From NCBI RefSeq assembly GCF_003314995.1, contig NZ_QNRH01000003.1, forward strand, positions 196,553 to 260,552: a stretch of 64,000 nucleotides of DNA. The letters are read 5' to 3'. This stretch comes from Pseudochrobactrum asaccharolyticum (GTDB lineage Bacteria; Pseudomonadota; Alphaproteobacteria; Rhizobiales; Rhizobiaceae). The first letter of the stretch is position 1; the number at the start of each line of letters is the position of its first letter. The position numbers and the translations under genes are program-made. Below are positions 1 to 64,000 of the stretch, piece after piece. Under the pieces are notes generated by a model that saw only the letters and a program-made list of their open reading frames with translations, was not told where the DNA came from and did no database searches.

Positions 1-3000
1 CACCGTCAACGATCTTGGCTGTGAAGGAGTGATTACCCTCTGTCAGATCGGTCGCAGGTGTGAATGTCCAGTTGCCATCAGCATCTGCGGTTGCCTGACC
101 AATGATTGTACCACTGTCATAGATATTGACCTTTGCATTGGCATCGGCCTTACCCTTGATCTCAGGGCGGGTATCATCGGTTGGCTTGCCGTTGCCGACA
201 GTACCGGTGATGGAGCCGACATCATCAATCACTTCTGTGATCGATGGTGTGCCAGGCACAGCTGTCGAGACGATGATCGTGAACGGATCGGACATCGCAC
301 TGGATGTACCAACCTCATTGACCGACTGAACCGTGAAGGTATGGCTGCCGTCATTGACAAAGCCGGTATAGTTCCACTGACCTGTGACCTGTACGGTGGT
401 CTCACCAACATATTCGCCATTGACGAAAATCTTGAGGATGGTTCCCGGTGCAGCCGTACCCGACAGGGTCGGCGTGGTATCATTGGTGGTGCCGCCTTTC
501 GGTACAGCACCGATACCCGGCTGGGCATCATCCCAGATCTGATCAATCGTCGGTGTTTTTGGCACAGACAGATCAATGGTAACCCGCCAGCTGCCGGACT
601 GGGCACTTTCGTTGCCCGCAGTATCTGTTGCCGTCACAGTAAAGCTGTGCGCACCTGTTGCCAGATCGGTGGTTGGTGTGAAGCTCCATGTGCCATTGGC
701 ATTGGCTGTGGTCTGACCAATCAGTGTGCCATTGTCATAAATCTTAACAACGGAACCGGCTTCTGCACCGCCACCGGAGATGGTCGGGCGCAGATCGTCT
801 GTGGATTTACCGTCAGCAACATTACCCTGAACAGAACCGACATCATCATAGACCGATGTGATCGACGGGGCATTTGGTGCCAATGTGTCAACATTGATAC
901 GCCATGTGGTTGAATAGGCGCCTTCATTGCCGGCCGCATCCACTGCTTTAACGCGGAAGGTATGCGAGCCATTGGCCAGATCACTATCCGGTGCAAATGA
1001 CCATTTGCCGTCTGTTACAGTCACTTCACCAAGCAGGGTTGTGCCGTCATAGATACGCACTAATGTAATGTCATCTGAGGCTGTGCCGGAGATAACAGGG
1101 CGCGGATCATTGGTAATGCCGCCATTGGTGATCTCACCGACAATCGGCTCTGCGGCATCGACAACAGACGTGATCGCCGCATCGGTGCTGCTTGGGGCCG
1201 TTGTATCAACATTCAGCGTAAAGGCATCAGAGCTTGAACCTTCATTACCCGCCGCATCAACAGTGGTGGCGATGAAGTCATGTTTGCCTTCCGACAGGGT
1301 CGGAACGTCAAAGGCCCAGTTGCCGGAAGCATCTGCCTGTATCTGACCCAGCAGCTTGCCGCCGGAATAGATGCGGATAAAGCCGTTCGGCTCCGCACCA
1401 TTACCATTGAGGCGTGGTGTGGTGTCATTGGTAAAGCCGCCATGGACCACTTCACCGGTATTCGGCAGTACGTCATCGCTGGCGCTGCTGATCTCAGGCT
1501 TATATTTGGCATCAGGTGGAGTGAGGTCGACCTCAATCGTCCAAGGCATCGAGGCATTGCCTTCGTTACCGGCCGCATCTGTCGAGGTGGCTGTGAAGAT
1601 ATGCACACCCTCATCCAGATCAGTGGTTGGTGTGAACACCCATGTGCCATTGGCCGCAGCTTTGGTCTCACCCAACAGCACGCCATTGTCATAAATCTTG
1701 ACGGTGGAGCCGCCCTCAGCACCCGAACCCGAGATCGTAGGCTTGGTATCATCGGTGGTTTTGCCCGAAGCAACCGCACCCGTGACAGAACCAACATCAT
1801 CGAGAACCTGTGTGATGGTTGGTGCATTTGGTGCTGTCGTATCAATGGTCACACGCCATGCGGTCGTGAACGGACCTTCGTTACCGGCGCCATCAACCGC
1901 TTTGACGCGGAAGTTATGCACGCCATTGGCCAGATCGCTATCCGGTGTGAATGACCAGATTCCGCCTGTCACCGATACTTCACCGAGCAGGGTTGTACCA
2001 TCATAGATACGCACCAATGCGATATCGTCTTTGGCTGTACCGGAGATGGCAGGACGGGCATCATTGGTCAGACCGTCTTTGGCGATCTCACCGACATGTG
2101 CCGGTACATCATCATAAACGGAAGTGATCTCCGCATCGGTAACTTTCGGTGCGGTTGTATCGACAGTCAGTGTGAATGGTTCAGAGCTTGAACCCTCATT
2201 ACCGGCCGCATCTGTGGTCTTGGCAATGAAGACATGTTTGCCTTCAGAACGGGTCGGAACATCAAAGCTCCAGTTACCATTCGCATCGGCCTGTACCTGA
2301 CCCAGCAGTTTGCCTTCGGAGTAGATACGGATGAAGCCATCCGGTTCTGCCCCGTTACCATTGAGGCGTGGCGTTGTATCATTGGTAAAGCCGTTATCGA
2401 TAACCTCGCCGGTATCCGGCAACACATCATCGCTGGCACTGGTGATCACAGGCTTAAACTTTGCCTCTGGCGGTGTGATGTCAACCTCGATCGTCCAAGG
2501 CATGGAAGCAGAACTTTCATTGCCTGCAGCATCGGTTGCAGTCACGGTGAAGGCGTGAACGCCTTCCGCCAGATCAGTGGTCGGTGTGAAGCTCCATGTC
2601 CCATTGGCATTAGCATTGGTCTGGCCAATCAAGACGCCATTATCATAGATCTTAACAACGGAACCGGCTTCTGCGCCATTACCCGACAGGGTTGGCTTGG
2701 TATCATCGGTGGTTTTGCCAGAAGCAACCGCACCGGTGACTGTGCCCACATCATCGAGAACCTGAGTGATCGCAGGCGTGTTTGGCGCCAATGTATCAAC
2801 AGTGATCTTGAACTCAGCGGATTTAACAGAAGTATTACCGGCAGCATCTACACCGGTCACGGTGAAGGTGTGCAGGCCGTTGCCCAGTGCATTGACCGGT
2901 GTATATTCCCAGTTGCCGTCTGCATCGGCTTTAACTTCGCCAAGCAGGGTTGCACCATCATAGATGCGCACTGTGCCGTTAGCTTCAGCACCCGAACCCT

Positions 3001-6000
3001 TCAGCGTTGGTGTAGTGTCATTGGTAAAGCCGTTCTGTGCAACATTACCGGTAATCGGTTCCTGATCATCTGTAATGCTGTCGATCTTCGGCGCATCAGG
3101 TGCAACCGTATCCACAGTGATGGTGAAGGCTTCAGAAGCCGCACTCACATTACCGGCCGCATCTTCGACCTTGGCGGTGAAGCTGTAATTGCCATCGGCA
3201 AGAGCAGTCGGGGTCTTCCAGTTCCACTGGCCACCGGCATCGGCGGTAACAGTCGCGACCAGAACACCATCCTGATAGATGTGAACTTTAGAGTTTGCTT
3301 CCGCACCCGCACCAGACAGGCGCGGACGATTGTCATTGATGAAGGAACCATCGGTGAACTCACCGGTGATCGGACCAACGGCATCATAACCCGATGTAAA
3401 GCGTGGCGCATCCGGTGGGGTGGTATCAACAACGATGGTATATGGTGCTGAAGGCTGACCCTCAACGCCTGCTCCGTCAACGATCTTGGCTGTGAAGGAG
3501 TGATTACCCTCTGTCAGATCGGTCGCAGGTGTGAATGTCCAGTTGCCATCAGCATCTGCGGTTGCCTGACCAATGATTGTACCACTGTCATAGATATTGA
3601 CCTTTGCATTGGCATCGGCCTTACCCTTGATCTCAGGGCGGGTATCATCGGTTGGCTTGCCGTTGCCGACAGTACCGGTGATGGAGCCGACATCATCAAT
3701 CACTTCTGTGATCGATGGTGTGCCAGGCACAGCTGTCGAGACGATGATCGTGAACGGATCGGACATCGCACTGGATGTACCAACCTCATTGACCGACTGA
3801 ACCGTGAAGGTATGGCTGCCGTCATTGACAAAGCCGGTATAGTTCCACTGACCTGTGACCTGTACGGTGGTCTCACCAACATATTCGCCATTGACGAAAA
3901 TCTTGAGGATGGTTCCCGGTGCAGCCGTACCCGACAGGGTCGGCGTGGTATCATTGGTGGTGCCGCCTTTCGGTACAGCACCGATACCCGGCTGGGCATC
4001 ATCCCAGATCTGATCAATCGTCGGTGTTTTTGGCACAGACAGATCAATGGTAACCCGCCAGCTGCCGGACTGGGCACTTTCGTTGCCCGCAGTATCTGTT
4101 GCCGTCACAGTAAAGCTGTGCGCACCTGTTGCCAGATCGGTGGTTGGTGTGAAGCTCCATGTGCCATTGGCATTGGCTGTGGTCTGACCAATCAGTGTGC
4201 CATTGTCATAAATCTTAACAACGGAACCGGCTTCTGCACCGCCACCGGAGATGGTCGGGCGCAGATCGTCTGTGGATTTACCGTCAGCAACATTACCCTG
4301 AACAGAACCGACATCATCATAGACCGATGTGATCGACGGGGCATTTGGTGCCAATGTGTCAACATTGATACGCCATGTGGTTGAATAGGCGCCTTCATTG
4401 CCGGCCGCATCCACTGCTTTAACGCGGAAGGTATGCGAGCCATTGGCCAGATCACTATCCGGTGCAAATGACCATTTGCCGTCTGTTACAGTCACTTCAC
4501 CAAGCAGGGTTGTGCCGTCATAGATACGCACTAATGTAATGTCATCTGAGGCTGTGCCGGAGATAACAGGGCGCGGATCATTGGTAATGCCGCCATTGGT
4601 GATCTCACCGACAATCGGCTCTGCGGCATCGACAACAGACGTGATCGCCGCATCGGTGCTGCTTGGGGCCGTTGTATCAACATTCAGCGTAAAGGCATCA
4701 GAGCTTGAACCTTCATTACCCGCCGCATCAACAGTGGTGGCGATGAAGTCATGTTTGCCTTCCGACAGGGTCGGAACGTCAAAGGCCCAGTTGCCGGAAG
4801 CATCTGCCTGTATCTGACCCAGCAGCTTGCCGCCGGAATAGATGCGGATAAAGCCGTTCGGCTCCGCACCATTACCATTGAGGCGTGGTGTGGTGTCATT
4901 GGTAAAGCCGCCATGGACCACTTCACCGGTATTCGGCAGTACGTCATCGCTGGCGCTGCTGATCTCAGGCTTATATTTGGCATCAGGTGGAGTGAGGTCG
5001 ACCTCAATCGTCCAAGGCATCGAGGCATTGCCTTCGTTACCGGCCGCATCTGTCGAGGTGGCTGTGAAGATATGCACACCCTCATCCAGATCAGTGGTTG
5101 GTGTGAACACCCATGTGCCATTGGCCGCAGCTTTGGTCTCACCCAACAGCACGCCATTGTCATAAATCTTGACGGTGGAGCCGCCCTCAGCACCCGAACC
5201 CGAGATCGTAGGCTTGGTATCATCGGTGGTTTTGCCCGAAGCAACCGCACCCGTGACAGAACCAACATCATCGAGAACCTGTGTGATGGTTGGTGCATTT
5301 GGTGCTGTCGTATCAATGGTCACACGCCATGCGGTCGTGAACGGACCTTCGTTACCGGCGCCATCAACCGCTTTGACGCGGAAGTTATGCACGCCATTGG
5401 CCAGATCGCTATCCGGTGTGAATGACCAGATTCCGCCTGTCACCGATACTTCACCGAGCAGGGTTGTACCATCATAGATACGCACCAATGCGATATCGTC
5501 TTTGGCTGTACCGGAGATGGCAGGACGGGCATCATTGGTCAGACCGTCTTTGGCGATCTCACCGACATGTGCCGGTACATCATCATAAACGGAAGTGATC
5601 TCCGCATCGGTAACTTTCGGTGCGGTTGTATCGACAGTCAGTGTGAATGGTTCAGAGCTTGAACCCTCATTACCGGCCGCATCTGTGGTCTTGGCAATGA
5701 AGACATGTTTGCCTTCAGAACGGGTCGGAACATCAAAGCTCCAGTTACCATTCGCATCGGCCTGTACCTGACCCAGCAGTTTGCCTTCGGAGTAGATACG
5801 GATGAAGCCATCCGGTTCTGCCCCGTTACCATTGAGGCGTGGCGTTGTATCATTGGTAAAGCCGTTATCGATAACCTCGCCGGTATCCGGCAACACATCA
5901 TCGCTGGCACTGGTGATCACAGGCTTAAACTTTGCCTCTGGCGGTGTGATGTCAACCTCGATCGTCCAAGGCATGGAAGCAGAACTTTCATTGCCTGCAG

Positions 6001-9000
6001 CATCGGTTGCAGTCACGGTGAAGGCGTGAACGCCTTCCGCCAGATCAGTGGTCGGTGTGAAGCTCCATGTCCCATTGGCATTAGCATTGGTCTGGCCAAT
6101 CAAGACGCCATTATCATAGATCTTAACAACGGAACCGGCTTCTGCGCCATTACCCGACAGGGTTGGCTTGGTATCATCGGTGGTTTTGCCAGAAGCAACC
6201 GCACCGGTGACTGTGCCCACATCATCGAGAACCTGAGTGATCGCAGGCGTGTTTGGCGCCAATGTATCAACAGTGATCTTGAACTCAGCGGATTTAACAG
6301 AAGTATTACCGGCAGCATCTACACCGGTCACGGTGAAGGTGTGCAGGCCGTTGCCCAGTGCATTGACCGGTGTATATTCCCAGTTGCCGTCTGCATCGGC
6401 TTTAATTTCGCCAAGCAGGGTTGCACCATCATAGATGCGCACTGTGCCGTTAGCTTCAGCACCCGAACCCTTCAGCGTTGGTGTAGTGTCATTGGTAAAG
6501 CCGTTCTGTGCAACATTACCGGTAATCGGTTCCTGATCATCTGTAATGCTGTCGATCTTCGGCGCATCAGGTGCAACCGTATCCACAGTGATGGTGAAGG
6601 CTTCAGAAGCCGCACTCACATTACCGGCCGCATCTTCGACCTTGGCGGTGAAGCTGTAATTGCCATCGGCAAGAGCAGTCGGGGTCTTCCAGTTCCACTG
6701 GCCACCGGCATCGGCGGTAACAGTCGCGACCAGAACACCATCCTGATAGATGTGAACTTTAGAGTTTGCTTCCGCACCCGCACCAGACAGGCGCGGACGA
6801 TTGTCATTGATGAAGGAACCATCGGTGAACTCACCGGTGATCGGACCAACGGCATCATAACCAGACGTAAAGTGTGGTGCATCAGGTGCCGTCGTGTCGA
6901 CAGTAATTGCGAAAGCTTTGGAGGATCCGCTGACATTACCGGCAGCATCAGTTGCCGTCACGCTAAAGCTGTGCGGGCCGTCTGCCAGATCGGTGTCCGG
7001 TGTAAAGGTCCATACGCCGTTGGCATCAGCAGTGACAAAGCCAATTTCTTCGCCCTGATCATAAATTGTGACGCGTGATCCGGCTTCCGCCTTGCCGCTC
7101 AATGTCGGACGGGCGTCATCGGTAATTCCATTGGCTTTAACAAGGCCTGTGATAGAGCCGACATCATCTGTAACAGAGGAAATTTCCGGACGATCCGGTG
7201 CAATTGTATCAACTGTCAGCGCAAACGGATCAGATGCTTCACTCTCATTGCCTGCAGCGTCAGTCGCTTTGACCGTGAATTTATGTTCGCCCTGAGCAAG
7301 GTTGGTTTTAGGCTCAAAGCTCCATGTGCCATCATCTTCGGCAATGACAGTGCCGATTTTACGCCCATTATCGTAGATTGTAACCGTAGTGCCGGCTTCC
7401 GCTTCCCCTGTCAGGGTCGGGCGACGTTCGTCCGTGATAATGTCAAGCGAGAGTTCTTTACCGGTAGCGTCTGCCACACCGGTAATGGTCGGCTTCACGG
7501 GTGCTGTGACATCAACATGGATTGTCCAGCTTGCTGACGGAACCCCTTCATTACCGGCTTTATCGGTTGCGGTTACCGTGAAGATGTGTTCGCCTTCAGC
7601 CAGATCTGTTGCTGGTGTGAAACTCCATGTGCCGTTTGCATTGGCTGTTGTTTCGCCAATCAGTACGCCTTTGTCATAAATCTTAACAACGGAACCGGCT
7701 TCTGCACCGGAACCGGAAATAACCGGTTTGACGTCGTCTGTGGCTTTGCCGCTGGCAACGTTGCCCTGAATGGAGCCGACATCATCAAGAACCTGTGTGA
7801 TGGATGGTGCGTTCGGAGCGATGGTATCAATCGTGACATTATAGGCGTCAGAGCGCGGCGAGACATTGCCTGCTTTATCTACGGATACAACTGTGAAACT
7901 GTGTTGTCCGTTGCCCAGAGCATCAGCCGGCGTAAAGCTCCACAGGCCGGATGCGTCTGCGGTCACTTCGCCAAGCAGATTACTGCCGTCATAGATGCGT
8001 ATAATGCCGTTGGCTTCCGCGCCGGAACCGGACAGGGTTGGTGTGTTGTCGTTCGTAAAACCGCCTTTGACGACAGAGCCTTCGACAGGCGCTACATCGT
8101 CTGTAATATTGTCAATAACCGGCTTCTCTGGTGCTACAGTATCAATGGTGACACTGAAAGCGCTTGATGTCTGGCTGACATTGCCAGCTGTATCTGTAAC
8201 AGTTGCGGTAAATTCATAAGAACCGTCGCTCAGGGCTGTTGCGCTTTTCCAGCTCCACTGGCCGGTTACATCGGCGCGTACTGTCGCAACTAAAGCGCCG
8301 TCCTGATAGATTTTTACCTGTGCATTGGCTTCTGCACCGGAACCGGACAGTTTCGGACGATTGTCATTGATGATCGCGCCACTCGCAAAGTCACCAACAA
8401 CCGGACCGACAGCATCATAGCCGATTGTAAACTCCGGTGCTTCCGGCGCAATTGTGTCGACTGTAATTGTGAAGGCTTTAGAAGTGGTACTAACATTGCC
8501 TGCAATATCAGTTGCAGTCACTGTGAAGCTGTGAGTACCTTCCGACAGGTTGCTGTCAGGCACATATGTCCAAAGGCCGTTGGCATCAGCCGTAACAAAG
8601 CCGATTTCTTCGCCCTGATCATAGATTGTGACGCGGGATCCGGCTTCAGCCTTGCCGCTCAGTGTCGGGCGGGCATCATCGGTCATGGCATTCGGTGCCA
8701 GAGTGCCTGTAATCTCGCCGACAGCGTCGGTGATGGATGAAATTTCCGGACGGTTAGGTGCGATTGTGTCGACTGTCAGTGTGAAAGGATCAGTGCCAGC
8801 GGTTTCGTTGCCTGCGGCATCGGTCGCTTTGATCGTAAATTTATGTTCACCCTGTGTCAGATTGTGAGAAAGCTCTAAGCTCCATGTGCCGTCAGCTGCC
8901 GCTGTAACAGTGCCGATCAGGCGGCCGTTGTCGTAGACGGTAACGGTTGCGCCTTTTTCTGCCTCACCGCTCAGTGTCGGGCGGCGCTCATTGGTAACAA

Positions 9001-10687
9001 CATCAAGTGCCAGTTCATCACCGGCAGCATTAACCACCTTGGCAATAGTCGGTACATCAGGCGCTGTCGTGTCGACATTGATTGTCCAGCTTGCAGAGGA
9101 AATACCCTCATTGCCCGCTTTGTCTGTCGCGGTTACGGTGAAGATGTGCTCGCCTTCAGCCAGATCGGTTGTTGGTGTGAAGCTCCATGTGCCATTGGCA
9201 TTAGCAGTTGTTTCACCCAGCAGAGTGCCGTTGTCGTAAATTTTAACAATAGAACCGGCTTCCGCGCCGGAACCGGAAAGCACAGGTTTGGTTTCGTCCG
9301 TGGTTTTGCCATTGGTGACATTGCCGGTGAACTGGCCGGTATTGTCCCGAATTTCTGTGATAGATGGTGCTGTCGGAGGTGTTGTATCCACCTCAAACTG
9401 GAATGTTTCTGATTTTTCGCTTTTGTTTCCGGCGGTATCCTGCGCCTGCATGGTAATGCGATGGACGCCTTGTTGCAGGCCGATTTCCGGTGTGAAACTC
9501 CATGTGCCGTCAGCGGCAACGACTGTTGAGCCGATTTCGGAGCCATTGTCGAAGAAGCGAATTGTTGTGCCTGCTTCTGCATTTTCACCCTTAAATTCCG
9601 GACGGGTATCATCCGTTACGCCGGAAGCAGCAATGGCGCCTTTGATAGATCCTTCGCTATCAATAGCTTCTTTTAAAACCGGTACTGGTGGCGCAACCGT
9701 ATCGACTTTGAAGACGAGCGCTTCTGTTGCCGGGCTCGTATTGCCTGCCTTATCAGTCGCGGTGAAAGTGATTTTATGTTCACCTTCAGCGAGCGCTGTT
9801 TCCGGACGGAATGTCCAGTTGCCGGCGGAATCTGTTACAGCAGTGCCAAGTTTAGTCGTGCCATCATATATAGTAACGGTTGAACCTGGCTCCGCCTTGC
9901 CGCTCATAACCGGACGTGCATCGTCCGTCAGGTCGTTTTCTTTAATTTTGCCGGTTACCGCGCCGACTTCGTCCATGACGCTGATGGCTTCAGGGCTCTT
10001 TGGAGCGACATCATCGACATAGTCTTTAACGGCGGGAACACTTGTCTTACCATTATTATCGGTGACAACCGCATTGACCTGACCGGAGTTCTGAGAGGTT
10101 TCAGAAGTGGCTGTATATTTGCCGTCTGCACCGGCGGTCACGATTTTGCTGGTGCCGTCAGGGAAAGTAACGGTCACGCGGGTGCCCGCAGGGGCTACAC
10201 CTGTCGCAGTCACTGTACCATCCGGATTGGATTTTGTGTCAAGGGTTGGGGCTGCCGGAGGAGGGGCTTCTTTGCTGCCGCCGCCGCCATTGCCGCCGCC
10301 GCCGGAAGCAGCTGCCGCGATACCGCCGGCTGCAAGAGCGGCAAGCAGAAGGGGGTTAATTTCACTATTTGAACCACCACCCGGAACAAATTCAACTTCG
10401 CTGCCTGTTGCTGCATCATCAACAGGGATTGTGGCTTTAACGGCCTTTACCGGCCATTCCTCACCATTATGTCTGAAGACCAGTTCAAGCTTCTGTGCGT
10501 TATCCGTGGTGAAGAAGCCACTGATACGAATGGTTTTGCCGTTATTCTGGTGGATAACCAGATCATTTCCTGCACGTACATATTTAACAACACTGGCAGG
10601 ATCGATAGAAACGTAGGCAGTATTACCGTGCTTCGTAACGAGATTCTGAGAATTCTTTGCGGATGATGCTTTAACTTGCTTGGCCAT
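1..10687 (-). CDS. Giant BapA-type repetitive adhesin, N-terminal part (C-terminus beyond left edge)
   Basis: Open for 3562 codons from the ATG at 10685-10687 to the left edge, so the 3' end is missing. A GGAG ribosome site lies about 9 bases upstream. Residues 1 to about 110 begin MAKQVKASSAKNSQ and resemble the BapA-type prefix. An Ala/Gly-rich hinge follows (about 105-140, ending in GGGGNGGGGS), then a shorter Ig-like unit (about 145-225). From about residue 225 there are some 32 Ig-like repeats of about 104-105 residues, each with a TDDTxPxxSG start, an IYDxG strand, a GxWxFTP strand, a TDxAGN turn and a VDTxAPxxP linker (Big_13-like). There is no Sec signal peptide, as in adhesins exported by type I secretion. 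Inferred role: biofilm or surface adhesion. The C-terminal RTX/type I signal and any transporter genes would lie to the left and are not seen. Confidence 0.9.
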   Translation of the reverse strand, partial: MAKQVKASSAKNSQNLVTKHGNTAYVSIDPASVVKYVRAGNDLVIHQNNGKTIRISGFFTTDNAQKLELVFRHNGEEWPVKAVKATIPVDDAATGSEVEFVPGGGSNSEINPLLLAALAAGGIAAAASGGGGNGGGGSKEAPPPAAPTLDTKSNPDGTVTATGVAPAGTRVTVTFPDGTSKIVTAGADGKYTATSETSQNSGQVNAVVTDNNGKTSVPAVKDYVDDVAPKSPEAISVMDEVGAVTGKIKENDLTDDARPVMSGKAEPGSTVTIYDGTTKLGTAVTDSAGNWTFRPETALAEGEHKITFTATDKAGNTSPATEALVFKVDTVAPPVPVLKEAIDSEGSIKGAIAASGVTDDTRPEFKGENAEAGTTIRFFDNGSEIGSTVVAADGTWSFTPEIGLQQGVHRITMQAQDTAGNKSEKSETFQFEVDTTPPTAPSITEIRDNTGQFTGNVTNGKTTDETKPVLSGSGAEAGSIVKIYDNGTLLGETTANANGTWSFTPTTDLAEGEHIFTVTATDKAGNEGISSASWTINVDTTAPDVPTIAKVVNAAGDELALDVVTNERRPTLSGEAEKGATVTVYDNGRLIGTVTAAADGTWSLELSHNLTQGEHKFTIKATDAAGNETAGTDPFTLTVDTIAPNRPEISSITDAVGEITGTLAPNAMTDDARPTLSGKAEAGSRVTIYDQGEEIGFVTADANGLWTYVPDSNLSEGTHSFTVTATDIAGNVSTTSKAFTITVDTIAPEAPEFTIGYDAVGPVVGDFASGAIINDNRPKLSGSGAEANAQVKIYQDGALVATVRADVTGQWSWKSATALSDGSYEFTATVTDTAGNVSQTSSAFSVTIDTVAPEKPVIDNITDDVAPVEGSVVKGGFTNDNTPTLSGSGAEANGIIRIYDGSNLLGEVTADASGLWSFTPADALGNGQHSFTVVSVDKAGNVSPRSDAYNVTIDTIAPNAPSITQVLDDVGSIQGNVASGKATDDVKPVISGSGAEAGSVVKIYDKGVLIGETTANANGTWSFTPATDLAEGEHIFTVTATDKAGNEGVPSASWTIHVDVTAPVKPTITGVADATGKELSLDIITDERRPTLTGEAEAGTTVTIYDNGRKIGTVIAEDDGTWSFEPKTNLAQGEHKFTVKATDAAGNESEASDPFALTVDTIAPDRPEISSVTDDVGSITGLVKANGITDDARPTLSGKAEAGSRVTIYDQGEEIGFVTADANGVWTFTPDTDLADGPHSFSVTATDAAGNVSGSSKAFAITVDTTAPDAPHFTSGYDAVGPITGEFTDGSFINDNRPRLSGAGAEANSKVHIYQDGVLVATVTADAGGQWNWKTPTALADGNYSFTAKVEDAAGNVSAASEAFTITVDTVAPDAPKIDSITDDQEPITGNVAQNGFTNDTTPTLKGSGAEANGTVRIYDGATLLGEIKADADGNWEYTPVNALGNGLHTFTVTGVDAAGNTSVKSAEFKITVDTLAPNTPAITQVLDDVGTVTGAVASGKTTDDTKPTLSGNGAEAGSVVKIYDNGVLIGQTNANANGTWSFTPTTDLAEGVHAFTVTATDAAGNESSASMPWTIEVDITPPEAKFKPVITSASDDVLPDTGEVIDNGFTNDTTPRLNGNGAEPDGFIRIYSEGKLLGQVQADANGNWSFDVPTRSEGKHVFIAKTTDAAGNEGSSSEPFTLTVDTTAPKVTDAEITSVYDDVPAHVGEIAKDGLTNDARPAISGTAKDDIALVRIYDGTTLLGEVSVTGGIWSFTPDSDLANGVHNFRVKAVDGAGNEGPFTTAWRVTIDTTAPNAPTITQVLDDVGSVTGAVASGKTTDDTKPTISGSGAEGGSTVKIYDNGVLLGETKAAANGTWVFTPTTDLDEGVHIFTATSTDAAGNEGNASMPWTIEVDLTPPDAKYKPEISSASDDVLPNTGEVVHGGFTNDTTPRLNGNGAEPNGFIRIYSGGKLLGQIQADASGNWAFDVPTLSEGKHDFIATTVDAAGNEGSSSDAFTLNVDTTAPSSTDAAITSVVDAAEPIVGEITNGGITNDPRPVISGTASDDITLVRIYDGTTLLGEVTVTDGKWSFAPDSDLANGSHTFRVKAVDAAGNEGAYSTTWRINVDTLAPNAPSITSVYDDVGSVQGNVADGKSTDDLRPTISGGGAEAGSVVKIYDNGTLIGQTTANANGTWSFTPTTDLATGAHSFTVTATDTAGNESAQSGSWRVTIDLSVPKTPTIDQIWDDAQPGIGAVPKGGTTNDTTPTLSGTAAPGTILKIFVNGEYVGETTVQVTGQWNYTGFVNDGSHTFTVQSVNEVGTSSAMSDPFTIIVSTAVPGTPSITEVIDDVGSITGTVGNGKPTDDTRPEIKGKADANAKVNIYDSGTIIGQATADADGNWTFTPATDLTEGNHSFTAKIVDGAGVEGQPSAPYTIVVDTTPPDAPRFTSGYDAVGPITGEFTDGSFINDNRPRLSGAGAEANSKVHIYQDGVLVATVTADAGGQWNWKTPTALADGNYSFTAKVEDAAGNVSAASEAFTITVDTVAPDAPKIDSITDDQEPITGNVAQNGFTNDTTPTLKGSGAEANGTVRIYDGATLLGEVKADADGNWEYTPVNALGNGLHTFTVTGVDAAGNTSVKSAEFKITVDTLAPNTPAITQVLDDVGTVTGAVASGKTTDDTKPTLSGNGAEAGSVVKIYDNGVLIGQTNANANGTWSFTPTTDLAEGVHAFTVTATDAAGNESSASMPWTIEVDITPPEAKFKPVITSASDDVLPDTGEVIDNGFTNDTTPRLNGNGAEPDGFIRIYSEGKLLGQVQADANGNWSFDVPTRSEGKHVFIAKTTDAAGNEGSSSEPFTLTVDTTAPKVTDAEITSVYDDVPAHVGEIAKDGLTNDARPAISGTAKDDIALVRIYDGTTLLGEVSVTGGIWSFTPDSDLANGVHNFRVKAVDGAGNEGPFTTAWRVTIDTTAPNAPTITQVLDDVGSVTGAVASGKTTDDTKPTISGSGAEGGSTVKIYDNGVLLGETKAAANGTWVFTPTTDLDEGVHIFTATSTDAAGNEGNASMPWTIEVDLTPPDAKYKPEISSASDDVLPNTGEVVHGGFTNDTTPRLNGNGAEPNGFIRIYSGGKLLGQIQADASGNWAFDVPTLSEGKHDFIATTVDAAGNEGSSSDAFTLNVDTTAPSSTDAAITSVVDAAEPIVGEITNGGITNDPRPVISGTASDDITLVRIYDGTTLLGEVTVTDGKWSFAPDSDLANGSHTFRVKAVDAAGNEGAYSTTWRINVDTLAPNAPSITSVYDDVGSVQGNVADGKSTDDLRPTISGGGAEAGSVVKIYDNGTLIGQTTANANGTWSFTPTTDLATGAHSFTVTATDTAGNESAQSGSWRVTIDLSVPKTPTIDQIWDDAQPGIGAVPKGGTTNDTTPTLSGTAAPGTILKIFVNGEYVGETTVQVTGQWNYTGFVNDGSHTFTVQSVNEVGTSSAMSDPFTIIVSTAVPGTPSITEVIDDVGSITGTVGNGKPTDDTRPEIKGKADANAKVNIYDSGTIIGQATADADGNWTFTPATDLTEGNHSFTAKIVDG
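3..6862 (-). repeat. Near-identical 3471-bp tandem duplication in the adhesin gene (11 Ig-like domains per copy)
   Basis: Bases 3-3391 repeat at 3474-6862 with an exact offset of 3471 bp, which is 1157 codons or 11 Ig-like domains. I found one difference inside the block: C at 2935 against T at 6406. The match breaks at 3392/6863 on one side and shows a mismatch at 2/3473 on the other. Whether a further copy lies left of the window cannot be seen. Such identity over 3.4 kb, while single domains within a copy differ widely, points to a recent duplication or gene conversion. An assembly error in a long repeat is the alternative. Confidence 0.95.
6200..9400 (-). repeat. Older, diverged five-domain repeat (period about 1560 bp) in the adhesin gene
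   Basis: Ig-like repeats 3-7 counted from the N-terminus resemble, in order, repeats 8-10 plus the first two domains of the 3471-bp unit. For example, the domains around 8600-8750 and 7040-7200 share the same DQGEEIGFVTADANG strand and lie about 1560 bp apart. Inside the 3471-bp unit a three-domain module also repeats with a 954-bp period (about 1280-2230 against 2234-3190). The gene therefore shows nested duplications of 1, 3, 5 and 11 domains. Boundaries are approximate. Confidence 0.75.
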
Positions 10688-10690
10688 AAA

Positions 10691-10741
10691 CGGGCACTCC
10701 GGTTCCTAATCCATCCAAGACTTGATGGATGATCTTGCCCG
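10691..10741 (-). promoter_or_regulatory. Structured 5' leader of the adhesin mRNA that may mask the ribosome-binding region
   Basis: On the minus strand CGGGCA (10736-10741) can pair with TGCCCG (10691-10696), which sits between the GGAG site and the ATG. Inside this outer stem ATCCATC (10724-10730) pairs with GATGGAT (10709-10715). A TATATT hexamer lies directly upstream of the outer stem and could be a -10 element, although I see no good -35. Pairing would hide the start region, so translation could depend on a protein, small RNA or temperature. Confidence 0.4.
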
Positions 10742-11270
10742 ATAATATATGGCGATAAATCTATTTCACTGTTTTAGAAATGTGTGACCCTTTGTATTAG
10801 AGGGTATATATTACAGTTAATGCTGATATTGACGGAAAAGAACTGTTAACAATAATTAATAAAGTATTAATATAAAGGGTTACTTGGTGGTTTTTCCGTT
10901 AACTGATTCTATTTACTGTATGTTTTTATGAGGTTTTATTGCTGAGGTCTTTTCATCGCAAAAAAGCCGTATATTTCATGAAGGCATTTAGAATAGAGCG
11001 CTACAGTATCGCTATGTTTGCTGTAAATTTCCGTTATATTCATTTGCCTATTTGTACGTAATAAAGATACACATCGTCACCAACCCGACTGCTTAAAGCT
11101 TAGGTTTATGGCTGAAAATTTTTCACTGAAGGTATTTTAGCTCGATGCTGCAAAAACTGACGGGGTATATCAGTGTCATATTATATTGCTGCTATCAGCG
11201 GTTTATCAAGATGAACGAAGTCGAATGTTGTATCTTTATAGTAAGGCCAGGAGCTTAAACCAAGAAATAT
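10742..11270. other. A+T-rich gene-free region between the adhesin and the peptide transporter
   Basis: Roughly 530 bases with no convincing ORF on either strand. It must hold the adhesin promoter (minus strand). It is clearly richer in A+T than the genes on either side. I could not identify a regulator site with confidence. Confidence 0.6.
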
Positions 11271-11312
11271 AAAATTACGCTTTTGCTCTCCCGTAAGAAA
11301 GCCTAAGCGTAA
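11271..11312 (-). terminator. Terminator-like hairpin after the first peptide-transporter operon
   Basis: On the minus strand TTACGCTT and AAGCGTAA form an 8-bp outer stem. GCTTTC and GAGAGC form a 6-bp inner stem (one G-U pair) around TTACGG. A TTTTATATTT tract follows. It lies 24 bp after the stop codon of the last transporter gene, which fits intrinsic termination. Confidence 0.65.
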
Positions 11313-11335
11313 AATTAAAATTTAGCGGGTTTAAT

Positions 11336-12325
11336 TTATTGGTTGCGTGTGAGTGCTACGTGACATCGCACCTTAACCTGCAAGCTATCAGGTATAGAAA
11401 GTAAATTTTGCACCTTTGCACAATCAGGAATACTCATACTGCAGCGCTCGCGATAATAACAACCGGCTGGCAGGATACGATTGTTCGGTAATTCGCCAAT
11501 TCTTACTTCGGAGAGTTCCGGTAGCGGGTTTTCAAGGCTTGGTGCGGCTGCGAGCAGTGTTTGAGTATAGGGATGTTTCGGATTGTTCAGGACTTCGCTT
11601 GCAGGGCCTGCCTCAACAATCTGCCCCAGATACATCACGGCGACCTCATCGCAAAAGTGACGCACAAGTGCCACATCATGGGATATAAGTAAGTAAGATA
11701 AGCCAAGTTCGCGCTGTAATTTCAGCAGCAAATTGATGATCTGTGCCTGCACAGATACATCGAGCGCGGAAGTCGGCTCATCCAGAACCAATAAGTCAGG
11801 GTCGGTGCTGATCGCACGGGCAATAGCAATACGTTGACGCTGTCCGCCTGAAAATTCATGCGGCAGGCGATCTAAATGCTCCGGTCGCAGGCCAACTGCT
11901 GTTGCCAATTCCGCAGCTTTTGTTCGCAACTGGTTTTTAGTATAGCCGCCGCGTATATGCAGCGGTTCACTGATCAGGCGCCAGACCGGTAAACGCCTGT
12001 CGAGCGAGGATTGCGGATCCTGAAACACGATTTGCATTTTTTGGCGGATATCGCGTTTTGCCTTACCCTGAGCACTGTGAAAATCCTGCCCGTCGATTGC
12101 AACCGTCCCGTTATTATAATCAACAAGACCGATAATCGCTTGTGCCAGAGTGCTTTTTCCGCAGCCGGATTCTCCGACAATACCAACGCTTTTCCCCGGT
12201 TTTACCTGTAGATCGACACCGTTAACAGCATGGACAAATGAGGTCGGACGTCCGAGCCAGTTGCGGGAAACAGCAAAGCGAACAGAAAGATTGGCAACAT
12301 CAAGAACGGGAAGAGATTGGTTCAT
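11336..12325 (-). CDS. Peptide ABC transporter ATP-binding protein, DppF/OppF type
   Basis: 329 residues. One of two ATPases that energise uptake of di- or oligopeptides. It shows a Walker A GESGCGKST (about residues 51-60), the signature FSGGQRQRIAIARA, a Walker B LLVLDEPTSALDVS and a C-terminal oligopeptide-transporter domain with the Cys-rich CYYRERCSMSIPDC segment typical of the family. The start is ATG with AAGGGG upstream and overlaps the stop of the preceding ATPase by 4 bp, so the two are probably translationally coupled. It is the last gene of the operon SBP-permease-permease-ATPase-ATPase. Given the nearby D-aminopeptidase and D-amino acid lyase, the substrate may be D-residue-containing peptides; that is inference. 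Confidence 0.93.
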   Translation of the reverse strand: MNQSLPVLDVANLSVRFAVSRNWLGRPTSFVHAVNGVDLQVKPGKSVGIVGESGCGKSTLAQAIIGLVDYNNGTVAIDGQDFHSAQGKAKRDIRQKMQIVFQDPQSSLDRRLPVWRLISEPLHIRGGYTKNQLRTKAAELATAVGLRPEHLDRLPHEFSGGQRQRIAIARAISTDPDLLVLDEPTSALDVSVQAQIINLLLKLQRELGLSYLLISHDVALVRHFCDEVAVMYLGQIVEAGPASEVLNNPKHPYTQTLLAAAPSLENPLPELSEVRIGELPNNRILPAGCYYRERCSMSIPDCAKVQNLLSIPDSLQVKVRCHVALTRNQ

Positions 12326-13347
12326 TGCAGTTCCCCTTTATGAAACGCTGCCGTAAAAGTCTCACGTTGCCAGCATGCAACCTGCTGTGTTTTACTGCCT
12401 AGCAAAGCCGGTGACTGGATTTTACATTTCTCGGTCGTTTCTTTGCAGCGCGGCTCGAAAAAGCATCCTGCAGGCGGATGCAGCAAATTGGGAACTGTGC
12501 CCGGAATAGCTTCCAGCTCCTGCTTTGGTTCTGCCCGTTCCGGAAGGCAACGCAGCAATGCCTGCGTATAAGGATGTTGCGGTGCCTCAAGAACCTGACG
12601 TGTGATGCCTTTTTCGACAATTCTGCCTGCATACATCACGTAAAGCCGGTCGCAAAGCTGCGAAACCACGGCAATATTATGCGAGATGAAAACGACTGAG
12701 GTGCCGGTGCGCCGTGCGCGGTTCTGGATGAGTCGTAAGATTACAGCCTGCACGGTCACATCAAGTGCAGTTGTCGGTTCATCAGCAATGATCAGACCCG
12801 GATTGCAGGAAAAAGCCATGGCAATCAGAACACGCTGACGCATGCCGCCGGATAATTCAAACGGATAGGCCTTCATCACCCGTTCCGGTTCACCGATCAG
12901 CATATCGGCAAGGATATCGCGGGCAACCTTTGTGGCCTCCGCCAGGCTGATTTTTTCATGGCGCTGAATCGTATCGGTAAGCTGCTTGCCAATGCGGATG
13001 GTCGGATTAAGCGCATTCATGGGTTCCTGAAAAATGGTTGAAACCAGCTTGCCACGCACATCCTGCAGCTGTTTTTCTTCCATCGCCAGTGTATCGCGGC
13101 CAAATAATCGCACGGAGCCATTGGTAATTTTGTAACGGCCTTCTGGCAGTAATCGTGTTGCTGCCATTGTCGTGACGGACTTGCCACAGCCGGATTCTCC
13201 GACAATACCGATAATTTCAGCCTTTCCGACCTCAATCGAGATATTATCGAGCGCTTTAACCGCCCCGCTATAGGTGGGGAATTCCAGCGTTAATCCGTTA
13301 ATGGCCAATGCAGGTTCATCTGATTTCGTCAATGTTGTTGTCATCAT
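12322..13347 (-). CDS. Peptide ABC transporter ATP-binding protein, DppD/OppD type
   Basis: 341 residues. Partner ATPase of the preceding importer. Visible motifs are Walker A GESGCGKSV (about 52-60), the Q-loop IFQEPMNALNP, signature LSGGMRQRVLIAMA, Walker B LIIADEPTTALDVT and the C-terminal oligopeptide domain with CFFEPRCKETTEKC. The reading frame begins with two adjacent ATG codons and overlaps the end of the permease gene by 4 bp. Length and motif order are normal for the family. The pair of DppD- and DppF-type ATPases identifies a class of importer that moves peptides, nickel or glutathione; the operon's binding protein and the peptidase context favour peptides. Confidence 0.93.
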   Translation of the reverse strand: MMTTTLTKSDEPALAINGLTLEFPTYSGAVKALDNISIEVGKAEIIGIVGESGCGKSVTTMAATRLLPEGRYKITNGSVRLFGRDTLAMEEKQLQDVRGKLVSTIFQEPMNALNPTIRIGKQLTDTIQRHEKISLAEATKVARDILADMLIGEPERVMKAYPFELSGGMRQRVLIAMAFSCNPGLIIADEPTTALDVTVQAVILRLIQNRARRTGTSVVFISHNIAVVSQLCDRLYVMYAGRIVEKGITRQVLEAPQHPYTQALLRCLPERAEPKQELEAIPGTVPNLLHPPAGCFFEPRCKETTEKCKIQSPALLGSKTQQVACWQRETFTAAFHKGELQ

Positions 13348-14249
13348 CTCGTCCTCAGACGCGGGTCAAGCATATCGCGGATACCGTCACCAAGCAGGTT
13401 ACAGCCCATGGCCGTGATCAAAATCGCCAGACCCGGAAATGTTGCATACCACCATTGATCCAGCATGAAGCTACGGCCGCTACTGACCAAAGCTCCCCAT
13501 TCGGCAGTAGGCGGCTGTGCTCCAAGGCCAATGAAACTCAGGGCAGCGGCAATCAGAACAACACCGCCCAGATCAAGCGTTGCCTGAACGATAATCGGCG
13601 ACATGGCATTTGGCAGAATATGCCAGCGTAGAATATAGAAAGGGGAGGCGCCATAAGTGCGGGACGCTTTAACATAAACCTGCTCGCGCAAAGACAGTGT
13701 TTGTCCACGGGCGAGGCGCACATAAGCGGGGATGCGAACCACCGCTACAGCAAGCATTGAGTTGAAAAGGCTTGGCCCCAGAGCCGCGGCCAAGGCCATA
13801 GCAAGCACCAGAGCCGGCAAAGCCATTACCACATCCATCAGACGCATAATGCTGGTATCAATACGACCACCGAGTACACCGGACAGACATCCGATCAGCA
13901 CGCCAATGCTCATCGAGATCAGCACGATCATAAAGGCAGCGCCGCATGATGCGCGTGCACCATAAATCACGCGTGAAAACAGATCACGTCCGACTTCATC
14001 TGTGCCGAACCAATGGGCAGCACTCGGTGGTGCCAGCCGTGCAGTGAGAGAAATCTTGTCGGGATTATAGGGTGCAATCCATGGGGCAAATATAATCATC
14101 ACCATCACAAGAACGATGATGGCGGCACCCAGTAAGGTGAGGGGACTGCGGCGGCTCAGATACCAGAGAAAATGCAAGCGATCGGCTATGCTCTTTTTCT
14201 TAGGCAGAGATGCAGTTGCAGGTTGATCTGTTGGCAGAGTTATCGACAT
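13344..14249 (-). CDS. Peptide ABC transporter permease, DppC type
   Basis: 301 residues. Inner-membrane subunit with an N-terminal cytoplasmic stretch, a first membrane helix (about 36-57), the FGTDEVGRDLFSRVIYGAR segment typical of DppC/OppC proteins, and a BPD_transp_1 core with the coupling (EAA-like) loop around residues 185-235. The C-terminus ends in the usual NLLGDGIRDMLDPRLR. The ATG follows an AGGGAAG site and begins 2 bp after the DppB-type gene ends, and its stop overlaps the DppD-type gene, so it belongs to the same transcript. Confidence 0.93.
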   Translation of the reverse strand: MSITLPTDQPATASLPKKKSIADRLHFLWYLSRRSPLTLLGAAIIVLVMVMIIFAPWIAPYNPDKISLTARLAPPSAAHWFGTDEVGRDLFSRVIYGARASCGAAFMIVLISMSIGVLIGCLSGVLGGRIDTSIMRLMDVVMALPALVLAMALAAALGPSLFNSMLAVAVVRIPAYVRLARGQTLSLREQVYVKASRTYGASPFYILRWHILPNAMSPIIVQATLDLGGVVLIAAALSFIGLGAQPPTAEWGALVSSGRSFMLDQWWYATFPGLAILITAMGCNLLGDGIRDMLDPRLRTR

Positions 14250-14251
14250 GC

Positions 14252-15265
14252 TTAAACTTCCCTGATCTGCGGATCGGCCAGCATATAAGCAAGATCAACC
14301 AGCAGATTGATCAGCACGTAGCCGATAGATGCAACAATGGTGAAACCCATGATCGCCGGAAAATCGAGTGTCTGAATTGAGGTCACCACATAGGTTCCCA
14401 TACCGGGCCATGCGAAAATTGTTTCAGTTAAAACAGCACCATAAAGCAGATCGCCCAGTGCCAGCCCGAGCAAGGTGATGGAAGGGATCAGGGCATTCCT
14501 CAGGGCATAATTGAAAATGATGATACGTCTGCGCAGACCACTGGCTTTCGCCGTTCGGATATAATCCTCTTGCAACACATCCAGCATTGAAGCGCGGATC
14601 TGGCGTGTAATTACCCCCATATTGGCAAAAGCCAGCACAAAACCGGGCAAAATAATATGGTATAAAGCACTGCGAAAAGCATCGAACCGCCCTTGCAGCA
14701 ATGAGTCAATCAGCAGAAAGCCGGTTATGCGTTCCGGCGCGACAATGCCCATTGCGAGGCGCCCGCTGCCGGGCAAAATCTGAAATTTGGCATAAAAGAG
14801 ATAAATCAGAACCAGTCCGAACCAGAACACGGGCATAGAAATACCGCATACGGAAACAGTGCGTGCCACCTGATCAATCGGGCCGTCTTTATAAACCGCG
14901 GACAACACGCCGAGCGGTACACCAATGAGAATGGAGATCAGCAAAGCCACCGTGCCAAGTTCGAGTGTCGCCGGCAGAAAAGTACGGATGTCGGAGGCAA
15001 CCGGACGATTGGTGCGCAAAGATGTGCCCAGATCGCCGTGCAAAAGATTGCCGATATAGATGGTGAATTGCTCGATGACCGGCCGGTCAAGCCCGAGACT
15101 ACGCCGGACATTTTCCAGAGTTTCTGCGCTTGCGCGGTCGCCTGCGATCATTCGCGCCGGATCACCCGGAATAAGATGCGAAATCGTAAATGTGATAACC
15201 GCAACGCCAAAGACCACAAAAAACAACAAGATGAGGCGAGGAATTATAATTCGGGTGATTGCCAT
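14252..15265 (-). CDS. Peptide ABC transporter permease, DppB type
   Basis: 337 residues from the chosen start. The frame is open to an ATG 39 bases further upstream, but only the ATG at 15263-15265 has a good ribosome site (AAGAGGG, 9 bases away), and the resulting N-terminus MAITRIIIPRLILLFFVV matches the family. It has six predicted membrane helices, the early SHLIPGDPARM motif and the late family motif ending in LVDLAYMLADPQI. It pairs with the DppC-type subunit to form the channel. It is separated from the binding-protein gene by about 285 bp holding two hairpins, so its expression may be lower than that of the binding protein. Confidence 0.92.
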   Translation of the reverse strand: MAITRIIIPRLILLFFVVFGVAVITFTISHLIPGDPARMIAGDRASAETLENVRRSLGLDRPVIEQFTIYIGNLLHGDLGTSLRTNRPVASDIRTFLPATLELGTVALLISILIGVPLGVLSAVYKDGPIDQVARTVSVCGISMPVFWFGLVLIYLFYAKFQILPGSGRLAMGIVAPERITGFLLIDSLLQGRFDAFRSALYHIILPGFVLAFANMGVITRQIRASMLDVLQEDYIRTAKASGLRRRIIIFNYALRNALIPSITLLGLALGDLLYGAVLTETIFAWPGMGTYVVTSIQTLDFPAIMGFTIVASIGYVLINLLVDLAYMLADPQIREV

Positions 15266-15396
15266 CGGTCGATGCCCTCTTGGACAGAAACGTGTGATCG
15301 CCATGCGAAGGCCGGTTCTGCCTCAGATATGAAGGGATGTGACCGGCAGAGGATCGCGGTTAAGGCGATTTGTCGGCCGGTTAATATCTGCGATAG

Positions 15397-15534
15397 GAGC
15401 GGTTCCGGTTAATATTTTATCGTTGAAACCGCTCTGTCTTTTCGTTTTTAGGCATTATCCTTACGCAAAACCGCTTCGCACTTTTGCTGGAAATGCTTTA
15501 AACGCCACGGCGGATTGTGATTTTATCCGCCGTG
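15397..15534 (-). promoter_or_regulatory. Two intercistronic hairpins between binding-protein and permease genes
   Basis: CACGGCGGAT (15506-15515) and ATCCGCCGTG (15525-15534) form a perfect 10-bp stem with a 9-base loop, 16 bp after the binding-protein stop codon. GAGCGGTT (15397-15404) and AACCGCTC (15427-15434) form a second 8-bp stem. No long T-tract follows on the minus strand. Stabilising hairpins or partial terminators here are common and usually raise binding-protein mRNA over transporter mRNA. Confidence 0.55.
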
Positions 15535-15549
15535 ATATGCAGAGTTTCG

Positions 15550-17091
15550 CTATTCCGATTTCGACATTGTTGCGAAATTATAGACCTGAATAAGCATTGG
15601 GTTATAAACATAACCCTTCACCACAGCGCGGCGTGCAAAGATGTCGTTCTTTTCCATAATATAGAGATATGGCGCATCCTGCGTAGAGATTTTCTGCGCT
15701 TCAATATAAAGCGCTTTGCGCTTATCTTCATCTACAATACTGGCCGCTTCTTTAACGAGTTTGCCGACTTCCGGATTATTGTAGAATGAACGGTTGCCGG
15801 GTCCGCCCATGCGATCCGGATCAAACCAGTAATTCATAAACATATAAGGATCAGCGAAATCCGGTGTCCATGCGCCCGGTGACATGTCGTATTTACCGGT
15901 CGCCGCAAGCTCACGCTTGGTCGTATCTGCGACGGATTTCAGCTCAAGTTTGATGCCGATCTCTGCGAGATAGGCTTGCAGGGCAAGGCCGAACGGCTCC
16001 CATGCGGGATCAGCCTGTGAGAATGTATAGGTCAGGCTGATATTTTTCTCACCGGATTCCTCCAGCAGCGCTTTCGCTTTTTCAACATCATAGGTGTATT
16101 GGAAACCGTCAGGATCATGACCCCACATGCCGCTTGGCACAGGGCCGCGCATTTGCTTGGCCTGACCCAGCATAATGCCGTCAATAATGCCCTGATAATC
16201 AATCGCATAGGAGATAGCCTGACGGACTTTTACATTATCAAGCGGCGCCTGTTTATTGTTCATATAGATATAATTGACATACATGCTCGGGTTGCTTTCA
16301 ACCACGACAGATGTATCTTTTGCTAAGGCTTCGGCCTGATCGAGCGGGATTTGCTCAATAATATCAGCATCGCCGCTGACCAGCTTCAGGCGGCGGCCGG
16401 ATACGTCTCCGACAATCTGCATGACAATCTGTTTCAGCGCCGGTTCAGCGCCATTATAATGGGCGTTGCGCTCAAGCACGATGCTTTGATTGCGCTCCCA
16501 ACTGGCGATGCGGTAGGCACCGCTCCCAGCCGAGTGCTCGGCGAGCCAGCCTTTGGCCATATCGCCGTCTTTCTCATGCTCCATCACCTTGGGATTGATA
16601 ATGGCTGCACCGGATACGGCAAGTGTTGAAATAAAAGGCGCAAACTGAGCGCTCAGAGTAAATTTGACGGTCTGAGGATCAATAACCTCAACCTCTTTAA
16701 GAACCGGAAACGCGTCCGACGGACCGGCTTTGAGCTTCATCAACCGGTCAAAACTGAATTTAACCGCAGCAGCGTCTACGGGCGAACCGTCATCAAATTT
16801 GTGCCCGCTGGCGAGTTTGAAAGTCCAGACAAGACCCGCATCATCTGATGTCCAACTCTCTGCAAGCTGGGGTCCGACTTCAGTGGTCTCGCCTTTATAG
16901 GCAACCAGTCTCTCATAGGCGGCATAGGTCAGCGTATAACCGCTATTGCTGATTTCAATGCCCGGATCGGCAGTCGGCGGATCTTCCGCACGTGCAAGAA
17001 CCAGCACATCCTGCGCAGCGAATGCACCTGAAAGCGTGGTTGAAGTCAATAAAACAGCAAGACAGACGGATTTCCACTTTGAGATTATCAT
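15550..17091 (-). CDS. Periplasmic peptide-binding protein (SBP family 5)
   Basis: 513 residues. The N-terminus MIISKWKSVCLAVLLTSTT with a likely cleavage after AFA-AQ is a Sec signal peptide. The mature protein has the family-5 features: the YERLVAYKG opening, the WTFKLASGHKFDDGSPVDAA segment and the VRQAISYAIDYQGI segment. It captures peptides (or a related ligand) in the periplasm for the DppBCDF-type importer encoded downstream. The ATG follows GGAGGGG. The gene starts 133 bp after the XRE-cupin regulator's stop, and a weak copy of the proposed operator lies in that gap. The exact ligand cannot be read from sequence. Confidence 0.92.
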   Translation of the reverse strand: MIISKWKSVCLAVLLTSTTLSGAFAAQDVLVLARAEDPPTADPGIEISNSGYTLTYAAYERLVAYKGETTEVGPQLAESWTSDDAGLVWTFKLASGHKFDDGSPVDAAAVKFSFDRLMKLKAGPSDAFPVLKEVEVIDPQTVKFTLSAQFAPFISTLAVSGAAIINPKVMEHEKDGDMAKGWLAEHSAGSGAYRIASWERNQSIVLERNAHYNGAEPALKQIVMQIVGDVSGRRLKLVSGDADIIEQIPLDQAEALAKDTSVVVESNPSMYVNYIYMNNKQAPLDNVKVRQAISYAIDYQGIIDGIMLGQAKQMRGPVPSGMWGHDPDGFQYTYDVEKAKALLEESGEKNISLTYTFSQADPAWEPFGLALQAYLAEIGIKLELKSVADTTKRELAATGKYDMSPGAWTPDFADPYMFMNYWFDPDRMGGPGNRSFYNNPEVGKLVKEAASIVDEDKRKALYIEAQKISTQDAPYLYIMEKNDIFARRAVVKGYVYNPMLIQVYNFATMSKSE

Positions 17092-17181
17092 TATTGTTCC
17101 CCTCCGGAGTTCGGCGGCGTCGAACAGCGCCTTTTTGGCAATTATACCGCAGCTCCAGACTAGGTAACGATTTTACGAAGC

Positions 17182-17194
17182 GCAACTATTTTTC
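17182..17194. promoter_or_regulatory. Weak candidate operator upstream of the peptide-binding protein
   Basis: GCAACTATTTTTC matches the RGAAARTTATTTTCY palindrome (sites at 17933 and 20786) at about 9 of 13 positions, with only the right half well conserved. It lies about 90 bp upstream of the binding-protein start. On its own it would not be convincing. Confidence 0.25.
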
Positions 17195-17224
17195 TTATCG
17201 TATGCTAATTTTACGCAGGAGCGC

Positions 17225-17848
17225 TCAGTCGCGGATATTTGTCTCTTTGTGGATAGAGGCTGCCAGCTCGCTTTCCGATGTTGAGCAAACGCAAAGAATT
17301 TGCGCCGGTTCCTCACTCACACTGAGGTACGCATGGCCAGTTGTGGCGTCAAAATATGCGGAATCGCCTTTTTTGAGGCGTAGCGGAGCATAATGCTCGG
17401 TATGCAGATCCAGCTCACCTTCAAGAACATAAAAGTATTCCTCGCCGGTATGGCGAATGAGCGGGCCGAATTCTTCCAGTGTTCGCGCATGAGCGACAGC
17501 AAAAATCGGCACCATCGATTTTTTGGATATCTCGGTGCAGAGATAGAGATAATCATAGTTCTTTGTTTTGATTGAGCGGCCTTGCCCTGCGAGTGTGAAA
17601 GTACGCCTTCCAAGCAGATTAGGCGTATCGCTCTCTGATGAGGTGCCAAAAAGCTCAACAATATCAATTTTCAAGCCATGCGCGAGTTGTACCAGACGAT
17701 CATAGGTCAATGACATCTGATTGTTTTCAACCTTGGATAAGGTCGAGACCGCAAGACCGGTCATGGTGCTTACCTGTGATAATGTCCAATGATTACGAAG
17801 ACGAATATCTTTAAGATAGTCACCAAGAACGGCTTTTTGATCGCTCAT
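17225..17848 (-). CDS. XRE-cupin transcriptional regulator
   Basis: 207 residues. The N-terminal half is an XRE/Cro helix-turn-helix (about 9-70: LRNHWTLSQVSTMTGLAVST, then LSKVENNQ). The C-terminal half is a cupin-2 sensor domain (about 120-200) with the HTGEEYFYVLEGELDLHTE and LKKGDSAYFDATTGHAY strands. Proteins of this build usually repress catabolic operons and respond to small-molecule ligands. It lies between the peptide importer (downstream, same strand) and the divergently read D-amino acid lyase gene, and a perfect palindrome sits in the divergent gap. It is therefore the likely regulator of this cluster. Ligand unknown. Confidence 0.88.
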   Translation of the reverse strand: MSDQKAVLGDYLKDIRLRNHWTLSQVSTMTGLAVSTLSKVENNQMSLTYDRLVQLAHGLKIDIVELFGTSSESDTPNLLGRRTFTLAGQGRSIKTKNYDYLYLCTEISKKSMVPIFAVAHARTLEEFGPLIRHTGEEYFYVLEGELDLHTEHYAPLRLKKGDSAYFDATTGHAYLSVSEEPAQILCVCSTSESELAASIHKETNIRD

Positions 17849-17932
17849 TATTTTTTACATCCTGCGCTTCAGATATGTCTGAATACTGCGTTTTAATTTC
17901 GTTGACGATAATAAAATTTGACAGATATGATA

Positions 17933-17947
17933 GGAAAATTATTTTCC
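17933..17947. promoter_or_regulatory. Palindromic operator candidate between the XRE-cupin and lyase genes
   Basis: GGAAAATTATTTTCC is a perfect odd-centred palindrome, 49 bp upstream of the lyase start and 84 bp upstream of the regulator start. A closely related palindrome occurs between the M81 and M55 peptidase genes. The position suits control of both divergent promoters. Confidence 0.5.
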
Positions 17948-17996
17948 GGCCTTGTCTTCTAAAACTTAGTGCGAATGCGAATTAGGAAGAGCATCC

Positions 17997-19259
17997 ATGA
18001 CCTTCAATCTTGAACCACTCAAATCGATTGTAGTGGATGATACGTCGAAAGCTATCCCGTCATGTGTAAAACTTAGCCTGAGTGAAATTGGTGGGCAGGG
18101 CTGGAATGTACTTGCTGGCGATGTGCCTTTGCCTGTGGCGGTTATCCGTGCGCAAGCATTGCAGCATAATTCCCGCTGGATGCAGAAATTTGTGGCGGAG
18201 CGCGGCGCCTTGATTGCCCCGCATGTTAAGACCACGATGTGTCCGCAGATTATGGCGCAGCAGCTTGCCGATGGTGCATGGGCACTGACTGTTGCAACTA
18301 TTCAGCAATTGCAGGTTTGTGCCGCGTTTGGTGCGACCCGTATTATCCTTGCTAATCAGGCTGTTGGCCGTGCCGAACTGGATACAATCGCCGGTATTGT
18401 CAAGGCTGGCAAGATTGATTTTATAATGCTGATTGACAGTGAAGCAGGCATTGCGGCAGCAACAGCCGCGATGAAACGTCATCAGGTGACGGTACCATTG
18501 CAGGTCTTGGTCGAGCGTGGCTATGAGGGCGGGCGCACCGGTTGCCGCACCAATCAGGAAGCTTTGGAACTGGCTAGAAAAATCAGTGCTGCGCCTGAGC
18601 TGTCTTTGGTTGGCGTAGAGGCTTTTGAAGGACTGATTAAAGCACCGGCAGAGTTCAAAGAGCAGGTTGTTGCTGCATTTATGGATGATATTGCAGCATT
18701 GTATCAGGCGTGTAAGGATGAAGGCCTGTTCGGCTGTGAAAACCCGCTCGTGACCGCCGGTGGTTCTTCCTATTATGATATTGTACTGGAAAGACTGGCC
18801 GGATGCGGGGCGCGTGTGGTTACACGTAGCGGTTGTTATGTCACGCATGACTCAGCCTTGTATCATGCACAACATCAGCGGCTGGCTGCGCATACGGGTG
18901 AAACTGATGGTTTGCGCCGTGCCTTGGAAGTCTGGGCCTATGTACAGTCAATTCCGGAAAAAGGATTGGCACTGGTTTCAGCCGGACGGCGCGATTGCGG
19001 TACGGATGCTGGCTTTCCGGTGCCGCATCTGGTGTCAAAACAAGGTGGCAAGCCACAGGATTTGCCTGAGGCATGTGAGATCATTGATATGAATGATCAG
19101 CACGGTTTTATGCGTTTTCCCGAAGAGCTTGAACTGTCAGTCGGGGATATGATCGGCATGGGAATTTCGCACCCGTGCACAACATTTGACAAGTGGGACA
19201 TCCTCTCCCTAGTGGATGAGGATTATAATATCACCGACGCATTGAAGACCTATTTTTAA
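17997..19259 (+). CDS. PLP-dependent D-amino acid lyase/dehydratase (D-threonine aldolase / D-serine dehydratase-like)
   Basis: 420 residues, fold-type III (alanine racemase-like) enzyme. The probable PLP lysine is K78 in APHVKTTMCPQ. Further family motifs are VLVERGYEGGRTGCR, TAGGSSYYDIV and SGCYVTHD. H392 and C394 in GISHPCTTFDKW match the zinc-binding His/Cys pair of eukaryotic-type D-serine dehydratases and related aldolases. It would cleave or deaminate D-amino acids (D-serine, D-threonine or a beta-hydroxy analogue) in the cytosol. The ATG follows AGGAAGAG. It is read divergently from the XRE-cupin regulator and sits beside two peptidase genes. The exact substrate is uncertain. Confidence 0.85.
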   Translation: MTFNLEPLKSIVVDDTSKAIPSCVKLSLSEIGGQGWNVLAGDVPLPVAVIRAQALQHNSRWMQKFVAERGALIAPHVKTTMCPQIMAQQLADGAWALTVATIQQLQVCAAFGATRIILANQAVGRAELDTIAGIVKAGKIDFIMLIDSEAGIAAATAAMKRHQVTVPLQVLVERGYEGGRTGCRTNQEALELARKISAAPELSLVGVEAFEGLIKAPAEFKEQVVAAFMDDIAALYQACKDEGLFGCENPLVTAGGSSYYDIVLERLAGCGARVVTRSGCYVTHDSALYHAQHQRLAAHTGETDGLRRALEVWAYVQSIPEKGLALVSAGRRDCGTDAGFPVPHLVSKQGGKPQDLPEACEIIDMNDQHGFMRFPEELELSVGDMIGMGISHPCTTFDKWDILSLVDEDYNITDALKTYF

Positions 19260-19266
19260 AAAAGTG

Positions 19267-19302
19267 GTTCCCTTCCGGTCTTTTGAATGGCCGGAAGGGA
19301 AC
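19267..19302. terminator. Bidirectional terminator between convergent genes
   Basis: GTTCCCTTCCGG (19267-19278) and CCGGAAGGGAAC (19291-19302) form a perfect 12-bp stem with a 12-base loop, just between the ends of the lyase gene (plus) and the M81 gene (minus). An A-rich stretch precedes the stem and TGTTTCT follows it. Confidence 0.8.
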
Positions 19303-19309
19303 ACTGTTT

Positions 19310-20767
19310 CTAAACTGCGAAAGGGTTATCCACCCGTGGCCAGTAAGGCTTTTTCAGCTTGGTAAAAGGTACTTTATCAAAATGCGGCTGCAGAGCACCG
19401 GGTGCCGCAACATAATGAATCTCATGTGCAATCGGTTCAAAACCGGCACGGAAATGATTGCTTGATTTAACAATAACGATTTTCTTCTTCGTCGGATCAA
19501 GTCCAAGTGCGCTCATGCATTCCGGATGAAAAACCTGTGTACGTGCGCTGTTCAAAACAATATCCACGCTGCCCGCACTAACCCATACAGCATCGCCGAT
19601 GGAAAGCGGTACGATGCCAAAGCGTTGGGTTATGCCGGAACTGATACGGCGCACAGTCACCACCAGATCAAGCGGATCGCCTGAAGGCTCTCCAATTTTA
19701 CCGCCGATACGCAAAGGCAATGTTGCACCTTCTCCGGCTTCCTTGCACATACGGACTGCAATCGGATCCCAGTAAAGACAGCTGGCAACATCTTCAATCC
19801 CGCGCTCGATAATGCGACGCAAAATGAAGGTGGAATCCCCCGGCGCACCGCCACCGGCATTATCCGAGACATCAGCCAGAATAATTGGACCCTGCGGTGC
19901 CGCAACGGCATGATCAAGCGCTTCATCAATGGTCAGGTAGTCGCCCAGAAGGGTATCACGGGCATTGAAGATTTCCTCACCGAATTCCTGCGCAATTCTG
20001 ACTGCCTGTGCTTTGTCATTATCTGTGACGACGAGCATTTTCGCGCCGACATCTTCAACATCGCCCCAAGGAAAACCATGCCCGAAAGACAGGAACAGAA
20101 TACCATCGTGCCCTTCCATGGCTTTCATCCTGTCAACAAGTCCGCGTAATGGTGCCTGATGCACGCGAAATGTGCTGATCATCCGGCAATCATATAATGC
20201 CATAACCGGCTGTACGTCGCCGTTCAGTGTCTTGACCATCAATGCAAAGAGCTGCGCTGCGACTTCCTCAATATCCGTATGCGGGTATTCTTTATAAGTT
20301 GCGATTATTGTTGCATTATTGATCATACGATCTGTGAGATGGCAGTGCAGATCCAGCTCAACAGCAATCGCAATATCGGGGCCGACTATCTGGCGGATAT
20401 GCTCGATCAGATCGCCTTCAACATCATCATAGCCATCGGCTACACAGGCGCCATGCAATGCAAGCATAACACCGCTAACCGGCATGGCAGCTTTGAGATC
20501 ATGCAAAATTGTCGCGCGAAAACTTTCATAAACGGCACGGGTGGTTTTGCCGCCAGGTTCAGCTACAGCGCACAGACTTTCAACAACATCCCAGCCTTTT
20601 TCTTCGGCAGCATTACGCCAGACATACAGTTGTGAAGAACAGCAATTCAAAGGTTTCGTCGTCGCATCACCATAGGCAATCTGGTTTTCGCTGAAAGCCT
20701 CGTGACCGGTTTGCATTGGTGAGAATGTATTTGTCTCGGTATCCAGCCCTGCAATGAACAGTTTCAT
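19310..20767 (-). CDS. M81 family metallopeptidase (MlrC-like)
   Basis: 485 residues. The start MKLFIAGLDTETNTFSPMQT is characteristic of MlrC-type proteins, named after the last step of microcystin breakdown. Likely zinc-site residues are visible in the VELDLHCHLT and KEYPHTDIEEV motifs. The C-terminal MlrC_C domain begins near residue 295 (ILADVSDNAGGGAPGDST). MlrC-like enzymes in bacteria that meet no microcystin are thought to act on small modified or D-residue peptides. The ATG follows GGGGAATA. It is divergent from the M55 D-aminopeptidase gene with a shared 106-bp promoter region containing a 12-bp inverted repeat, and convergent with the lyase gene. This context suggests peptide hydrolysis after import. 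Confidence 0.88.
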   Translation of the reverse strand: MKLFIAGLDTETNTFSPMQTGHEAFSENQIAYGDATTKPLNCCSSQLYVWRNAAEEKGWDVVESLCAVAEPGGKTTRAVYESFRATILHDLKAAMPVSGVMLALHGACVADGYDDVEGDLIEHIRQIVGPDIAIAVELDLHCHLTDRMINNATIIATYKEYPHTDIEEVAAQLFALMVKTLNGDVQPVMALYDCRMISTFRVHQAPLRGLVDRMKAMEGHDGILFLSFGHGFPWGDVEDVGAKMLVVTDNDKAQAVRIAQEFGEEIFNARDTLLGDYLTIDEALDHAVAAPQGPIILADVSDNAGGGAPGDSTFILRRIIERGIEDVASCLYWDPIAVRMCKEAGEGATLPLRIGGKIGEPSGDPLDLVVTVRRISSGITQRFGIVPLSIGDAVWVSAGSVDIVLNSARTQVFHPECMSALGLDPTKKKIVIVKSSNHFRAGFEPIAHEIHYVAAPGALQPHFDKVPFTKLKKPYWPRVDNPFAV

Positions 20768-20778
20768 TCGCTATTCCC

Positions 20779-20807
20779 CATTTTAAGAAAGTTATTTTCT
20801 TAAAATG
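20779..20807. promoter_or_regulatory. Strong inverted repeat in the divergent M81/M55 promoter region
   Basis: Arms CATTTTAAGAAA (20779-20790) and TTTCTTAAAATG (20796-20807) are perfectly complementary around GTTAT. The core AGAAAGTTATTTTCT (20786-20800) matches the palindrome at 17933 in 12 of 15 positions. It lies next to the M81 ribosome site, so binding would block that gene directly. Proposed as a second site for the XRE-cupin regulator. Confidence 0.5.
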
Positions 20808-20873
20808 AAAATATGTTTACCATTCGAAAGTCAAACATAATTCCGCGTCGGGAGCGCGGTAAAGGGGAAACAA

Positions 20874-21698
20874 ATGCGTTTGTATATTTCTGCTGATATT
20901 GAAGGCATTGTCGGCGTTGTCAGTCGTGATCATCTGGGACCGGAGGGTTTCGAATATGAAAATGCTCGCAGGTGGATGACAGATACTGTTGTACACGCCT
21001 GTGAATCCGCCCGTGAAGAAGGCGTGGATGAGATTGTTCTCAGTGACTCCCACGGTAACGGGGAAAGCATTCTGATTGATCGTCTGCCGGATTATGTACA
21101 GATCGTTCGTAGCTGGCCGCGCCCGCTGATGATGATGCAAGGTGTGGAAATCGGCTCTTATGCAGGCGCTATGCTGCTTGGTTACCATGCCGGTGCAAGC
21201 CATATGGGCGGGGTGCTCTCTCATACGATTGGCGGCACAGCTTTTGCTGAGGTCAGGATTAATGGTGAGATCATGCCGGAGGCCGGTATTAATGCAGCCA
21301 TCGCCGGACATTATGATGTGCCGGTTATTTTAGCTTCCGGTGATGATGTAGCATTATCCGAGATCAGTGAGAAGATCGGTGATATTGTTCAGGTCGAAGT
21401 AAAAAAGGCCTACAGCACACAATCAGCACTGATGCTCACACCGGCCGTTGCTCATAAAAAATTGCGTGAGGGTGTAAAAACCGCGCTCGCCAAAATTGGT
21501 TCAGCCAAGCCGTTTAAACTCGAAAACCCGGTGCTGGAAATTGTGTTCCGTAATCGTCTGCCGGCAGAGTATTTATCTTATCTCAAATGTGTCGAACGCA
21601 CTGATGGGTATACAATCCGTTATCATGCAGACGACATTGTTGATTTGTCGCGCTTCATCCAATTTGTGGTGGGTTATAATTCGCGCCTGACATTCTAA
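20874..21698 (+). CDS. M55 family D-aminopeptidase
   Basis: 274 residues, full length for the family. It resembles Bacillus subtilis DppA, a zinc D-aminopeptidase that releases N-terminal D-residues from short peptides. The expected zinc ligands are present: D8 and E10 in YISADIEG, H60 in LSDSHGNG, H105 in GYHAGASH and E132 in INGEI. The ATG follows AAAGGGG. It is divergent from the M81 gene. Together with the peptide importer and the D-amino acid lyase it makes a coherent path for taking up and degrading D-residue-containing peptides. No signal peptide is seen, so it should act in the cytosol. Confidence 0.9.
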   Translation: MRLYISADIEGIVGVVSRDHLGPEGFEYENARRWMTDTVVHACESAREEGVDEIVLSDSHGNGESILIDRLPDYVQIVRSWPRPLMMMQGVEIGSYAGAMLLGYHAGASHMGGVLSHTIGGTAFAEVRINGEIMPEAGINAAIAGHYDVPVILASGDDVALSEISEKIGDIVQVEVKKAYSTQSALMLTPAVAHKKLREGVKTALAKIGSAKPFKLENPVLEIVFRNRLPAEYLSYLKCVERTDGYTIRYHADDIVDLSRFIQFVVGYNSRLTF

Positions 21699-21718
21699 AA
21701 AATATAGCGCCTCTCTTT

Positions 21719-21802
21719 GAATATCTGACTACGATTATGCTTGAGTTTGTTTTTAGACAAGCAACGCAAGCATAATCATTGGTGGGTTGTTTCCAGATAT
21801 TC
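21719..21802. terminator. Nested inverted repeats between convergent genes
   Basis: GATTATGCTTG (21733-21743) pairs with CAAGCATAATC (21767-21777), 11 bp perfect. Outside it GAATATCTG (21719-21727) pairs with CAGATATTC (21794-21802), 9 bp. The structure lies between the ends of the M55 (plus) and sortase (minus) genes and probably ends transcription in both directions, though its loop is long and there is no clean T-tract. Confidence 0.5.
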
Positions 21803-21838
21803 TTGTCGGTGGTGACGTAGCGCCATTGAAGCCTCAAA

Positions 21839-22456
21839 TCACTCATCTAAAGTTGCATAGACGAGATAACGCAGCGGGCCTTGCGTAACTGCATCAAAGG
21901 GGTAGCAGGTCGCCAGCACCAGATGAGAGCCTGCTGCGTGAACATCAATCTGCGCCTCATCCCAACGCGCGACGGTCATTTGAGTGGCACGATAGGTGTA
22001 TGTTTTTCCGTCGTTGCGGGTAATCCGAATAAGGTCACCTTGTCGGACATCTTTGAGAAAAGCAAAATGCGTATCGCGATGCGCTGCATAAACCGCCGTT
22101 CCTGCTTCACCGGCTTTTGGTGTGTTCTGCAAATGGCCGGGGCCAAAAGCCAATGCCTGTCCGCTTGCGCCATTCAGCGCAATTGCTGATGCCGCCAAAC
22201 GCGGTGCTTCAATCCGCGCTACTGGCCAGATGTCGGCCCATGCCCACGGTTTAACCTGTTCGCCTGTGGTAATACTCTGCGTAAAAGCGCGCTCAAGCAG
22301 GATTTGAGCTGCATAGGCTTTGGCATGGATCAACAGCCCTTGCCCGAAAAGAACAAGGCCGCAGGTCATAACAGCAACCGACAGCAGGACAAGAGGGGAG
22401 CGCACCCGTGTGCGCTCCTTTGCCTTAGTATTTTGGATAATAAGGATACCCATCAT
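21839..22456 (-). CDS. Class GN sortase
   Basis: 205 residues. Membrane-anchored transpeptidase found in Gram-negative bacteria with a single dedicated substrate. One N-terminal membrane helix (about 22-42) is followed by the sortase domain. The catalytic His is in YAAHRDTHFAF, the Cys in HLVLATCYPFDA, and the Arg in GPLRYLVYA. Its start ATG overlaps the stop of the substrate gene (ATGA), so both are made from one transcript. The expected job is to recognise the LPQTA signal at the substrate's C-terminus. What the substrate is attached to in Gram-negative bacteria is not established. Confidence 0.92.
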   Translation of the reverse strand: MMGILIIQNTKAKERTRVRSPLVLLSVAVMTCGLVLFGQGLLIHAKAYAAQILLERAFTQSITTGEQVKPWAWADIWPVARIEAPRLAASAIALNGASGQALAFGPGHLQNTPKAGEAGTAVYAAHRDTHFAFLKDVRQGDLIRITRNDGKTYTYRATQMTVARWDEAQIDVHAAGSHLVLATCYPFDAVTQGPLRYLVYATLDE

Positions 22457-24699
22457 GCATTCTCTTTGCGGCGTGCTAACCAGAAGATGAGAAACCCGAT
22501 GAACATGACGCTTAATCCCTGAAGCATATTCAGCATTGCCGGTGTTGCGGTTTGTGGCAGCGGCATGGTGGCTGCCGGAGTGACAGGTGAGGCGGGGCGG
22601 TTTTTGCTTTGAACCACGATCTGCTCTTTGCCTGCATCAGCATGGTCAAGCACACTGCGATCTGCACGAATGCCGAACAATGTCTCAAAGTCCCATCCGG
22701 CCGGAAGCTGCAAAGGAATATCAGCGCGTGTGAGCGGGACGTTTACAGGGCGGCTTGGTGTCCGATCGACGGCAACAAGGCTCGTCAGACGTGTTACCAG
22801 ATGATGTTCCAGTGCGAGGCTGAGGATACGTGTATCGGCTGCCAGTGCTGTAATCTTGCCGAGTTTCATGTCCACTTCAGCATCGTCGATCTTGCGGCGA
22901 GCCCAAATTTTGGAAATGCCTTCCGCCGGACTGGCTGCATCAAGCGGCAGGGTTACTGTCCATGGGCGGTTTCCGACTGTGCCTTCAATCGTCATCGTAC
23001 CGCTCACCTGTTTTGTGCGTGCAGCGAGCACCAATGGTTCACCCTGATAAAGATCAGGAAGCAGCCCCGGTGTCAGACTGATACCCTCCTGCGAGAAGCT
23101 GGCTTTTACATTGGTAACAATCGGGCTTTCGAGCTTCTCGAACAGTTCACGCATGCGTTCATTAACTTCTTCCACCGCGCCGATATGGGTGAAGGTGCCA
23201 CGGCCAAGTTCAGAGGCCTTATTCATCAGATAGGTGTTGGGTGCTGAGCCGATACCAACCATGAAGAGGCGGGAGCGGTCACGGCGTGATGCAATGACAT
23301 CAAGCATTTGCCGTTCATTGCTGATCTCGCCATCGGTCAGAAACACGATCTGGCGCAAACCATCTTTTTGGTGGCTGTCATCAAGCGCTGCGTGCAGTGC
23401 TGGCAGCATTTCTGTTCCACCGACCGCTTCCAGTGTGGCGACATAGTCGCGGGCATTGGTAATATTGAGCGCTGTAGCAGGGACAGAGTCATCAAAAAAC
23501 TTGGTCAGCGTGTCATCAAAACGAATGACATTGAAGCGGTCAGTGGGTTTCACACGGGAGAGGGCATAATCAAGGCTGGCTTTGGCCTGTCTCATCGAGG
23601 TTCCGCCCATCGAGCCGGAATTGTCGATAACAAAAACGATCTCTCGCGACACATTTGCAGAGCTTTTGACAAGCGGCGGGGTCACATAAGCCAGCAGGTA
23701 ATCATCATTGCCAACACGTTCACGGAACAGGCCGACAGTGGGCATTTCGGATTCAGCCGCTTGCCATTCGAGGACGAAGTCACGATCTGCCGCAGCCTCA
23801 CCAGCCAGAGTGATCTTTGATGTCTGCTCATTCTGCTGATCAATCTGGACAGGATGATACAGGCTTTTAATATAGGTAGCAGGAAAACCGGCTTTGAGGT
23901 TGAGCGTAATTGTCACCGGATTGATACGATCTTCGTCCGGCATCACGAGGGGCGTTTCAATGGCATCATTGTCTGAGCCCTGTGTTGGGTTTGCCTTCTG
24001 CTGTCCCCAGCCGCCCTGCATATCTGCTGTTTCAACAATCGGTTCAATGTTTTCAGGGTTGTAGCGCGGTGCAACAACGAGCGGCACACGCAGAGAAAAG
24101 CGATTATCACTCAGGCGAACTGCCTGCTGATATTCAATCTGGATGATGACTTTTTCATTCGGACCAAGATTAGCAACCGCGTTGGTAAAAATGTTTGGCC
24201 GTTGTTGTTCAATGAGGGCTGTCTTCTTGCCTTCGCTCTTGGCTTTCTCATAGATTTCGCGTGCGGCCTTTTTTTCTTTGATGTCTGCAACGATTACGCG
24301 GTCGCCGACAATCATCTTCAGGGAATAGACCGCACTATCGTCAGGCAGCGGAAAGACATAGAGCCCTTCGACCCAATTGTTGGTCGGGTTTTCAAAAATC
24401 TGGCTGAGGCGGGCGCGGGCGGTAGGGCCGCTGACATCAATGTTGAAATCTGTGGCAAGGCGTGGCGCTTCCACATATTGACCGGCTTCACCGCTTTGCA
24501 GCAGCAGGCTGCCGCTTTGTACGGCATTGGGTGTCATATAGGCCGGTGTTTCAGCGCGGGCTGAAGCCATATTGAGCAGCGAGAGGGCGACGGCCAGAAT
24601 TGGCAGGATCAGCATATTCACAAACCAGATGAGTTTGCAGAATTGCGAGAGACTGACCGCATTTGCGTTGCTACGGGAATGTCTGATGGCGGGCGACAT
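22453..24699 (-). CDS. Sortase substrate with VIT and von Willebrand A domains (marine proteobacterial sortase target type)
   Basis: 748 residues from the ATG at 24697-24699, which has AGGAG 9 bases upstream; the frame extends 36 codons further but with no ribosome site. Order of features: N-terminal hydrophobic signal region ending ASARAET, VIT domain (about 60-200, with YVFPLPDDSAVYSLKM), vWA domain (about 355-530) with the metal-site motif VIDNSGSMGG, a beta-rich region, then a sorting signal: LPQTA, a hydrophobic helix and the basic tail WLARRKENA. The protein is exported and then presumably processed by the neighbouring sortase. vWA proteins bind other proteins through a metal ion; the partner here is unknown. 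Confidence 0.92.
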   Translation of the reverse strand: MSPAIRHSRSNANAVSLSQFCKLIWFVNMLILPILAVALSLLNMASARAETPAYMTPNAVQSGSLLLQSGEAGQYVEAPRLATDFNIDVSGPTARARLSQIFENPTNNWVEGLYVFPLPDDSAVYSLKMIVGDRVIVADIKEKKAAREIYEKAKSEGKKTALIEQQRPNIFTNAVANLGPNEKVIIQIEYQQAVRLSDNRFSLRVPLVVAPRYNPENIEPIVETADMQGGWGQQKANPTQGSDNDAIETPLVMPDEDRINPVTITLNLKAGFPATYIKSLYHPVQIDQQNEQTSKITLAGEAAADRDFVLEWQAAESEMPTVGLFRERVGNDDYLLAYVTPPLVKSSANVSREIVFVIDNSGSMGGTSMRQAKASLDYALSRVKPTDRFNVIRFDDTLTKFFDDSVPATALNITNARDYVATLEAVGGTEMLPALHAALDDSHQKDGLRQIVFLTDGEISNERQMLDVIASRRDRSRLFMVGIGSAPNTYLMNKASELGRGTFTHIGAVEEVNERMRELFEKLESPIVTNVKASFSQEGISLTPGLLPDLYQGEPLVLAARTKQVSGTMTIEGTVGNRPWTVTLPLDAASPAEGISKIWARRKIDDAEVDMKLGKITALAADTRILSLALEHHLVTRLTSLVAVDRTPSRPVNVPLTRADIPLQLPAGWDFETLFGIRADRSVLDHADAGKEQIVVQSKNRPASPVTPAATMPLPQTATPAMLNMLQGLSVMFIGFLIFWLARRKENA

Positions 24700-24866
24700 G
24701 ATGTTGCTCCTGTATCTGTCGGATAATTGGAGACAATTTCGCCGGAATGCTGGTTTGCTGCCAGCGTAAGCTTTGCCAAGTTTTGTCCGTAGTTTGCCGC
24801 AAGCCACCTTGCAGGCTCCGCTTATGTGTGGAATTGTGAAAGAAAGTACGGATTCAGGAAATTTAC

Positions 24867-25631
24867 ATGTCTCAACACGATGCGGTTTTGTCCGATCAAC
24901 TCAATCTCCGTGTCGCTGAACGTGTGCGTGAGGAGATTGCGCGCCGCAGAATTTCCCGCCAGCATCTGGCAGATGAGGCACGTATCAGCCTCTCGACACT
25001 TGAAAAAGCGCTGTCAGGGCATCGCCCTTTTACGCTCGCTACCATTATCCGGCTTGAGCAGGCTATGGGGTTTGAACTGCGCGATCAGACGGAAACTGAA
25101 AAGCCGAAGCTTGCCATTTCCAACGGACATGCGGCGGAAGAGCTTGGCTCTTATTCACGCGCTGCCGTTTCGTGGCTGGAAGGGACATTTCTCACGTTGC
25201 GTCCTTCTTTTGGTAATCACGGCGATATTTTTGCTTACTGCACGGATATTGTCTGGGATGCAGGGAACGCGCATCTCAAATTCGAAGAACGCGAGCGTAC
25301 TGATGCATCCTTTTCACAGCGTGGTTGCGTTTCAGTCCCGCATCTCTCTGGACATGTCTATCTTGTGACCAATACGTCCGGTCAGTACCGGATGGCTGTT
25401 CTTTCGCGTCCAAGCATTGCTGGTGAAATGTATGGTATTCTGACGACCCTGCGTGCAGGGCAGGGGGCGCAATTGACACCGGTATCCGTGCCTTTGGTGC
25501 TTGTTCCGATGAAGGTTTTTGAAGCACCGGTTTTTGGACGTATCACACGCTTAGATCAGGCCTATGATCAGTATTCGCGCTTTCTTAACAAAACGATCGG
25601 CGATGGTTATGCGAGTTTTGTGATGTCATAA
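24867..25631 (+). CDS. XRE-type DNA-binding protein divergent from the sortase operon
   Basis: 254 residues. The N-terminal 70 residues form an XRE helix-turn-helix (RVREEIARRRISRQHLADEA, then ISLSTLEKALSG). The remaining 180 residues are a conserved-looking domain I do not recognise; it contains GSYSRAAVSWLEGTFLTLRP and GHVYLVTNTSGQYRMAVLSR, which read like a beta-rich ligand-binding fold. The ATG follows AGGAAATTTAC. It is transcribed away from the sortase substrate gene across a 167-bp gap, so it is the obvious candidate regulator of that pair. Confidence 0.75.
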   Translation: MSQHDAVLSDQLNLRVAERVREEIARRRISRQHLADEARISLSTLEKALSGHRPFTLATIIRLEQAMGFELRDQTETEKPKLAISNGHAAEELGSYSRAAVSWLEGTFLTLRPSFGNHGDIFAYCTDIVWDAGNAHLKFEERERTDASFSQRGCVSVPHLSGHVYLVTNTSGQYRMAVLSRPSIAGEMYGILTTLRAGQGAQLTPVSVPLVLVPMKVFEAPVFGRITRLDQAYDQYSRFLNKTIGDGYASFVMS

Positions 25632-25714
25632 TTGTGAGCGCGGCTGCATCGCATGTTAAAGCAGTGCCGATAGTTATGAAACGAATTCTTTATATTCCAA
25701 CAACCTGCAGGATC

Positions 25715-26443
25715 TTAAGCGCTGAAAACCTGCCGGAACTGCGAAATTTGTGCAAAAGCGGCCGAGCGCACTCGACCAAGCTTGCTGCTATCCACCACCA
25801 GATAAGACTCAATTGCGCGCGTGATTGCCATTTGTTTGAGCGGCACTTCATGGAAATGCGAGCATGTCACACCATGCGTCTCATGCACACCGCCTGCAGA
25901 GATAAAAGCCTTATTAATGTTGAGTTTTTTCAGTGTCTCAATTCCCTCTTCACCGGAGAAAGAGGCTGCGGAACGATGAAAGACACCGCCAAGTACGATC
26001 AGCCGGACATCTTCACGCACTGAGAGAATTTCAGCAATATTGAGCGAGTAGCACACCACAGTCACCGATTTATTCTCCGGCACCAGACGGGCGAGATGCG
26101 GCATGGTCGTGCCGCAATCGATGAAAATTGTATCATGCTCTTCAATCAAAACGGCAGCTTCAGCGCAAGCCTGCGCTTTAGCCGCGGCATGGCAGTCGCT
26201 TTCCTGCTCAAGACTATAATCACTGCCGCCCGCACCGTCCTGCGCAGAGATGATATAGCCGCCGAGACAATGAAACCCGCCGATAGCACCATTGGCAGAC
26301 CCTTGCGGTGCCATATCCCGCCGGATTGTGATCTCTGATACGCCGAGCTGTGCAGCTGCATCACGCAGGCGCATCACACCGTGTTTTGCCATTAATCCGG
26401 CGAGCTCTGAAAGACGTTCATCCCTGCGACTGGTTCTGCTCAA
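25715..26443 (-). CDS. DeoR-family transcriptional regulator
   Basis: 242 residues. N-terminal DeoR-type helix-turn-helix (about 8-45: LMAKHGVMRLRDAAAQLGVS then EITIRRDM), followed by the DeoRC sugar-phosphate sensor domain with FIDCGTTMPHLARLV, VLGGVFHRSAASFSGEEGIE and the C-terminal LVVDSSKLGRV motif. Such proteins repress sugar or nucleoside catabolic operons until a phosphorylated intermediate binds. It is divergent from a sugar importer-kinase-aldolase operon, so deoxyribose 5-phosphate is a likely inducer, as for E. coli DeoR. I leave the symbol blank because orthology is not shown. Confidence 0.9.
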   Translation of the reverse strand: MSRTSRRDERLSELAGLMAKHGVMRLRDAAAQLGVSEITIRRDMAPQGSANGAIGGFHCLGGYIISAQDGAGGSDYSLEQESDCHAAAKAQACAEAAVLIEEHDTIFIDCGTTMPHLARLVPENKSVTVVCYSLNIAEILSVREDVRLIVLGGVFHRSAASFSGEEGIETLKKLNINKAFISAGGVHETHGVTCSHFHEVPLKQMAITRAIESYLVVDSSKLGRVRSAAFAQISQFRQVFSA

Positions 26444-26598
26444 TGGTTTTCCTCTGATTTAACGACCAAAGATAACTGCTCTGTCTGTTTGTCCGGCCTG
26501 GTTTCCAAACAAAAAACCGGCTTCCGCTTTGTCTGGAGGTGTTCATTACCCGTTACAATGAATTTTACACTCTTGACACATTAAACATTTTAGTGAAA

Positions 26599-26643
26599 CG
26601 ATCAAAACATAATGATCGGATAATAACAAAATAAAAGCGATCA
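26599..26643. promoter_or_regulatory. Repeated CGATCA motifs in the DeoR/sugar operon divergent region
   Basis: CGATCA (26599-26604) and its complement TGATCG (26613-26618) form an inverted repeat with an 8-base spacer, and a third CGATCA lies at 26638-26643, just before ATGTTTCG. A TTGACA hexamer lies at 26573. The rest of the 286-bp gap shows no gene. These repeats are the best operator candidates for the neighbouring DeoR-type protein. Confidence 0.4.
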
Positions 26644-26729
26644 TGTTTCGGGAGATGTCCAAAGCTCAAAGCTGAGGAAATTTCCTGATCATCAGAGTTT
26701 AACAGACATAGTTTTTCAGGGAGGATCAC

Positions 26730-27776
26730 GTGAAAAAACTTCTGGCTTCTGTCGCAGTCGCAATGTCGATTGCTATGCCGTCCGCTTTCGCGGAAGGTGT
26801 CATCGATACATCCAAGGTCAATAAAGACCTCATCACCACCGCTAATGACAAGAAATATACCATTGCGACCGTTGTTAAGGTCGATGGTATTGCCTGGTTC
26901 GATCGTATGCGCGACGGTGTCGCTCAGTTTAAAGACGAAACCGGCCATGATGTATGGATGGTTGGACCAAGTCAGGCTGACGCGGCCGCTCAGGTACAGA
27001 TTGTTGAAAACCTGATCGCACAGGGTGTCGACGCTATCACCATCGTGCCGTTTTCGGTGGAAGCGGTTGAACCGGTTCTGAAAAAAGCGCGCGAACGCGG
27101 TATCGTGGTTATCTCTCACGAAGCTTCCAACATCAAAAACGTCGATTATGATATCGAAGCTTTTGACAATAAGGCTTACGGCGCCAATCTGATGAAACAG
27201 CTTGGCGAATATATGGGCGGCAAGGGCAAATATGTTGCCACCGTCGGCAGTCTGACTTCAAAGTCCCAGATGGACTGGGTTGATGGCGCGATTGAATATC
27301 AAAAAGCCAATTTCCCTGAGATGTCGCAGGCAACAGAGCGTTTGGAAACCTATGACGACGCAAATACCGACTATACCAAGTTAAAAGAAGCGATGACCAC
27401 CTATCCGGATATTACCGGTATTCTGGGTGCGCCGATGCCAACTTCAGCTGGTGCCGGTCGTCTGATCGCTGAAGGCGGTCTGAAGGGTAAGGTTTTCTTT
27501 GCGGGGACAGGTCTGCCGTCGGTTGCCGGTGAGTATCTCAAGAATGACGATATCCAGTATATCCAGTTCTGGGATCCTGCTGTTGCCGGTTATGCAATGA
27601 ATATGCTGGCCGTTGCCGCTCTGGAAAAGAAGAACGACCAGATCAAAGCCGGTCTTGACCTCGGCCTTGCCGGTTACAATGCGCTGCTCGCACCGGATGC
27701 AGCACAGCCAAACCTGCTCTATGGCGCAGGCTGGGTTGGTGTAACCAAAGACAATATGGCTGAATACGACTTCTGA
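26730..27776 (+). CDS. Periplasmic sugar-binding protein (Peripla_BP_4, RbsB/LsrB-like)
   Basis: 348 residues. GTG start preceded by GGGAGGATCAC; signal peptide MKKLLASVAVAMSIAMPSAFA. The mature protein has the two-lobed fold of sugar-binding proteins of the ribose/autoinducer-2 group: VDAITIVPFSVEAVEPVLKK, GIVVISHEASN and GILGAPMPTSAGAGR. It delivers the sugar to the ATPase and two permeases encoded next. Because the operon also encodes a PfkB kinase, deoxyribose-phosphate aldolase and an aldehyde dehydrogenase, the ligand is probably 2-deoxyribose or a deoxynucleoside-derived sugar. That is inferred from context, not from ligand-contact residues. Confidence 0.9.
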   Translation: MKKLLASVAVAMSIAMPSAFAEGVIDTSKVNKDLITTANDKKYTIATVVKVDGIAWFDRMRDGVAQFKDETGHDVWMVGPSQADAAAQVQIVENLIAQGVDAITIVPFSVEAVEPVLKKARERGIVVISHEASNIKNVDYDIEAFDNKAYGANLMKQLGEYMGGKGKYVATVGSLTSKSQMDWVDGAIEYQKANFPEMSQATERLETYDDANTDYTKLKEAMTTYPDITGILGAPMPTSAGAGRLIAEGGLKGKVFFAGTGLPSVAGEYLKNDDIQYIQFWDPAVAGYAMNMLAVAALEKKNDQIKAGLDLGLAGYNALLAPDAAQPNLLYGAGWVGVTKDNMAEYDF

Positions 27777-27790
27777 TTTGTCATGAGCCG

Positions 27791-27824
27791 GAGGCGGCTG
27801 CAATTTTGTTGCCGCCTCTGTTTC
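27791..27824 (+). terminator. Hairpin after the sugar-binding protein gene
   Basis: GAGGCGGC (27791-27798) and GCCGCCTC (27811-27818) form an 8-bp stem with a 12-base loop, followed by TGTTTCTTT. It lies 14 bp after the stop codon and before the ATPase gene, so it likely acts as a partial terminator or mRNA stabiliser, letting the binding protein be made in excess. Confidence 0.65.
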
Positions 27825-27914
27825 TTTAATGGTCGCATTTCATAGTCGTCAATTTGACTGTGAAATGCTCCGGCTCTGCGGGAACATATCCGTTCTGTCA
27901 CAGGCAGGAATAAT

Positions 27915-29432
27915 ATGACTGAAAATCTGATAGAACTGCGTAATATCGGCATGCGTTTCGGCGGCGTTAAAGCGCTTGATGATGTGTCGCTGACGATCCG
28001 TCGCGGTGAAATCCATTGCCTTGCCGGTGAAAACGGCTCCGGAAAATCGACGATCATCAAAGTCATGTCCGGTGTTTATAATCCGCAGGACGGCGAAATT
28101 CTGATCGACGGCAAACCGGTCGGCAAACTCAATCCTGTCAAATCCGTCGCCCATGGCGTGCAGGTGATTTATCAGGACTTTTCTCTGTTTGGAAACCTGA
28201 CTGTCGCCGAAAATCTGGCGCTGAACACATTTCTGATTGAAGGCCGCAAAACCGTTAACTGGAAGCAGGTTCGGGAACTGGCACAAAAGGCGCTTGATCG
28301 TCTTGGTGTGAGCATCAATCTGGATGCAACCGTTGATACTTTGCCAACCTCAGGCAAACAAATTGTTGCCATTGCCCGCGCAGTCATGGCCGATGCGCGC
28401 CTCATCATTATGGATGAGCCGACAACTGCTTTGACCCGCCATGAAGTGGATGCGCTTTTCAAAATCGTACGCGATATTCAGGCACAGGGCATTGCCGTGC
28501 TGTTTGTCAGCCACAAAATGCGCGAAATGCTGGAAATCAGCGAGCGCCTCACCGTATTCCGCAACGGTAAGAAAGTTGCGGAAGGCCCGATTACTGATTT
28601 CGACGAGCCCGCTATTACCCGTGCGATGACCGGTCTTGATCTGAAGCCGGACAGCTATGTCTGGCAGGCGCGAGACCAAAATGCGCAACCAGTGCTTCAG
28701 GTTGAAGACCTGAAAGCCAAAGACCGTGCAACCGGCAATGTGCTGCTCGACGGAGTAAACCTGTCGCTCCATGCCGGTGAAATTGTCGGTATTTCCGGCC
28801 TGATCGGTTCCGGTCGTACAGAGCTTGCCTTGTCGCTGTTTGGCATGCTGCCGCAATGTACCGGAAAAATGCAACTGGACGGCAAAACCATTCACCCGAA
28901 ATCGGTACGCGAGGCCATTGATCTCGGCATTGCCTATGTGCCTGAAGACCGCCTCACGGAGGGTCTGTTCCTTACCCAGTCGATTGAGCGCAATATTATT
29001 GTGACCTCGCTGGACAAGATGGTGAGTGGTTTGTTCATCAACCGCAAAAAGGTTGATCAAGTCACGCAGGAAATGTTCGGTGCCATGCAGATTGCAGCAC
29101 CGGGTCCGCATACACCGGTCAACCACCTGTCCGGCGGCAATGCACAGCGTGTGGTGCTTGCCCGCTGGCTGCTGACCGGCGCAAAAGTGCTCATTCTCAA
29201 CGGTCCGACAGTCGGTGTGGATGTCGGTTCCAAGGCACAGATTCATGCGATTATCCGCAAACTCGCCAGAGATAACGGTCTTGCCGTTCTGATGATCTCT
29301 GATGACGTGCCGGAGCTGGTGCAGAATTGCAATCGTGTTGTCGTGATGCATCGCGGCAGGCTGGTGGATGAATTGTCCGGCAGCGCCATGACTGAAGATG
29401 CCGTCAATGACCGGCTGAAAACACTGAATTGA
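27915..29432 (+). CDS. Sugar ABC transporter ATPase with two ATPase domains (RbsA type)
   Basis: 505 residues with two fused ATPase domains. Domain 1: Walker A CLAGENGSGKSTI (about 36-48), an altered signature TSGKQIVAIARA, and an intact Walker B LIIMDEPTTAL. Domain 2: degenerate Walker A SGLIGSGRTELA, intact signature LSGGNAQRVVLARW, and Walker B changed to VLILNGPTVGVDVG, losing the Asp-Glu pair. One composite ATP site (domain 1 Walker motifs with domain 2 signature) should therefore work while the other should not, an asymmetry known in this family. ATG follows AGGAATAAT. It energises the RbsC-type permeases encoded 10 bp downstream. Confidence 0.92.
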   Translation: MTENLIELRNIGMRFGGVKALDDVSLTIRRGEIHCLAGENGSGKSTIIKVMSGVYNPQDGEILIDGKPVGKLNPVKSVAHGVQVIYQDFSLFGNLTVAENLALNTFLIEGRKTVNWKQVRELAQKALDRLGVSINLDATVDTLPTSGKQIVAIARAVMADARLIIMDEPTTALTRHEVDALFKIVRDIQAQGIAVLFVSHKMREMLEISERLTVFRNGKKVAEGPITDFDEPAITRAMTGLDLKPDSYVWQARDQNAQPVLQVEDLKAKDRATGNVLLDGVNLSLHAGEIVGISGLIGSGRTELALSLFGMLPQCTGKMQLDGKTIHPKSVREAIDLGIAYVPEDRLTEGLFLTQSIERNIIVTSLDKMVSGLFINRKKVDQVTQEMFGAMQIAAPGPHTPVNHLSGGNAQRVVLARWLLTGAKVLILNGPTVGVDVGSKAQIHAIIRKLARDNGLAVLMISDDVPELVQNCNRVVVMHRGRLVDELSGSAMTEDAVNDRLKTLN

Positions 29433-29442
29433 GGAACCGGTC

Positions 29443-30420
29443 ATGAAATTCTATCAAACAACAGAATTTATCATCGCCTGCGTTCTGCTGCTGGCCATGA
29501 TCACAATCGGCCTGATCAATCCGGCTTTCTGGTCGTTGGATAATATGTTCGGCCTGCTGCGCTCCAATGTCGTGATCGGCATTATGGCGCTCGGCGTGCT
29601 GCTGGTGATGATCTCCGGCGGTATTGACGTGTCCTTCACCGCTTTTGCAATTGCCGCAATGTATCTGACGGTAAAAGCCATGGTGGCCATCGGCTATGAC
29701 GGTGTGGTCATCCCGTTTATTGCAGCAACGCTGATCGGTCTTGTGCTCGGCGCTTTTAACGCGGCCATCATTTACAAGTTCCGCATGATCCCGCTGATTG
29801 TGACACTCGGCACCGGTTCCATCGTGCGCGGCTTGGTGCTGGGTCTCGTCGGCACCAGTATCGTCAATATCAACAAGATGCCGAAAGAGCTGATCGAATT
29901 CGGCAAGACTGATATTGTCTCTATGACATCAGCAACCGGAACCAATTTCGGTCTCACTGCGATGGTGCTGGTTTATCTGGGCATTGCGCTGCTCATCCAT
30001 CTGATGTTGAAATATACTATGACCGGCCGTTCGATCTACGCCTATGGCGGTTCGCCTGAAGCTGCAAAACGCGTTGGTTTCAGCACGGCCAAAACCATTT
30101 TCGTTGTCTATTGTGTAGCTGGTGCGCTGGCCGGATTTGCAGGCCTGCTGCATTCCTCAATGATCTGGCTCGCCAATCCGCGTGACTTTACCGGCCTTGA
30201 GCTGGAAGTCATTGCAGCAGTTGTGCTGGGCGGCGCATCAATCTTCGGCGGACGCGGTTCGGTGCTTGGTACATTGCTCGGGGTTTTCATGCTGGTGATG
30301 GTCAAGAACTCACTGATCATCATGAAAGTCGATACCACATGGCAAAAAGTTGTCGTTGGTCTCATCATTATCATCGCCACTGCAATTACTGCATGGCGTG
30401 ACCGGAAAAATCTGGTGTGA
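29443..30420 (+). CDS. Sugar ABC transporter permease 1 (RbsC type)
   Basis: 325 residues, BPD_transp_2 family, about eight to ten membrane helices. Typical motifs are MISGGIDVSFTAFAIAAMY near residue 57, PLIVTLGTGSIVRG near 120 and the late AAVVLGGASIFGGRGSVLGT. It starts 10 bp after the ATPase gene behind a GAGGAACCGGTC ribosome site. With the second permease it probably forms a heterodimeric channel, as in importers that encode two RbsC-like proteins. Confidence 0.92.
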   Translation: MKFYQTTEFIIACVLLLAMITIGLINPAFWSLDNMFGLLRSNVVIGIMALGVLLVMISGGIDVSFTAFAIAAMYLTVKAMVAIGYDGVVIPFIAATLIGLVLGAFNAAIIYKFRMIPLIVTLGTGSIVRGLVLGLVGTSIVNINKMPKELIEFGKTDIVSMTSATGTNFGLTAMVLVYLGIALLIHLMLKYTMTGRSIYAYGGSPEAAKRVGFSTAKTIFVVYCVAGALAGFAGLLHSSMIWLANPRDFTGLELEVIAAVVLGGASIFGGRGSVLGTLLGVFMLVMVKNSLIIMKVDTTWQKVVVGLIIIIATAITAWRDRKNLV

Positions 30421-30438
30421 GCGGGCGGGGATTAAGAG

Positions 30439-31446
30439 ATGAAAAAAGATATTGATACGCGCCGTTTTCTCAGCCCTGCCAGTATGGATCGCAATATCCT
30501 GCAGCTGGTGATTATCACTGTGCTGGTTTTTGCGGCGATGAGCTGGCTCAATCCGGATAAATTCCTGCGCTATTATAATTTTGAATCGATCAGCTATATC
30601 ATGCCGGAACTCGGCATTCTGTCGATTGCCATGATGATCGCCATGCTCACCGGCGGCATTGATTTATCGGTTGTTGGTATCGCCAATCTTTCCGGTATTC
30701 TCGCCGGCGTCTATTTCCACTCCACCATGGTGCAGGCTGCCCAATCCTCCGACAGCAATATGCTGCTTTATACGGTGATCGGCGTGGTACTCGCTTTGCT
30801 GGTGGGGCTGGTGGCAGGGCTGGTCAATGGTATCTTAATCGCCAAATTACGCATCACGCCAATTCTTGCCACGCTCGGCACCGGTCAGGTGTTTATGGGG
30901 CTTGCATTGGTGCTCACCGGCGGCCCTGCAATTGTCGGCTTTCCTGATGCATGGAACATGATCGGCAACGGCAAAATCTTCGGCGTCGCCGCGCCTTTCA
31001 TTATCTTTGTCGGGGTTTCCGGTCTGGTTGCATTGCTGCTCAGCCGTACCACACTCGGCCTCAATCTGATGCTGATCGGCACCAACCCCAAGGCTGCCGT
31101 TTTTGCAGGTCTGAAAAAGGATCGCATGATCCTCTACTCCTATATGCTCACAGGTATGCTCGCCTCGCTGGCCGGTATCATCCTGTCCGGCCGTACCAAT
31201 GCTGCAAAATCGGATTACGGTGCCTCCTATCTGCTGCAGGCTGTGCTGATTGCCGTGCTCGGCGGCACCAATCCGGCAGGCGGCAAAGGGCGTGTACTCG
31301 GTGTGGGTATTGCCCTTGTGGCACTGATGCTACTGTCATCCGGTTTCCAGATGCTGCGTTTCTCCAATCATCTGATTGATTTCATCTGGGGGGCATTCCT
31401 CATTCTGGTGATTGCAATCAATGCATTCCGCAATTCAGACAGGTAG
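30439..31446 (+). CDS. Sugar ABC transporter permease 2 (RbsC type)
   Basis: 335 residues, second BPD_transp_2 permease of the operon. It shows MIAMLTGGIDLSVVGIANLS, RITPILATLGTGQVF and LLQAVLIAVLGGTNPAGGKG, the same landmarks as permease 1 in diverged form. The ATG lies 18 bp after the end of permease 1. Its stop codon is 4 bp before the start of the epimerase-like gene. Two different permeases rather than one used twice suggest an asymmetric channel. Confidence 0.92.
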   Translation: MKKDIDTRRFLSPASMDRNILQLVIITVLVFAAMSWLNPDKFLRYYNFESISYIMPELGILSIAMMIAMLTGGIDLSVVGIANLSGILAGVYFHSTMVQAAQSSDSNMLLYTVIGVVLALLVGLVAGLVNGILIAKLRITPILATLGTGQVFMGLALVLTGGPAIVGFPDAWNMIGNGKIFGVAAPFIIFVGVSGLVALLLSRTTLGLNLMLIGTNPKAAVFAGLKKDRMILYSYMLTGMLASLAGIILSGRTNAAKSDYGASYLLQAVLIAVLGGTNPAGGKGRVLGVGIALVALMLLSSGFQMLRFSNHLIDFIWGAFLILVIAINAFRNSDR

Positions 31447-31450
31447 TGCC

Positions 31451-32533
31451 ATGCAAGATATTTCCATTCATCTGCGCCGTCAGGATTTTACCGATAAGCC
31501 GCATGAAATTGCATCCTCCGACGGTCTGACCGTCACTGCATTCCGCTATACCACCGGCGTTGAAGCGCTGATGATTGAAAATCAGCGCGGTCATCTGATC
31601 GTGCTGCCCTATATGGGGCAGATGGTCTGGGGTGCAGAATTTAACGGTGTTGACCTGACAATGGGCAACAGCTTCGCCATGCCGCGCCCTGCCAAAACCA
31701 TTGCCGAGACCTATGGCTGTTTTGCCTTTCATTCCGGTCTACTCCGCAATGGTGTGCCTTCCGCTCAGGATACCCATGCCGCACATGGTGAAATGCCTTG
31801 TGCCACTATGGACAGTGCCGGTCTGATCTTCGGTGAAGACGAACAAGGTACCTATGTCGAAGTGACAGGCGAATATGAATATGTGATGGGCTTCGGCGCG
31901 CATTATCTGGCACGGCCATCCGTGCGCCTTTATGCGGATGACACATTATTCGACATCGAAATGGACGTAGAGAACCTCTCCTATGCCCCGATGGAGCTGA
32001 TGTATATGTGCCATGTCAATTTCGCATATGAAGAAGATGCACGTATTGTTCAGCCAACCTCTTTCTCGCCGGAAGATACCAAAGTGCGCACTGCCGTGCC
32101 TGCACATGTAACGCCAAATCCTGATTATCTGGCACTGATTGACGCGCTGGCAAAAGATCCTGCCGTGATGGAAGTTCTGGATGATCCGGATCGTTATGAC
32201 CCTGAACAGGTATTCTATTTGCGCAATCTGAAGCAGGACGACAACGGCATTATTCACCAGATGATGCGGCTGGAACAGGGGGAGGCTTTTGCCATTTCCT
32301 ATCCGGCAGCAGATTTCCCGAAATGCGTGCGTTGGGTTCTGGTCAATGGTGATGCACAGGTTGCAGCTTTTGCGCTGCCATCGACCTGCGAACCGGAGGG
32401 CTATCTGGCTGAGAAGGCCAAAGGTAATGTTCGCCTGCTGGCTCCGGGCGAACGTGCAAGCTTCCCTGTCCGCCTTGGCTATCTGGCACCGGCAGAAGCT
32501 GACGAATTTGAGCAGATGATTACCGCACTTTAA
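31451..32533 (+). CDS. DUF4432 / aldose 1-epimerase-like protein
   Basis: 360 residues. The frame is open 39 bases further upstream, but that would overlap the permease; the ATG at 31451 follows an AGG element right after the permease stop. The protein has a galactose-mutarotase-like beta-sandwich pattern: GHLIVLPYMGQMVWGAEFNG, FAFHSGLLRNGVP, HAAHGEMPCATMD with candidate catalytic histidines, and MELMYMCHVNFAYEED. In this setting it probably interconverts anomers of the imported sugar before phosphorylation. DUF4432 proteins are poorly characterised, so the reaction is inferred. Confidence 0.78.
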   Translation: MQDISIHLRRQDFTDKPHEIASSDGLTVTAFRYTTGVEALMIENQRGHLIVLPYMGQMVWGAEFNGVDLTMGNSFAMPRPAKTIAETYGCFAFHSGLLRNGVPSAQDTHAAHGEMPCATMDSAGLIFGEDEQGTYVEVTGEYEYVMGFGAHYLARPSVRLYADDTLFDIEMDVENLSYAPMELMYMCHVNFAYEEDARIVQPTSFSPEDTKVRTAVPAHVTPNPDYLALIDALAKDPAVMEVLDDPDRYDPEQVFYLRNLKQDDNGIIHQMMRLEQGEAFAISYPAADFPKCVRWVLVNGDAQVAAFALPSTCEPEGYLAEKAKGNVRLLAPGERASFPVRLGYLAPAEADEFEQMITAL

Positions 32534-32602
32534 AGCTCTTTCCCCAACGGTTTGTACCAATGGGATTGAGATAAAGAAAAGCAGAGAGATAGAGTATTTC
32601 CG

Positions 32603-33529
32603 ATGTCGAAAAAAATCGCTGTTGTCGGTTCCAATATGGTCGATCTGGTTACCTATATGGATCGTATGCCGGTCCTGGGCGAAACGCTGGAAGCCCCTTT
32701 GTTTGAAATGGGCTGCGGTGGCAAAGGTGCCAATCAGGCATTTGCGGCAGCGCGCCTTGGTGCCGATGTGATGATGGTGACCAAAGTCGGCGATGATATT
32801 TTCGGTGACAATACTATTTTCAATCTGCAAAAAGCGGGTATCGACACCAAACATGTCGGTGTTATCAAAGGCAAATCCAGCGGTGTAGCACCGATTTTTG
32901 TCGATAAAAGCGGTGAAAATTCCATTCTCATCGTGAAAGGTGCCAATGCTGATCTACTCCACCAAGATGTGGATGACGCAGCCGAAGATCTGAAACAATG
33001 CGGACTGATCCTGATGCAGATGGAAGTGCCGGTCGAGACCGTCTATCACACCATCGCTTTTGCAGCGGCAAATGGCATTGAGACCATTCTCAATCCGGCG
33101 CCTGCGGCGGCTGATCTTGATCCCGAGCGCATCCGTCAGGTATCGTTCCTGGTGCCGAATGAGACAGAGCTGGCTCTGCTTTCCGACATGCCCGTTTCAA
33201 CCGATGAAGAGACTATTGCCGCTGCCCGCTCGCTGATTGCCAAAGGCATCCGCACAGTGATCGTTACACTCGGTGGCCGTGGTGCGCGTCTGGTAACCGC
33301 TGATACTGTCATCAACATCGCACCGGTCAAAGTCACTCCGAAAGATACAACCGGCGCAGGCGATGCCTTTATCGGTTCTTTTGCATGTTTTTATGCCAAA
33401 CACGGCAATGTGGTAGAAGCGCTGAAAAGTGCGAGCCTTTATGCCGCCGACAGTATTACCAAGACAGGCACTCAAAAATCCTATGCGACGGTTCAGGAAT
33501 TTGAAGAATTCTGTAAAAACCATAGCTGA
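32603..33529 (+). CDS. PfkB-family sugar kinase (ribokinase / deoxyribokinase-like)
   Basis: 308 residues, a normal length for the family. N-terminal PfkB signature in EMGCGGKGANQAFAAARLGA and the C-terminal one in DTTGAGDAFIGSFACFYA, whose Asp is the catalytic base. It phosphorylates the imported sugar in the cytosol. Because deoC follows, 2-deoxyribose to 2-deoxyribose 5-phosphate (DeoK activity) is more likely than ribokinase activity, but sequence alone does not separate the two. It is followed by a hairpin before deoC. Confidence 0.87.
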   Translation: MSKKIAVVGSNMVDLVTYMDRMPVLGETLEAPLFEMGCGGKGANQAFAAARLGADVMMVTKVGDDIFGDNTIFNLQKAGIDTKHVGVIKGKSSGVAPIFVDKSGENSILIVKGANADLLHQDVDDAAEDLKQCGLILMQMEVPVETVYHTIAFAAANGIETILNPAPAAADLDPERIRQVSFLVPNETELALLSDMPVSTDEETIAAARSLIAKGIRTVIVTLGGRGARLVTADTVINIAPVKVTPKDTTGAGDAFIGSFACFYAKHGNVVEALKSASLYAADSITKTGTQKSYATVQEFEEFCKNHS

Positions 33530-33593
33530 AACTCAATTTGCTGCACCCACAGATATGGTGGTGCATTAATTTAACCGGTGCAGTCATCGGATT

Positions 33594-33633
33594 TGACAGG
33601 TTTCTGGCTTCCCCCGCAGACGGGAACCTGTCA
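33594..33633 (+). promoter_or_regulatory. Intercistronic hairpin between the sugar kinase and deoC
   Basis: TGACAGGTT (33594-33602) pairs with AACCTGTCA (33625-33633) around a 22-base loop, and GAAAAATGGTTTT follows. It may be a leaky terminator or RNA-processing site in the 160-bp gap. Confidence 0.45.
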
Positions 33634-33689
33634 GAAAAATGGTTTTATGATTAAAACCGCCGATTGCACCCAAACTATACGGATATACG

Positions 33690-34649
33690 ATGAGCACTTC
33701 TCATACACGTAACGCCGGAACACCGCTCAAAACCGAATGGTTTGACGATATCAGCGTCAACCGTTCAGCCCTTGAGCGCCGTGCCGTGACACTTCCCGCC
33801 CGCCGTTCGGTGAAAAAGGAATATCAGGCCGCGTGGCTGGTACGTGCCGTTCAGTGTATCGACCTGACAACGCTGGCCGGTGATGACACAGCCGGTCGTG
33901 TGCGCCGCCTGTGCGCCAAAGCAAAAAAACCGATCCGTGCGGATATTCTGGAAGCACTGGGGCTGAGTGATGCCAATATCACCACTGGTGCAGTCTGCGT
34001 TTATCCAACCATGGTGCCGCACGCAGTTAAGGCACTGGAAGGCAGCAATATTCCGGTTGCTTCCGTTGCGACCGGTTTTCCGGCAGGCCTGAGCCCGCTG
34101 CCGCTGCGCCTTGCCGAAATCCGCTATGCAGTGGAAGAAGGCGCAAAGGAAATTGATATCGTCATCACCCGCGAGCATGTGCTGACCCAGAACTGGCAGG
34201 CACTTTATGATGAAATGGCTGCGATGCGTGAAGCCTGCGGCGAAGCGCATATGAAAGCCATTCTGGCTACCGGCGATCTGCAGACCCTGACCAATGTCTA
34301 TAAGGCATCTATGGTTGCAATGCAGGCCGGTTCCGATTTCATAAAAACCTCGACAGGCAAAGAAGAAGTCAACGCGACCCTGCCGGTCAGCCTGACCATG
34401 GTACGTGCACTGCGCGATTATGGCGAACTTACCGGCCAGATTATCGGCTTCAAGCCTGCCGGTGGTTTGCGCACTGCCAAGGAAGCGCTCGTCTGGCTGT
34501 CGATGATGAAAGAAGAACTCGGGCATGACTGGTTGCAGCCGGATCTGTTCCGCATCGGCGCATCCTCATTGCTCGGTGATATTGAGCGCCAGCTCGAACA
34601 TTATGTGACCGGCCGTTATGCCGACCTCTCCCGTCACGCTGCGGCATAA
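33690..34649 (+). CDS. deoC: Deoxyribose-phosphate aldolase
   Basis: 319 residues; class I aldolase that splits 2-deoxyribose 5-phosphate into acetaldehyde and glyceraldehyde 3-phosphate. The Schiff-base lysine is in SDFIKTSTGKEEVNATLPVS, and the second conserved lysine in IIGFKPAGGLRTAKEA. The ITTGAVCVYPTMV and VASVATGFPAGLSPL strands are also typical. It is longer than E. coli DeoC (259) because of an N-terminal extension of about 60 residues, as in other alphaproteobacterial and animal forms. The next gene encodes an aldehyde dehydrogenase that could remove the acetaldehyde. Confidence 0.94.
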   Translation: MSTSHTRNAGTPLKTEWFDDISVNRSALERRAVTLPARRSVKKEYQAAWLVRAVQCIDLTTLAGDDTAGRVRRLCAKAKKPIRADILEALGLSDANITTGAVCVYPTMVPHAVKALEGSNIPVASVATGFPAGLSPLPLRLAEIRYAVEEGAKEIDIVITREHVLTQNWQALYDEMAAMREACGEAHMKAILATGDLQTLTNVYKASMVAMQAGSDFIKTSTGKEEVNATLPVSLTMVRALRDYGELTGQIIGFKPAGGLRTAKEALVWLSMMKEELGHDWLQPDLFRIGASSLLGDIERQLEHYVTGRYADLSRHAAA

Positions 34650-34662
34650 GGAATTTACGACT

Positions 34663-37059
34663 ATGGCACAGATCAAGGATATTCTGAACACAATGGAATA
34701 TGGCCCGTCTCCCGAAGCCAATGGCGATGTCGTTGCATGGCTAAAAAATCATTCCGCTCCGTTCGGTCATTTCATCAATGGCCGCTTTACCGATGCAGGC
34801 AGCGCGCAGATTATTGACGTGATCAATCCGGCGACTGAACAACGTTTAGCTGGTATTGCCAAAGGTACTGCGGAAGATGTTGATACGGCTGTCAAAGCCG
34901 CCCGCGCCGCGTTCGGCAAATGGTCGAAACTCTCCGGCCATGAACGCGCCAAATATCTCTATGCGATTGCCCGTCATTTGCAGAAACGCGAGCGTTTCTT
35001 CTCCGTGCTGGAAAGCATGGATAACGGCAAGCCGATCCGCGAAAGCCGCGATATTGATGTGCCGCTGGCTGTCCGTCATTTCTATCATCACGCCGGTTGG
35101 GCTGAGATGGTGGAAGACGAATTCCGTGGTTTCTCACCGGTCGGCGTCTGCGGTCAGGTCATCCCGTGGAATTTCCCGCTCTTGATGCTGGCATGGAAAA
35201 TCGCGCCTGCACTCGCTGCCGGTAATACGGTTGTGCTGAAGCCTGCCGATCTCACGCCATTGACTGCCATTGCCTTTGCGGAAATCTGCCATGAAGTCGG
35301 CCTGCCTGCCGGTGTGGTTAATATCGTACATGGCGACGGTGAAACCGGCGCGCTGATCTGCGGCCATGATGACGTCAACAAGGTTGCCTTTACCGGCTCA
35401 ACTAATGTCGGCCGTATCATCCGTGATCAGATTGCCGGTTCCGGCAAAAAATTATCACTGGAACTTGGCGGCAAATCGCCGTTCATCGTTTTCGAAGATG
35501 CCGATCTCGACAGTGCCGTTGAAGGCGTTGTTGATGCCATCTGGTTCAATCAGGGTGAAGTGTGCTGTGCAGGTTCCCGTCTTCTGGTTCAGGAAGGTAT
35601 TGCCGAGCGCTTCTATACCAAGCTGCGCAAGCGTCTGGAAACGATCCGCGTCGGTGATCCGCTGGATAAATCCACCGATGTCGGTGCCATTGTGTCGCCA
35701 ACACAGGTCAAGCGTATTTCCGCACTGATTGCCAAAGGCGTGGAAGAAGGCGGTGCGCTCTGGCAGACTGCGAATGCCCTACCGGCAAAAGGCAATTTCA
35801 TCGCGCCGGGTTTCTTCACCGAAGTTGATCAGGCTTCTACCGTTTGTCAGGTCGAGATTTTCGGCCCGATAGCAGCTGCAACAACTTTCCGTACACCAGC
35901 AGAAGCAATAGCGCTGGCCAACAACACCTCTTACGGGCTGGCTGCTTCCATCTGGTCGGAAAATATCAACACTGCACTCGACATTGCGGCCTCCGTTAAA
36001 GCCGGTGTTGTCTGGATCAACTGCACCAATATGCTTGATGCCGGTGCCGGTTTCGGCGGTTATCGTGAAAGCGGTTTCGGTCGTGAAGGTGCGCGCGAAG
36101 GGCTTTACGAATATCTGGTCAGCGACTGGGAAAAAGTCCTGCCTCTCGTCAAAGAAACCGATGCACCATCTTTCTCCGCTTTGCCTGTAGCCGGTGAAAA
36201 AGTAGCAGCTGGCTCCATCGACCGCACGATGAAAAACTATGTCGGCGGCAAGCAGACACGCCCTGACGGTGGTGCAAGCTATGCGGTCTATGGCAAAGGC
36301 AATGTTGTCATCGGTGAAGCACCACTCAGCAACCGCAAAGATATCCGCAATGCCGTAGAAGCAGCCGCAAAAGCAGGTTCATGGGGTGGCGCAACCACTC
36401 ATAATCGTGCGCAGGTGCTGTATTACTTAAGCGAAAATCTCGAGCAGCGCCGTGCTGAATTCATTGACTTACTGGTGAAAAGTACCGGCGTTACGGACAA
36501 GAAAGCAGAAGAAGAGTTCGACGCCTCAATCCGTCGTATTTTCTATTACGCTGCGCAGGCCGATAAGTTTGATGGTGCAGTCCATTCGACCAAGTCGCGA
36601 CATGTCACACTGGCGATGAATGAGCCATGGGGCGTCACCGGTATTGTCTGCCCTGATGAACTGCCATTGCTCTCGATGGTCTCACTGATCCTGCCCGCAA
36701 TTGCGATGGGCAACCGCACCGTGGTTGTGCCGTCAGGCCGTCATCCGCTGATCGCCGGTGCTTTCTATCAGGTGCTGGATACATCAGATGTACCGGCCGG
36801 TGTGGTCAATCTCATCACCGGTGAGCGCGATGTTCTGGCTAAAACGCTGGCTGAACATGATGCCGTGTCCGCCCTCTGGTATGTCGGCTCTCAGGCAGGC
36901 AGTGCTATGGTTGAAAAAGCCTCAATCGGCAATCTCAAAGCGACATGGGTGAATAACGGTCGTCAGCGCAACTGGCTGGATACTGCACAGGGTCAGGGGC
37001 GTGATTATCTGCGCCGTGCCGTGCAGGTTAAAAATATCTGGGTACCTTATGGTGCATAA
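34663..37059 (+). CDS. Two-domain aldehyde dehydrogenase (ALDH16 type)
   Basis: 798 residues from the ATG at 34663, which has AAGGA upstream and lies 13 bp after deoC. The N-terminal domain (about 30-490) is a complete aldehyde dehydrogenase: VIPWNFPLLMLAWKIAPALA, the catalytic Glu in LSLELGGKSPFIVF, the catalytic Cys in NQGEVCCAGSRLLV, and EIFGPIAAATTF. The C-terminal domain (about 525-798) is ALDH-like (GIVCPDELPLLSMVSLILPA) but lacks a recognisable catalytic Cys. This two-domain build is that of the ALDH16 family. Inferred role: oxidise acetaldehyde from DeoC, or a sugar-derived aldehyde, to the acid with NAD. Confidence 0.88.
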   Translation: MAQIKDILNTMEYGPSPEANGDVVAWLKNHSAPFGHFINGRFTDAGSAQIIDVINPATEQRLAGIAKGTAEDVDTAVKAARAAFGKWSKLSGHERAKYLYAIARHLQKRERFFSVLESMDNGKPIRESRDIDVPLAVRHFYHHAGWAEMVEDEFRGFSPVGVCGQVIPWNFPLLMLAWKIAPALAAGNTVVLKPADLTPLTAIAFAEICHEVGLPAGVVNIVHGDGETGALICGHDDVNKVAFTGSTNVGRIIRDQIAGSGKKLSLELGGKSPFIVFEDADLDSAVEGVVDAIWFNQGEVCCAGSRLLVQEGIAERFYTKLRKRLETIRVGDPLDKSTDVGAIVSPTQVKRISALIAKGVEEGGALWQTANALPAKGNFIAPGFFTEVDQASTVCQVEIFGPIAAATTFRTPAEAIALANNTSYGLAASIWSENINTALDIAASVKAGVVWINCTNMLDAGAGFGGYRESGFGREGAREGLYEYLVSDWEKVLPLVKETDAPSFSALPVAGEKVAAGSIDRTMKNYVGGKQTRPDGGASYAVYGKGNVVIGEAPLSNRKDIRNAVEAAAKAGSWGGATTHNRAQVLYYLSENLEQRRAEFIDLLVKSTGVTDKKAEEEFDASIRRIFYYAAQADKFDGAVHSTKSRHVTLAMNEPWGVTGIVCPDELPLLSMVSLILPAIAMGNRTVVVPSGRHPLIAGAFYQVLDTSDVPAGVVNLITGERDVLAKTLAEHDAVSALWYVGSQAGSAMVEKASIGNLKATWVNNGRQRNWLDTAQGQGRDYLRRAVQVKNIWVPYGA

Positions 37060-37080
37060 TCTTAACACGCACTGAAACAA

Positions 37081-37116
37081 AAAGCCGCCATTTGGCTTCA
37101 AATGGCGGCTTTTCTT
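37081..37116. terminator. Strong bidirectional terminator
   Basis: AAAGCCGCCATTTG (37081-37094) and CAAATGGCGGCTTT (37099-37112) form a perfect 14-bp stem around GCTT, flanked by A and T runs. It ends the deoxyribose-type operon (plus). The enolase-superfamily gene on the minus strand stops 200 bp away, and the 190 bp between hold nothing I can recognise. Confidence 0.9.
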
Positions 37117-37312
37117 TATCATATATTTGAGTGTTGTTTAAAATTGAACCTTAAAAAGATCAAGAACTGACAAAAGCGACACTAAGCATCAGAGTAATAA
37201 CTCAAATGATCGATAATTCATGTCATTGTTTTGGGTACATGATATGGTCTATCCGGTGGTTATCGCCTTAAATGGCAGCATTCACACCGACGGAGCATCA
37301 TGCATCCATTAT

Positions 37313-38449
37313 TTAAAGTGCCTCTTTTGACAGCGTTACGTTTTCAAGGAAATCATAATCCAGAGTGACACCGATACCCGCACCGTTTGACGGAACCGGC
37401 ATAATACCGTTTTCGGTTTCCAGCTTCTCACAAACAATATCCCGCTCGAAATAGCGCGAAGACGAGGATGTATCGCCCGGACGTTTGAACTGTTCCAGCG
37501 TTGAGAGATGAATATTATGGGCACGTCCGATGCCGGATTCCAGCATGCCGCCACACCAGACCGGCACATCATGTGCCTGACAAATATCGTGAATCTGACG
37601 TGCATTGGCATGACCGCCAACACGACCGACCTTGATATTAATCACGCGGCCTGCATCAATGGCCAGTGCTTTGCGGCAGAGTTCCGGTGTGCGGATACAT
37701 TCGTCCAGACAAATTGCTGTACGCATCATGGATTGTAGTTTTGCATGATCCTGTAAATCATCCCAAGCCAGCGGCTGTTCGATATAATCTAGATCGAAAT
37801 CATCGAACTGGCGCAGCAAAGCGAGATCAGCCAGCGTATAAGCGCAGTTGGCATCAACGGTCAGGTGAATATCGGGGAAACGGTTACGTACTTTTTCCAG
37901 AAGCTTCAGATCATGACCCGGCATGACTTTCAGTTTAATACGACGGTAGCCCTGCTGCACATGACGCTCAACATCCATCAAGGATTCCGGAATTTCCTTG
38001 ATCCCCAATGATACACCGACTTCAACATCTTTGCGGGTGCCGCCAAGCGCATGAGACAGCGACAGGCCGAGGGTTTTAGACCATAAATCCCAATAGGCCA
38101 TTTCCACACAGGCTTTGGCCATCTGGTGATCGCGCCAGTGCCGCATCATCTGGGTTAACTCATAAGGTGTCGAGAATTCTTTGCCGATAATCTGCGGCAG
38201 GAAAACGTCCCGCATCATCATCATGGATGACACCGTGGTTTCCGGCAGATAATCGGGCAGGGTATCACAGACACCTTCCGCATAGCCTTCAATATTGCCG
38301 CTGCGCAGGATCAGAAGCGGGAAGGTTTTTTTAGTAGCCACGCCGGTAGAAATGCGAAACGGGTTGAGGAGTTTCAGCTCTACAATACGTAATTCTGCGC
38401 TATCGATCCGGATCTTCGGACGAAGTTGTGACGAGGGCTGGAGTAACAT
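37313..38449 (-). CDS. Enolase-superfamily N-succinylamino acid racemase / o-succinylbenzoate synthase-like enzyme
   Basis: 378 residues from the ATG at 38447-38449; a longer frame (403) adds 25 residues with no family match. Muconate-lactonizing subgroup: the KxK pair in RIKLKVMPGHD, metal ligands in TVDANCAY, DYIEQPL and CLDECIR, and the opposite catalytic lysine in INIKVGRVGG. The GMLESGIGRAHN segment is typical of the OSBS/NSAR branch rather than dipeptide epimerases. No menaquinone genes are near; instead it shares an operon with a peptide importer, gamma-glutamyltransferase and an M20 peptidase. Racemisation of N-acylated amino acids is therefore more likely than menaquinone synthesis. 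Confidence 0.85.
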   Translation of the reverse strand: MLLQPSSQLRPKIRIDSAELRIVELKLLNPFRISTGVATKKTFPLLILRSGNIEGYAEGVCDTLPDYLPETTVSSMMMMRDVFLPQIIGKEFSTPYELTQMMRHWRDHQMAKACVEMAYWDLWSKTLGLSLSHALGGTRKDVEVGVSLGIKEIPESLMDVERHVQQGYRRIKLKVMPGHDLKLLEKVRNRFPDIHLTVDANCAYTLADLALLRQFDDFDLDYIEQPLAWDDLQDHAKLQSMMRTAICLDECIRTPELCRKALAIDAGRVINIKVGRVGGHANARQIHDICQAHDVPVWCGGMLESGIGRAHNIHLSTLEQFKRPGDTSSSSRYFERDIVCEKLETENGIMPVPSNGAGIGVTLDYDFLENVTLSKEAL

Positions 38450-38529
38450 GATTGATCTCTGTAATTTCTGTATGCGGGAAAACGGAAAGTGCCGGTGAGG
38501 CCGCAGCACAGGCTGTGACCTCATAAGGC

Positions 38530-40059
38530 TTAGTTCCAGCTCATGTCGTAGAAACGCACGAACTCATCCGGTGTCGGTGTAAAGTTCAGATCTTTCGCCA
38601 TCACATAATTGGTTGTGTAGGTCCACAACGGCACCCAATAGGCCTGATCGGCGATCTGGCGCAGAGCCTTGCTGTAAGATTCTTTGCGCTTTTCCGGATC
38701 GGTGGTGGTGTCTGCCTGCTTGAGCGTTGCTGTCAGCTCCGCATTTTTGACATCATCAATATCAGAGCCGTCAAAGAATTTGGATGTCGAAGCGGAAGCA
38801 TCAGCCACAGAACCGGAGCCCCATGTGACAAAGCCCATCGGGATCTCACCCTTGAGCTGTTTGTCGGCAAGCGCTGCATATTTCAGCATCTGAAGATCAA
38901 CTTTTACGCCGACATTGCCCAGCATCTGTGCCATGGCTTCGGTGGCTGCTTTATCGCGATAGAAATACATCGTGGTGGTAAAGCCGTTTTCATAGCCTGC
39001 TTCTTTCAGCAGTTCTTTGGCCTTGGCAGGGTCAAAATTGTAGGATGTCACATCCTGTTCACAACCAAATTGCAACGGGCTGCAGATGGAATTGATGATC
39101 TGCGAGGAAGGCGCGAAGAAAGCATCACGCACGGCTTTACGGTCAATCGCATGATTGATTGCCTGACGAACGCGCACATCTTTCAGCGGAGTATCGGCAC
39201 TGGAACGGCCGGATACATCCATAGAAATGTAACCGAAACGCAATGTTTCGCCCTGAACCACATTGAAACTGTCACGGGTTTTGAGTTTCTGGGTCAGATC
39301 TTCCGGCACCTGCCAGATGAAATCTACTGAACCGGACATCATCTCCGCGATCTGCGTATTGGTATCCGGAATGCTGCGCACTTCCACATTTTTGATTTGT
39401 GGTTTGTGACGCGGGCCACCGTCATGATAGTCAGGAAAAGCCTTCAGCGTATAGCCGCTGCCTGGCTCGATCTTGTCAACCATATAAGGGCCGGTGCCGA
39501 TTGGTTGTTTGGAAAAGCCTGCATCGCCGACTTCCTGATAATATTTTGCCGGATAAATCTGAATGGCGCTTTCAAGGAAATCGAGCGCAGCAGGGAATGG
39601 TGCGTTCAGATGCACGAGAACGGTCTGATCATCAACTTTCTCGGCATTTTTGATCCATGCCACTGTATTCGGCATAGCAACCGGAGTTTTAGGATCGGAA
39701 AAATGGTTCAGCGTGAAAACAACATCATCCGCGCCGAAAGCATCGCCGTTATGGAATTTCACGCCCTGACGCAGTTTGAATTCAAGGGTCAGATCATCAA
39801 CCCATTTGAAGCTCTCAGCCAGATTGCCAACCCATTCACGGGTTTTAGGATCACGTTCAACCAGTGTGTCCCAGACGGCATAGCCGAAAATGGTGCTTTC
39901 GCGGGCGGAACTGAAATAGGTGTTCGGGTTGTCCAGCTCTTTGGCAAAGGCGATATTTACGGTGTCATCTGACTTATCGGCCAGTGCCGCACCGGATACG
40001 CCCAGATACAAGCTGGCGGTAAGGGTCGCCAGAATTGCAAAATTCTTATGAAAGCTCAT
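38530..40059 (-). CDS. Periplasmic peptide-binding protein (SBP family 5), second system
   Basis: 509 residues from the ATG at 40057-40059, which has GTGGAG 7 bases upstream. Signal peptide MSFHKNFAILATLTASLYLG with a likely cleavage after ALA-DK. Family-5 landmarks are LTLEFKLRQGVKFHNGDAFG, PIGTGPYMVDKIEPGSGYTL and VRQAINHAIDRKAVRDAF. It would bind a peptide, a gamma-glutamyl compound such as glutathione, or an acylated amino acid for the importer encoded at 43-47 kb. Unusually, it lies far downstream in the operon, after the two hydrolase genes. Confidence 0.9.
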   Translation of the reverse strand: MSFHKNFAILATLTASLYLGVSGAALADKSDDTVNIAFAKELDNPNTYFSSARESTIFGYAVWDTLVERDPKTREWVGNLAESFKWVDDLTLEFKLRQGVKFHNGDAFGADDVVFTLNHFSDPKTPVAMPNTVAWIKNAEKVDDQTVLVHLNAPFPAALDFLESAIQIYPAKYYQEVGDAGFSKQPIGTGPYMVDKIEPGSGYTLKAFPDYHDGGPRHKPQIKNVEVRSIPDTNTQIAEMMSGSVDFIWQVPEDLTQKLKTRDSFNVVQGETLRFGYISMDVSGRSSADTPLKDVRVRQAINHAIDRKAVRDAFFAPSSQIINSICSPLQFGCEQDVTSYNFDPAKAKELLKEAGYENGFTTTMYFYRDKAATEAMAQMLGNVGVKVDLQMLKYAALADKQLKGEIPMGFVTWGSGSVADASASTSKFFDGSDIDDVKNAELTATLKQADTTTDPEKRKESYSKALRQIADQAYWVPLWTYTTNYVMAKDLNFTPTPDEFVRFYDMSWN

Positions 40060-40111
40060 GTGTCGCTCCACTTCGACGCAAGGTTAAAAAAGGTCAGGCA
40101 GTTTTTTGTTG

Positions 40112-41512
40112 TTATCGGGTTGAAGGCTGCGGGCTTTTGCCCTCAGCAATATCGGCAAATATCCCTGCCATGCAGCGCAAGGCATCACGGCAAGTGCTTT
40201 TCAGAACATGTTCATCAGGTGCATGCTGTGAACAGGCGCGGTAGGAATGTGGCACCCAGACAGTTGGCAGGCCAAGCGTCTCCGAGAAACACTCATTGGG
40301 TAGTGAACCGCCGAGATTAGGCAGAATATGCGGCGGATTACCGGAAGTATCTGTCAGCGATTGTGCGACAAAACGTGCCCACGGATGGTCCGGATCAAGG
40401 CGGGTCGCGGTAAAATCATCATCCTCGCGTTGGGCGATCCGGACATCCGCATAACCGTGCTGATCGAGATGACGGCGCAGTGCCGGTATAATGTCGTCCG
40501 CATCTGTGCCGACAACATAACGCAGCTGGCAGGTTGCCCGTGCCTTGCCGGAGATGGCATTGACCGGTGCCTCAGGCACGCCGGATGTCATGGCGAGAAT
40601 GGCAAAACTGTTCCAGCCATAGACCCGCTCGGCGGGTGTTAAACCGGCTTCGCCCCAGTCTTTATCAACGCTCGGGCCGGTTTCCATATCTACCGGCAAA
40701 TCACGAAGTGCCACGCGGATATTATCGGTCAGACTGGTTGGGCGCCATTCCGGAATACGGATCTGGCCGCGTTCATCGGTGATTGTCGCAAGCGCCTGCA
40801 CGAGCCGCATCGCCGGATCGGCAAGCAAGCCGCCCCAGTTGCCGGAATGATGCGCGCCATCGCGTTTTTCAACAATCAGATCAACTGTCACGGCGCCGCG
40901 TGCGCCCATGAAAACAGTCGCCCTGTCCGGTTGCAGTCGCGGGCCGTCGGAGGCAATCAGCACATCGGCAGCGAGTTCCTGTTTGTGTGATGCGCAGAAC
41001 GTCTGCAAACCCGGTGAGCCATTTTCCTCGGCCATTTCCAGCAGAATAGTGGCATTAAAGCCGAGTTTGCCATGCACGGCAATCAGGGCTTCAAGAGCAG
41101 CGATATTGATCAGATGTTGTACTTTATTATCGGCTGTGCCGCGCCCGTACCAACGATCACCTTCTTCTGTTAAAACGAAGGGTGACAGGCCTTCACGCCA
41201 TTGTTCGGTCTGCGCATGAATGACATCGCCATGGCCATAGATCAGCACTGTCGGCAGAGCAGCGTTTTCTATGCGGCGGGCGATCATCAGGGGGTCGCCT
41301 TCCGCCACCGGATTATCGTAAATTTTGATCTCAAATCCTGCAGCCTGCAAACGCGGCGTAATAGCCGTGTTCAGATAATCTGCCAGTACAGGTTTTCTCT
41401 CCGGTACCTGACTTTCTGTCGGATAGCTCACCAAAGCGGCCAGTTCGGATTTCATCGTGCCGCTGTCGAAATAGGTTTCGATCCGGCTAATAACAGTTTC
41501 ACGTAAAGTCAT
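40112..41512 (-). CDS. M20-family metallopeptidase / deacylase
   Basis: 466 residues. Two-zinc hydrolase with the expected ligands: YGHGDVIHA, the bridging Asp in YGRGTADNKVQH, the Glu pair in LLEMAEENGSPG, and a late His in GGSLPNECF-flanking sequence. A dimerisation domain occupies the middle (about 200-330). The ATG (GAGGACAGCC upstream) overlaps the end of the gamma-glutamyltransferase gene by 14 bp. M20 enzymes split dipeptides or remove acyl groups from amino acids. Next to an NSAR-type racemase a desuccinylase-like role is possible; length and sequence are closer to the dipeptidase branch. Confidence 0.87.
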   Translation of the reverse strand: MTLRETVISRIETYFDSGTMKSELAALVSYPTESQVPERKPVLADYLNTAITPRLQAAGFEIKIYDNPVAEGDPLMIARRIENAALPTVLIYGHGDVIHAQTEQWREGLSPFVLTEEGDRWYGRGTADNKVQHLINIAALEALIAVHGKLGFNATILLEMAEENGSPGLQTFCASHKQELAADVLIASDGPRLQPDRATVFMGARGAVTVDLIVEKRDGAHHSGNWGGLLADPAMRLVQALATITDERGQIRIPEWRPTSLTDNIRVALRDLPVDMETGPSVDKDWGEAGLTPAERVYGWNSFAILAMTSGVPEAPVNAISGKARATCQLRYVVGTDADDIIPALRRHLDQHGYADVRIAQREDDDFTATRLDPDHPWARFVAQSLTDTSGNPPHILPNLGGSLPNECFSETLGLPTVWVPHSYRACSQHAPDEHVLKSTCRDALRCMAGIFADIAEGKSPQPSTR

Positions 41513-43082
41513 GGCTGTCCTCCTCGGTCACCGCATCACCCCATGGCGACATAATCTCGGTGCAGCCGGAATTCAGCTCACCTTCACGCATCACGCCGGC
41601 CGGGCAGGCAAAGGCAAAAGGCCAAACGGTGCGGCGGGTAGTGACGGTGCGCGCGACTTTATTCAGTTCCGCAATTGTATTCGCTGGCAGGCTGTCATCA
41701 GCGATAATGACATCGGCGGCAGACATATCGAGACGCGGCTGATGGAAAGCACCTTCAATATCCATGCCGGAATCGACGATGAAAGAGGAAAGCTGGGCAA
41801 CGGCCGAGACAATCTTACGCCCGCCCGATGCGCCAATGGCGAAGCGGCGTTCGCCTTGTTCACCAAGGGCAGGGCAGACATTCATCAGACACTGGCGTCC
41901 CGGTTGCAGGGAGTTTGGTTTGCCCTGCACAGGGTCGAACCACATAATGCCGTTATTGAGCAAAAAGCCGGTGGAGGGCGAGACAACTTTGGAGCCGAAC
42001 AATGACAGCAAAGTCTGTGTCATGGAGACCATATTTCCGTGGCGATCTACGACGGAAAAATGGGTTGTGCAGCCCGGTGCTTTTGGTACTTCGCCGTCAT
42101 CCCCCATATTTTCTAATCGCTGCTGATAGGCATGGCGCAGGGCTTTGGCGTAGCCGGTATAAGCATGAGCGTCCGGCTGGCCTTTGCCGATTTCCGGCAG
42201 GGCATCAAAGGCTTGTCTCATGGTCGGGCCGGCGGTCAGATGTGGTGTGACATAAAATGTCGCATCGCCGCGCTTAAAGCTCAGCGGATCGGCAATGGTT
42301 GCACGGTAATCACGCAGATCCTGCATGGATAATGAGCCGCCTTTTGCGCGGACATCTTTGACCAGTGCTTGTGCCAGATCACCTTCATAGAATGTGCGAT
42401 AGCCCTGTTCTGCCAGTTCGGTCAGGGAGGGTGCGTAGCCGGACATATCAACGCGCTTGTCGGACAGGCTTGTCCAGCCATTGATCATCGGCCATTGGCC
42501 GTCTTCCAGAAACAGCGCTGCGGCATCCGGATCTTTGGCGAGTTCGCGGGTTGCCCCTGCGATAACAAGCGCTGCATACCAGTCAACTGGCAGGCCTTCT
42601 TTTGCGAGTTTAATCGCCGGAGCCAGCAGTTCCGCCCAGGGCATGGTGCCCCAGCGTGCATGTGCCTGACCGATACCGTCGACTACACCCGGTACTGCAA
42701 CGGCAGTTGCCCCCATGATGTTGCGGTCATCGACCACGGCTTCCCACGGGAAAAGATCAGAGTTTTTACCGGCGCCGGAGAGCGGATAATCGGCAGGATT
42801 CAGCTCCACAGGTGCACGCATGGCATAGGTCAGGGCATGGGCTTTACCGGAAGCTGCATCCCAAACCATCATCGCACCGCCACCGGCAGGGCCGGACATC
42901 CAAGGCTCAAGCACACCGATAGCGAAAGAAACAGCCGTTGCGGCATCCATCGCATTGCCGCCTGCTGCAAGCACTGCCGCGCCAATTTGTGCTGCACGGC
43001 TGTTTTGTGCGGCTACGACACCGCCTTTGGTGCGGATGACATTCTTGCGAGTAACTTGCGTACGGGAAAGACTGGTTTGCAT
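41499..43082 (-). CDS. Gamma-glutamyltransferase family protein
   Basis: 527 residues. N-terminal nucleophile hydrolase that cuts gamma-glutamyl bonds. The autoprocessing site and nucleophile Thr are in PGCTTHFSVVDRHGNM, and GSKVVSPSTGFLLNNGIMWF and the N-terminal AGGNAMDAATAVSFAIGVLE are also typical. Unlike E. coli Ggt it shows no signal peptide, so it is probably cytosolic and acts after import. The ATG follows AAGGAACTGAA and lies 18 bp after the upstream ATPase gene. It may free glutamate from glutathione or gamma-glutamyl peptides imported by the neighbouring transporter. Confidence 0.9.
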   Translation of the reverse strand: MQTSLSRTQVTRKNVIRTKGGVVAAQNSRAAQIGAAVLAAGGNAMDAATAVSFAIGVLEPWMSGPAGGGAMMVWDAASGKAHALTYAMRAPVELNPADYPLSGAGKNSDLFPWEAVVDDRNIMGATAVAVPGVVDGIGQAHARWGTMPWAELLAPAIKLAKEGLPVDWYAALVIAGATRELAKDPDAAALFLEDGQWPMINGWTSLSDKRVDMSGYAPSLTELAEQGYRTFYEGDLAQALVKDVRAKGGSLSMQDLRDYRATIADPLSFKRGDATFYVTPHLTAGPTMRQAFDALPEIGKGQPDAHAYTGYAKALRHAYQQRLENMGDDGEVPKAPGCTTHFSVVDRHGNMVSMTQTLLSLFGSKVVSPSTGFLLNNGIMWFDPVQGKPNSLQPGRQCLMNVCPALGEQGERRFAIGASGGRKIVSAVAQLSSFIVDSGMDIEGAFHQPRLDMSAADVIIADDSLPANTIAELNKVARTVTTRRTVWPFAFACPAGVMREGELNSGCTEIMSPWGDAVTEEDSHDFT

Positions 43083-43100
43083 TTCAGTTCCTTAATCAGT

Positions 43101-44075
43101 TCAGGCAGGCAATGCAGTGGCATTGGTATAAAGGTGGCAGGCGACACAGCCGCTGCCGCTTTCCTGCAAGACAGGGCGGGACTGATCGCAGGGGGTAAAG
43201 CGGTCAGGGCAGCGCGGATGAAAGGCGCAACCTGCAGGTGGATTGATCGGATTGGGATATTCTGTGCCGAGCTGTGTGTCCGGCACGCCGAGTTCCGGTT
43301 CGGGTGTCAGTACTGAATCCAGCAGAGCGCGTGAATAAGGGTGGCGGGCATTGCGGAAAATGTCTTCAGTTTCGCGCTCTTCAACAATGCGCCCGAGATA
43401 CATCACCGCAACGCGTGTCGCGAGATATTCAACAACTGCCAGATTGTGGCTGATGAACAGATAGGTCAGACCGAGCTCACGCTGCAGATCGCCCAACAAA
43501 TTAAGGATTTGGCTCTGCACCGAAACATCGAGTGCCGATGTTGGTTCATCGCAGATAACAATTTCCGGCTTCATAATCAGCGCACGGGCAATAGCGACAC
43601 GCTGGCGCTGGCCGCCTGACATCTGGTTCGGATAGGCGTTGAGCATACGCGAAGGCAGCCCGACGACATCCATAATTTCCTTCACTTTCTTTTCGCGCGA
43701 TGCCTGATCGCCGACACTATGCACCACGAGCGGCGCCATAATGATCTGGCGGATAGTTTTGCGCGGATTGAGTGAGGAATAGGGATCCTGAAAGATCGGC
43801 TGAATACGGCGCGACAATTCAAAACGGTTTTGCTTGGTGATATCTTCGCCGTTAATTTCGACGCGTCCACTGGTCGGCTTTTCCAGCCCGAGCAGGATTT
43901 TGGCAAGCGTTGATTTTCCGCAACCGGATTCACCGACAAGGCCAAGAACCGAGCCACGCTCTACCGTCAACGAGACATCACTAACCGCTGCCAGTGGCTT
44001 TTTGCCGGAGAAAAAGCCCTGTCGTACCTGATAGATTTTGGAGACATTATGGAGTTGTAAAACTGGCTGGCTCAT
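43101..44075 (-). CDS. Peptide ABC transporter ATP-binding protein, DppF/OppF type (second system)
   Basis: 324 residues from the ATG at 44073-44075 (GGAGG upstream), which overlaps the end of the DppD-type gene by 4 bp; a longer frame adds 15 unlikely residues. Walker A GESGCGKST, signature MSGGQRQRVAIARA, Walker B IVICDEPTSALDVS and the C-terminal oligopeptide domain CAFHPRCPDRFTPC are intact. It powers uptake together with the DppD-type protein. Confidence 0.93.
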   Translation of the reverse strand: MSQPVLQLHNVSKIYQVRQGFFSGKKPLAAVSDVSLTVERGSVLGLVGESGCGKSTLAKILLGLEKPTSGRVEINGEDITKQNRFELSRRIQPIFQDPYSSLNPRKTIRQIIMAPLVVHSVGDQASREKKVKEIMDVVGLPSRMLNAYPNQMSGGQRQRVAIARALIMKPEIVICDEPTSALDVSVQSQILNLLGDLQRELGLTYLFISHNLAVVEYLATRVAVMYLGRIVEERETEDIFRNARHPYSRALLDSVLTPEPELGVPDTQLGTEYPNPINPPAGCAFHPRCPDRFTPCDQSRPVLQESGSGCVACHLYTNATALPA

Positions 44076-45070
44076 AGCAAAGCCTCCGCAGGCTGACGCA
44101 TGCCGTTTGCATGGACGCACTGTAATGTATGATGAGCGGAGAGATCACGCTGCGGGATAGTTCCGGTGCAGGCTTCAATCGCCTCAGGGCAGCGGTCGCG
44201 GAAGATGCAGCCGGTATGACGTCCGACCAGATTTGGCACAATACCCGGAATTGTGCCCAGCCGTTCTCTGCGTTTAATGCGCCCCGGTATTGGAATGCAG
44301 TCCAGAAGCCCACGCGTATAAGGATGCGCAGGATTGCGGAAGATTTCTCTGACAGAACCGGCCTCAACCAGTTCACCGGCATACATCACCGCTACCTTGT
44401 CAGCGATACGCGCAACAACACCGAGATCATGGGTGATCAGGATCATCGCCATGCCCATTTTCTGCTGCAGATCTTTGAGAAGACGCAAGATCTGTGCCTG
44501 AATGGTTACGTCCAGAGCGGTTGTCGGTTCATCGGCGATCAGCAATTCCGGCTCACACATCAGCGCCATTGCAATCATGATACGCTGACGCAAACCACCG
44601 GAAAGCTGATGCGGATATTGGTTGAGACGGCTTTCTGCGGCGGTAATCCCAACCATACGCAGAAGATCTGCGGCGCGTTTCAGTGCTTCAGCTTTGCTGA
44701 CAGATTTATGCAGACGCAATGCTTCCGCCAACTGGCTGCCGATCGTATAGGCAGGGTTCAGGCTGGTCATCGGCTCCTGAAAAATCATCGCCATACGGTT
44801 ACCGCGCAGCGCACGCATTTCCCGTGCCGTGGCTTTTTGCAGGTCAATGCCGTCAAAGCTCATCTCGGTCGCGTTACGCTGAATGCCCGGTGACAAAAGC
44901 CCCATCACTGCAAGCGAGGTCAGCGATTTGCCGGAGCCGCTTTCACCGACAATACAGAGTGTCTCACCCGGTTTAACCTCGAGGTTGATATTGCGCACAG
45001 CATGAAGAGTACCTGCGGCGGTGGGGATGTCCAGTGTAAGGCCCTGAACTTTAAGAATAGGAGCAGTCAT
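44072..45070 (-). CDS. Peptide ABC transporter ATP-binding protein, DppD/OppD type (second system)
   Basis: 332 residues from the ATG at 45068-45070, which has GAGGGG upstream; the frame continues 32 codons further but that part overlaps the permease and lacks family similarity. Motifs: Walker A GESGSGKSL, Q-loop IFQEPMTSLNP, signature LSGGLRQRIMIAMA, Walker B LLIADEPTTALDVT and the C-terminal Cys motif CIFRDRCPEAIEAC. It is the first ATPase after the two permease genes. Confidence 0.93.
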   Translation of the reverse strand: MTAPILKVQGLTLDIPTAAGTLHAVRNINLEVKPGETLCIVGESGSGKSLTSLAVMGLLSPGIQRNATEMSFDGIDLQKATAREMRALRGNRMAMIFQEPMTSLNPAYTIGSQLAEALRLHKSVSKAEALKRAADLLRMVGITAAESRLNQYPHQLSGGLRQRIMIAMALMCEPELLIADEPTTALDVTIQAQILRLLKDLQQKMGMAMILITHDLGVVARIADKVAVMYAGELVEAGSVREIFRNPAHPYTRGLLDCIPIPGRIKRRERLGTIPGIVPNLVGRHTGCIFRDRCPEAIEACTGTIPQRDLSAHHTLQCVHANGMRQPAEALL

Positions 45071-45080
45071 TGGTTTCCCC

Positions 45081-45980
45081 TCAGTTTCGTCCGCCCGGCG
45101 CGGTAATATCGCGCAGGCCGTCGCCCATGAGATTGATTGCCAGCACCAGCACAAACAGCGCAACACCGGGGATCATCACAAGCCATGGCTCGAACAGCAT
45201 CATGTCTTTGCCCTCGGAGATCATCAGACCCCAGCTGGCTGTCGGCGGCTGCACACCAAGACCTAAGAAGGACAGAGCAGCTTCCAGCAAAATGGCATGC
45301 GCCATTTCCAACGTGGCAACGACAATCAGGTTGTTCATCAGATTAGGCAGGATTTCGGAGATCAGAATGCGCGGTGTGGATGTGCCGATGGCATAGGAGG
45401 CAGCAACATATTCCCGCCGTGCGATCTGCAATGTTGAGGCGCGCATGACCACGGCATAGCGATCCCACAGTAACAGGCCGAGAACGGTGGCAACAACAGT
45501 CAGCGATCCGCCAAACAAGGCAACAACAGCCAGTGCGACCAGAACCACAGGCATTGCGAGACGCACATTAATCAGGAATGTCACAACCGCATCCACACGG
45601 CCGCCGAAATAACCGGCCGCAACGCCCATCGCCGTGCCGATAATGCCGGAGATCAGAGCTGCCGACAGGCCGATAAATAATGAGACGCGTGCACCGTGCA
45701 GCAGACGAGCGAGATAATCGCGCCCAAGCTGGTCAGTTCCCAGAACGTGATCGGATTTACCGCCTAAGAATTCCGGCGGCACCATCCGGTTCAGCAGATC
45801 CTGCGTATAGGGATCATATTTGAGGAGCATCGGAGCAAAGATTGCAACCAGTGCAATCACTGCCACGATGATCGTGCCGATCATGAAGCCGCTATGACCG
45901 AAAATACGGCGGCGCAAAATCGCAGACGGAGATGGTTCCAGAATTTGTTCGGCGGTCGGTATGGAAGAAAAAGTGGTCAT
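45081..45980 (-). CDS. Peptide ABC transporter permease, DppC type (second system)
   Basis: 299 residues. N-terminal helix at about 31-53, the LGTDQLGRDYLARLLHGAR motif of DppC/OppC proteins, the coupling loop near REYVAASYAIG, and the ending NLMGDGLRDITAPGG. Start ATG with GAGGACCTC upstream; it overlaps the DppB-type gene's stop by 4 bp. Confidence 0.92.
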   Translation of the reverse strand: MTTFSSIPTAEQILEPSPSAILRRRIFGHSGFMIGTIIVAVIALVAIFAPMLLKYDPYTQDLLNRMVPPEFLGGKSDHVLGTDQLGRDYLARLLHGARVSLFIGLSAALISGIIGTAMGVAAGYFGGRVDAVVTFLINVRLAMPVVLVALAVVALFGGSLTVVATVLGLLLWDRYAVVMRASTLQIARREYVAASYAIGTSTPRILISEILPNLMNNLIVVATLEMAHAILLEAALSFLGLGVQPPTASWGLMISEGKDMMLFEPWLVMIPGVALFVLVLAINLMGDGLRDITAPGGRN

Positions 45981-46894
45981 GAGGTCCTCATGCGGGGATC
46001 AAGCCAGGCATTCATGATGTCGGCGAGCAGTGTGAAGACGATATAAAACATGGAGAAAAGCAGGATTAGCGCCTGAACGGTCGGCAAATCGTTGCGGGTG
46101 ATCGACTCCCATGCGAGCAGTCCGGCACCCGGCAAAGCGAAGACAGATTCAACCACAATCGAACCACCGAGCATGAAACCCATCTGCACGGCAGACAGCG
46201 AAACGACAGGGATAATCGCATTGCGCAACGCATGGGTGAAGAGCACCCGCCATTCCGATGAGCCTTTGGCACGGGCGGTGCGGATATAATCAGATGAGAG
46301 AACTTCCAGCATACCGGCGCGGGTGAGGCGCATAATTGCAGGCATGGCATAATAGCCGAGCACAATGGTTGGCAGGATAAAATGCTGCCATGTCTTGGCA
46401 CCGGAAGCAGGCAGCCAGCCAAGATCAATGGAGAAAACCGAGATCAGCACAAGGGCAAACCAGAAGCTTGGCATTGCCTGTCCGGCGACAGAGATAAACA
46501 GCGCCAGCTTGTCGGTCAGTGAGTTCGGGCGTTTGGCGGCAAGTACACCAAGCGGCACAGCAACAAGCAGAGCAAATACAATGGCGGTCAGACCGAGGTG
46601 CATAGTGACACCAAGCCGGCTGGAAATGAGGTCTGCAACCGGAAGTTTAAAATAATAACTCTGTCCGAAGTTGAAATGCGCTGCATTCCACAGCCAGTCC
46701 GCATATTGGACAAGCATCGGGCGGTCAAAACCGTAGAATTCGCGGATTGTCTGAATGTCCTGCGCACTGGCACCTTCACCCGCGATGGCAGTCGCAGGGT
46801 CGCCGCTCAGGTAAAGCAGACAGAAACTGATAAAAGACACGGTCAGCGCAACCAGTAAGGCAAGGCCGAGCCGCTTGAGGATGAAACCAAGCAA
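45977..46894 (-). CDS. Peptide ABC transporter permease, DppB type (second system), TTG start
   Basis: 305 residues if started at the TTG at 46892-46894. That codon has GGAG six bases upstream and gives the typical N-terminus MLGFILKRLGLALLVALTVS. A TTG five codons upstream has no ribosome site, and there is no in-frame ATG nearby. The protein has six membrane helices, YLSGDPATAIAGEGASAQDI and the ending ADIMNAWLDPRMR. It is the first gene of the operon that runs down to the racemase-like gene at 37313. The weak start codon could limit transporter levels. Confidence 0.85.
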   Translation of the reverse strand: MLGFILKRLGLALLVALTVSFISFCLLYLSGDPATAIAGEGASAQDIQTIREFYGFDRPMLVQYADWLWNAAHFNFGQSYYFKLPVADLISSRLGVTMHLGLTAIVFALLVAVPLGVLAAKRPNSLTDKLALFISVAGQAMPSFWFALVLISVFSIDLGWLPASGAKTWQHFILPTIVLGYYAMPAIMRLTRAGMLEVLSSDYIRTARAKGSSEWRVLFTHALRNAIIPVVSLSAVQMGFMLGGSIVVESVFALPGAGLLAWESITRNDLPTVQALILLFSMFYIVFTLLADIMNAWLDPRMRTS

Positions 46895-47126
46895 GTTTTG
46901 CTCCGTCAAAATCGTTTTAGGATATGAAGGTTATGACTGAGATTGGTGATGCTGAGTGCATCAGTCGCTCATTGATGAAGGACACCTGATATTTCCGGAT
47001 ATCTAAAGAAAGCCGCCTCTAATGGCGCTTCCATTGCCACCTACTGCACACAAAACGGGATGGTGCAGTCTAGTCCAGTCCGGAACTATTTCTCAGCCAT
47101 TCAATATCAAAGCCGGGTTGTCAGAT

Positions 47127-47143
47127 ATTTGCCTGTGGCAAAT
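47127..47143. promoter_or_regulatory. Inverted repeat ATTTGCC-N3-GGCAAAT
   Basis: Seven-base perfect arms around TGT, in the divergent promoter region 165 bp upstream of the IclR gene and 233 bp upstream of the permease gene. A possible operator for the operon's regulator. Confidence 0.35.
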
Positions 47144-47205
47144 TTGATGTACTGAAATTCTCAGCAGAGATTTTTTGATTTTTCATTGATTTTCCCCATT
47201 GTATC

Positions 47206-47217
47206 GTATTGCAATAC
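47206..47217. promoter_or_regulatory. Perfect 12-bp palindrome GTATTGCAATAC
   Basis: Lies 75 bp upstream of the IclR start, within GTATCGTATTGCAATACTTG. IclR-family proteins commonly bind short palindromes of this size between themselves and the divergent operon they control. It is the best candidate for IclR binding here. Confidence 0.45.
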
Positions 47218-47291
47218 TTGTGATCGCATGTTAATATCGAAACATAAATCTCCCTTCTGCGTCAAGAGTTTTTTGCAATTGGAGCGTTTCA

Positions 47292-48071
47292 TTGAGTGAA
47301 AGTGATAGAAATCCTTTAATTATCAGCTCGTTAGTAAAGGCGATAACCCTGTTGAAAGCCTTTGATGAAGGCAATGCGGTGTTGGGGATTTCTGATCTCG
47401 TGCGCATTACGGGTATGGAAAAGAGCAGCGTGCAACGCATATTGGCAACGCTATATTCCGAAGGCATGCTCAATCGTGACAATCACAGCAGACGCTATCG
47501 CTTGTCCAACCAGTGGTTGCACATGGCTTATGCGCATTATATTGCCGAGCCACTGACCTCACAGGTCATGCCGCGCTTGTTTGCGTTGCAGCAGCAGACC
47601 GGACAGTCCTTCAATCTGGCAGAGATATGCGGAACATCGATTATTTATTCGGTGCGATTGCCCGTGCAGCGCACGAATTTTGAGGGCACTTTGGTGGGGA
47701 GAACCCATCCTGCGCTGAATACCTCCGGTGGTCGTGCTATTGTCTCAACATGGGATGCTGCTGCAAGAGAAGAGGCGGCACAAAACTGGCCGCTGACAGA
47801 ATATACGCCACGTACCACTGTGGATCGCACGGAGATTGCGGAACTGGTTGAGCAGGCACGTCAGGACGGCTATGCCTTGTCCGTGCAGGAAGTTTTGCTC
47901 AATGAAATCGGCATCGCAGCGCCGGTAAAATCAGCCACCGGCAAAGCCCGAGCGGCCATTCATTGCTCTGTTTCTATGGCCGACTGGTCATTGGAGCGGG
48001 TACGTAAAGAAATAGCTCCAATATTGGTGGACGCTGCACGTACTTTTTTTGATCCGGGAGAGGAAGATTAG
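47292..48071 (+). CDS. IclR-family transcriptional regulator
   Basis: 259 residues; TTG start with GGAG seven bases upstream. N-terminal winged helix (about 8-70: ALLKAFDEGNAVLGISDLVR-like run, then SSVQRILATLYSEGML) and the C-terminal IclR effector domain (about 75-255) with QTGQSFNLAEICGTSIIYSV, HPALNTSGGRAIVS and LLNEIGIAAPVKSATGKARA. It is read away from the peptide importer/gamma-glutamyltransferase/M20/racemase operon across a 397-bp control region and is its likely regulator. Confidence 0.9.
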   Translation: MSESDRNPLIISSLVKAITLLKAFDEGNAVLGISDLVRITGMEKSSVQRILATLYSEGMLNRDNHSRRYRLSNQWLHMAYAHYIAEPLTSQVMPRLFALQQQTGQSFNLAEICGTSIIYSVRLPVQRTNFEGTLVGRTHPALNTSGGRAIVSTWDAAAREEAAQNWPLTEYTPRTTVDRTEIAELVEQARQDGYALSVQEVLLNEIGIAAPVKSATGKARAAIHCSVSMADWSLERVRKEIAPILVDAARTFFDPGEED

Positions 48072-48237
48072 ACCATCTTCCGCTGAGTTATAAGTAGGTA
48101 ACGTGCGAATTCTTATTAAAGACACACGAGTATTGCGCTATACAGTGTGAGTGAAGGTTAAATATTTAAACATTTCCCTTGAATATATTAATTTATATTG
48201 GTGAAATAATTACATCGTTGGTTTGATCGAAGTTTGG

Positions 48238-48273
48238 CAGAGGCATCACAATAGAGGATGGTGCCTCTGTTTT
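48238..48273 (+). terminator. Terminator between the convergent IclR and nrdF genes
   Basis: CAGAGGCA (48238-48245) and TGCCTCTG (48262-48269) form an 8-bp stem, followed by TTTT on the plus strand. It is 167 bp past the IclR stop and 21 bp past the nrdF stop on the other strand, so it may serve both. The 48072-48237 stretch is A+T-rich with no gene. Confidence 0.6.
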
Positions 48274-48293
48274 ATGGATTGAGCGTTTACAGA

Positions 48294-49716
<1,423 letters not shown>

Positions 49717-49784
49717 GAATTGATCCGTTCATTATTTGATTAGGCGTCTGTGTTTTCTCGAAAGGAAGAACTATACGACCCTTG

Positions 49785-49829
49785 AAAAAAAAACGCGCGA
49801 GAATACGGTCTCATGTCCGGTGAGGACAT
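49785..49829 (-). terminator. Attenuator-like element in the nrdI leader
   Basis: Reading the minus strand, ATGTCC and GGACAT form a 6-bp stem (49813-49829), a small GAGA/TCTC stem follows, and then nine consecutive T residues (49793-49785), 69 bp upstream of the nrdI start. A T9 tract behind hairpins inside a leader is typical of a terminator or attenuator. Alternatively it ends a short transcript started at the upstream NrdR-controlled promoter. Confidence 0.45.
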
Positions 49830-50141
49830 AAGTTGACGGTTGCAGCAGATGGTTAGCAGGGGAGTTGAGTAACGACGAGAATTCGTCGTAGCGTTTATGC
49901 GCTATACGTTAAATTGGCCGGACGGTTTTTGAGATTGAGCACTCAGCCGCACGGAATGTATTTTCGAGAGTGATGATGATCATTGGTGTGGAGGTGCTGG
50001 CACGGCGGGATCCTCATCTGTGTTACTTGACTGGTGACAGGGGTGCTTTTGCAGTTTACGCCTGCATCATGTGTTCATAATTCGTGTTCCACAATAGGAA
50101 GACTTTCCTGATCAGATCGCTCTTTTCAAGTTGGTGAAAAT
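49830..50141. other. Gene-free part of the nrdI leader
   Basis: About 310 bases with no supported ORF on either strand. I looked on the minus strand for a decayed nrdH and found neither a CxxC-encoding stretch nor a long open frame. A small hairpin is present: ACGACGA (49872-49878) with TCGTCGT (49883-49889). Confidence 0.5.
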
Positions 50142-50192
50142 CAATATGTGGTGATTGATTGTCAAATCAGTGATTTGATGCACTATATATAG
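50142..50192 (-). promoter_or_regulatory. Pair of NrdR boxes upstream of nrdIF
   Basis: CTATATATAG (50183-50192), inside the perfect palindrome ACTATATATAGT, fits the NrdR consensus acaCwAtATaTwGtgt. A second, weaker match CAATATGTGG lies at 50142-50151. Their centres are 41 bp apart, about four helical turns, as expected for NrdR, which binds paired boxes. NrdR is the universal repressor of ribonucleotide reductase genes. The distance to nrdI (about 430-470 bp) is unusually long. Confidence 0.65.
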
Positions 50193-50201
50193 TTGTCATA
50201 T

Positions 50202-50215
50202 TTGATTCAGGTCAA
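50202..50215. promoter_or_regulatory. FNR/FixK-like site next to the NrdR boxes
   Basis: TTGATTCAGGTCAA matches the FNR-type consensus TTGAT-N4-ATCAA at 9 of 10 fixed positions. It lies 10 bp from the stronger NrdR box. It would give oxygen-dependent control of nrdIF; single matches of this kind also arise by chance. Confidence 0.35.
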
Positions 50216-50433
50216 TAGCTGTAGTTCACGAAAATGTTTTTTTGACAGGTGGCTAAGTCAGGATGCCCCGCATAACCGCTGAGGAGGTCCGTTACAGGCT
50301 CAGGCTTTTGCGCTTGTGTTAAAGGGGGTGGTAATGCTATGTACAAATTGTCGCACTTTAAGCGATCGTAAGCGTTAACGTTACTCAACGCGCACGCCTG
50401 AGACCAATCTGTTGGCTCTCTGGGAGTGCGCTG

Positions 50434-50574
50434 ATGTATTGTATGACGCTTACCAAAAAAACTTGCCTGATGGTTGATATTCAACCGGCTAAATGGCCTG
50501 AAGAATCCGGTAGTTTTTACGATAATACTCCAGCGTATTTTACAGAGCCGCCAACCACAGCGATCATAAAATAA
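50434..50574 (+). CDS. Possible small protein of 46 residues, unrecognised
   Basis: ATG at 50434 with a good GGGAG site seven bases upstream, ending at TAA 50572-50574. The product starts MYCMTLTKKTCLMVD and is rich in Pro and Thr near its end (FTEPPTTAIIK). I recognise no family. The surrounding 50216-50668 stretch has no other supported gene. The start signal is the only positive evidence; it could be chance. Confidence 0.25.
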   Translation: MYCMTLTKKTCLMVDIQPAKWPEESGSFYDNTPAYFTEPPTTAIIK

Positions 50575-50668
50575 ATAATGCCCATCCGTATGTATGTGAG
50601 GGCAGTGTATTTAATGATATTTGCTGTGCTGAGCAGTCTTGGGTTCCATTCGTTTTAAGGAGCCTGCA

Positions 50669-51334
50669 ATGACACATTTTACTTCCCCCGAAATATCCTC
50701 TCTGCTTAAGCAGCTTTTTGCTGATGCCGATGAAGCAGAAGTATTATATGACCAGCAAATAGCGGGTAGCACATTTGAAGCCGGCAAAATCAACCGTGCT
50801 GACTATAGGGGTTTTTATACTTTGCTCAAAGATCAGCCCCTAGCTGTATCTCGTGAAACCGGTGTTCTTCTTTATATGCTCGCTCGTGCTGTCGGTGCAC
50901 GCACCATCGTCGAATTCGGAACATCTTTCGGTATATCCACGATCCATCTCGCATCAGCACTCCGTGATAACGGTGGAGGTCTCCTGATCGGTAGCGAATT
51001 TGAATCTTCAAAGGTTAAACGGGCGCGTCAAAACATTGATGCGGCAGGATTGTCCGATTTGGTTGAAATACGGGAAGGTGATGCGCTGGAAACCTTTGCG
51101 CGTGATTTGCCGGAGCAGATTGATTTCGTTTTGATGGATGGCGCTAAAAATCTCTACCCGTCAATCTTGACACTTTTAGAAGGGCATATACGGGCGGGCG
51201 CGCTGATTATTGCGGATAATGCAGACGCAAGTCCGGAATATATCGAGCGGGTAAGATCCGTCGAAAATGGTTACCTCTCTGTGCCGTTTTCTGCAGATGT
51301 GGAGCTGTCATTTTATTTAAAGGCAGCATTCTGA
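50669..51334 (+). CDS. SAM-dependent O-methyltransferase (family 3-like)
   Basis: 221 residues from the ATG at 50669, which has AAGGAG upstream; an earlier in-frame ATG at 50639 has no ribosome site. Rossmann-type methyltransferase: motif I in TIVEFGTSFGISTIHLASAL, the acidic residue in GSEFESSKVKRARQNI, and DFVLMDGAKNLYPSIL with the metal-site Asp typical of catechol/caffeoyl-CoA-type O-methyltransferases. The substrate is unknown, and the neighbours give no clue. Confidence 0.85.
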   Translation: MTHFTSPEISSLLKQLFADADEAEVLYDQQIAGSTFEAGKINRADYRGFYTLLKDQPLAVSRETGVLLYMLARAVGARTIVEFGTSFGISTIHLASALRDNGGGLLIGSEFESSKVKRARQNIDAAGLSDLVEIREGDALETFARDLPEQIDFVLMDGAKNLYPSILTLLEGHIRAGALIIADNADASPEYIERVRSVENGYLSVPFSADVELSFYLKAAF

Positions 51335-51340
51335 ACAGCG

Positions 51341-51433
51341 CCTAGGTCTGACAAGACCTGGGCGGACTGCTTGAAAATTCTCCGTAGTAACAACCGATCA
51401 TTGATATGCGGATACGGTTAAACCGTGTCCGCA
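51341..51433 (+). terminator. Two hairpins after the methyltransferase gene
   Basis: CCTAGGTCT (51341-51349) pairs with AGACCTGGG (51354-51362) around GACA, 9 bp with one G-U. TGCGGATACGG (51407-51417) pairs with CCGTGTCCGCA (51423-51433), 11 bp with one G-U, 19 bp before the DUF1127 start. Neither has a strong T-tract. The first probably ends the methyltransferase mRNA; the second may be part of the DUF1127 leader. Confidence 0.5.
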
Positions 51434-51452
51434 GCGTGTAATGGTGTGAGTT

Positions 51453-51647
51453 ATGATTAGGGTGGGCTGTGAAGTGGCATCTAAAGTCCGGCTCTGGTTC
51501 AGAGCTGTCGTTTCAGCACGAAAAATGTTGCGCAAAAGCAATCGGTCGGGTGATTTGTCCAGTCATCTGCTACGCGATATTGGCAGGTTAGAATATGATC
51601 AGAAGTATAAGCAAACATCAGTACATAAAGCGGAGAGAGGATCCTGA
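51453..51647 (+). CDS. Small DUF1127 protein
   Basis: 64 residues, basic. The LSSHLLRDIGRLEYDQ segment matches the C-terminal core of DUF1127 (usually LxDxGL), preceded by an amphipathic Arg/Lys-rich helix. Small DUF1127 proteins in alphaproteobacteria have been linked to RNA turnover and to phosphate or stress responses. The ribosome site is weak, and a long hairpin precedes the start. The stretch after it (51648-51862) holds no gene. Confidence 0.65.
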   Translation: MIRVGCEVASKVRLWFRAVVSARKMLRKSNRSGDLSSHLLRDIGRLEYDQKYKQTSVHKAERGS

Positions 51648-51862
51648 GTACACAATTTTTTGGATGGGCTGGTAGGTGTGCAGGCTGAAACTTTTAAGCA
51701 TTGATTATAAAAAAACGGTCATGGGTACGGGCAAAATATCAAGCGATGGATATGCCTCACAGCCCGACATACCGAATGGCTGTCTGTTGTGAACGATGCG
51801 AGAGCTACACTCTGCAGATATATGGATAAACAGGTTCCGTACGGCAGGTGATGCGGTATAAG

Positions 51863-51877
51863 CGGGGAAAATCCCCG
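51863..51877 (-). terminator. Short hairpin at the end of the DMT transporter gene
   Basis: CGGGGA and TCCCCG form a 6-bp stem with a 3-base loop, 3 bp past the transporter's stop codon on the minus strand. No long T-tract follows, so it is a weak candidate. Confidence 0.4.
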
Positions 51878-51880
51878 TTG

Positions 51881-52807
51881 TTATTTTCGTGTCCAGTTAA
51901 TAGCACATATGCCTGCAATAACGGCAATTCCGCCTGCAAATATGGACGATGTTATTGTTTCACTAAATAGTAACCAGCCAAAGAAAACGCCGGTAATCGG
52001 GTTAAGAGCAATAAATGCCCCTGATCTCATGGCGCCAACACGGCGAATAGCCTCATAATATAGTATGTAAGCCAGAGCTGATCCAAATGCGCCGAGATAG
52101 ATGAGGCTGATCCATTGTGCTGCTCCGAGCTGTTCGATGCTTGCCGGAATGGTTGCAACAGGCTGGCTGAATAAGGCGCTTACAACCAGCATGGCTGTCC
52201 CGAGCCAGATTGAATAGGTAACGGTCGCGAACGGACCAAGGATACGGGAAAGATTCGGCGAGAAAACGCTGTAGATTACCCAGGATGCCACGCAACCGAG
52301 AATAAGAATATCGCCTTTGCTGACAGCAAGTGACGATGAAAGTTCGCCACGGGACATGATAACTGTGCCGGCGCCGAAAAGACTAAGAAAAATCCCGAGA
52401 ATTTTTTGTTTGGAGAGTTGTTCACCCAGAAAAATACTGGCAGCAATTGCGATCATCGCCGGATTAATGGCGATAATCAGCGAAGCCCGTGATGCCTCTG
52501 TGGACTGTAATCCGAGAAAGAAGAATATATTATATGTGAATATGCCGAAAAAACCCAAAAATGCCAGTGATGCCCATTGTTTGTAATTTGGCAAAGGCAA
52601 ACGGGTGCCGGTAATGAGCAGATAAATGGCAAGCGTGATACTGGCCAGTAAAAACCTGAGTGCCGCAATAAGAGGCGGCGGCATTTCGCCAGCCAAAAAG
52701 CGCCCTGCTACAAAAGTTCCTCCCCAGATAACCGATACCAGCACCAGCATTGCATAGGTACGCGGGAGGGAAAAAGAGGAACAGGCTTCGGGGGACGGAT
52801 TACGCAT
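51881..52807 (-). CDS. DMT-family (EamA) transporter
   Basis: 308 residues with ten predicted membrane helices in two EamA halves (about 15-145 and 160-300). Typical sequences are VSVIWGGTFVAGRFLAGEMP at the start of the first half and PITGVFFGWLLFSETITSS in the second. Family members export metabolites such as amino acids or small drugs. The ATG follows CGGAG. It stands alone, so its substrate cannot be inferred. Confidence 0.9.
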   Translation of the reverse strand: MRNPSPEACSSFSLPRTYAMLVLVSVIWGGTFVAGRFLAGEMPPPLIAALRFLLASITLAIYLLITGTRLPLPNYKQWASLAFLGFFGIFTYNIFFFLGLQSTEASRASLIIAINPAMIAIAASIFLGEQLSKQKILGIFLSLFGAGTVIMSRGELSSSLAVSKGDILILGCVASWVIYSVFSPNLSRILGPFATVTYSIWLGTAMLVVSALFSQPVATIPASIEQLGAAQWISLIYLGAFGSALAYILYYEAIRRVGAMRSGAFIALNPITGVFFGWLLFSETITSSIFAGGIAVIAGICAINWTRK

Positions 52808-53375
52808 TACAGGCTCCGGAAATATTCCGACCCAGTATACTTATGACGTTTTGCAATCAAATCAGTAAGAGTACTTCGATCGGTACACGAAGTGCTTTTG
52901 ATATCGCAGTCTGCGTATAATATCAAAGCAAATACACGATTAGTGTATGAGCAATCTGGCCGTGGCCAGCGTGACAGAAAATCAATATATTTTATCGTAT
53001 AAATTGGCGTACTTCAAAGCAAGAACCAGCAGGTGCTTGACTTTGTCGACAGAAATAAAACTGGTATTGACTGCCCTATTTAAAAATAAGGCCGGTTTGG
53101 GTTGTAGAAGTAACCGGTGTTCAAGGTCTTGTTTTCATGGCAATAGTGCTAAATGTTGTCCATTGCGAATGAAGATTTCATCGCAGGAAAAAACAATCAG
53201 TGAAGAATAGCAGGCATTTGAATTGCAGGAAGGCTCAGGTTGTTTTTGTCGTCATGACGCCGGCTGCAGCTTTGCCGGTACTCTTACCCATGAAGCGATT
53301 GATATTTGAATGATATTATTATTGTTTGTAACATTCCCATAGCTGTCACTATACAATAATAGGGATGCAGAATAC
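52808..53375. other. Gene-free region between the DMT transporter and the nucleotide-catabolism operon
   Basis: About 570 bases. An 87-codon frame (52947-53210) has no ribosome site or recognisable family, and I do not accept it. A compact hairpin lies at 52897-52927: TTTGATAT with ATATCAAA outside and CGCAG with CTGCG inside. ACTTCG (52873) and CGAAGT (52888) form another inverted repeat. These may belong to the transporter promoter. Confidence 0.5.
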
Positions 53376-53411
53376 ATACCGGCCGATACCTGTTACCGCT
53401 CCGGCCGGTAT
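53376..53411 (-). terminator. Hairpin at the end of the phosphoketolase/phosphorylase operon
   Basis: ATACCGGCC (53376-53384) and GGCCGGTAT (53403-53411) form a 9-bp perfect stem with an 18-base loop, 17 bp past the phosphorylase stop. No T-tract follows on the minus strand. Confidence 0.55.
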
Positions 53412-53427
53412 TGTCTTTGCTGCGGCA

Positions 53428-54948
53428 CTACACAGTTAGCTGAAGGTCAACCAGAGTTTCGGCCTCATTGGCAAACTCTACAGCATAGGTCAGTTCACCT
53501 GGTGCAGCTGCATAGATCGTGAATAAGGACTGTCCTTTGCGCACATGATCGCCAAGCCGCACTTCCATCCGTATACCGGCACCGGTTGAGCGCGGTGCAC
53601 CGGCAAGTTTGGCCACGCGTGCAAGATTGCGGTTATCAATATTATGCACGATACCGTCAGCAGGAGCTGTCACTGTGTAAAAGTGCGGCGCAATCTCAGG
53701 AATTTTCAAACCGCCCTGAGCAATGCAAATATCGCGGAATTTTGCCCAAGCGCGGCCATCAGCGATTGTTGCTAAGGCAAGAGCAGTGCCCTGACCTTTT
53801 TCTGCAGCACCACCGATTTCGAGTGCTGCCCCTGCGAGTACGGCAGCACGTTCCCGCAAATCCTGCGGCGCTCCGTCTTCATTACGTAACACGGCCAGCA
53901 CATCCAATGCTTCAAGTGCAGGGCCAATGCCGTTCCCAACCGGCTGACTGCCATCAGTATAAAGACAGGCGACGGTCAGGCCGAACTCTTTGCCGACAGT
54001 GGTGAGCAGCTTAGCCAGTTTATCAGCCGCCTCAATACTTCTGATCTTAGCTGTGGGACCAACAGGAATATCAATCACCACATGGGTGGAACCGGCTGCA
54101 ACTTTTTTCGACAGGACAGAAGCGACAAGTTGCCCCTCCGTATCAATATCAAGATCGCGTTCTATACGAATGAACACGTCATCTGCAGGGCTGAGCTGGA
54201 CAGCTCCGCCCCATGCCATGCAGCCGCCTTGCTCTTTGACAACCTGTTTGAGCTTGCCCAGTTCCAGATTAACAGGGGTCATCGTTTCCATTGTATCTGC
54301 TGTGCCAGCAGGGGAAGTGATGGCGCGTGAAGATGTCTTGGGCATAGTCAGCCCGTGAGCTGTGACAATTGCCACCACGAGTGGTGTTGTACGATTACCG
54401 GGCAGGCCGCCGACACAATGTTTGTCGAGAACAATATCCTTGTTCCAGTTTAAACGCTCACCTGCACCGATCATGGCCTTGGTGAGATAGATCGTTTCTT
54501 GTGTATCAAGCGGCGGTGTTGCGCTGGCGGTGAGAAATGCGGCCAGATGCACATCTGTATAACGACGTGCCACCACGTCATCAATAATAGCGCTGAGCCC
54601 GTTATAGTCGAAACGGTTGCCGTAAATCCGGCTGCGAATATGGGAGAGCGATGTTAATGCAGGCGGGTGGGTTACTTCCACCGGATCACCTTCCTCAACG
54701 CCGAGCAAATCCCATGCCGTTTGCGATAAGCCGATCGTATCCAGAGCGAGCAGATCACTGTCGATCTGTAAGAGCTCGGCATAAACAGACCGGTCACCGG
54801 CATAGACCTGTACATGCGAACGCGAGGACAGCCCCGCTGAATGACAGGCCGGACAATCGGTACGCATGATAACAACCGCCTGATCATGGGTAAAAAGCCC
54901 TAATCGTTTGGCTTTCAGCGGCGGGTGATCACAGATAACGCTGCTCAT
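53428..54948 (-). CDS. Archaeal-type AMP / thymidine phosphorylase
   Basis: 506 residues. It has the extra N-terminal domain (about 1-95) seen in archaeal AMP phosphorylases and absent from E. coli DeoA (440). The nucleoside-phosphorylase core follows: DKHCVGGLPGNRTTPLVVAI, TSSRAITSPAGTADTMETM and EQGGCMAWGGAVQLSPADDV, then the C-terminal domain. Archaeal relatives phosphorolyse AMP, CMP and UMP to ribose 1,5-bisphosphate plus base; databases often call the bacterial ones putative thymidine phosphorylase. The start overlaps the metallo-beta-lactamase gene's stop by 4 bp. It is the last gene of an operon with PRPP synthetase-like, phosphoketolase and acetate kinase genes, which supports nucleotide catabolism. 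Confidence 0.88.
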   Translation of the reverse strand: MSSVICDHPPLKAKRLGLFTHDQAVVIMRTDCPACHSAGLSSRSHVQVYAGDRSVYAELLQIDSDLLALDTIGLSQTAWDLLGVEEGDPVEVTHPPALTSLSHIRSRIYGNRFDYNGLSAIIDDVVARRYTDVHLAAFLTASATPPLDTQETIYLTKAMIGAGERLNWNKDIVLDKHCVGGLPGNRTTPLVVAIVTAHGLTMPKTSSRAITSPAGTADTMETMTPVNLELGKLKQVVKEQGGCMAWGGAVQLSPADDVFIRIERDLDIDTEGQLVASVLSKKVAAGSTHVVIDIPVGPTAKIRSIEAADKLAKLLTTVGKEFGLTVACLYTDGSQPVGNGIGPALEALDVLAVLRNEDGAPQDLRERAAVLAGAALEIGGAAEKGQGTALALATIADGRAWAKFRDICIAQGGLKIPEIAPHFYTVTAPADGIVHNIDNRNLARVAKLAGAPRSTGAGIRMEVRLGDHVRKGQSLFTIYAAAPGELTYAVEFANEAETLVDLQLTV

Positions 54949-56303
54949 AGTTTAAATTCCTGATCCTGCCGGGGTACGATACTATCCCAGCCCAACTCGC
55001 GGCCAATCCGGATGCGCAGCCCTTCAGATGCATCTGGCTCACCATGAACGATGAATGTTTTTCTTGGCGGATGTTTAAAGCCGGAGAGCCAGCGGATCAG
55101 TTCATTCGCATCCGCATGACCGGAAAGCGTATCAATATGCGCAACCTCGGCATTAACCGGCACCCACATGCCATGAATTTTGAGCTCTTTCGCACCTTCA
55201 CGCAATGCACGTCCGCGTGTTCCTGCCGCCTGAAAACCTGCCAGCAGGATGGTATTTTTCATATCCGGTGCGTAATTCTTAAGGTGATGGAGAATACGAC
55301 CGCCTGTCGCCATACCGGAAGCGGAGATAACCACTTTCGGATAAGGATTGTTGTTGATCGCTTTGGAATCCTCGACCTCCTCCGTGTAGCGCGCGATTTT
55401 ATAAGCTTCGCGGGCATCATCCGGTGAAAGTTTATGATCCTGCATATGACGGCTCATCAATGTTGTTGCATCAATGGCCATCGGACTGTCGAGAAAGATC
55501 GGCACTGAACCTAAGCGTCCTGCCTGTTTCAGTTTCCAAAAATAATAAAGCAGCTCCTGCGCACGACCGACAGCAAAAGACGGGATCACTAATGTACCGC
55601 CACGCTTGATCGTTTTCTCTGTTATTGCGCCCAGAGCTTCGGCCGGATCGGTATGATCGTGCAGCCTGTTACCATAAGTGGATTCAACAACCACATAATC
55701 GGCTTCTTTGACTGAAACCGGATCCGGCATCAGCGGATGATTATAGCGGCCAATATCACCGGAAAATACGATACGTTTTCCGCCCCAGTCTATTTGCACA
55801 TTGGCGGCGCCGAGAATGTGACCGGCATGACGAAAACGAAAGCGCAAATCGTCAAGAATAGTAATGGTCTGGTCAAAGTCAGCGGTTGAAAAATGTCCCA
55901 GCGCAATTTCAGCATCACGTGCCGTATAAAGCGCTAATGCCGGTGCATGTTTTGTCAGTTTGTGCCGGTTGAGAAAATCGGCATCTTTTTCCTGCAAATG
56001 GCCGCTGTCTTTCAGGATCAGTTCGGCAACATCACGGGTTGCCGCAGTTGAATAGATTTTGCCGCGAAAGCCCTCTTTGACAAGACGGGGCAGATAACCG
56101 CTGTGATCCAGATGAGCATGGGTCAGAATAACAGCATCAATATCACGGGCAGGAATACTGAGACTTTCCCAGTTTAATTCACGCAGGTTTTTCAGCCCCT
56201 GAAACAAACCGCAGTCAATCAGTACATTATGCCTGCCATTTGAGAGCAGATGCTTGGAGCCTGTTACCGTTCCGGCAGCGCCTAAGGATTTTAATGTCAG
56301 CAT
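54945..56303 (-). CDS. Metallo-beta-lactamase / beta-CASP ribonuclease-like protein
   Basis: 452 residues from the ATG at 56301-56303 (GGAAAG upstream); the frame extends upstream inside the preceding gene without family match. MBL motif ILTHAHLDHSGYLPRL, then the beta-CASP and RNA-specific motifs: IPSFAVGRAQELLYYFWKL, VISASGMATGGRILHHL and FIVHGEPDASEGL. The build matches bacterial CPSF73-like RNases such as Thermus TTHA0252. Likely activity is endo- or exonucleolytic cleavage of RNA. The start lies 1 bp after the PRPP synthetase-like stop codon, and its end overlaps the phosphorylase start, so the three proteins are tightly co-produced. Confidence 0.9.
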   Translation of the reverse strand: MLTLKSLGAAGTVTGSKHLLSNGRHNVLIDCGLFQGLKNLRELNWESLSIPARDIDAVILTHAHLDHSGYLPRLVKEGFRGKIYSTAATRDVAELILKDSGHLQEKDADFLNRHKLTKHAPALALYTARDAEIALGHFSTADFDQTITILDDLRFRFRHAGHILGAANVQIDWGGKRIVFSGDIGRYNHPLMPDPVSVKEADYVVVESTYGNRLHDHTDPAEALGAITEKTIKRGGTLVIPSFAVGRAQELLYYFWKLKQAGRLGSVPIFLDSPMAIDATTLMSRHMQDHKLSPDDAREAYKIARYTEEVEDSKAINNNPYPKVVISASGMATGGRILHHLKNYAPDMKNTILLAGFQAAGTRGRALREGAKELKIHGMWVPVNAEVAHIDTLSGHADANELIRWLSGFKHPPRKTFIVHGEPDASEGLRIRIGRELGWDSIVPRQDQEFKL

Positions 56304-56304
56304 A

Positions 56305-57216
56305 TTACGCTCTTTCCTTTTCAGCAGCATTGATGGCTTCGGCCAGCAACTCTGCCACCGAGATATTGTTACTGGTATGCGGAACGCAGTCAGTGGAAAC
56401 GACTTTTTCCGCAATGGCACTCAGTCTTTCATAGGCATCATCAGCAAAGAGACCATGCACGACAACGCAGACAGGTTTAGCCAGACCTTGCTGTGCCAGT
56501 TGCTTGGCTGCTTCCACCATTGTGCGGCCGGATGAAGCAATGTCATCCACCAAAACCGGTGTTCTGCCCTGCCATTGTGAAAGATCGCCCATGTGAATTT
56601 CCACATTGCGGTCGCCGTAACGGGTTTTACGCAGCACGGTAAATGGTGCACCTGACAGCGCGCCAATCTGGCTCACCCACTGCTCACTTTCCTCATCGGG
56701 ACCGATCAGCAGTGGCTTTTCGATGTTGTGGCTGATCCATTTTGCCAGAACCGGTGCTGAAGCCAGACTGGTGGCCGGAATGGTATAAATCTCTGACAGG
56801 GCATGGTAGCGATGCAGATGCGGGTCAATGGTCAGCAAACTGTCAAAGGATGACGAGACAAGACGCGCGAATGTACGCGAGGTGATCGCTTCACCGGCAT
56901 TGAAACGCTTATCCTGCCGCATATAGGCCAGATAAGGTGTTACCAGATTGACAGAACGGGCTTTAAATTCGCGTGCTGCATCCGCCGCAAAAATCACCGG
57001 CAGGAAGTTCTCATTGGGATGTGCCAGTGTGCAGATGAGGTCCACATCGCGGCCTTCCACATCATCGAGAAACCGCAGATAACTCTCACCGTCCGGAAAA
57101 TTGCGGGTTTCCAGCGATCCAAGCTGATAATCACCTGTGGCAGCAATAGCGCGAGCCAGATCTTCATTGCCGGGCAGAGGAATGGTTAGACGTTTCTCAG
57201 CAGAATGCAAAGCCAT
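56305..57216 (-). CDS. Ribose-phosphate pyrophosphokinase (PRPP synthetase) homologue
   Basis: 303 residues from the ATG at 57214-57216; a GTG six codons upstream is an alternative, and both have weak ribosome sites. Motifs: TRNFPDGESYLRF, PYLAYMRQDKRFNAGEAIT, the metal-binding IDPHLHRYHAL, the catalytic-loop basic pair in LRKTRYGDRNVE and the PRPP loop VLVDDIASSGRTMVEAAK. It is diverged from housekeeping Prs (DDMIDTAGT is replaced by DDIASSGRT), so it is probably a second, specialised copy. It may link ribose 5-phosphate, PRPP and AMP/ATP in either direction next to the AMP phosphorylase. Confidence 0.87.
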   Translation of the reverse strand: MALHSAEKRLTIPLPGNEDLARAIAATGDYQLGSLETRNFPDGESYLRFLDDVEGRDVDLICTLAHPNENFLPVIFAADAAREFKARSVNLVTPYLAYMRQDKRFNAGEAITSRTFARLVSSSFDSLLTIDPHLHRYHALSEIYTIPATSLASAPVLAKWISHNIEKPLLIGPDEESEQWVSQIGALSGAPFTVLRKTRYGDRNVEIHMGDLSQWQGRTPVLVDDIASSGRTMVEAAKQLAQQGLAKPVCVVVHGLFADDAYERLSAIAEKVVSTDCVPHTSNNISVAELLAEAINAAEKERA

Positions 57217-57297
57217 ATTAACATATCCGTTCACTGTTCATCAGAATACAAACTGAAAGACCGGAGCGGCATGTACCGCTCCGGTAAATGCCTGCAA

Positions 57298-59688
57298 TCA
57301 GGCTTTGGCTCCGTGGCTATGCGGCCATTTCCAGTCACGGATTTCCGGCATATCCTCACCATGCTCACGCACATAGTCATGATGCTGCTGAAGCTTTTCC
57401 TGAAGAGACGCGATAATCGGCTCTGCTATACCGGCAGCCAAAGGCAGACGGTTAAGTGCTTCAATCGCCAGATGATAACGATCAAGTTCGTTCATCACAG
57501 CCATATCAAACGGCGTTGTAGTGGTGCCTTTTTCGATAAAGCCACGCACATGGAAATTCGGATGATTGGTGCGCTTATAAACCAGACGGTGGATCAGATA
57601 CGGATAGCCGTGATAGGCGAAAATCACCGGACGGTCAGTGGTGAAAAACGCATCAAACTCACTGTCGGCAATACCATGCGGGTGATGCTGCGGTGACTGC
57701 AGCGCCATCAGATCAACAATATTGACAACGCGGATGCGCAAATGCGGCAGCGCTTCACGCAGCATAGCTGTGGCGGCCAATGTTTCCATCGTCGGCACGT
57801 CACCGGCGCAGGCCATCACCAGATCAGGCTCCATACCATCTTCGCTACCTGCCCAGTCCCATTTGCCAAGACCGGCCTCACAATGCTTTTCTGCTTCATC
57901 CATGGTCAGCCATTGTGGAGATGGCTGCTTACCGGCAACGATCACATTCACGCGGTTCCAAGTTTTGAGGCAGTGGTCACCCACCCAAAGCAGCGTATTG
58001 GCATCCGGCGGGAAATAAACGCGGACGATATCGGCGCTCTTATTGGCGACCAGATCGACAAAACCCGGATCCTGATGGGAGAAGCCGTTGTGATCCTGTC
58101 GCCAGACATGGGAGGTCAGCAGATAGTTGAGCGATGAAACCGGCTTACGCCATGGCAGTTCGCGCGCGACCTGCAACCATTTGGCATGCTGGTTGAACAT
58201 GGAATCCACAATATGGATAAAGGCTTCATAGCAGGAGAAGAAACCGTGACGGCCTGTCAGCAAATAGCCTTCCAGCCAGCCCTGACACAAATGCTCACTC
58301 AGCACTTCCATAACGCGGCCATCAGCAGCCAGATGATCATCGCTGTTTAGTGTTTCTGCCATCCAGACGCGGTCGGTTGCTTCAAAAACACTGCCAAGCC
58401 GATTGGACGCCGTTTCATCGGGCCCGAAGACACGGAAGTTTTTATCCTCATCATTGAGGCGGAGGACATCGCGCAGATAATCACCGAGAATTTTGGTGGT
58501 TTGTTCCTGCACCGCTCCCGGTTCGGTAACATTGACCGCATATTTGCGGAAATCCGGTGTTTTCAGGTCTTTGCGCAGCAAACCGCCATTGGAATGCGGA
58601 ATAGCGCCCATGCGTTTTTCGCCACTTGGCGCGAGCGCGCGCAGTTCCGGTTTCAGCTTGCCGCTTGCGTCAAACAGGTCTTCCGGATCATAGCTGCGCA
58701 TCCAGTCTTCAAGGATTTTGCGGTGAGAATCATCGGCACGACAATTGGCAACCGGTACCTGATGGGAGCGCCAATGGTTCTCCACCATTTTACCGTCAAC
58801 CACTTTTGGCCCTGTCCAGCCTTTTGGGCTGCGCAGGATAATCATCGGCCAGCGCGGACGTTCCGGCGATTTAAGATCGGCCTGCTCTTTAATGGCTTTA
58901 ATACGGTCAAAAGCGCTGTCAAAAGTTGCAGCCATCAACTGATGCATTTTTTCGGATTCATGGCCTTCGACGAAAAACGGCTCATAGCCATAGCCGGTGA
59001 AAAGACTGTGCAGGTCTTCATCCGACATACGAGCAAGCAGGGTCGGATTGGCGATTTTATAGCCATTCAGATGCAGGATCGGCAGCACCGCGCCGTCGCG
59101 CTTCGGGTTGAGGAATTTGTTGGAATGCCATGCAGCCGCCAAGGGGCCGGTTTCGGCCTCACCATCACCAACAACACAGGCAACGACGAGATCAGGATTA
59201 TCAAAAGCTGCGCCGTAAGCATGAACGAGTGCATAGCCAAGCTCGCCGCCTTCATGGATGGAGCCCGGAGTTTCCGGAGCCACATGGCTTGGCACACCAC
59301 CGGGGAACGAGAACTGACGAAACAGCTTTTGCATGCCGCCAACATCTTCGGTGATGTCGGGATAGGTTTCCGTATAGGTGCCTTCCAGATAGGTATTCGC
59401 CACCATGCCAGGGCCGCCGTGACCGGGGCCACAGACATAGAGCACATCTTTGTTGCGCTTTTTAATGATGCGGTTGAGGTGCACATAGATGAAGTTCAAA
59501 CCGGGTGTTGTGCCCCAATGGCCGAGCAAGCGCGGTTTGACATGTTCAGGTTTTAAAGGCTCGCGCAGCATCGGATTTTGCATCAGGTAAATCTGGCCGA
59601 CGGAGAGGTAATTGGCTGCACGCCAATAGCGGTCGGTCAGTTTCAGCTGATCTGGAGTAAGCGGCTGGGCGCCAGTCTGATTATTCAT
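57298..59688 (-). CDS. Phosphoketolase (xylulose 5-phosphate / fructose 6-phosphate)
   Basis: 796 residues, full length. Thiamine-diphosphate enzyme that converts xylulose 5-phosphate plus phosphate to acetyl phosphate and glyceraldehyde 3-phosphate. Typical segments: [40 protein letters not shown], the ThDP motif [20 protein letters not shown] and [13 protein letters not shown]. The acetate kinase gene lies 16 bp upstream on the same strand, so acetyl phosphate can go straight to acetate plus ATP. The gap of about 80 bp to the PRPP synthetase-like gene contains no obvious terminator. Confidence 0.96.
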
Positions 59689-59704
59689 TCCGGAATTCCT
59701 TAAC

Positions 59705-60889
59705 CTATTGGGAGGATTGGTTTAAAACAGTGAGGGTTTCAGCGGCAATCACTTGCTCTTCATCAGTTGCGAGCATGAAAGCGGCGATTTTGCTTGATTG
59801 TGTGCTGATGCGGAAAGCATTCTTATTATTGGCCACCTCATCCAGTTCGACGCCCAGCCATTGTAATTTTCTGGCAATGAGGGCGCGGATTTCGGGCTGA
59901 TGTTCGCCAATACCGGCAGTGAAAATAATGGCATCCAACCCGCCAAGACTGGTCACCTGACGGCTGATTTCACCGGCAATGCGGGTGGTGAAAAGATCAA
60001 TCGCTTGTTTCGCCTCTGGTGCATCACTGGCCAGCAAGTCGCGGCAATCACCGCTGATGCCGGACACACCGAGCAGGCCGGAGCGATGATAAAGCATATC
60101 AGTCAGCTCATCGGTGCTCATATTCTGCTGGCTCAACAGATGCAGCAGCACACCGGCATCAATATTGCCGCAGCGTGTCGCCATCGGAATACCATCGAGC
60201 GTGGAGAAACTCATGCTGGTATCAACGCTTTTGCCTTCTCTAAGTGCGCAAAGGCTCGCTCCGCTACCAAGATGAGCAACAACGAGTTTCTTACGACCTA
60301 AATCCGGCTCAAGCTGAGTAAAATGTTGTGCAATGGATTGATAAGAAAGCCCGTGAAAACCATAGCGTTTGATGCCCTGATCGTGCATCGCACGCGGTAT
60401 GGCAAAACGGCGGTTCACATCCGGCATGGTGCGATGGAAGGCTGTATCAAAAGAGGCTGTTTGCAGAATATCAGGGAAAAGCTGGCGGATCGCTTTAATC
60501 AGCGCCAAACTTTTGGGTTGGTGGAGCGGCGCATAGGCCGACAACTCGTCAATGGCCTGAATTGAGCGATCATCAATCAATGCAGGGCCTGCAAAAACAT
60601 CGCCGCCATGCACAACACGGTGACCAATGGCTTTAATGCGGCTCAGGTCAATATGGGTTGAAAGCTTATCGAAAACTTCGCTCAACACACTGACAATATC
60701 CGCAGAATCCTCAGACTGCAGTTGCAAATCCAGCCGTTCTTTGCCGCGCTCCATATGAAAACTCAAAGGAGACGCGGCAAAATCAATGCCAGCTTTAGCG
60801 GATTTATGCAGAGACAAGCCGTCCCATTCAAAACTGCCGATTTTGACGGTCGATGATCCTGTATTGAATGTGAGAATTAAATCATTCAT
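59705..60889 (-). CDS. ackA: Acetate kinase
   Basis: 394 residues from the ATG at 60887-60889 (GGAAAG upstream; 12 further upstream codons do not match the family). Motifs: [47 protein letters not shown] and [15 protein letters not shown] with the catalytic Arg/Asn region. It makes ATP from acetyl phosphate produced by the neighbouring phosphoketolase. It sits between the exporter genes and phosphoketolase in one same-strand series. Confidence 0.94.
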
Positions 60890-60951
60890 TCCAAGTCTTT
60901 CCATAATCAGCAGCTTTGCAGGCAAAGTGAGGCAGGCTTTATTGTGTCAGA

Positions 60952-62064
60952 TCACCTCAGGAAGTTACGGAAACGTTTGAGCGCGAAGAAGAAGAGCACG
61001 GAACCGATAATCATGAGGGCTAGAAATTGCGGCCAGACCACGCTTAATCCTGCCCCACGGAACAGCACCGATTGCGCGAGAATAACAAAATGCGTGTTTG
61101 GCGCTGCCAGCATGATATTCTGAATGATTTCCGGCATGCTCTCACGCGGTGTCATCGCACCGGAGAGAACCTGCAACGGCAGCAGGATCAGCACAATCAG
61201 CAGCCCGAATTGCGGCATGGAACCGGCAATGGTTGCCAGATAAATGCCAAGACTGGTGGTGGCAAAAAGCTGAAGTGCTACCCCGAGCAGGAACAGGATA
61301 ATCGAGCCGTTGATCGGTACCGACAGCACGCCTTTGACAATGAACAGCAATGACATTGCCGTGGCAACCAGCACCACAAGCCCCATCGACCAGACCTTAC
61401 TGATCATGATCTCGATCGGGGTTACCGGCATCACCAGCAGATGCTCAATCGTGCCGTGTTCACGCTCGCGAATGAGTGCCGCACCGGTCAGGATGATTGA
61501 CAGCATCGTCACCGAGGCAATCACGTTGGTGACCGCCCCGAACCAGCCTTTGTTCAGATCCTGATTGAAGCGGGCACGCAGGTTTTGCTCAACCGGCATT
61601 TTGCTGGCACTGCGATAATGATTGAGAAACTCGCTCACTTCATTGGTTACAATGGCCTGCACATAGCGCCCGCCGCTAAAGGCCTGGCTCATACGCGTCG
61701 CATCAATATTCAGCTGAATGGTCGGATTGCGTCCGGCCAGAAGATCACGCTGGAAGTTTGGCGGAATATCCAGCGCAAATGTATCCAGACCGGTATCCAT
61801 GCGCTTGTCCATCTCATAGGTGGAGATAAGTTTCGGCGGCACAAAATAAGGCGGATAAAATGCGGTAGTAATCCGGCCGGAGATCGGGGACTGATCCTCA
61901 TCAACAATTGCGATTGCCGCATTGTTAAGGTTCTCCGGCATGGCTTTGGAAGCCGTATAGATTGCCAGTGTGAACGCATAGACAATCAGGATCATCAGCA
62001 TCGGATCGCGGGCAAGACCACGCAGCTCCTTGATGCCGAGACGGAATATATTGGAAATCCTCAT
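60952..62064 (-). CDS. ABC-2 type exporter permease (YhhJ-like)
   Basis: 370 residues from the ATG at 62062-62064, directly after the preceding gene's TGA (TGAGATG). One N-terminal membrane helix (about 25-45), a large periplasmic part with the IPPNFQRDLLAGRNPTIQLN segment, then five helices with the ABC-2 motif IREREHGTIEHLLVMPVTPI. Similar to YhhJ, which together with RbbA/YhiH and the adaptor YhiI forms an export system of uncertain substrate. It overlaps functionally with the neighbouring fused ATPase-permease, so the two probably form a heteromeric channel. Confidence 0.9.
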   Translation of the reverse strand: MRISNIFRLGIKELRGLARDPMLMILIVYAFTLAIYTASKAMPENLNNAAIAIVDEDQSPISGRITTAFYPPYFVPPKLISTYEMDKRMDTGLDTFALDIPPNFQRDLLAGRNPTIQLNIDATRMSQAFSGGRYVQAIVTNEVSEFLNHYRSASKMPVEQNLRARFNQDLNKGWFGAVTNVIASVTMLSIILTGAALIREREHGTIEHLLVMPVTPIEIMISKVWSMGLVVLVATAMSLLFIVKGVLSVPINGSIILFLLGVALQLFATTSLGIYLATIAGSMPQFGLLIVLILLPLQVLSGAMTPRESMPEIIQNIMLAAPNTHFVILAQSVLFRGAGLSVVWPQFLALMIIGSVLFFFALKRFRNFLR

Positions 62065-62065
62065 C

Positions 62066-64000
62066 TCAGCGCGCCTGTTTCTTGAGAAGAACAATACCCA
62101 GCACCATCAGCACCGGAATGGTTATCAGCAACATCAGGAAAGGCATGCCCAGATCAGAGAAGCTGAGCGCTTTCGAGAAAGTTCCGCGCGAGATGGTGGT
62201 GAAGTAGGTTGTCGGATAAATCTGACCGATCAAAGCCCCCGCACCACGCAAAGAAGAAACCGGATCAATGATACCCGAATATTGCACGGCAGGGATCAGC
62301 GTCATCAGCGCTGTACCGAAAATAGCGGCGATCTGACTGTTCATGAAAGTAGAGAGCACCAGCCCCATACCTGTCGTGATAATCACATAGAGCAAGGCAG
62401 CCGTGGAATAGGTCAGGAAACTGCCGGTAAACCGCACCTGAAAGATGAATACCGCGAAGGCGGTCAGCATCAGGAAGTTGAAGAAGGCAAGGCCGACATA
62501 AGGCAATTGCTTGCCGATCAGAAACTCGAATTTCGTGACCGGTGTCACGTAGAAATTGATAATCGAGCCCAGTTCTTTTTCGCGCACAACACTCAGAACC
62601 GAGAGCATGGCCGGAATAACCAGCAGCAACAGCGGAATAACTGCAGGCACCATTGCCACCAGACTTTGCACATCCGGATTATAGCGATAGCGGATTTCCA
62701 TATTGAAGCTAGTGAGGGCTGTGGTGTTGCCATAGAGCTCGCGGGCTTTTTGCGACAGCCAGTTCAGATGCGTGCCTTGCACATAGCCCTGAATGGTTTC
62801 AGCACGGGTCGGCATTGCACCGTCAATCCATGCGCCGACTTCAACAGGACGCCCATGCTCAACATCGCGGGCAAAGTTCGGCGGTATCTCAATCGCCAGA
62901 CTGATCTCGCCGTTACGCATCCGCCTGTCGAGATCGTCATAATCAAGGATCGGATCTTTTTCGATAAAATAGCGCGAGCCGGAGAACTGGCGGATATAAT
63001 CACGGCTGATCGCTGTGTCGTCGCGGTCAATCACCGCAAAACTTAAGTTATTAACATCGAGATTGATACCGTAACCAATCACAAACATCAGGATAACACT
63101 GCCAAGCATAGCCAGTGTGGCGCGGATCGGATCACGCCGCAGTTCCAGCGTTTCGCGTCTGGTATAGGCGAGCATGCGGCGCAGATCAGGCATCCAGCTT
63201 GCAGACGGAGCCGGAAGTTCCCGTACCCGTTTTACAGTTTGTGCTGTCTGTTCTGCAGCTGCTGCATTAGCTGGTTGCGGTGCAGGCGCAGTTTCACCAA
63301 TGGCATCTTCAAGATAGCCGATGAACGCCTCTTCCAGTGTTGCAGCCGAACGGCTGGCAGTGATCGCAGCCGGTGTATCGCTGATTAGCACTTTACCGGC
63401 ATGCATCAGGGAAATCCGGTCGCAAAGCTCTGCTTCATTCATGAAATGGGTGGAGACGAAGATCGTCACATTATCTTTGCGCGAAAGATCGGCGAGGATT
63501 TGCCAGAAGGCATCACGCGCCACCGGATCAACGCCAGAGGTCGGCTCATCGAGAATGAGAATATCCGGCTGATGGATCAGGGCGACCGCGAGCGACAAAC
63601 GCTGACGAATACCGAGCGGCATATCATCCGGATAGATATCCATCATCTCTGTCAGGTCAAAACGCTGCGACAGTTCTGTAATACGCTGCTTGGTTCTGGC
63701 TTCTTCCATGCCAAATAATTTGGCGTGGAGTTCCAGATTTTGATGCACCGTCAGTTCTGAATAGAGTGAGAAAGCTTGTGACATGTAGCCGACGCGACGG
63801 CGGATATCGATATCTTTGGTATCAACTTCACGGCCAAACAGGCGGGCAATACCGTCACTTGCAGGCAGCAAACCGGTCAGCACTTTCATGGTCGTGGACT
63901 TGCCGCAACCATTGGAGCCGAGAAAGCCGAAAATCTCGCCGCGCGGAATACAGAAGCTGACATTATCAACGGCCGTAAATTTGCCAAAACGCACGGTGAC
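62066..64000 (-). CDS. ABC exporter ATPase-permease fusion, C-terminal part (RbbA/YhiH-like)
   Basis: 645 codons visible; the N-terminus lies beyond the right edge. The first bases at the edge read through ([14 protein letters not shown]), so a GTG at 63992-63994 is not the true start. An ATPase domain comes first: Walker [14 protein letters not shown], signature [16 protein letters not shown], Walker [22 protein letters not shown] linker follows, then an ABC-2 permease domain with a periplasmic loop ([20 protein letters not shown]) and the [20 protein letters not shown] motif. RbbA-type proteins carry two ATPase domains; the first is probably off-window. It is translated just before the YhhJ-like gene and precedes the acetate kinase/phosphoketolase series. 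Confidence 0.9.

Follow-up and report, generated by a model that had tools for sequence, protein, structure and literature searches.

A phosphorylase gene paired with a PRPP-synthetase homologue in Pseudochrobactrum asaccharolyticum: a possible low-oxygen route from nucleotide ribose to ATP

Layout of the locus

The window analysed here is a 64,000-nucleotide stretch of Pseudochrobactrum asaccharolyticum DNA. Working along its minus strand, we see all five genes named in the original prediction, placed in tight series at 53428–60889 and supported by both their open reading frame coordinates and their profile or Pfam matches (Table 1): acetate kinase (ACK), phosphoketolase (XFP), a PRPP-synthetase homologue (PRPS), a metallo-beta-lactamase RNase homologue (MBL) and an archaeal-type NMP phosphorylase homologue (TP). 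The 4-bp or 1-bp junctions described for the last three also hold, with MBL and TP overlapping by 4 bp and a gap of 1 bp between PRPS and MBL; the gap is 16 bp between ACK and XFP and 63 bp between XFP and PRPS. The PRPS homologue starts at a GTG codon (in-frame ATG at 57216) and ACK at a TTG (in-frame ATG at 60889). ACK is not the start of the unit: upstream of it lie an ABC-2 permease and an RbbA-type ABC protein, then HlyD beyond the window end.

Table 1. Features of the locus, in order of position within the window
Feature	Coordinates	Strand	Basis
TP, archaeal-type NMP phosphorylase homologue, 506 aa	53428..54948	-	NF003338, TIGR02645, PDB 4ga5, signature columns
MBL, beta-CASP metallo-beta-lactamase RNase homologue	54945..56303	-	Lactamase_B, Beta-Casp, RMMBL; TTHA0252 relative; metal motifs
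PRPS homologue, subfamily NF005537 (PRK07199), rewritten diphosphate loop GPDEESEQW	56305..57234	-	NF005537 413.2 bits (cut-off 322)
Hairpin between XFP and PRPS	57260..57285	-	11-bp perfect stem; context fold energy
Phosphoketolase (XFP)	57298..59688	-	NF003621 1640 bits (cut-off 1295); XFP_N, XFP, XFP_C
Acetate/propionate family kinase (ACK)	59705..60925	-	NF005462 666.7 bits (cut-off 486)
ABC-2 type permease, in unit with ACK	60952..62094	-	ABC2_membrane_3; overlaps RbbA gene
RbbA-type ABC protein, extends past window end	62066..64000	-	939 aa in locus L119

The phosphorylase is of the archaeal type

TP passes the cut-offs of both NF003338 (667.9 bits against 434) and TIGR02645 (600.8 against 434.6); its score for the AMP-phosphorylase equivalog TIGR03327 lies below cut-off (498.7 against 535 bits). 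PDB 4ga5, which we take to be the T. kodakarensis enzyme, matches at 343 bits, compared with 127.5 bits for the best thymidine phosphorylase. Residues 15–498 of TP align with 7–489 of 4ga5, so that the N-terminal domain ahead of the helical domain is present; over TP residues 1–90, 21 of 22 DeoA-type rows align across 30 residues or fewer and the other across 82. Comparing TP with the archaeal enzyme and DeoA, 30 signature columns are archaeal-like and 15 otherwise, the archaeal side being a single sequence (4ga5); the former include the loop PKTSSRAITSxAGTAD. Ser277 and Lys281 of the base site are also found in DeoA. The archaeal-type assignment made in the original prediction is thus borne out by profile scores, the 4ga5 match and the signature columns, which place TP with the NMP phosphorylases, whilst TP as a plain DeoA was rejected on the PDB scores, the same columns and a separate DeoA-type match elsewhere in the genome (G000:C5:218332).

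In four loci (from a Rhizobiaceae-family genome, Variovorax, Pacificitalea and Paraburkholderia) a TP homologue is fused to PhnN within a single open reading frame, with nadC immediately upstream in three (three annotated or tested); a bug27-nadC-phnN arrangement is noted for Variovorax (PMC11452294, in extract). Since PhnN consumes ribose 1,5-bisphosphate (R15P), these fusions and the archaeal signature together provide strong evidence for R15P as the predicted product of TP.

The RNase and PRPP-synthetase homologues

MBL carries Lactamase_B, Beta-Casp and RMMBL domains, each above its Pfam cut-off, and its best PDB relative is the ribonuclease TTHA0252 (256.9 bits). With the metal-binding motifs HAHLDH, GHILG, SGD, GRILHH and VHGE also present, domains and motifs identify a beta-CASP RNase homologue for which activity on RNA is predicted. 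Orthology to CRISPR Cas14 or to FttA/aCPSF1 was considered and rejected, scores falling far below the NCBIfam cut-offs (NF045584, TIGR03675).

In the PRPS homologue all PRPP-synthetase Pfam domains score above cut-off, and both phosphoribosyltransferase-fold domains are present. The catalytic-loop K and R and the Asp-Asp loop are retained; across the family, FPDxE, RQD and DxH are each kept in 76/76 sequences and D[DA]xxSxxxT in 74/76. The diphosphate loop, by comparison, reads GPDxESxQW in all 76 and does not conform to the DxG(G/A/D) pattern of PRPP synthetases, four solved examples of which carry DxG where this family has DxES; the motif Q is replaced by P in Bradyrhizobium septentrionale. 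In M. jannaschii the class III enzyme likewise has neither the second Gly nor the basic residues in this loop, and the change need not therefore imply a new substrate. An ordinary PRPS, with SPDVGG, is also found in the same genome.

Conservation centres on TP and PRPS

TP and the PRPS subfamily occur together in the same 24 of 200 Pseudomonadota genomes and neither is found in the other 176 (thresholds E 1e-100 and 1e-70; counts uncorrected for kinship, the positives spanning 16 genera with 9/24 in one family code). Every TP copy in this sample (25/25) has a same-strand PRPS copy within 4 kb, and for 23 the two lie no more than 110 bp apart, as measured between model matches. Taken together, these figures indicate an association beyond chance. 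Among 80 genome loci, which are the top 80 out of at least 587 matches and so lean towards close relatives, PRPS is not nearby in eight, one of which (L086) is a full locus with TP-ACK-XFP. TP was found in 2/198 Bacteroidota genomes, one being the seed genome and the other giving a partial match, with no PRPS in the 19.9 kb taken around it.

The order check goes against a single conserved five-gene operon: this exact order was found in 0/83 loci (80 genome and 3 plasmid), many of them ended by contig ends. All five occur together, in any order, in 9/80 genome loci and in one of the three plasmid loci (Criblamydia). We see instead a near-obligate core of TP and PRPS, which the RNase usually joins (MBL in 59/80 TP loci) and to which phosphoketolase and acetate kinase are optional additions; the five-gene block was accordingly set aside as the unit of conservation.

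For phosphoketolase this optional character is clear from its presence in 15 of 47 TP genomes (hand-picked among the 80 loci, isolates for the most part with some MAGs) and absence from 32, and, in the 200-genome sample, from its presence in 9/24 genomes with TP against 23/176 without. XFP and ACK nevertheless joined the TP cluster repeatedly, as judged from a quick tree that carried long-branch warnings. The suggestion that phosphoketolase takes the place of RuBisCO is not borne out as worded: phosphoketolase recurs in the cluster and RuBisCO is absent from this genome, but phosphoketolase is one optional outlet and not the defining step.

Candidates for the ribose 1,5-bisphosphate consumer

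The genome gives no match to PF00016 (RuBisCO) or PF01008 (IF-2B/R15P isomerase), in keeping with the original view that RuBisCO is not part of the route here. R15P isomerase (TIGR00511) is above cut-off in 0/47 TP genomes, with weaker matches in 12; an isomerase/RuBisCO route was accordingly discarded.

PhnN is encoded above cut-off in the genome, away from TP. Its neighbours, named by eye, give the appearance of a phosphonate (phn) cluster. Amongst the 47 TP genomes, PhnN exceeds its cut-off in 11 and 36 have none above it (up to 56 first-look candidates were scored per genome, leaving weak candidates partly unscored in some); it was rejected as the general next step, although it does hold for the fusion proteins. 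No PRPS homologue was found near any of the four fusions (tblastn, available stretch of each locus), so that PhnN and PRPS behave as if they were alternatives next to TP. The original prediction found the step from R15P to ribose 5-phosphate (R5P) not encoded in the window unless PRPS takes part; with a PhnN elsewhere in the genome but none above cut-off in most TP genomes examined, PRPS is the better candidate. The isomerase and PhnN counts, together with the rewritten diphosphate loop, point to the PRPS homologue as the likely R15P consumer.

Signals for oxygen control and transcript structure

A perfect palindromic FNR/FixK box (TTGAYNNNNRTCAA) is located 64–77 bp ahead of the first gene of the unit and is a predicted site for a regulator of this type. 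Its sequence, TTGACTATAATCAA (L119 6561–6548), is the sole perfect match in 19 kb, where 0.15 would be expected. Near the TP genes of relatives such boxes are weakly enriched (5/76 loci, 1.5 expected; downstream control 2/76). The hairpin between XFP and PRPS has a weak U-tract, and the 66-nt stretch that contains it has a folding energy of -29.2 kcal/mol (z -5.17; 0/200 shuffles as stable). It is possibly a partial terminator, a processing site or a stability element, and a single transcript of all five genes is for this reason not certain.

A proposed salvage route and its alternatives

We propose, as a reading we hold about evenly balanced between right and wrong, that the locus is a low-oxygen salvage module leading from RNA through NMP, R15P (with release of the base), R5P and acetyl phosphate to ATP. 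An FNR/FixK-type regulator would turn the unit on as oxygen drops; the beta-CASP RNase would break RNA down; TP would convert NMP and Pi to base and R15P; and the PRPS homologue would pass the C1 phosphate of R15P to AMP (or ADP), yielding R5P and ADP (or ATP), that is, PRPP-synthetase chemistry run in reverse and minus one phosphate. In this strain R5P would then be isomerised to xylulose 5-phosphate, from which phosphoketolase would form acetyl phosphate and glyceraldehyde 3-phosphate, with acetate kinase making ATP from the former. Within this scheme we infer all substrates, the direction and the feeding by the RNase; the computed support comprises gene content, TP–PRPS linkage, the TP signature, the PhnN–TP fusions, the PRPS loop and the regulator box. 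Also in its favour are the isomerase and PhnN counts, the frequency of MBL beside TP and the FixK2-dependent operons tabulated for Bradyrhizobium diazoefficiens. More tentatively, and with the balance somewhat against it, the NF005537 proteins in general may be R15P:AMP (or ADP) phosphotransferases and not PRPP synthetases, forming with TP an obligate bacterial pathway of two enzymes in which the energy of the NMP glycosidic bond is conserved as ADP/ATP, and by which low-oxygen cells would drain AMP and RNA, raise their energy charge and ferment ribose to acetate. Moving a phosphoryl group from a sugar 1-phosphate onto AMP or ADP costs free energy at standard conditions and would need high AMP and removal of R5P. 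This counts against the salvage scheme, as do the TIGR03327 score, the M. jannaschii loop, the loci without PRPS, the genomes without phosphoketolase, the hairpin and the weak box enrichment in relatives.

In one alternative account, which we think unlikely, TP makes R15P, PhnN turns this into PRPP, and PRPP and R5P are interconverted in either direction by the PRPS homologue; the outcome would be recycling of base and ribose phosphate, or the same catabolism by another path. The PhnN encoded in the genome, its fusions to TP and the upstream nadC, a PRPP user (with the Variovorax arrangement in PMC11452294, in extract), all fit; PhnN is, however, above cut-off in few TP genomes, the copy in this genome stands apart from TP in its apparent phn cluster, and no PRPS homologue was found in the available stretch of the four fusion loci, as though one stood in for the other. 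Less probable again is an ordinary second PRPP synthetase serving base salvage, with PRPS making PRPP or R15P and TP working synthetically (base and R15P to NMP and Pi) so that nucleotides are rebuilt after anoxia. Phosphorylases are reversible, the Pfam domains of PRPP synthetase are complete and most TP genomes are without phosphoketolase; yet an ordinary PRPS is already encoded, the diphosphate loop is altered throughout the family, and the frequent RNase partner and recurrent phosphoketolase and acetate kinase suggest breakdown.

It would be more surprising still if TP were the pyrimidine nucleoside or thymidine phosphorylase of its annotation, tied to its neighbours by low-oxygen regulation alone. 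Database names and the shared Ser277 and Lys281 favour this, and low-oxygen regulons are known to combine unrelated genes (tables of PMC6515984, in extract); against it stand the 30 archaeal-like columns, the separate DeoA-type match and the PhnN fusions, which would be senseless if the product were ribose 1-phosphate.

Should the salvage scheme be correct, many ordinary Pseudomonadota, along with some members of the Bacteroidota, Verrucomicrobiota and Chlamydiota, would possess a bacterial counterpart of the archaeal NMP shunt without RuBisCO, whose enzymes are currently mislabelled thymidine phosphorylase and PRPP synthetase; a low-oxygen gene cluster would gain a function, bacteria a second source and sink of R15P beside phosphonate breakdown, and enzymology possibly a new activity. 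The central claim depends on two proteins that can be purified, and it can be tested directly. In open-licence PMC literature we found no assayed member of the TP or PRPS (NF005537) subfamily; in the extracts consulted from it, we found no described role for the TP–PRPS pair, recurrent as it is in many bacteria, and no proposal of such a route in bacteria, the related items being the Bradyrhizobium tables, Burkholderia lxa and archaeal work.

Relation to known systems

The archaeal pentose bisphosphate pathway, or NMP shunt, of Thermococcus kodakarensis uses NMP phosphorylase, R15P isomerase and form III RuBisCO (PMC9700705, PMC12628685, both in extract). It shares with the present locus a homologous first enzyme and, by prediction here, phosphorolysis of NMP to R15P; it differs in that RuBisCO and R15P isomerase are missing here, the PRPS homologue coming next and XFP and ACK providing an outlet. 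The non-carboxylating pathway of halophilic archaea shows that R15P can be used without RuBisCO, but by an R15P isomerase, RuBP phosphatase and aldolase, none of which is seen here, and in organisms without NMP phosphorylase (PMC9700705, in extract). In E. coli, phnN supports a PhnN-dependent route from R15P to PRPP (cited in PMC9700705 and PMC11452294, in extract); R15P is the common intermediate, and TP homologues in four loci carry PhnN as a fusion partner, whereas loci of the type in the window have the PRPS homologue in PhnN's place and most TP genomes have no PhnN above cut-off. In the FixK2 microoxia regulon of Bradyrhizobium diazoefficiens the same five gene types fall under one low-oxygen regulator, albeit as two separate operons, TP-PRPS-MBL and XFP-ACK (bll3117-bll3116-bll3115, bll2518-bll2517). 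The tables list both as dependent on FixK2 and give predicted boxes for them (PMC9104804), without a proposed pathway in the extracts consulted (PMC6515984, PMC9104804). The phosphoketolase–acetate kinase pathway, finally, has the same two enzymes from adjacent genes, linked here to a nucleotide-ribose source.

Composition of the gene cluster

From family scans, we see that all five genes of the original prediction are present in a tight series on the minus strand: a TIGR02645/NF003338 phosphorylase (TP), a beta-CASP MBL protein (MBL), a PRPP synthetase of subfamily NF005537 (PRPS), a phosphoketolase (XFP) and an acetate kinase (ACK); the tight junctions expected among the last three (PRPS, MBL and TP) are borne out by their coordinates. 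The unit exceeds these five genes, with an ABC-2 permease, a 939-aa RbbA-type ABC protein and HlyD lying upstream. A perfect FNR/FixK palindrome, TTGACTATAATCAA, is located 64–77 bp upstream of the HlyD ATG, the sole perfect match across a 19-kb stretch (0.15 expected). Inside the 63-bp gap between XFP and PRPS sits a perfect, very stable 11-bp hairpin, at which the transcript may be split; a terminator, a processing site or a stability element are its candidate roles.

Elsewhere in the window, nrdI and a ribonucleotide reductase small-chain gene are immediate neighbours, in that order, without an intervening large-chain gene; a perfect TTGAYNNNNRTCAA site, the window's only other one, is found ~490 bp upstream. 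The stretch from 48 to 52 kb has the window's lowest G+C (0.455).

Coordinates of features in the window and in stretches around TP or its relatives in other genomes and plasmids (L-numbers)
Feature	Sequence	Position	Strand
TP	window	53428-54948	-
MBL	window	54945-56303	-
PRPS	window	56305-57234	-
XFP	window	57298-59688	-
ACK	window	59705-60925	-
Hairpin	window	57260-57285	
nrdI/small chain	window	48294-49716	
TTGAYNNNNRTCAA site	window	50202-50215	
PhnN-phosphorylase fusion	L124	8331-10433	+
PhnN-phosphorylase fusion	L127	8001-10154	+
PhnN-phosphorylase fusion	L128	7965-10091	+
PhnN-phosphorylase fusion	L129	7830-9824	+
P-type ATPase (example)	L059	3096-5633	
PPK2 (example)	L066	1834-2697	
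Phosphoketolase-like protein	L032	15940-18330	

TP and PRPS form the stable pair

Locus counts, genome co-occurrence and tree change counts together show that XFP/ACK is a module gained or lost repeatedly; the stable pair is TP–PRPS. A TP profile search gave at least 587 matches, of which the best 80 genome loci (‘best 80’ below) were analysed: PRPS occurs in 72 of them, MBL in 59, XFP in 13 and ACK in 11. Where each flank spans at least 9 kb (51 loci), the figures are 46, 36, 9 and 6. Conservation of the five-gene order, one of the checks proposed for the original prediction, is not seen: 9 of the best 80 contain the full set of five, and not one of the 83 loci compared reproduces the window's exact order. 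Neither PRPS nor MBL lies within 1.5 kb in any of 22 DeoA-type loci. Among 200 evenly drawn Pseudomonadota genomes, the same 24 carry both TP and NF005537 PRPS (one with two copies of each), the remaining 176 having neither, and every TP copy (25/25) is accompanied by a same-strand PRPS no more than 4 kb away; XFP is found in 9 of the 24 genomes with TP versus 23 of the 176 without (Fisher p 0.005, without correction for kinship). In a quick tree of TP, the distribution of clustered XFP or ACK takes at least 10 changes to explain (present in 20 rows, absent from 42), that of MBL at least 8 (63 and 15 rows) and that of PRPS at least 4 (76 and 5 rows). A DeoA-type match and an ordinary PRPS, its loop reading SPDVGG, are encoded elsewhere in this genome, so the TP and PRPS of the operon are second, specialised copies.

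The route from RNA or nucleotides to ATP first envisaged for this operon stands in part: the five genes are not supported as a conserved unit, and the reading improves once centred on the TP–PRPS pair. Our data partly support a conserved pair of putative NMP phosphorylase and divergent PRPP-synthetase homologue, to which an RNase supply and the phosphoketolase/acetate kinase step would be frequent, optional additions; substrates, direction and ATP yield are inferred.

The product of TP

TP matches the archaeal NMP phosphorylase of PDB 4ga5 at 343 bits, against 127.5 bits for the best thymidine phosphorylase, and among conserved columns that discriminate the groups it follows the archaeal enzyme in 30 and not in 15. 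TP and the archaeal enzyme have the loop PKTSSRAITSxAGTAD in common. It falls below the curated cut-off of the NCBIfam AMP phosphorylase profile and is therefore not assigned to that equivalog.

The strongest evidence on the product of TP comes from an exception. In a Rhizobiaceae-family TP without nearby PRPS, phosphorylase and PhnN are fused in a single 700-aa ORF, both halves scoring above NCBIfam cut-offs, as they do for the same fusion on a Variovorax plasmid; on a Pacificitalea plasmid PhnN and NF003338 are above cut-off and TIGR02645 below, and in Paraburkholderia the fusion is one open frame (tblastn). None of the stretches around these four fusions holds a PRPS homologue, and nadC, a PRPP user, lies directly upstream in three, all that could be read, the fourth record being unannotated. 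Because PhnN converts ribose 1,5-bisphosphate to PRPP (PMC9700705, PMC11452294), a phosphorylase fused to it as the preceding enzyme of the route should make ribose 1,5-bisphosphate. Fusion and nadC likely represent a separate NMP-to-PRPP-to-NAD salvage route.

A candidate consumer of ribose 1,5-bisphosphate

The TP–PRPS module is proposed to work like the archaeal NMP shunt, but the R15P isomerase and RuBisCO that define that pathway do not accompany it: the genome holds neither RuBisCO nor an IF-2B-family protein, and no R15P isomerase exceeds the cut-off in 47 TP genomes (12 weaker matches). PhnN is above cut-off in 11 of the 47 (14 counting weaker matches); the one in this genome, also above cut-off, sits in an apparent phosphonate cluster. 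The constant partner of TP is PRPS, which retains its adenine, catalytic and Asp-Asp motifs; its diphosphate loop reads GPDxESxQW in 76/76 sequences and DxG(G/A/D) in four solved relatives, with GPDAESEPW in one Bradyrhizobium homologue outside the set. We infer that PRPS would act on a C1 monophosphate (ribose 1,5-bisphosphate + AMP <-> R5P + ADP, or the ADP/ATP version). Against such a reading, the M. jannaschii enzyme likewise departs from the usual loop, and 8 of the best 80 TP loci have no nearby PRPS; among these, L099 carries a short PRPS-like remnant and L105 ends at a contig end.

Predicted low-oxygen regulation and neighbouring genes

In Bradyrhizobium diazoefficiens the genes form two operons, bll3117-bll3116-bll3115 (TP, PRPS, MBL) and bll2518-bll2517 (XFP, ACK) (PMC9104804, PMC6515984). 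Each has a predicted FixK2 box, and fixK2 deletion lowers both, the four genes tabulated dropping 6.6- to 30.6-fold (PMC9104804); the microoxia table of PMC6515984 includes the five genes with the exception of bll2517. Upstream of TP in 76 loci, FNR-type boxes are weakly enriched (5 versus 1.5 expected). The module adjoins arginine deiminase genes and adenylate kinase on a Rhizobium rosettiformans plasmid, occurs with GlgP and an ATP-cone protein on a Criblamydia plasmid, and is next to universal stress protein genes in Bradyrhizobium septentrionale; the Burkholderia lxa locus holds, by annotation, an MBL-superfamily protein of the module's kind (PMC6127331).

Outside the core itself, the commonest neighbour of TP–PRPS–MBL is a metal-pumping P-type ATPase with HMA domains, one cluster of which is found in 36 of the best 80 loci; polyphosphate kinase 2 (PPK2), an enzyme type acting on adenylates, lies near TP in 11. 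Between PRPS and MBL on the R. rosettiformans plasmid (L032) is a very divergent phosphoketolase-like protein, annotated as xylulose 5-phosphate 3-epimerase and 22.7% identical to the window's; proteins 22–24% identical to the window's phosphoketolase lie near TP in several of the 83 loci.
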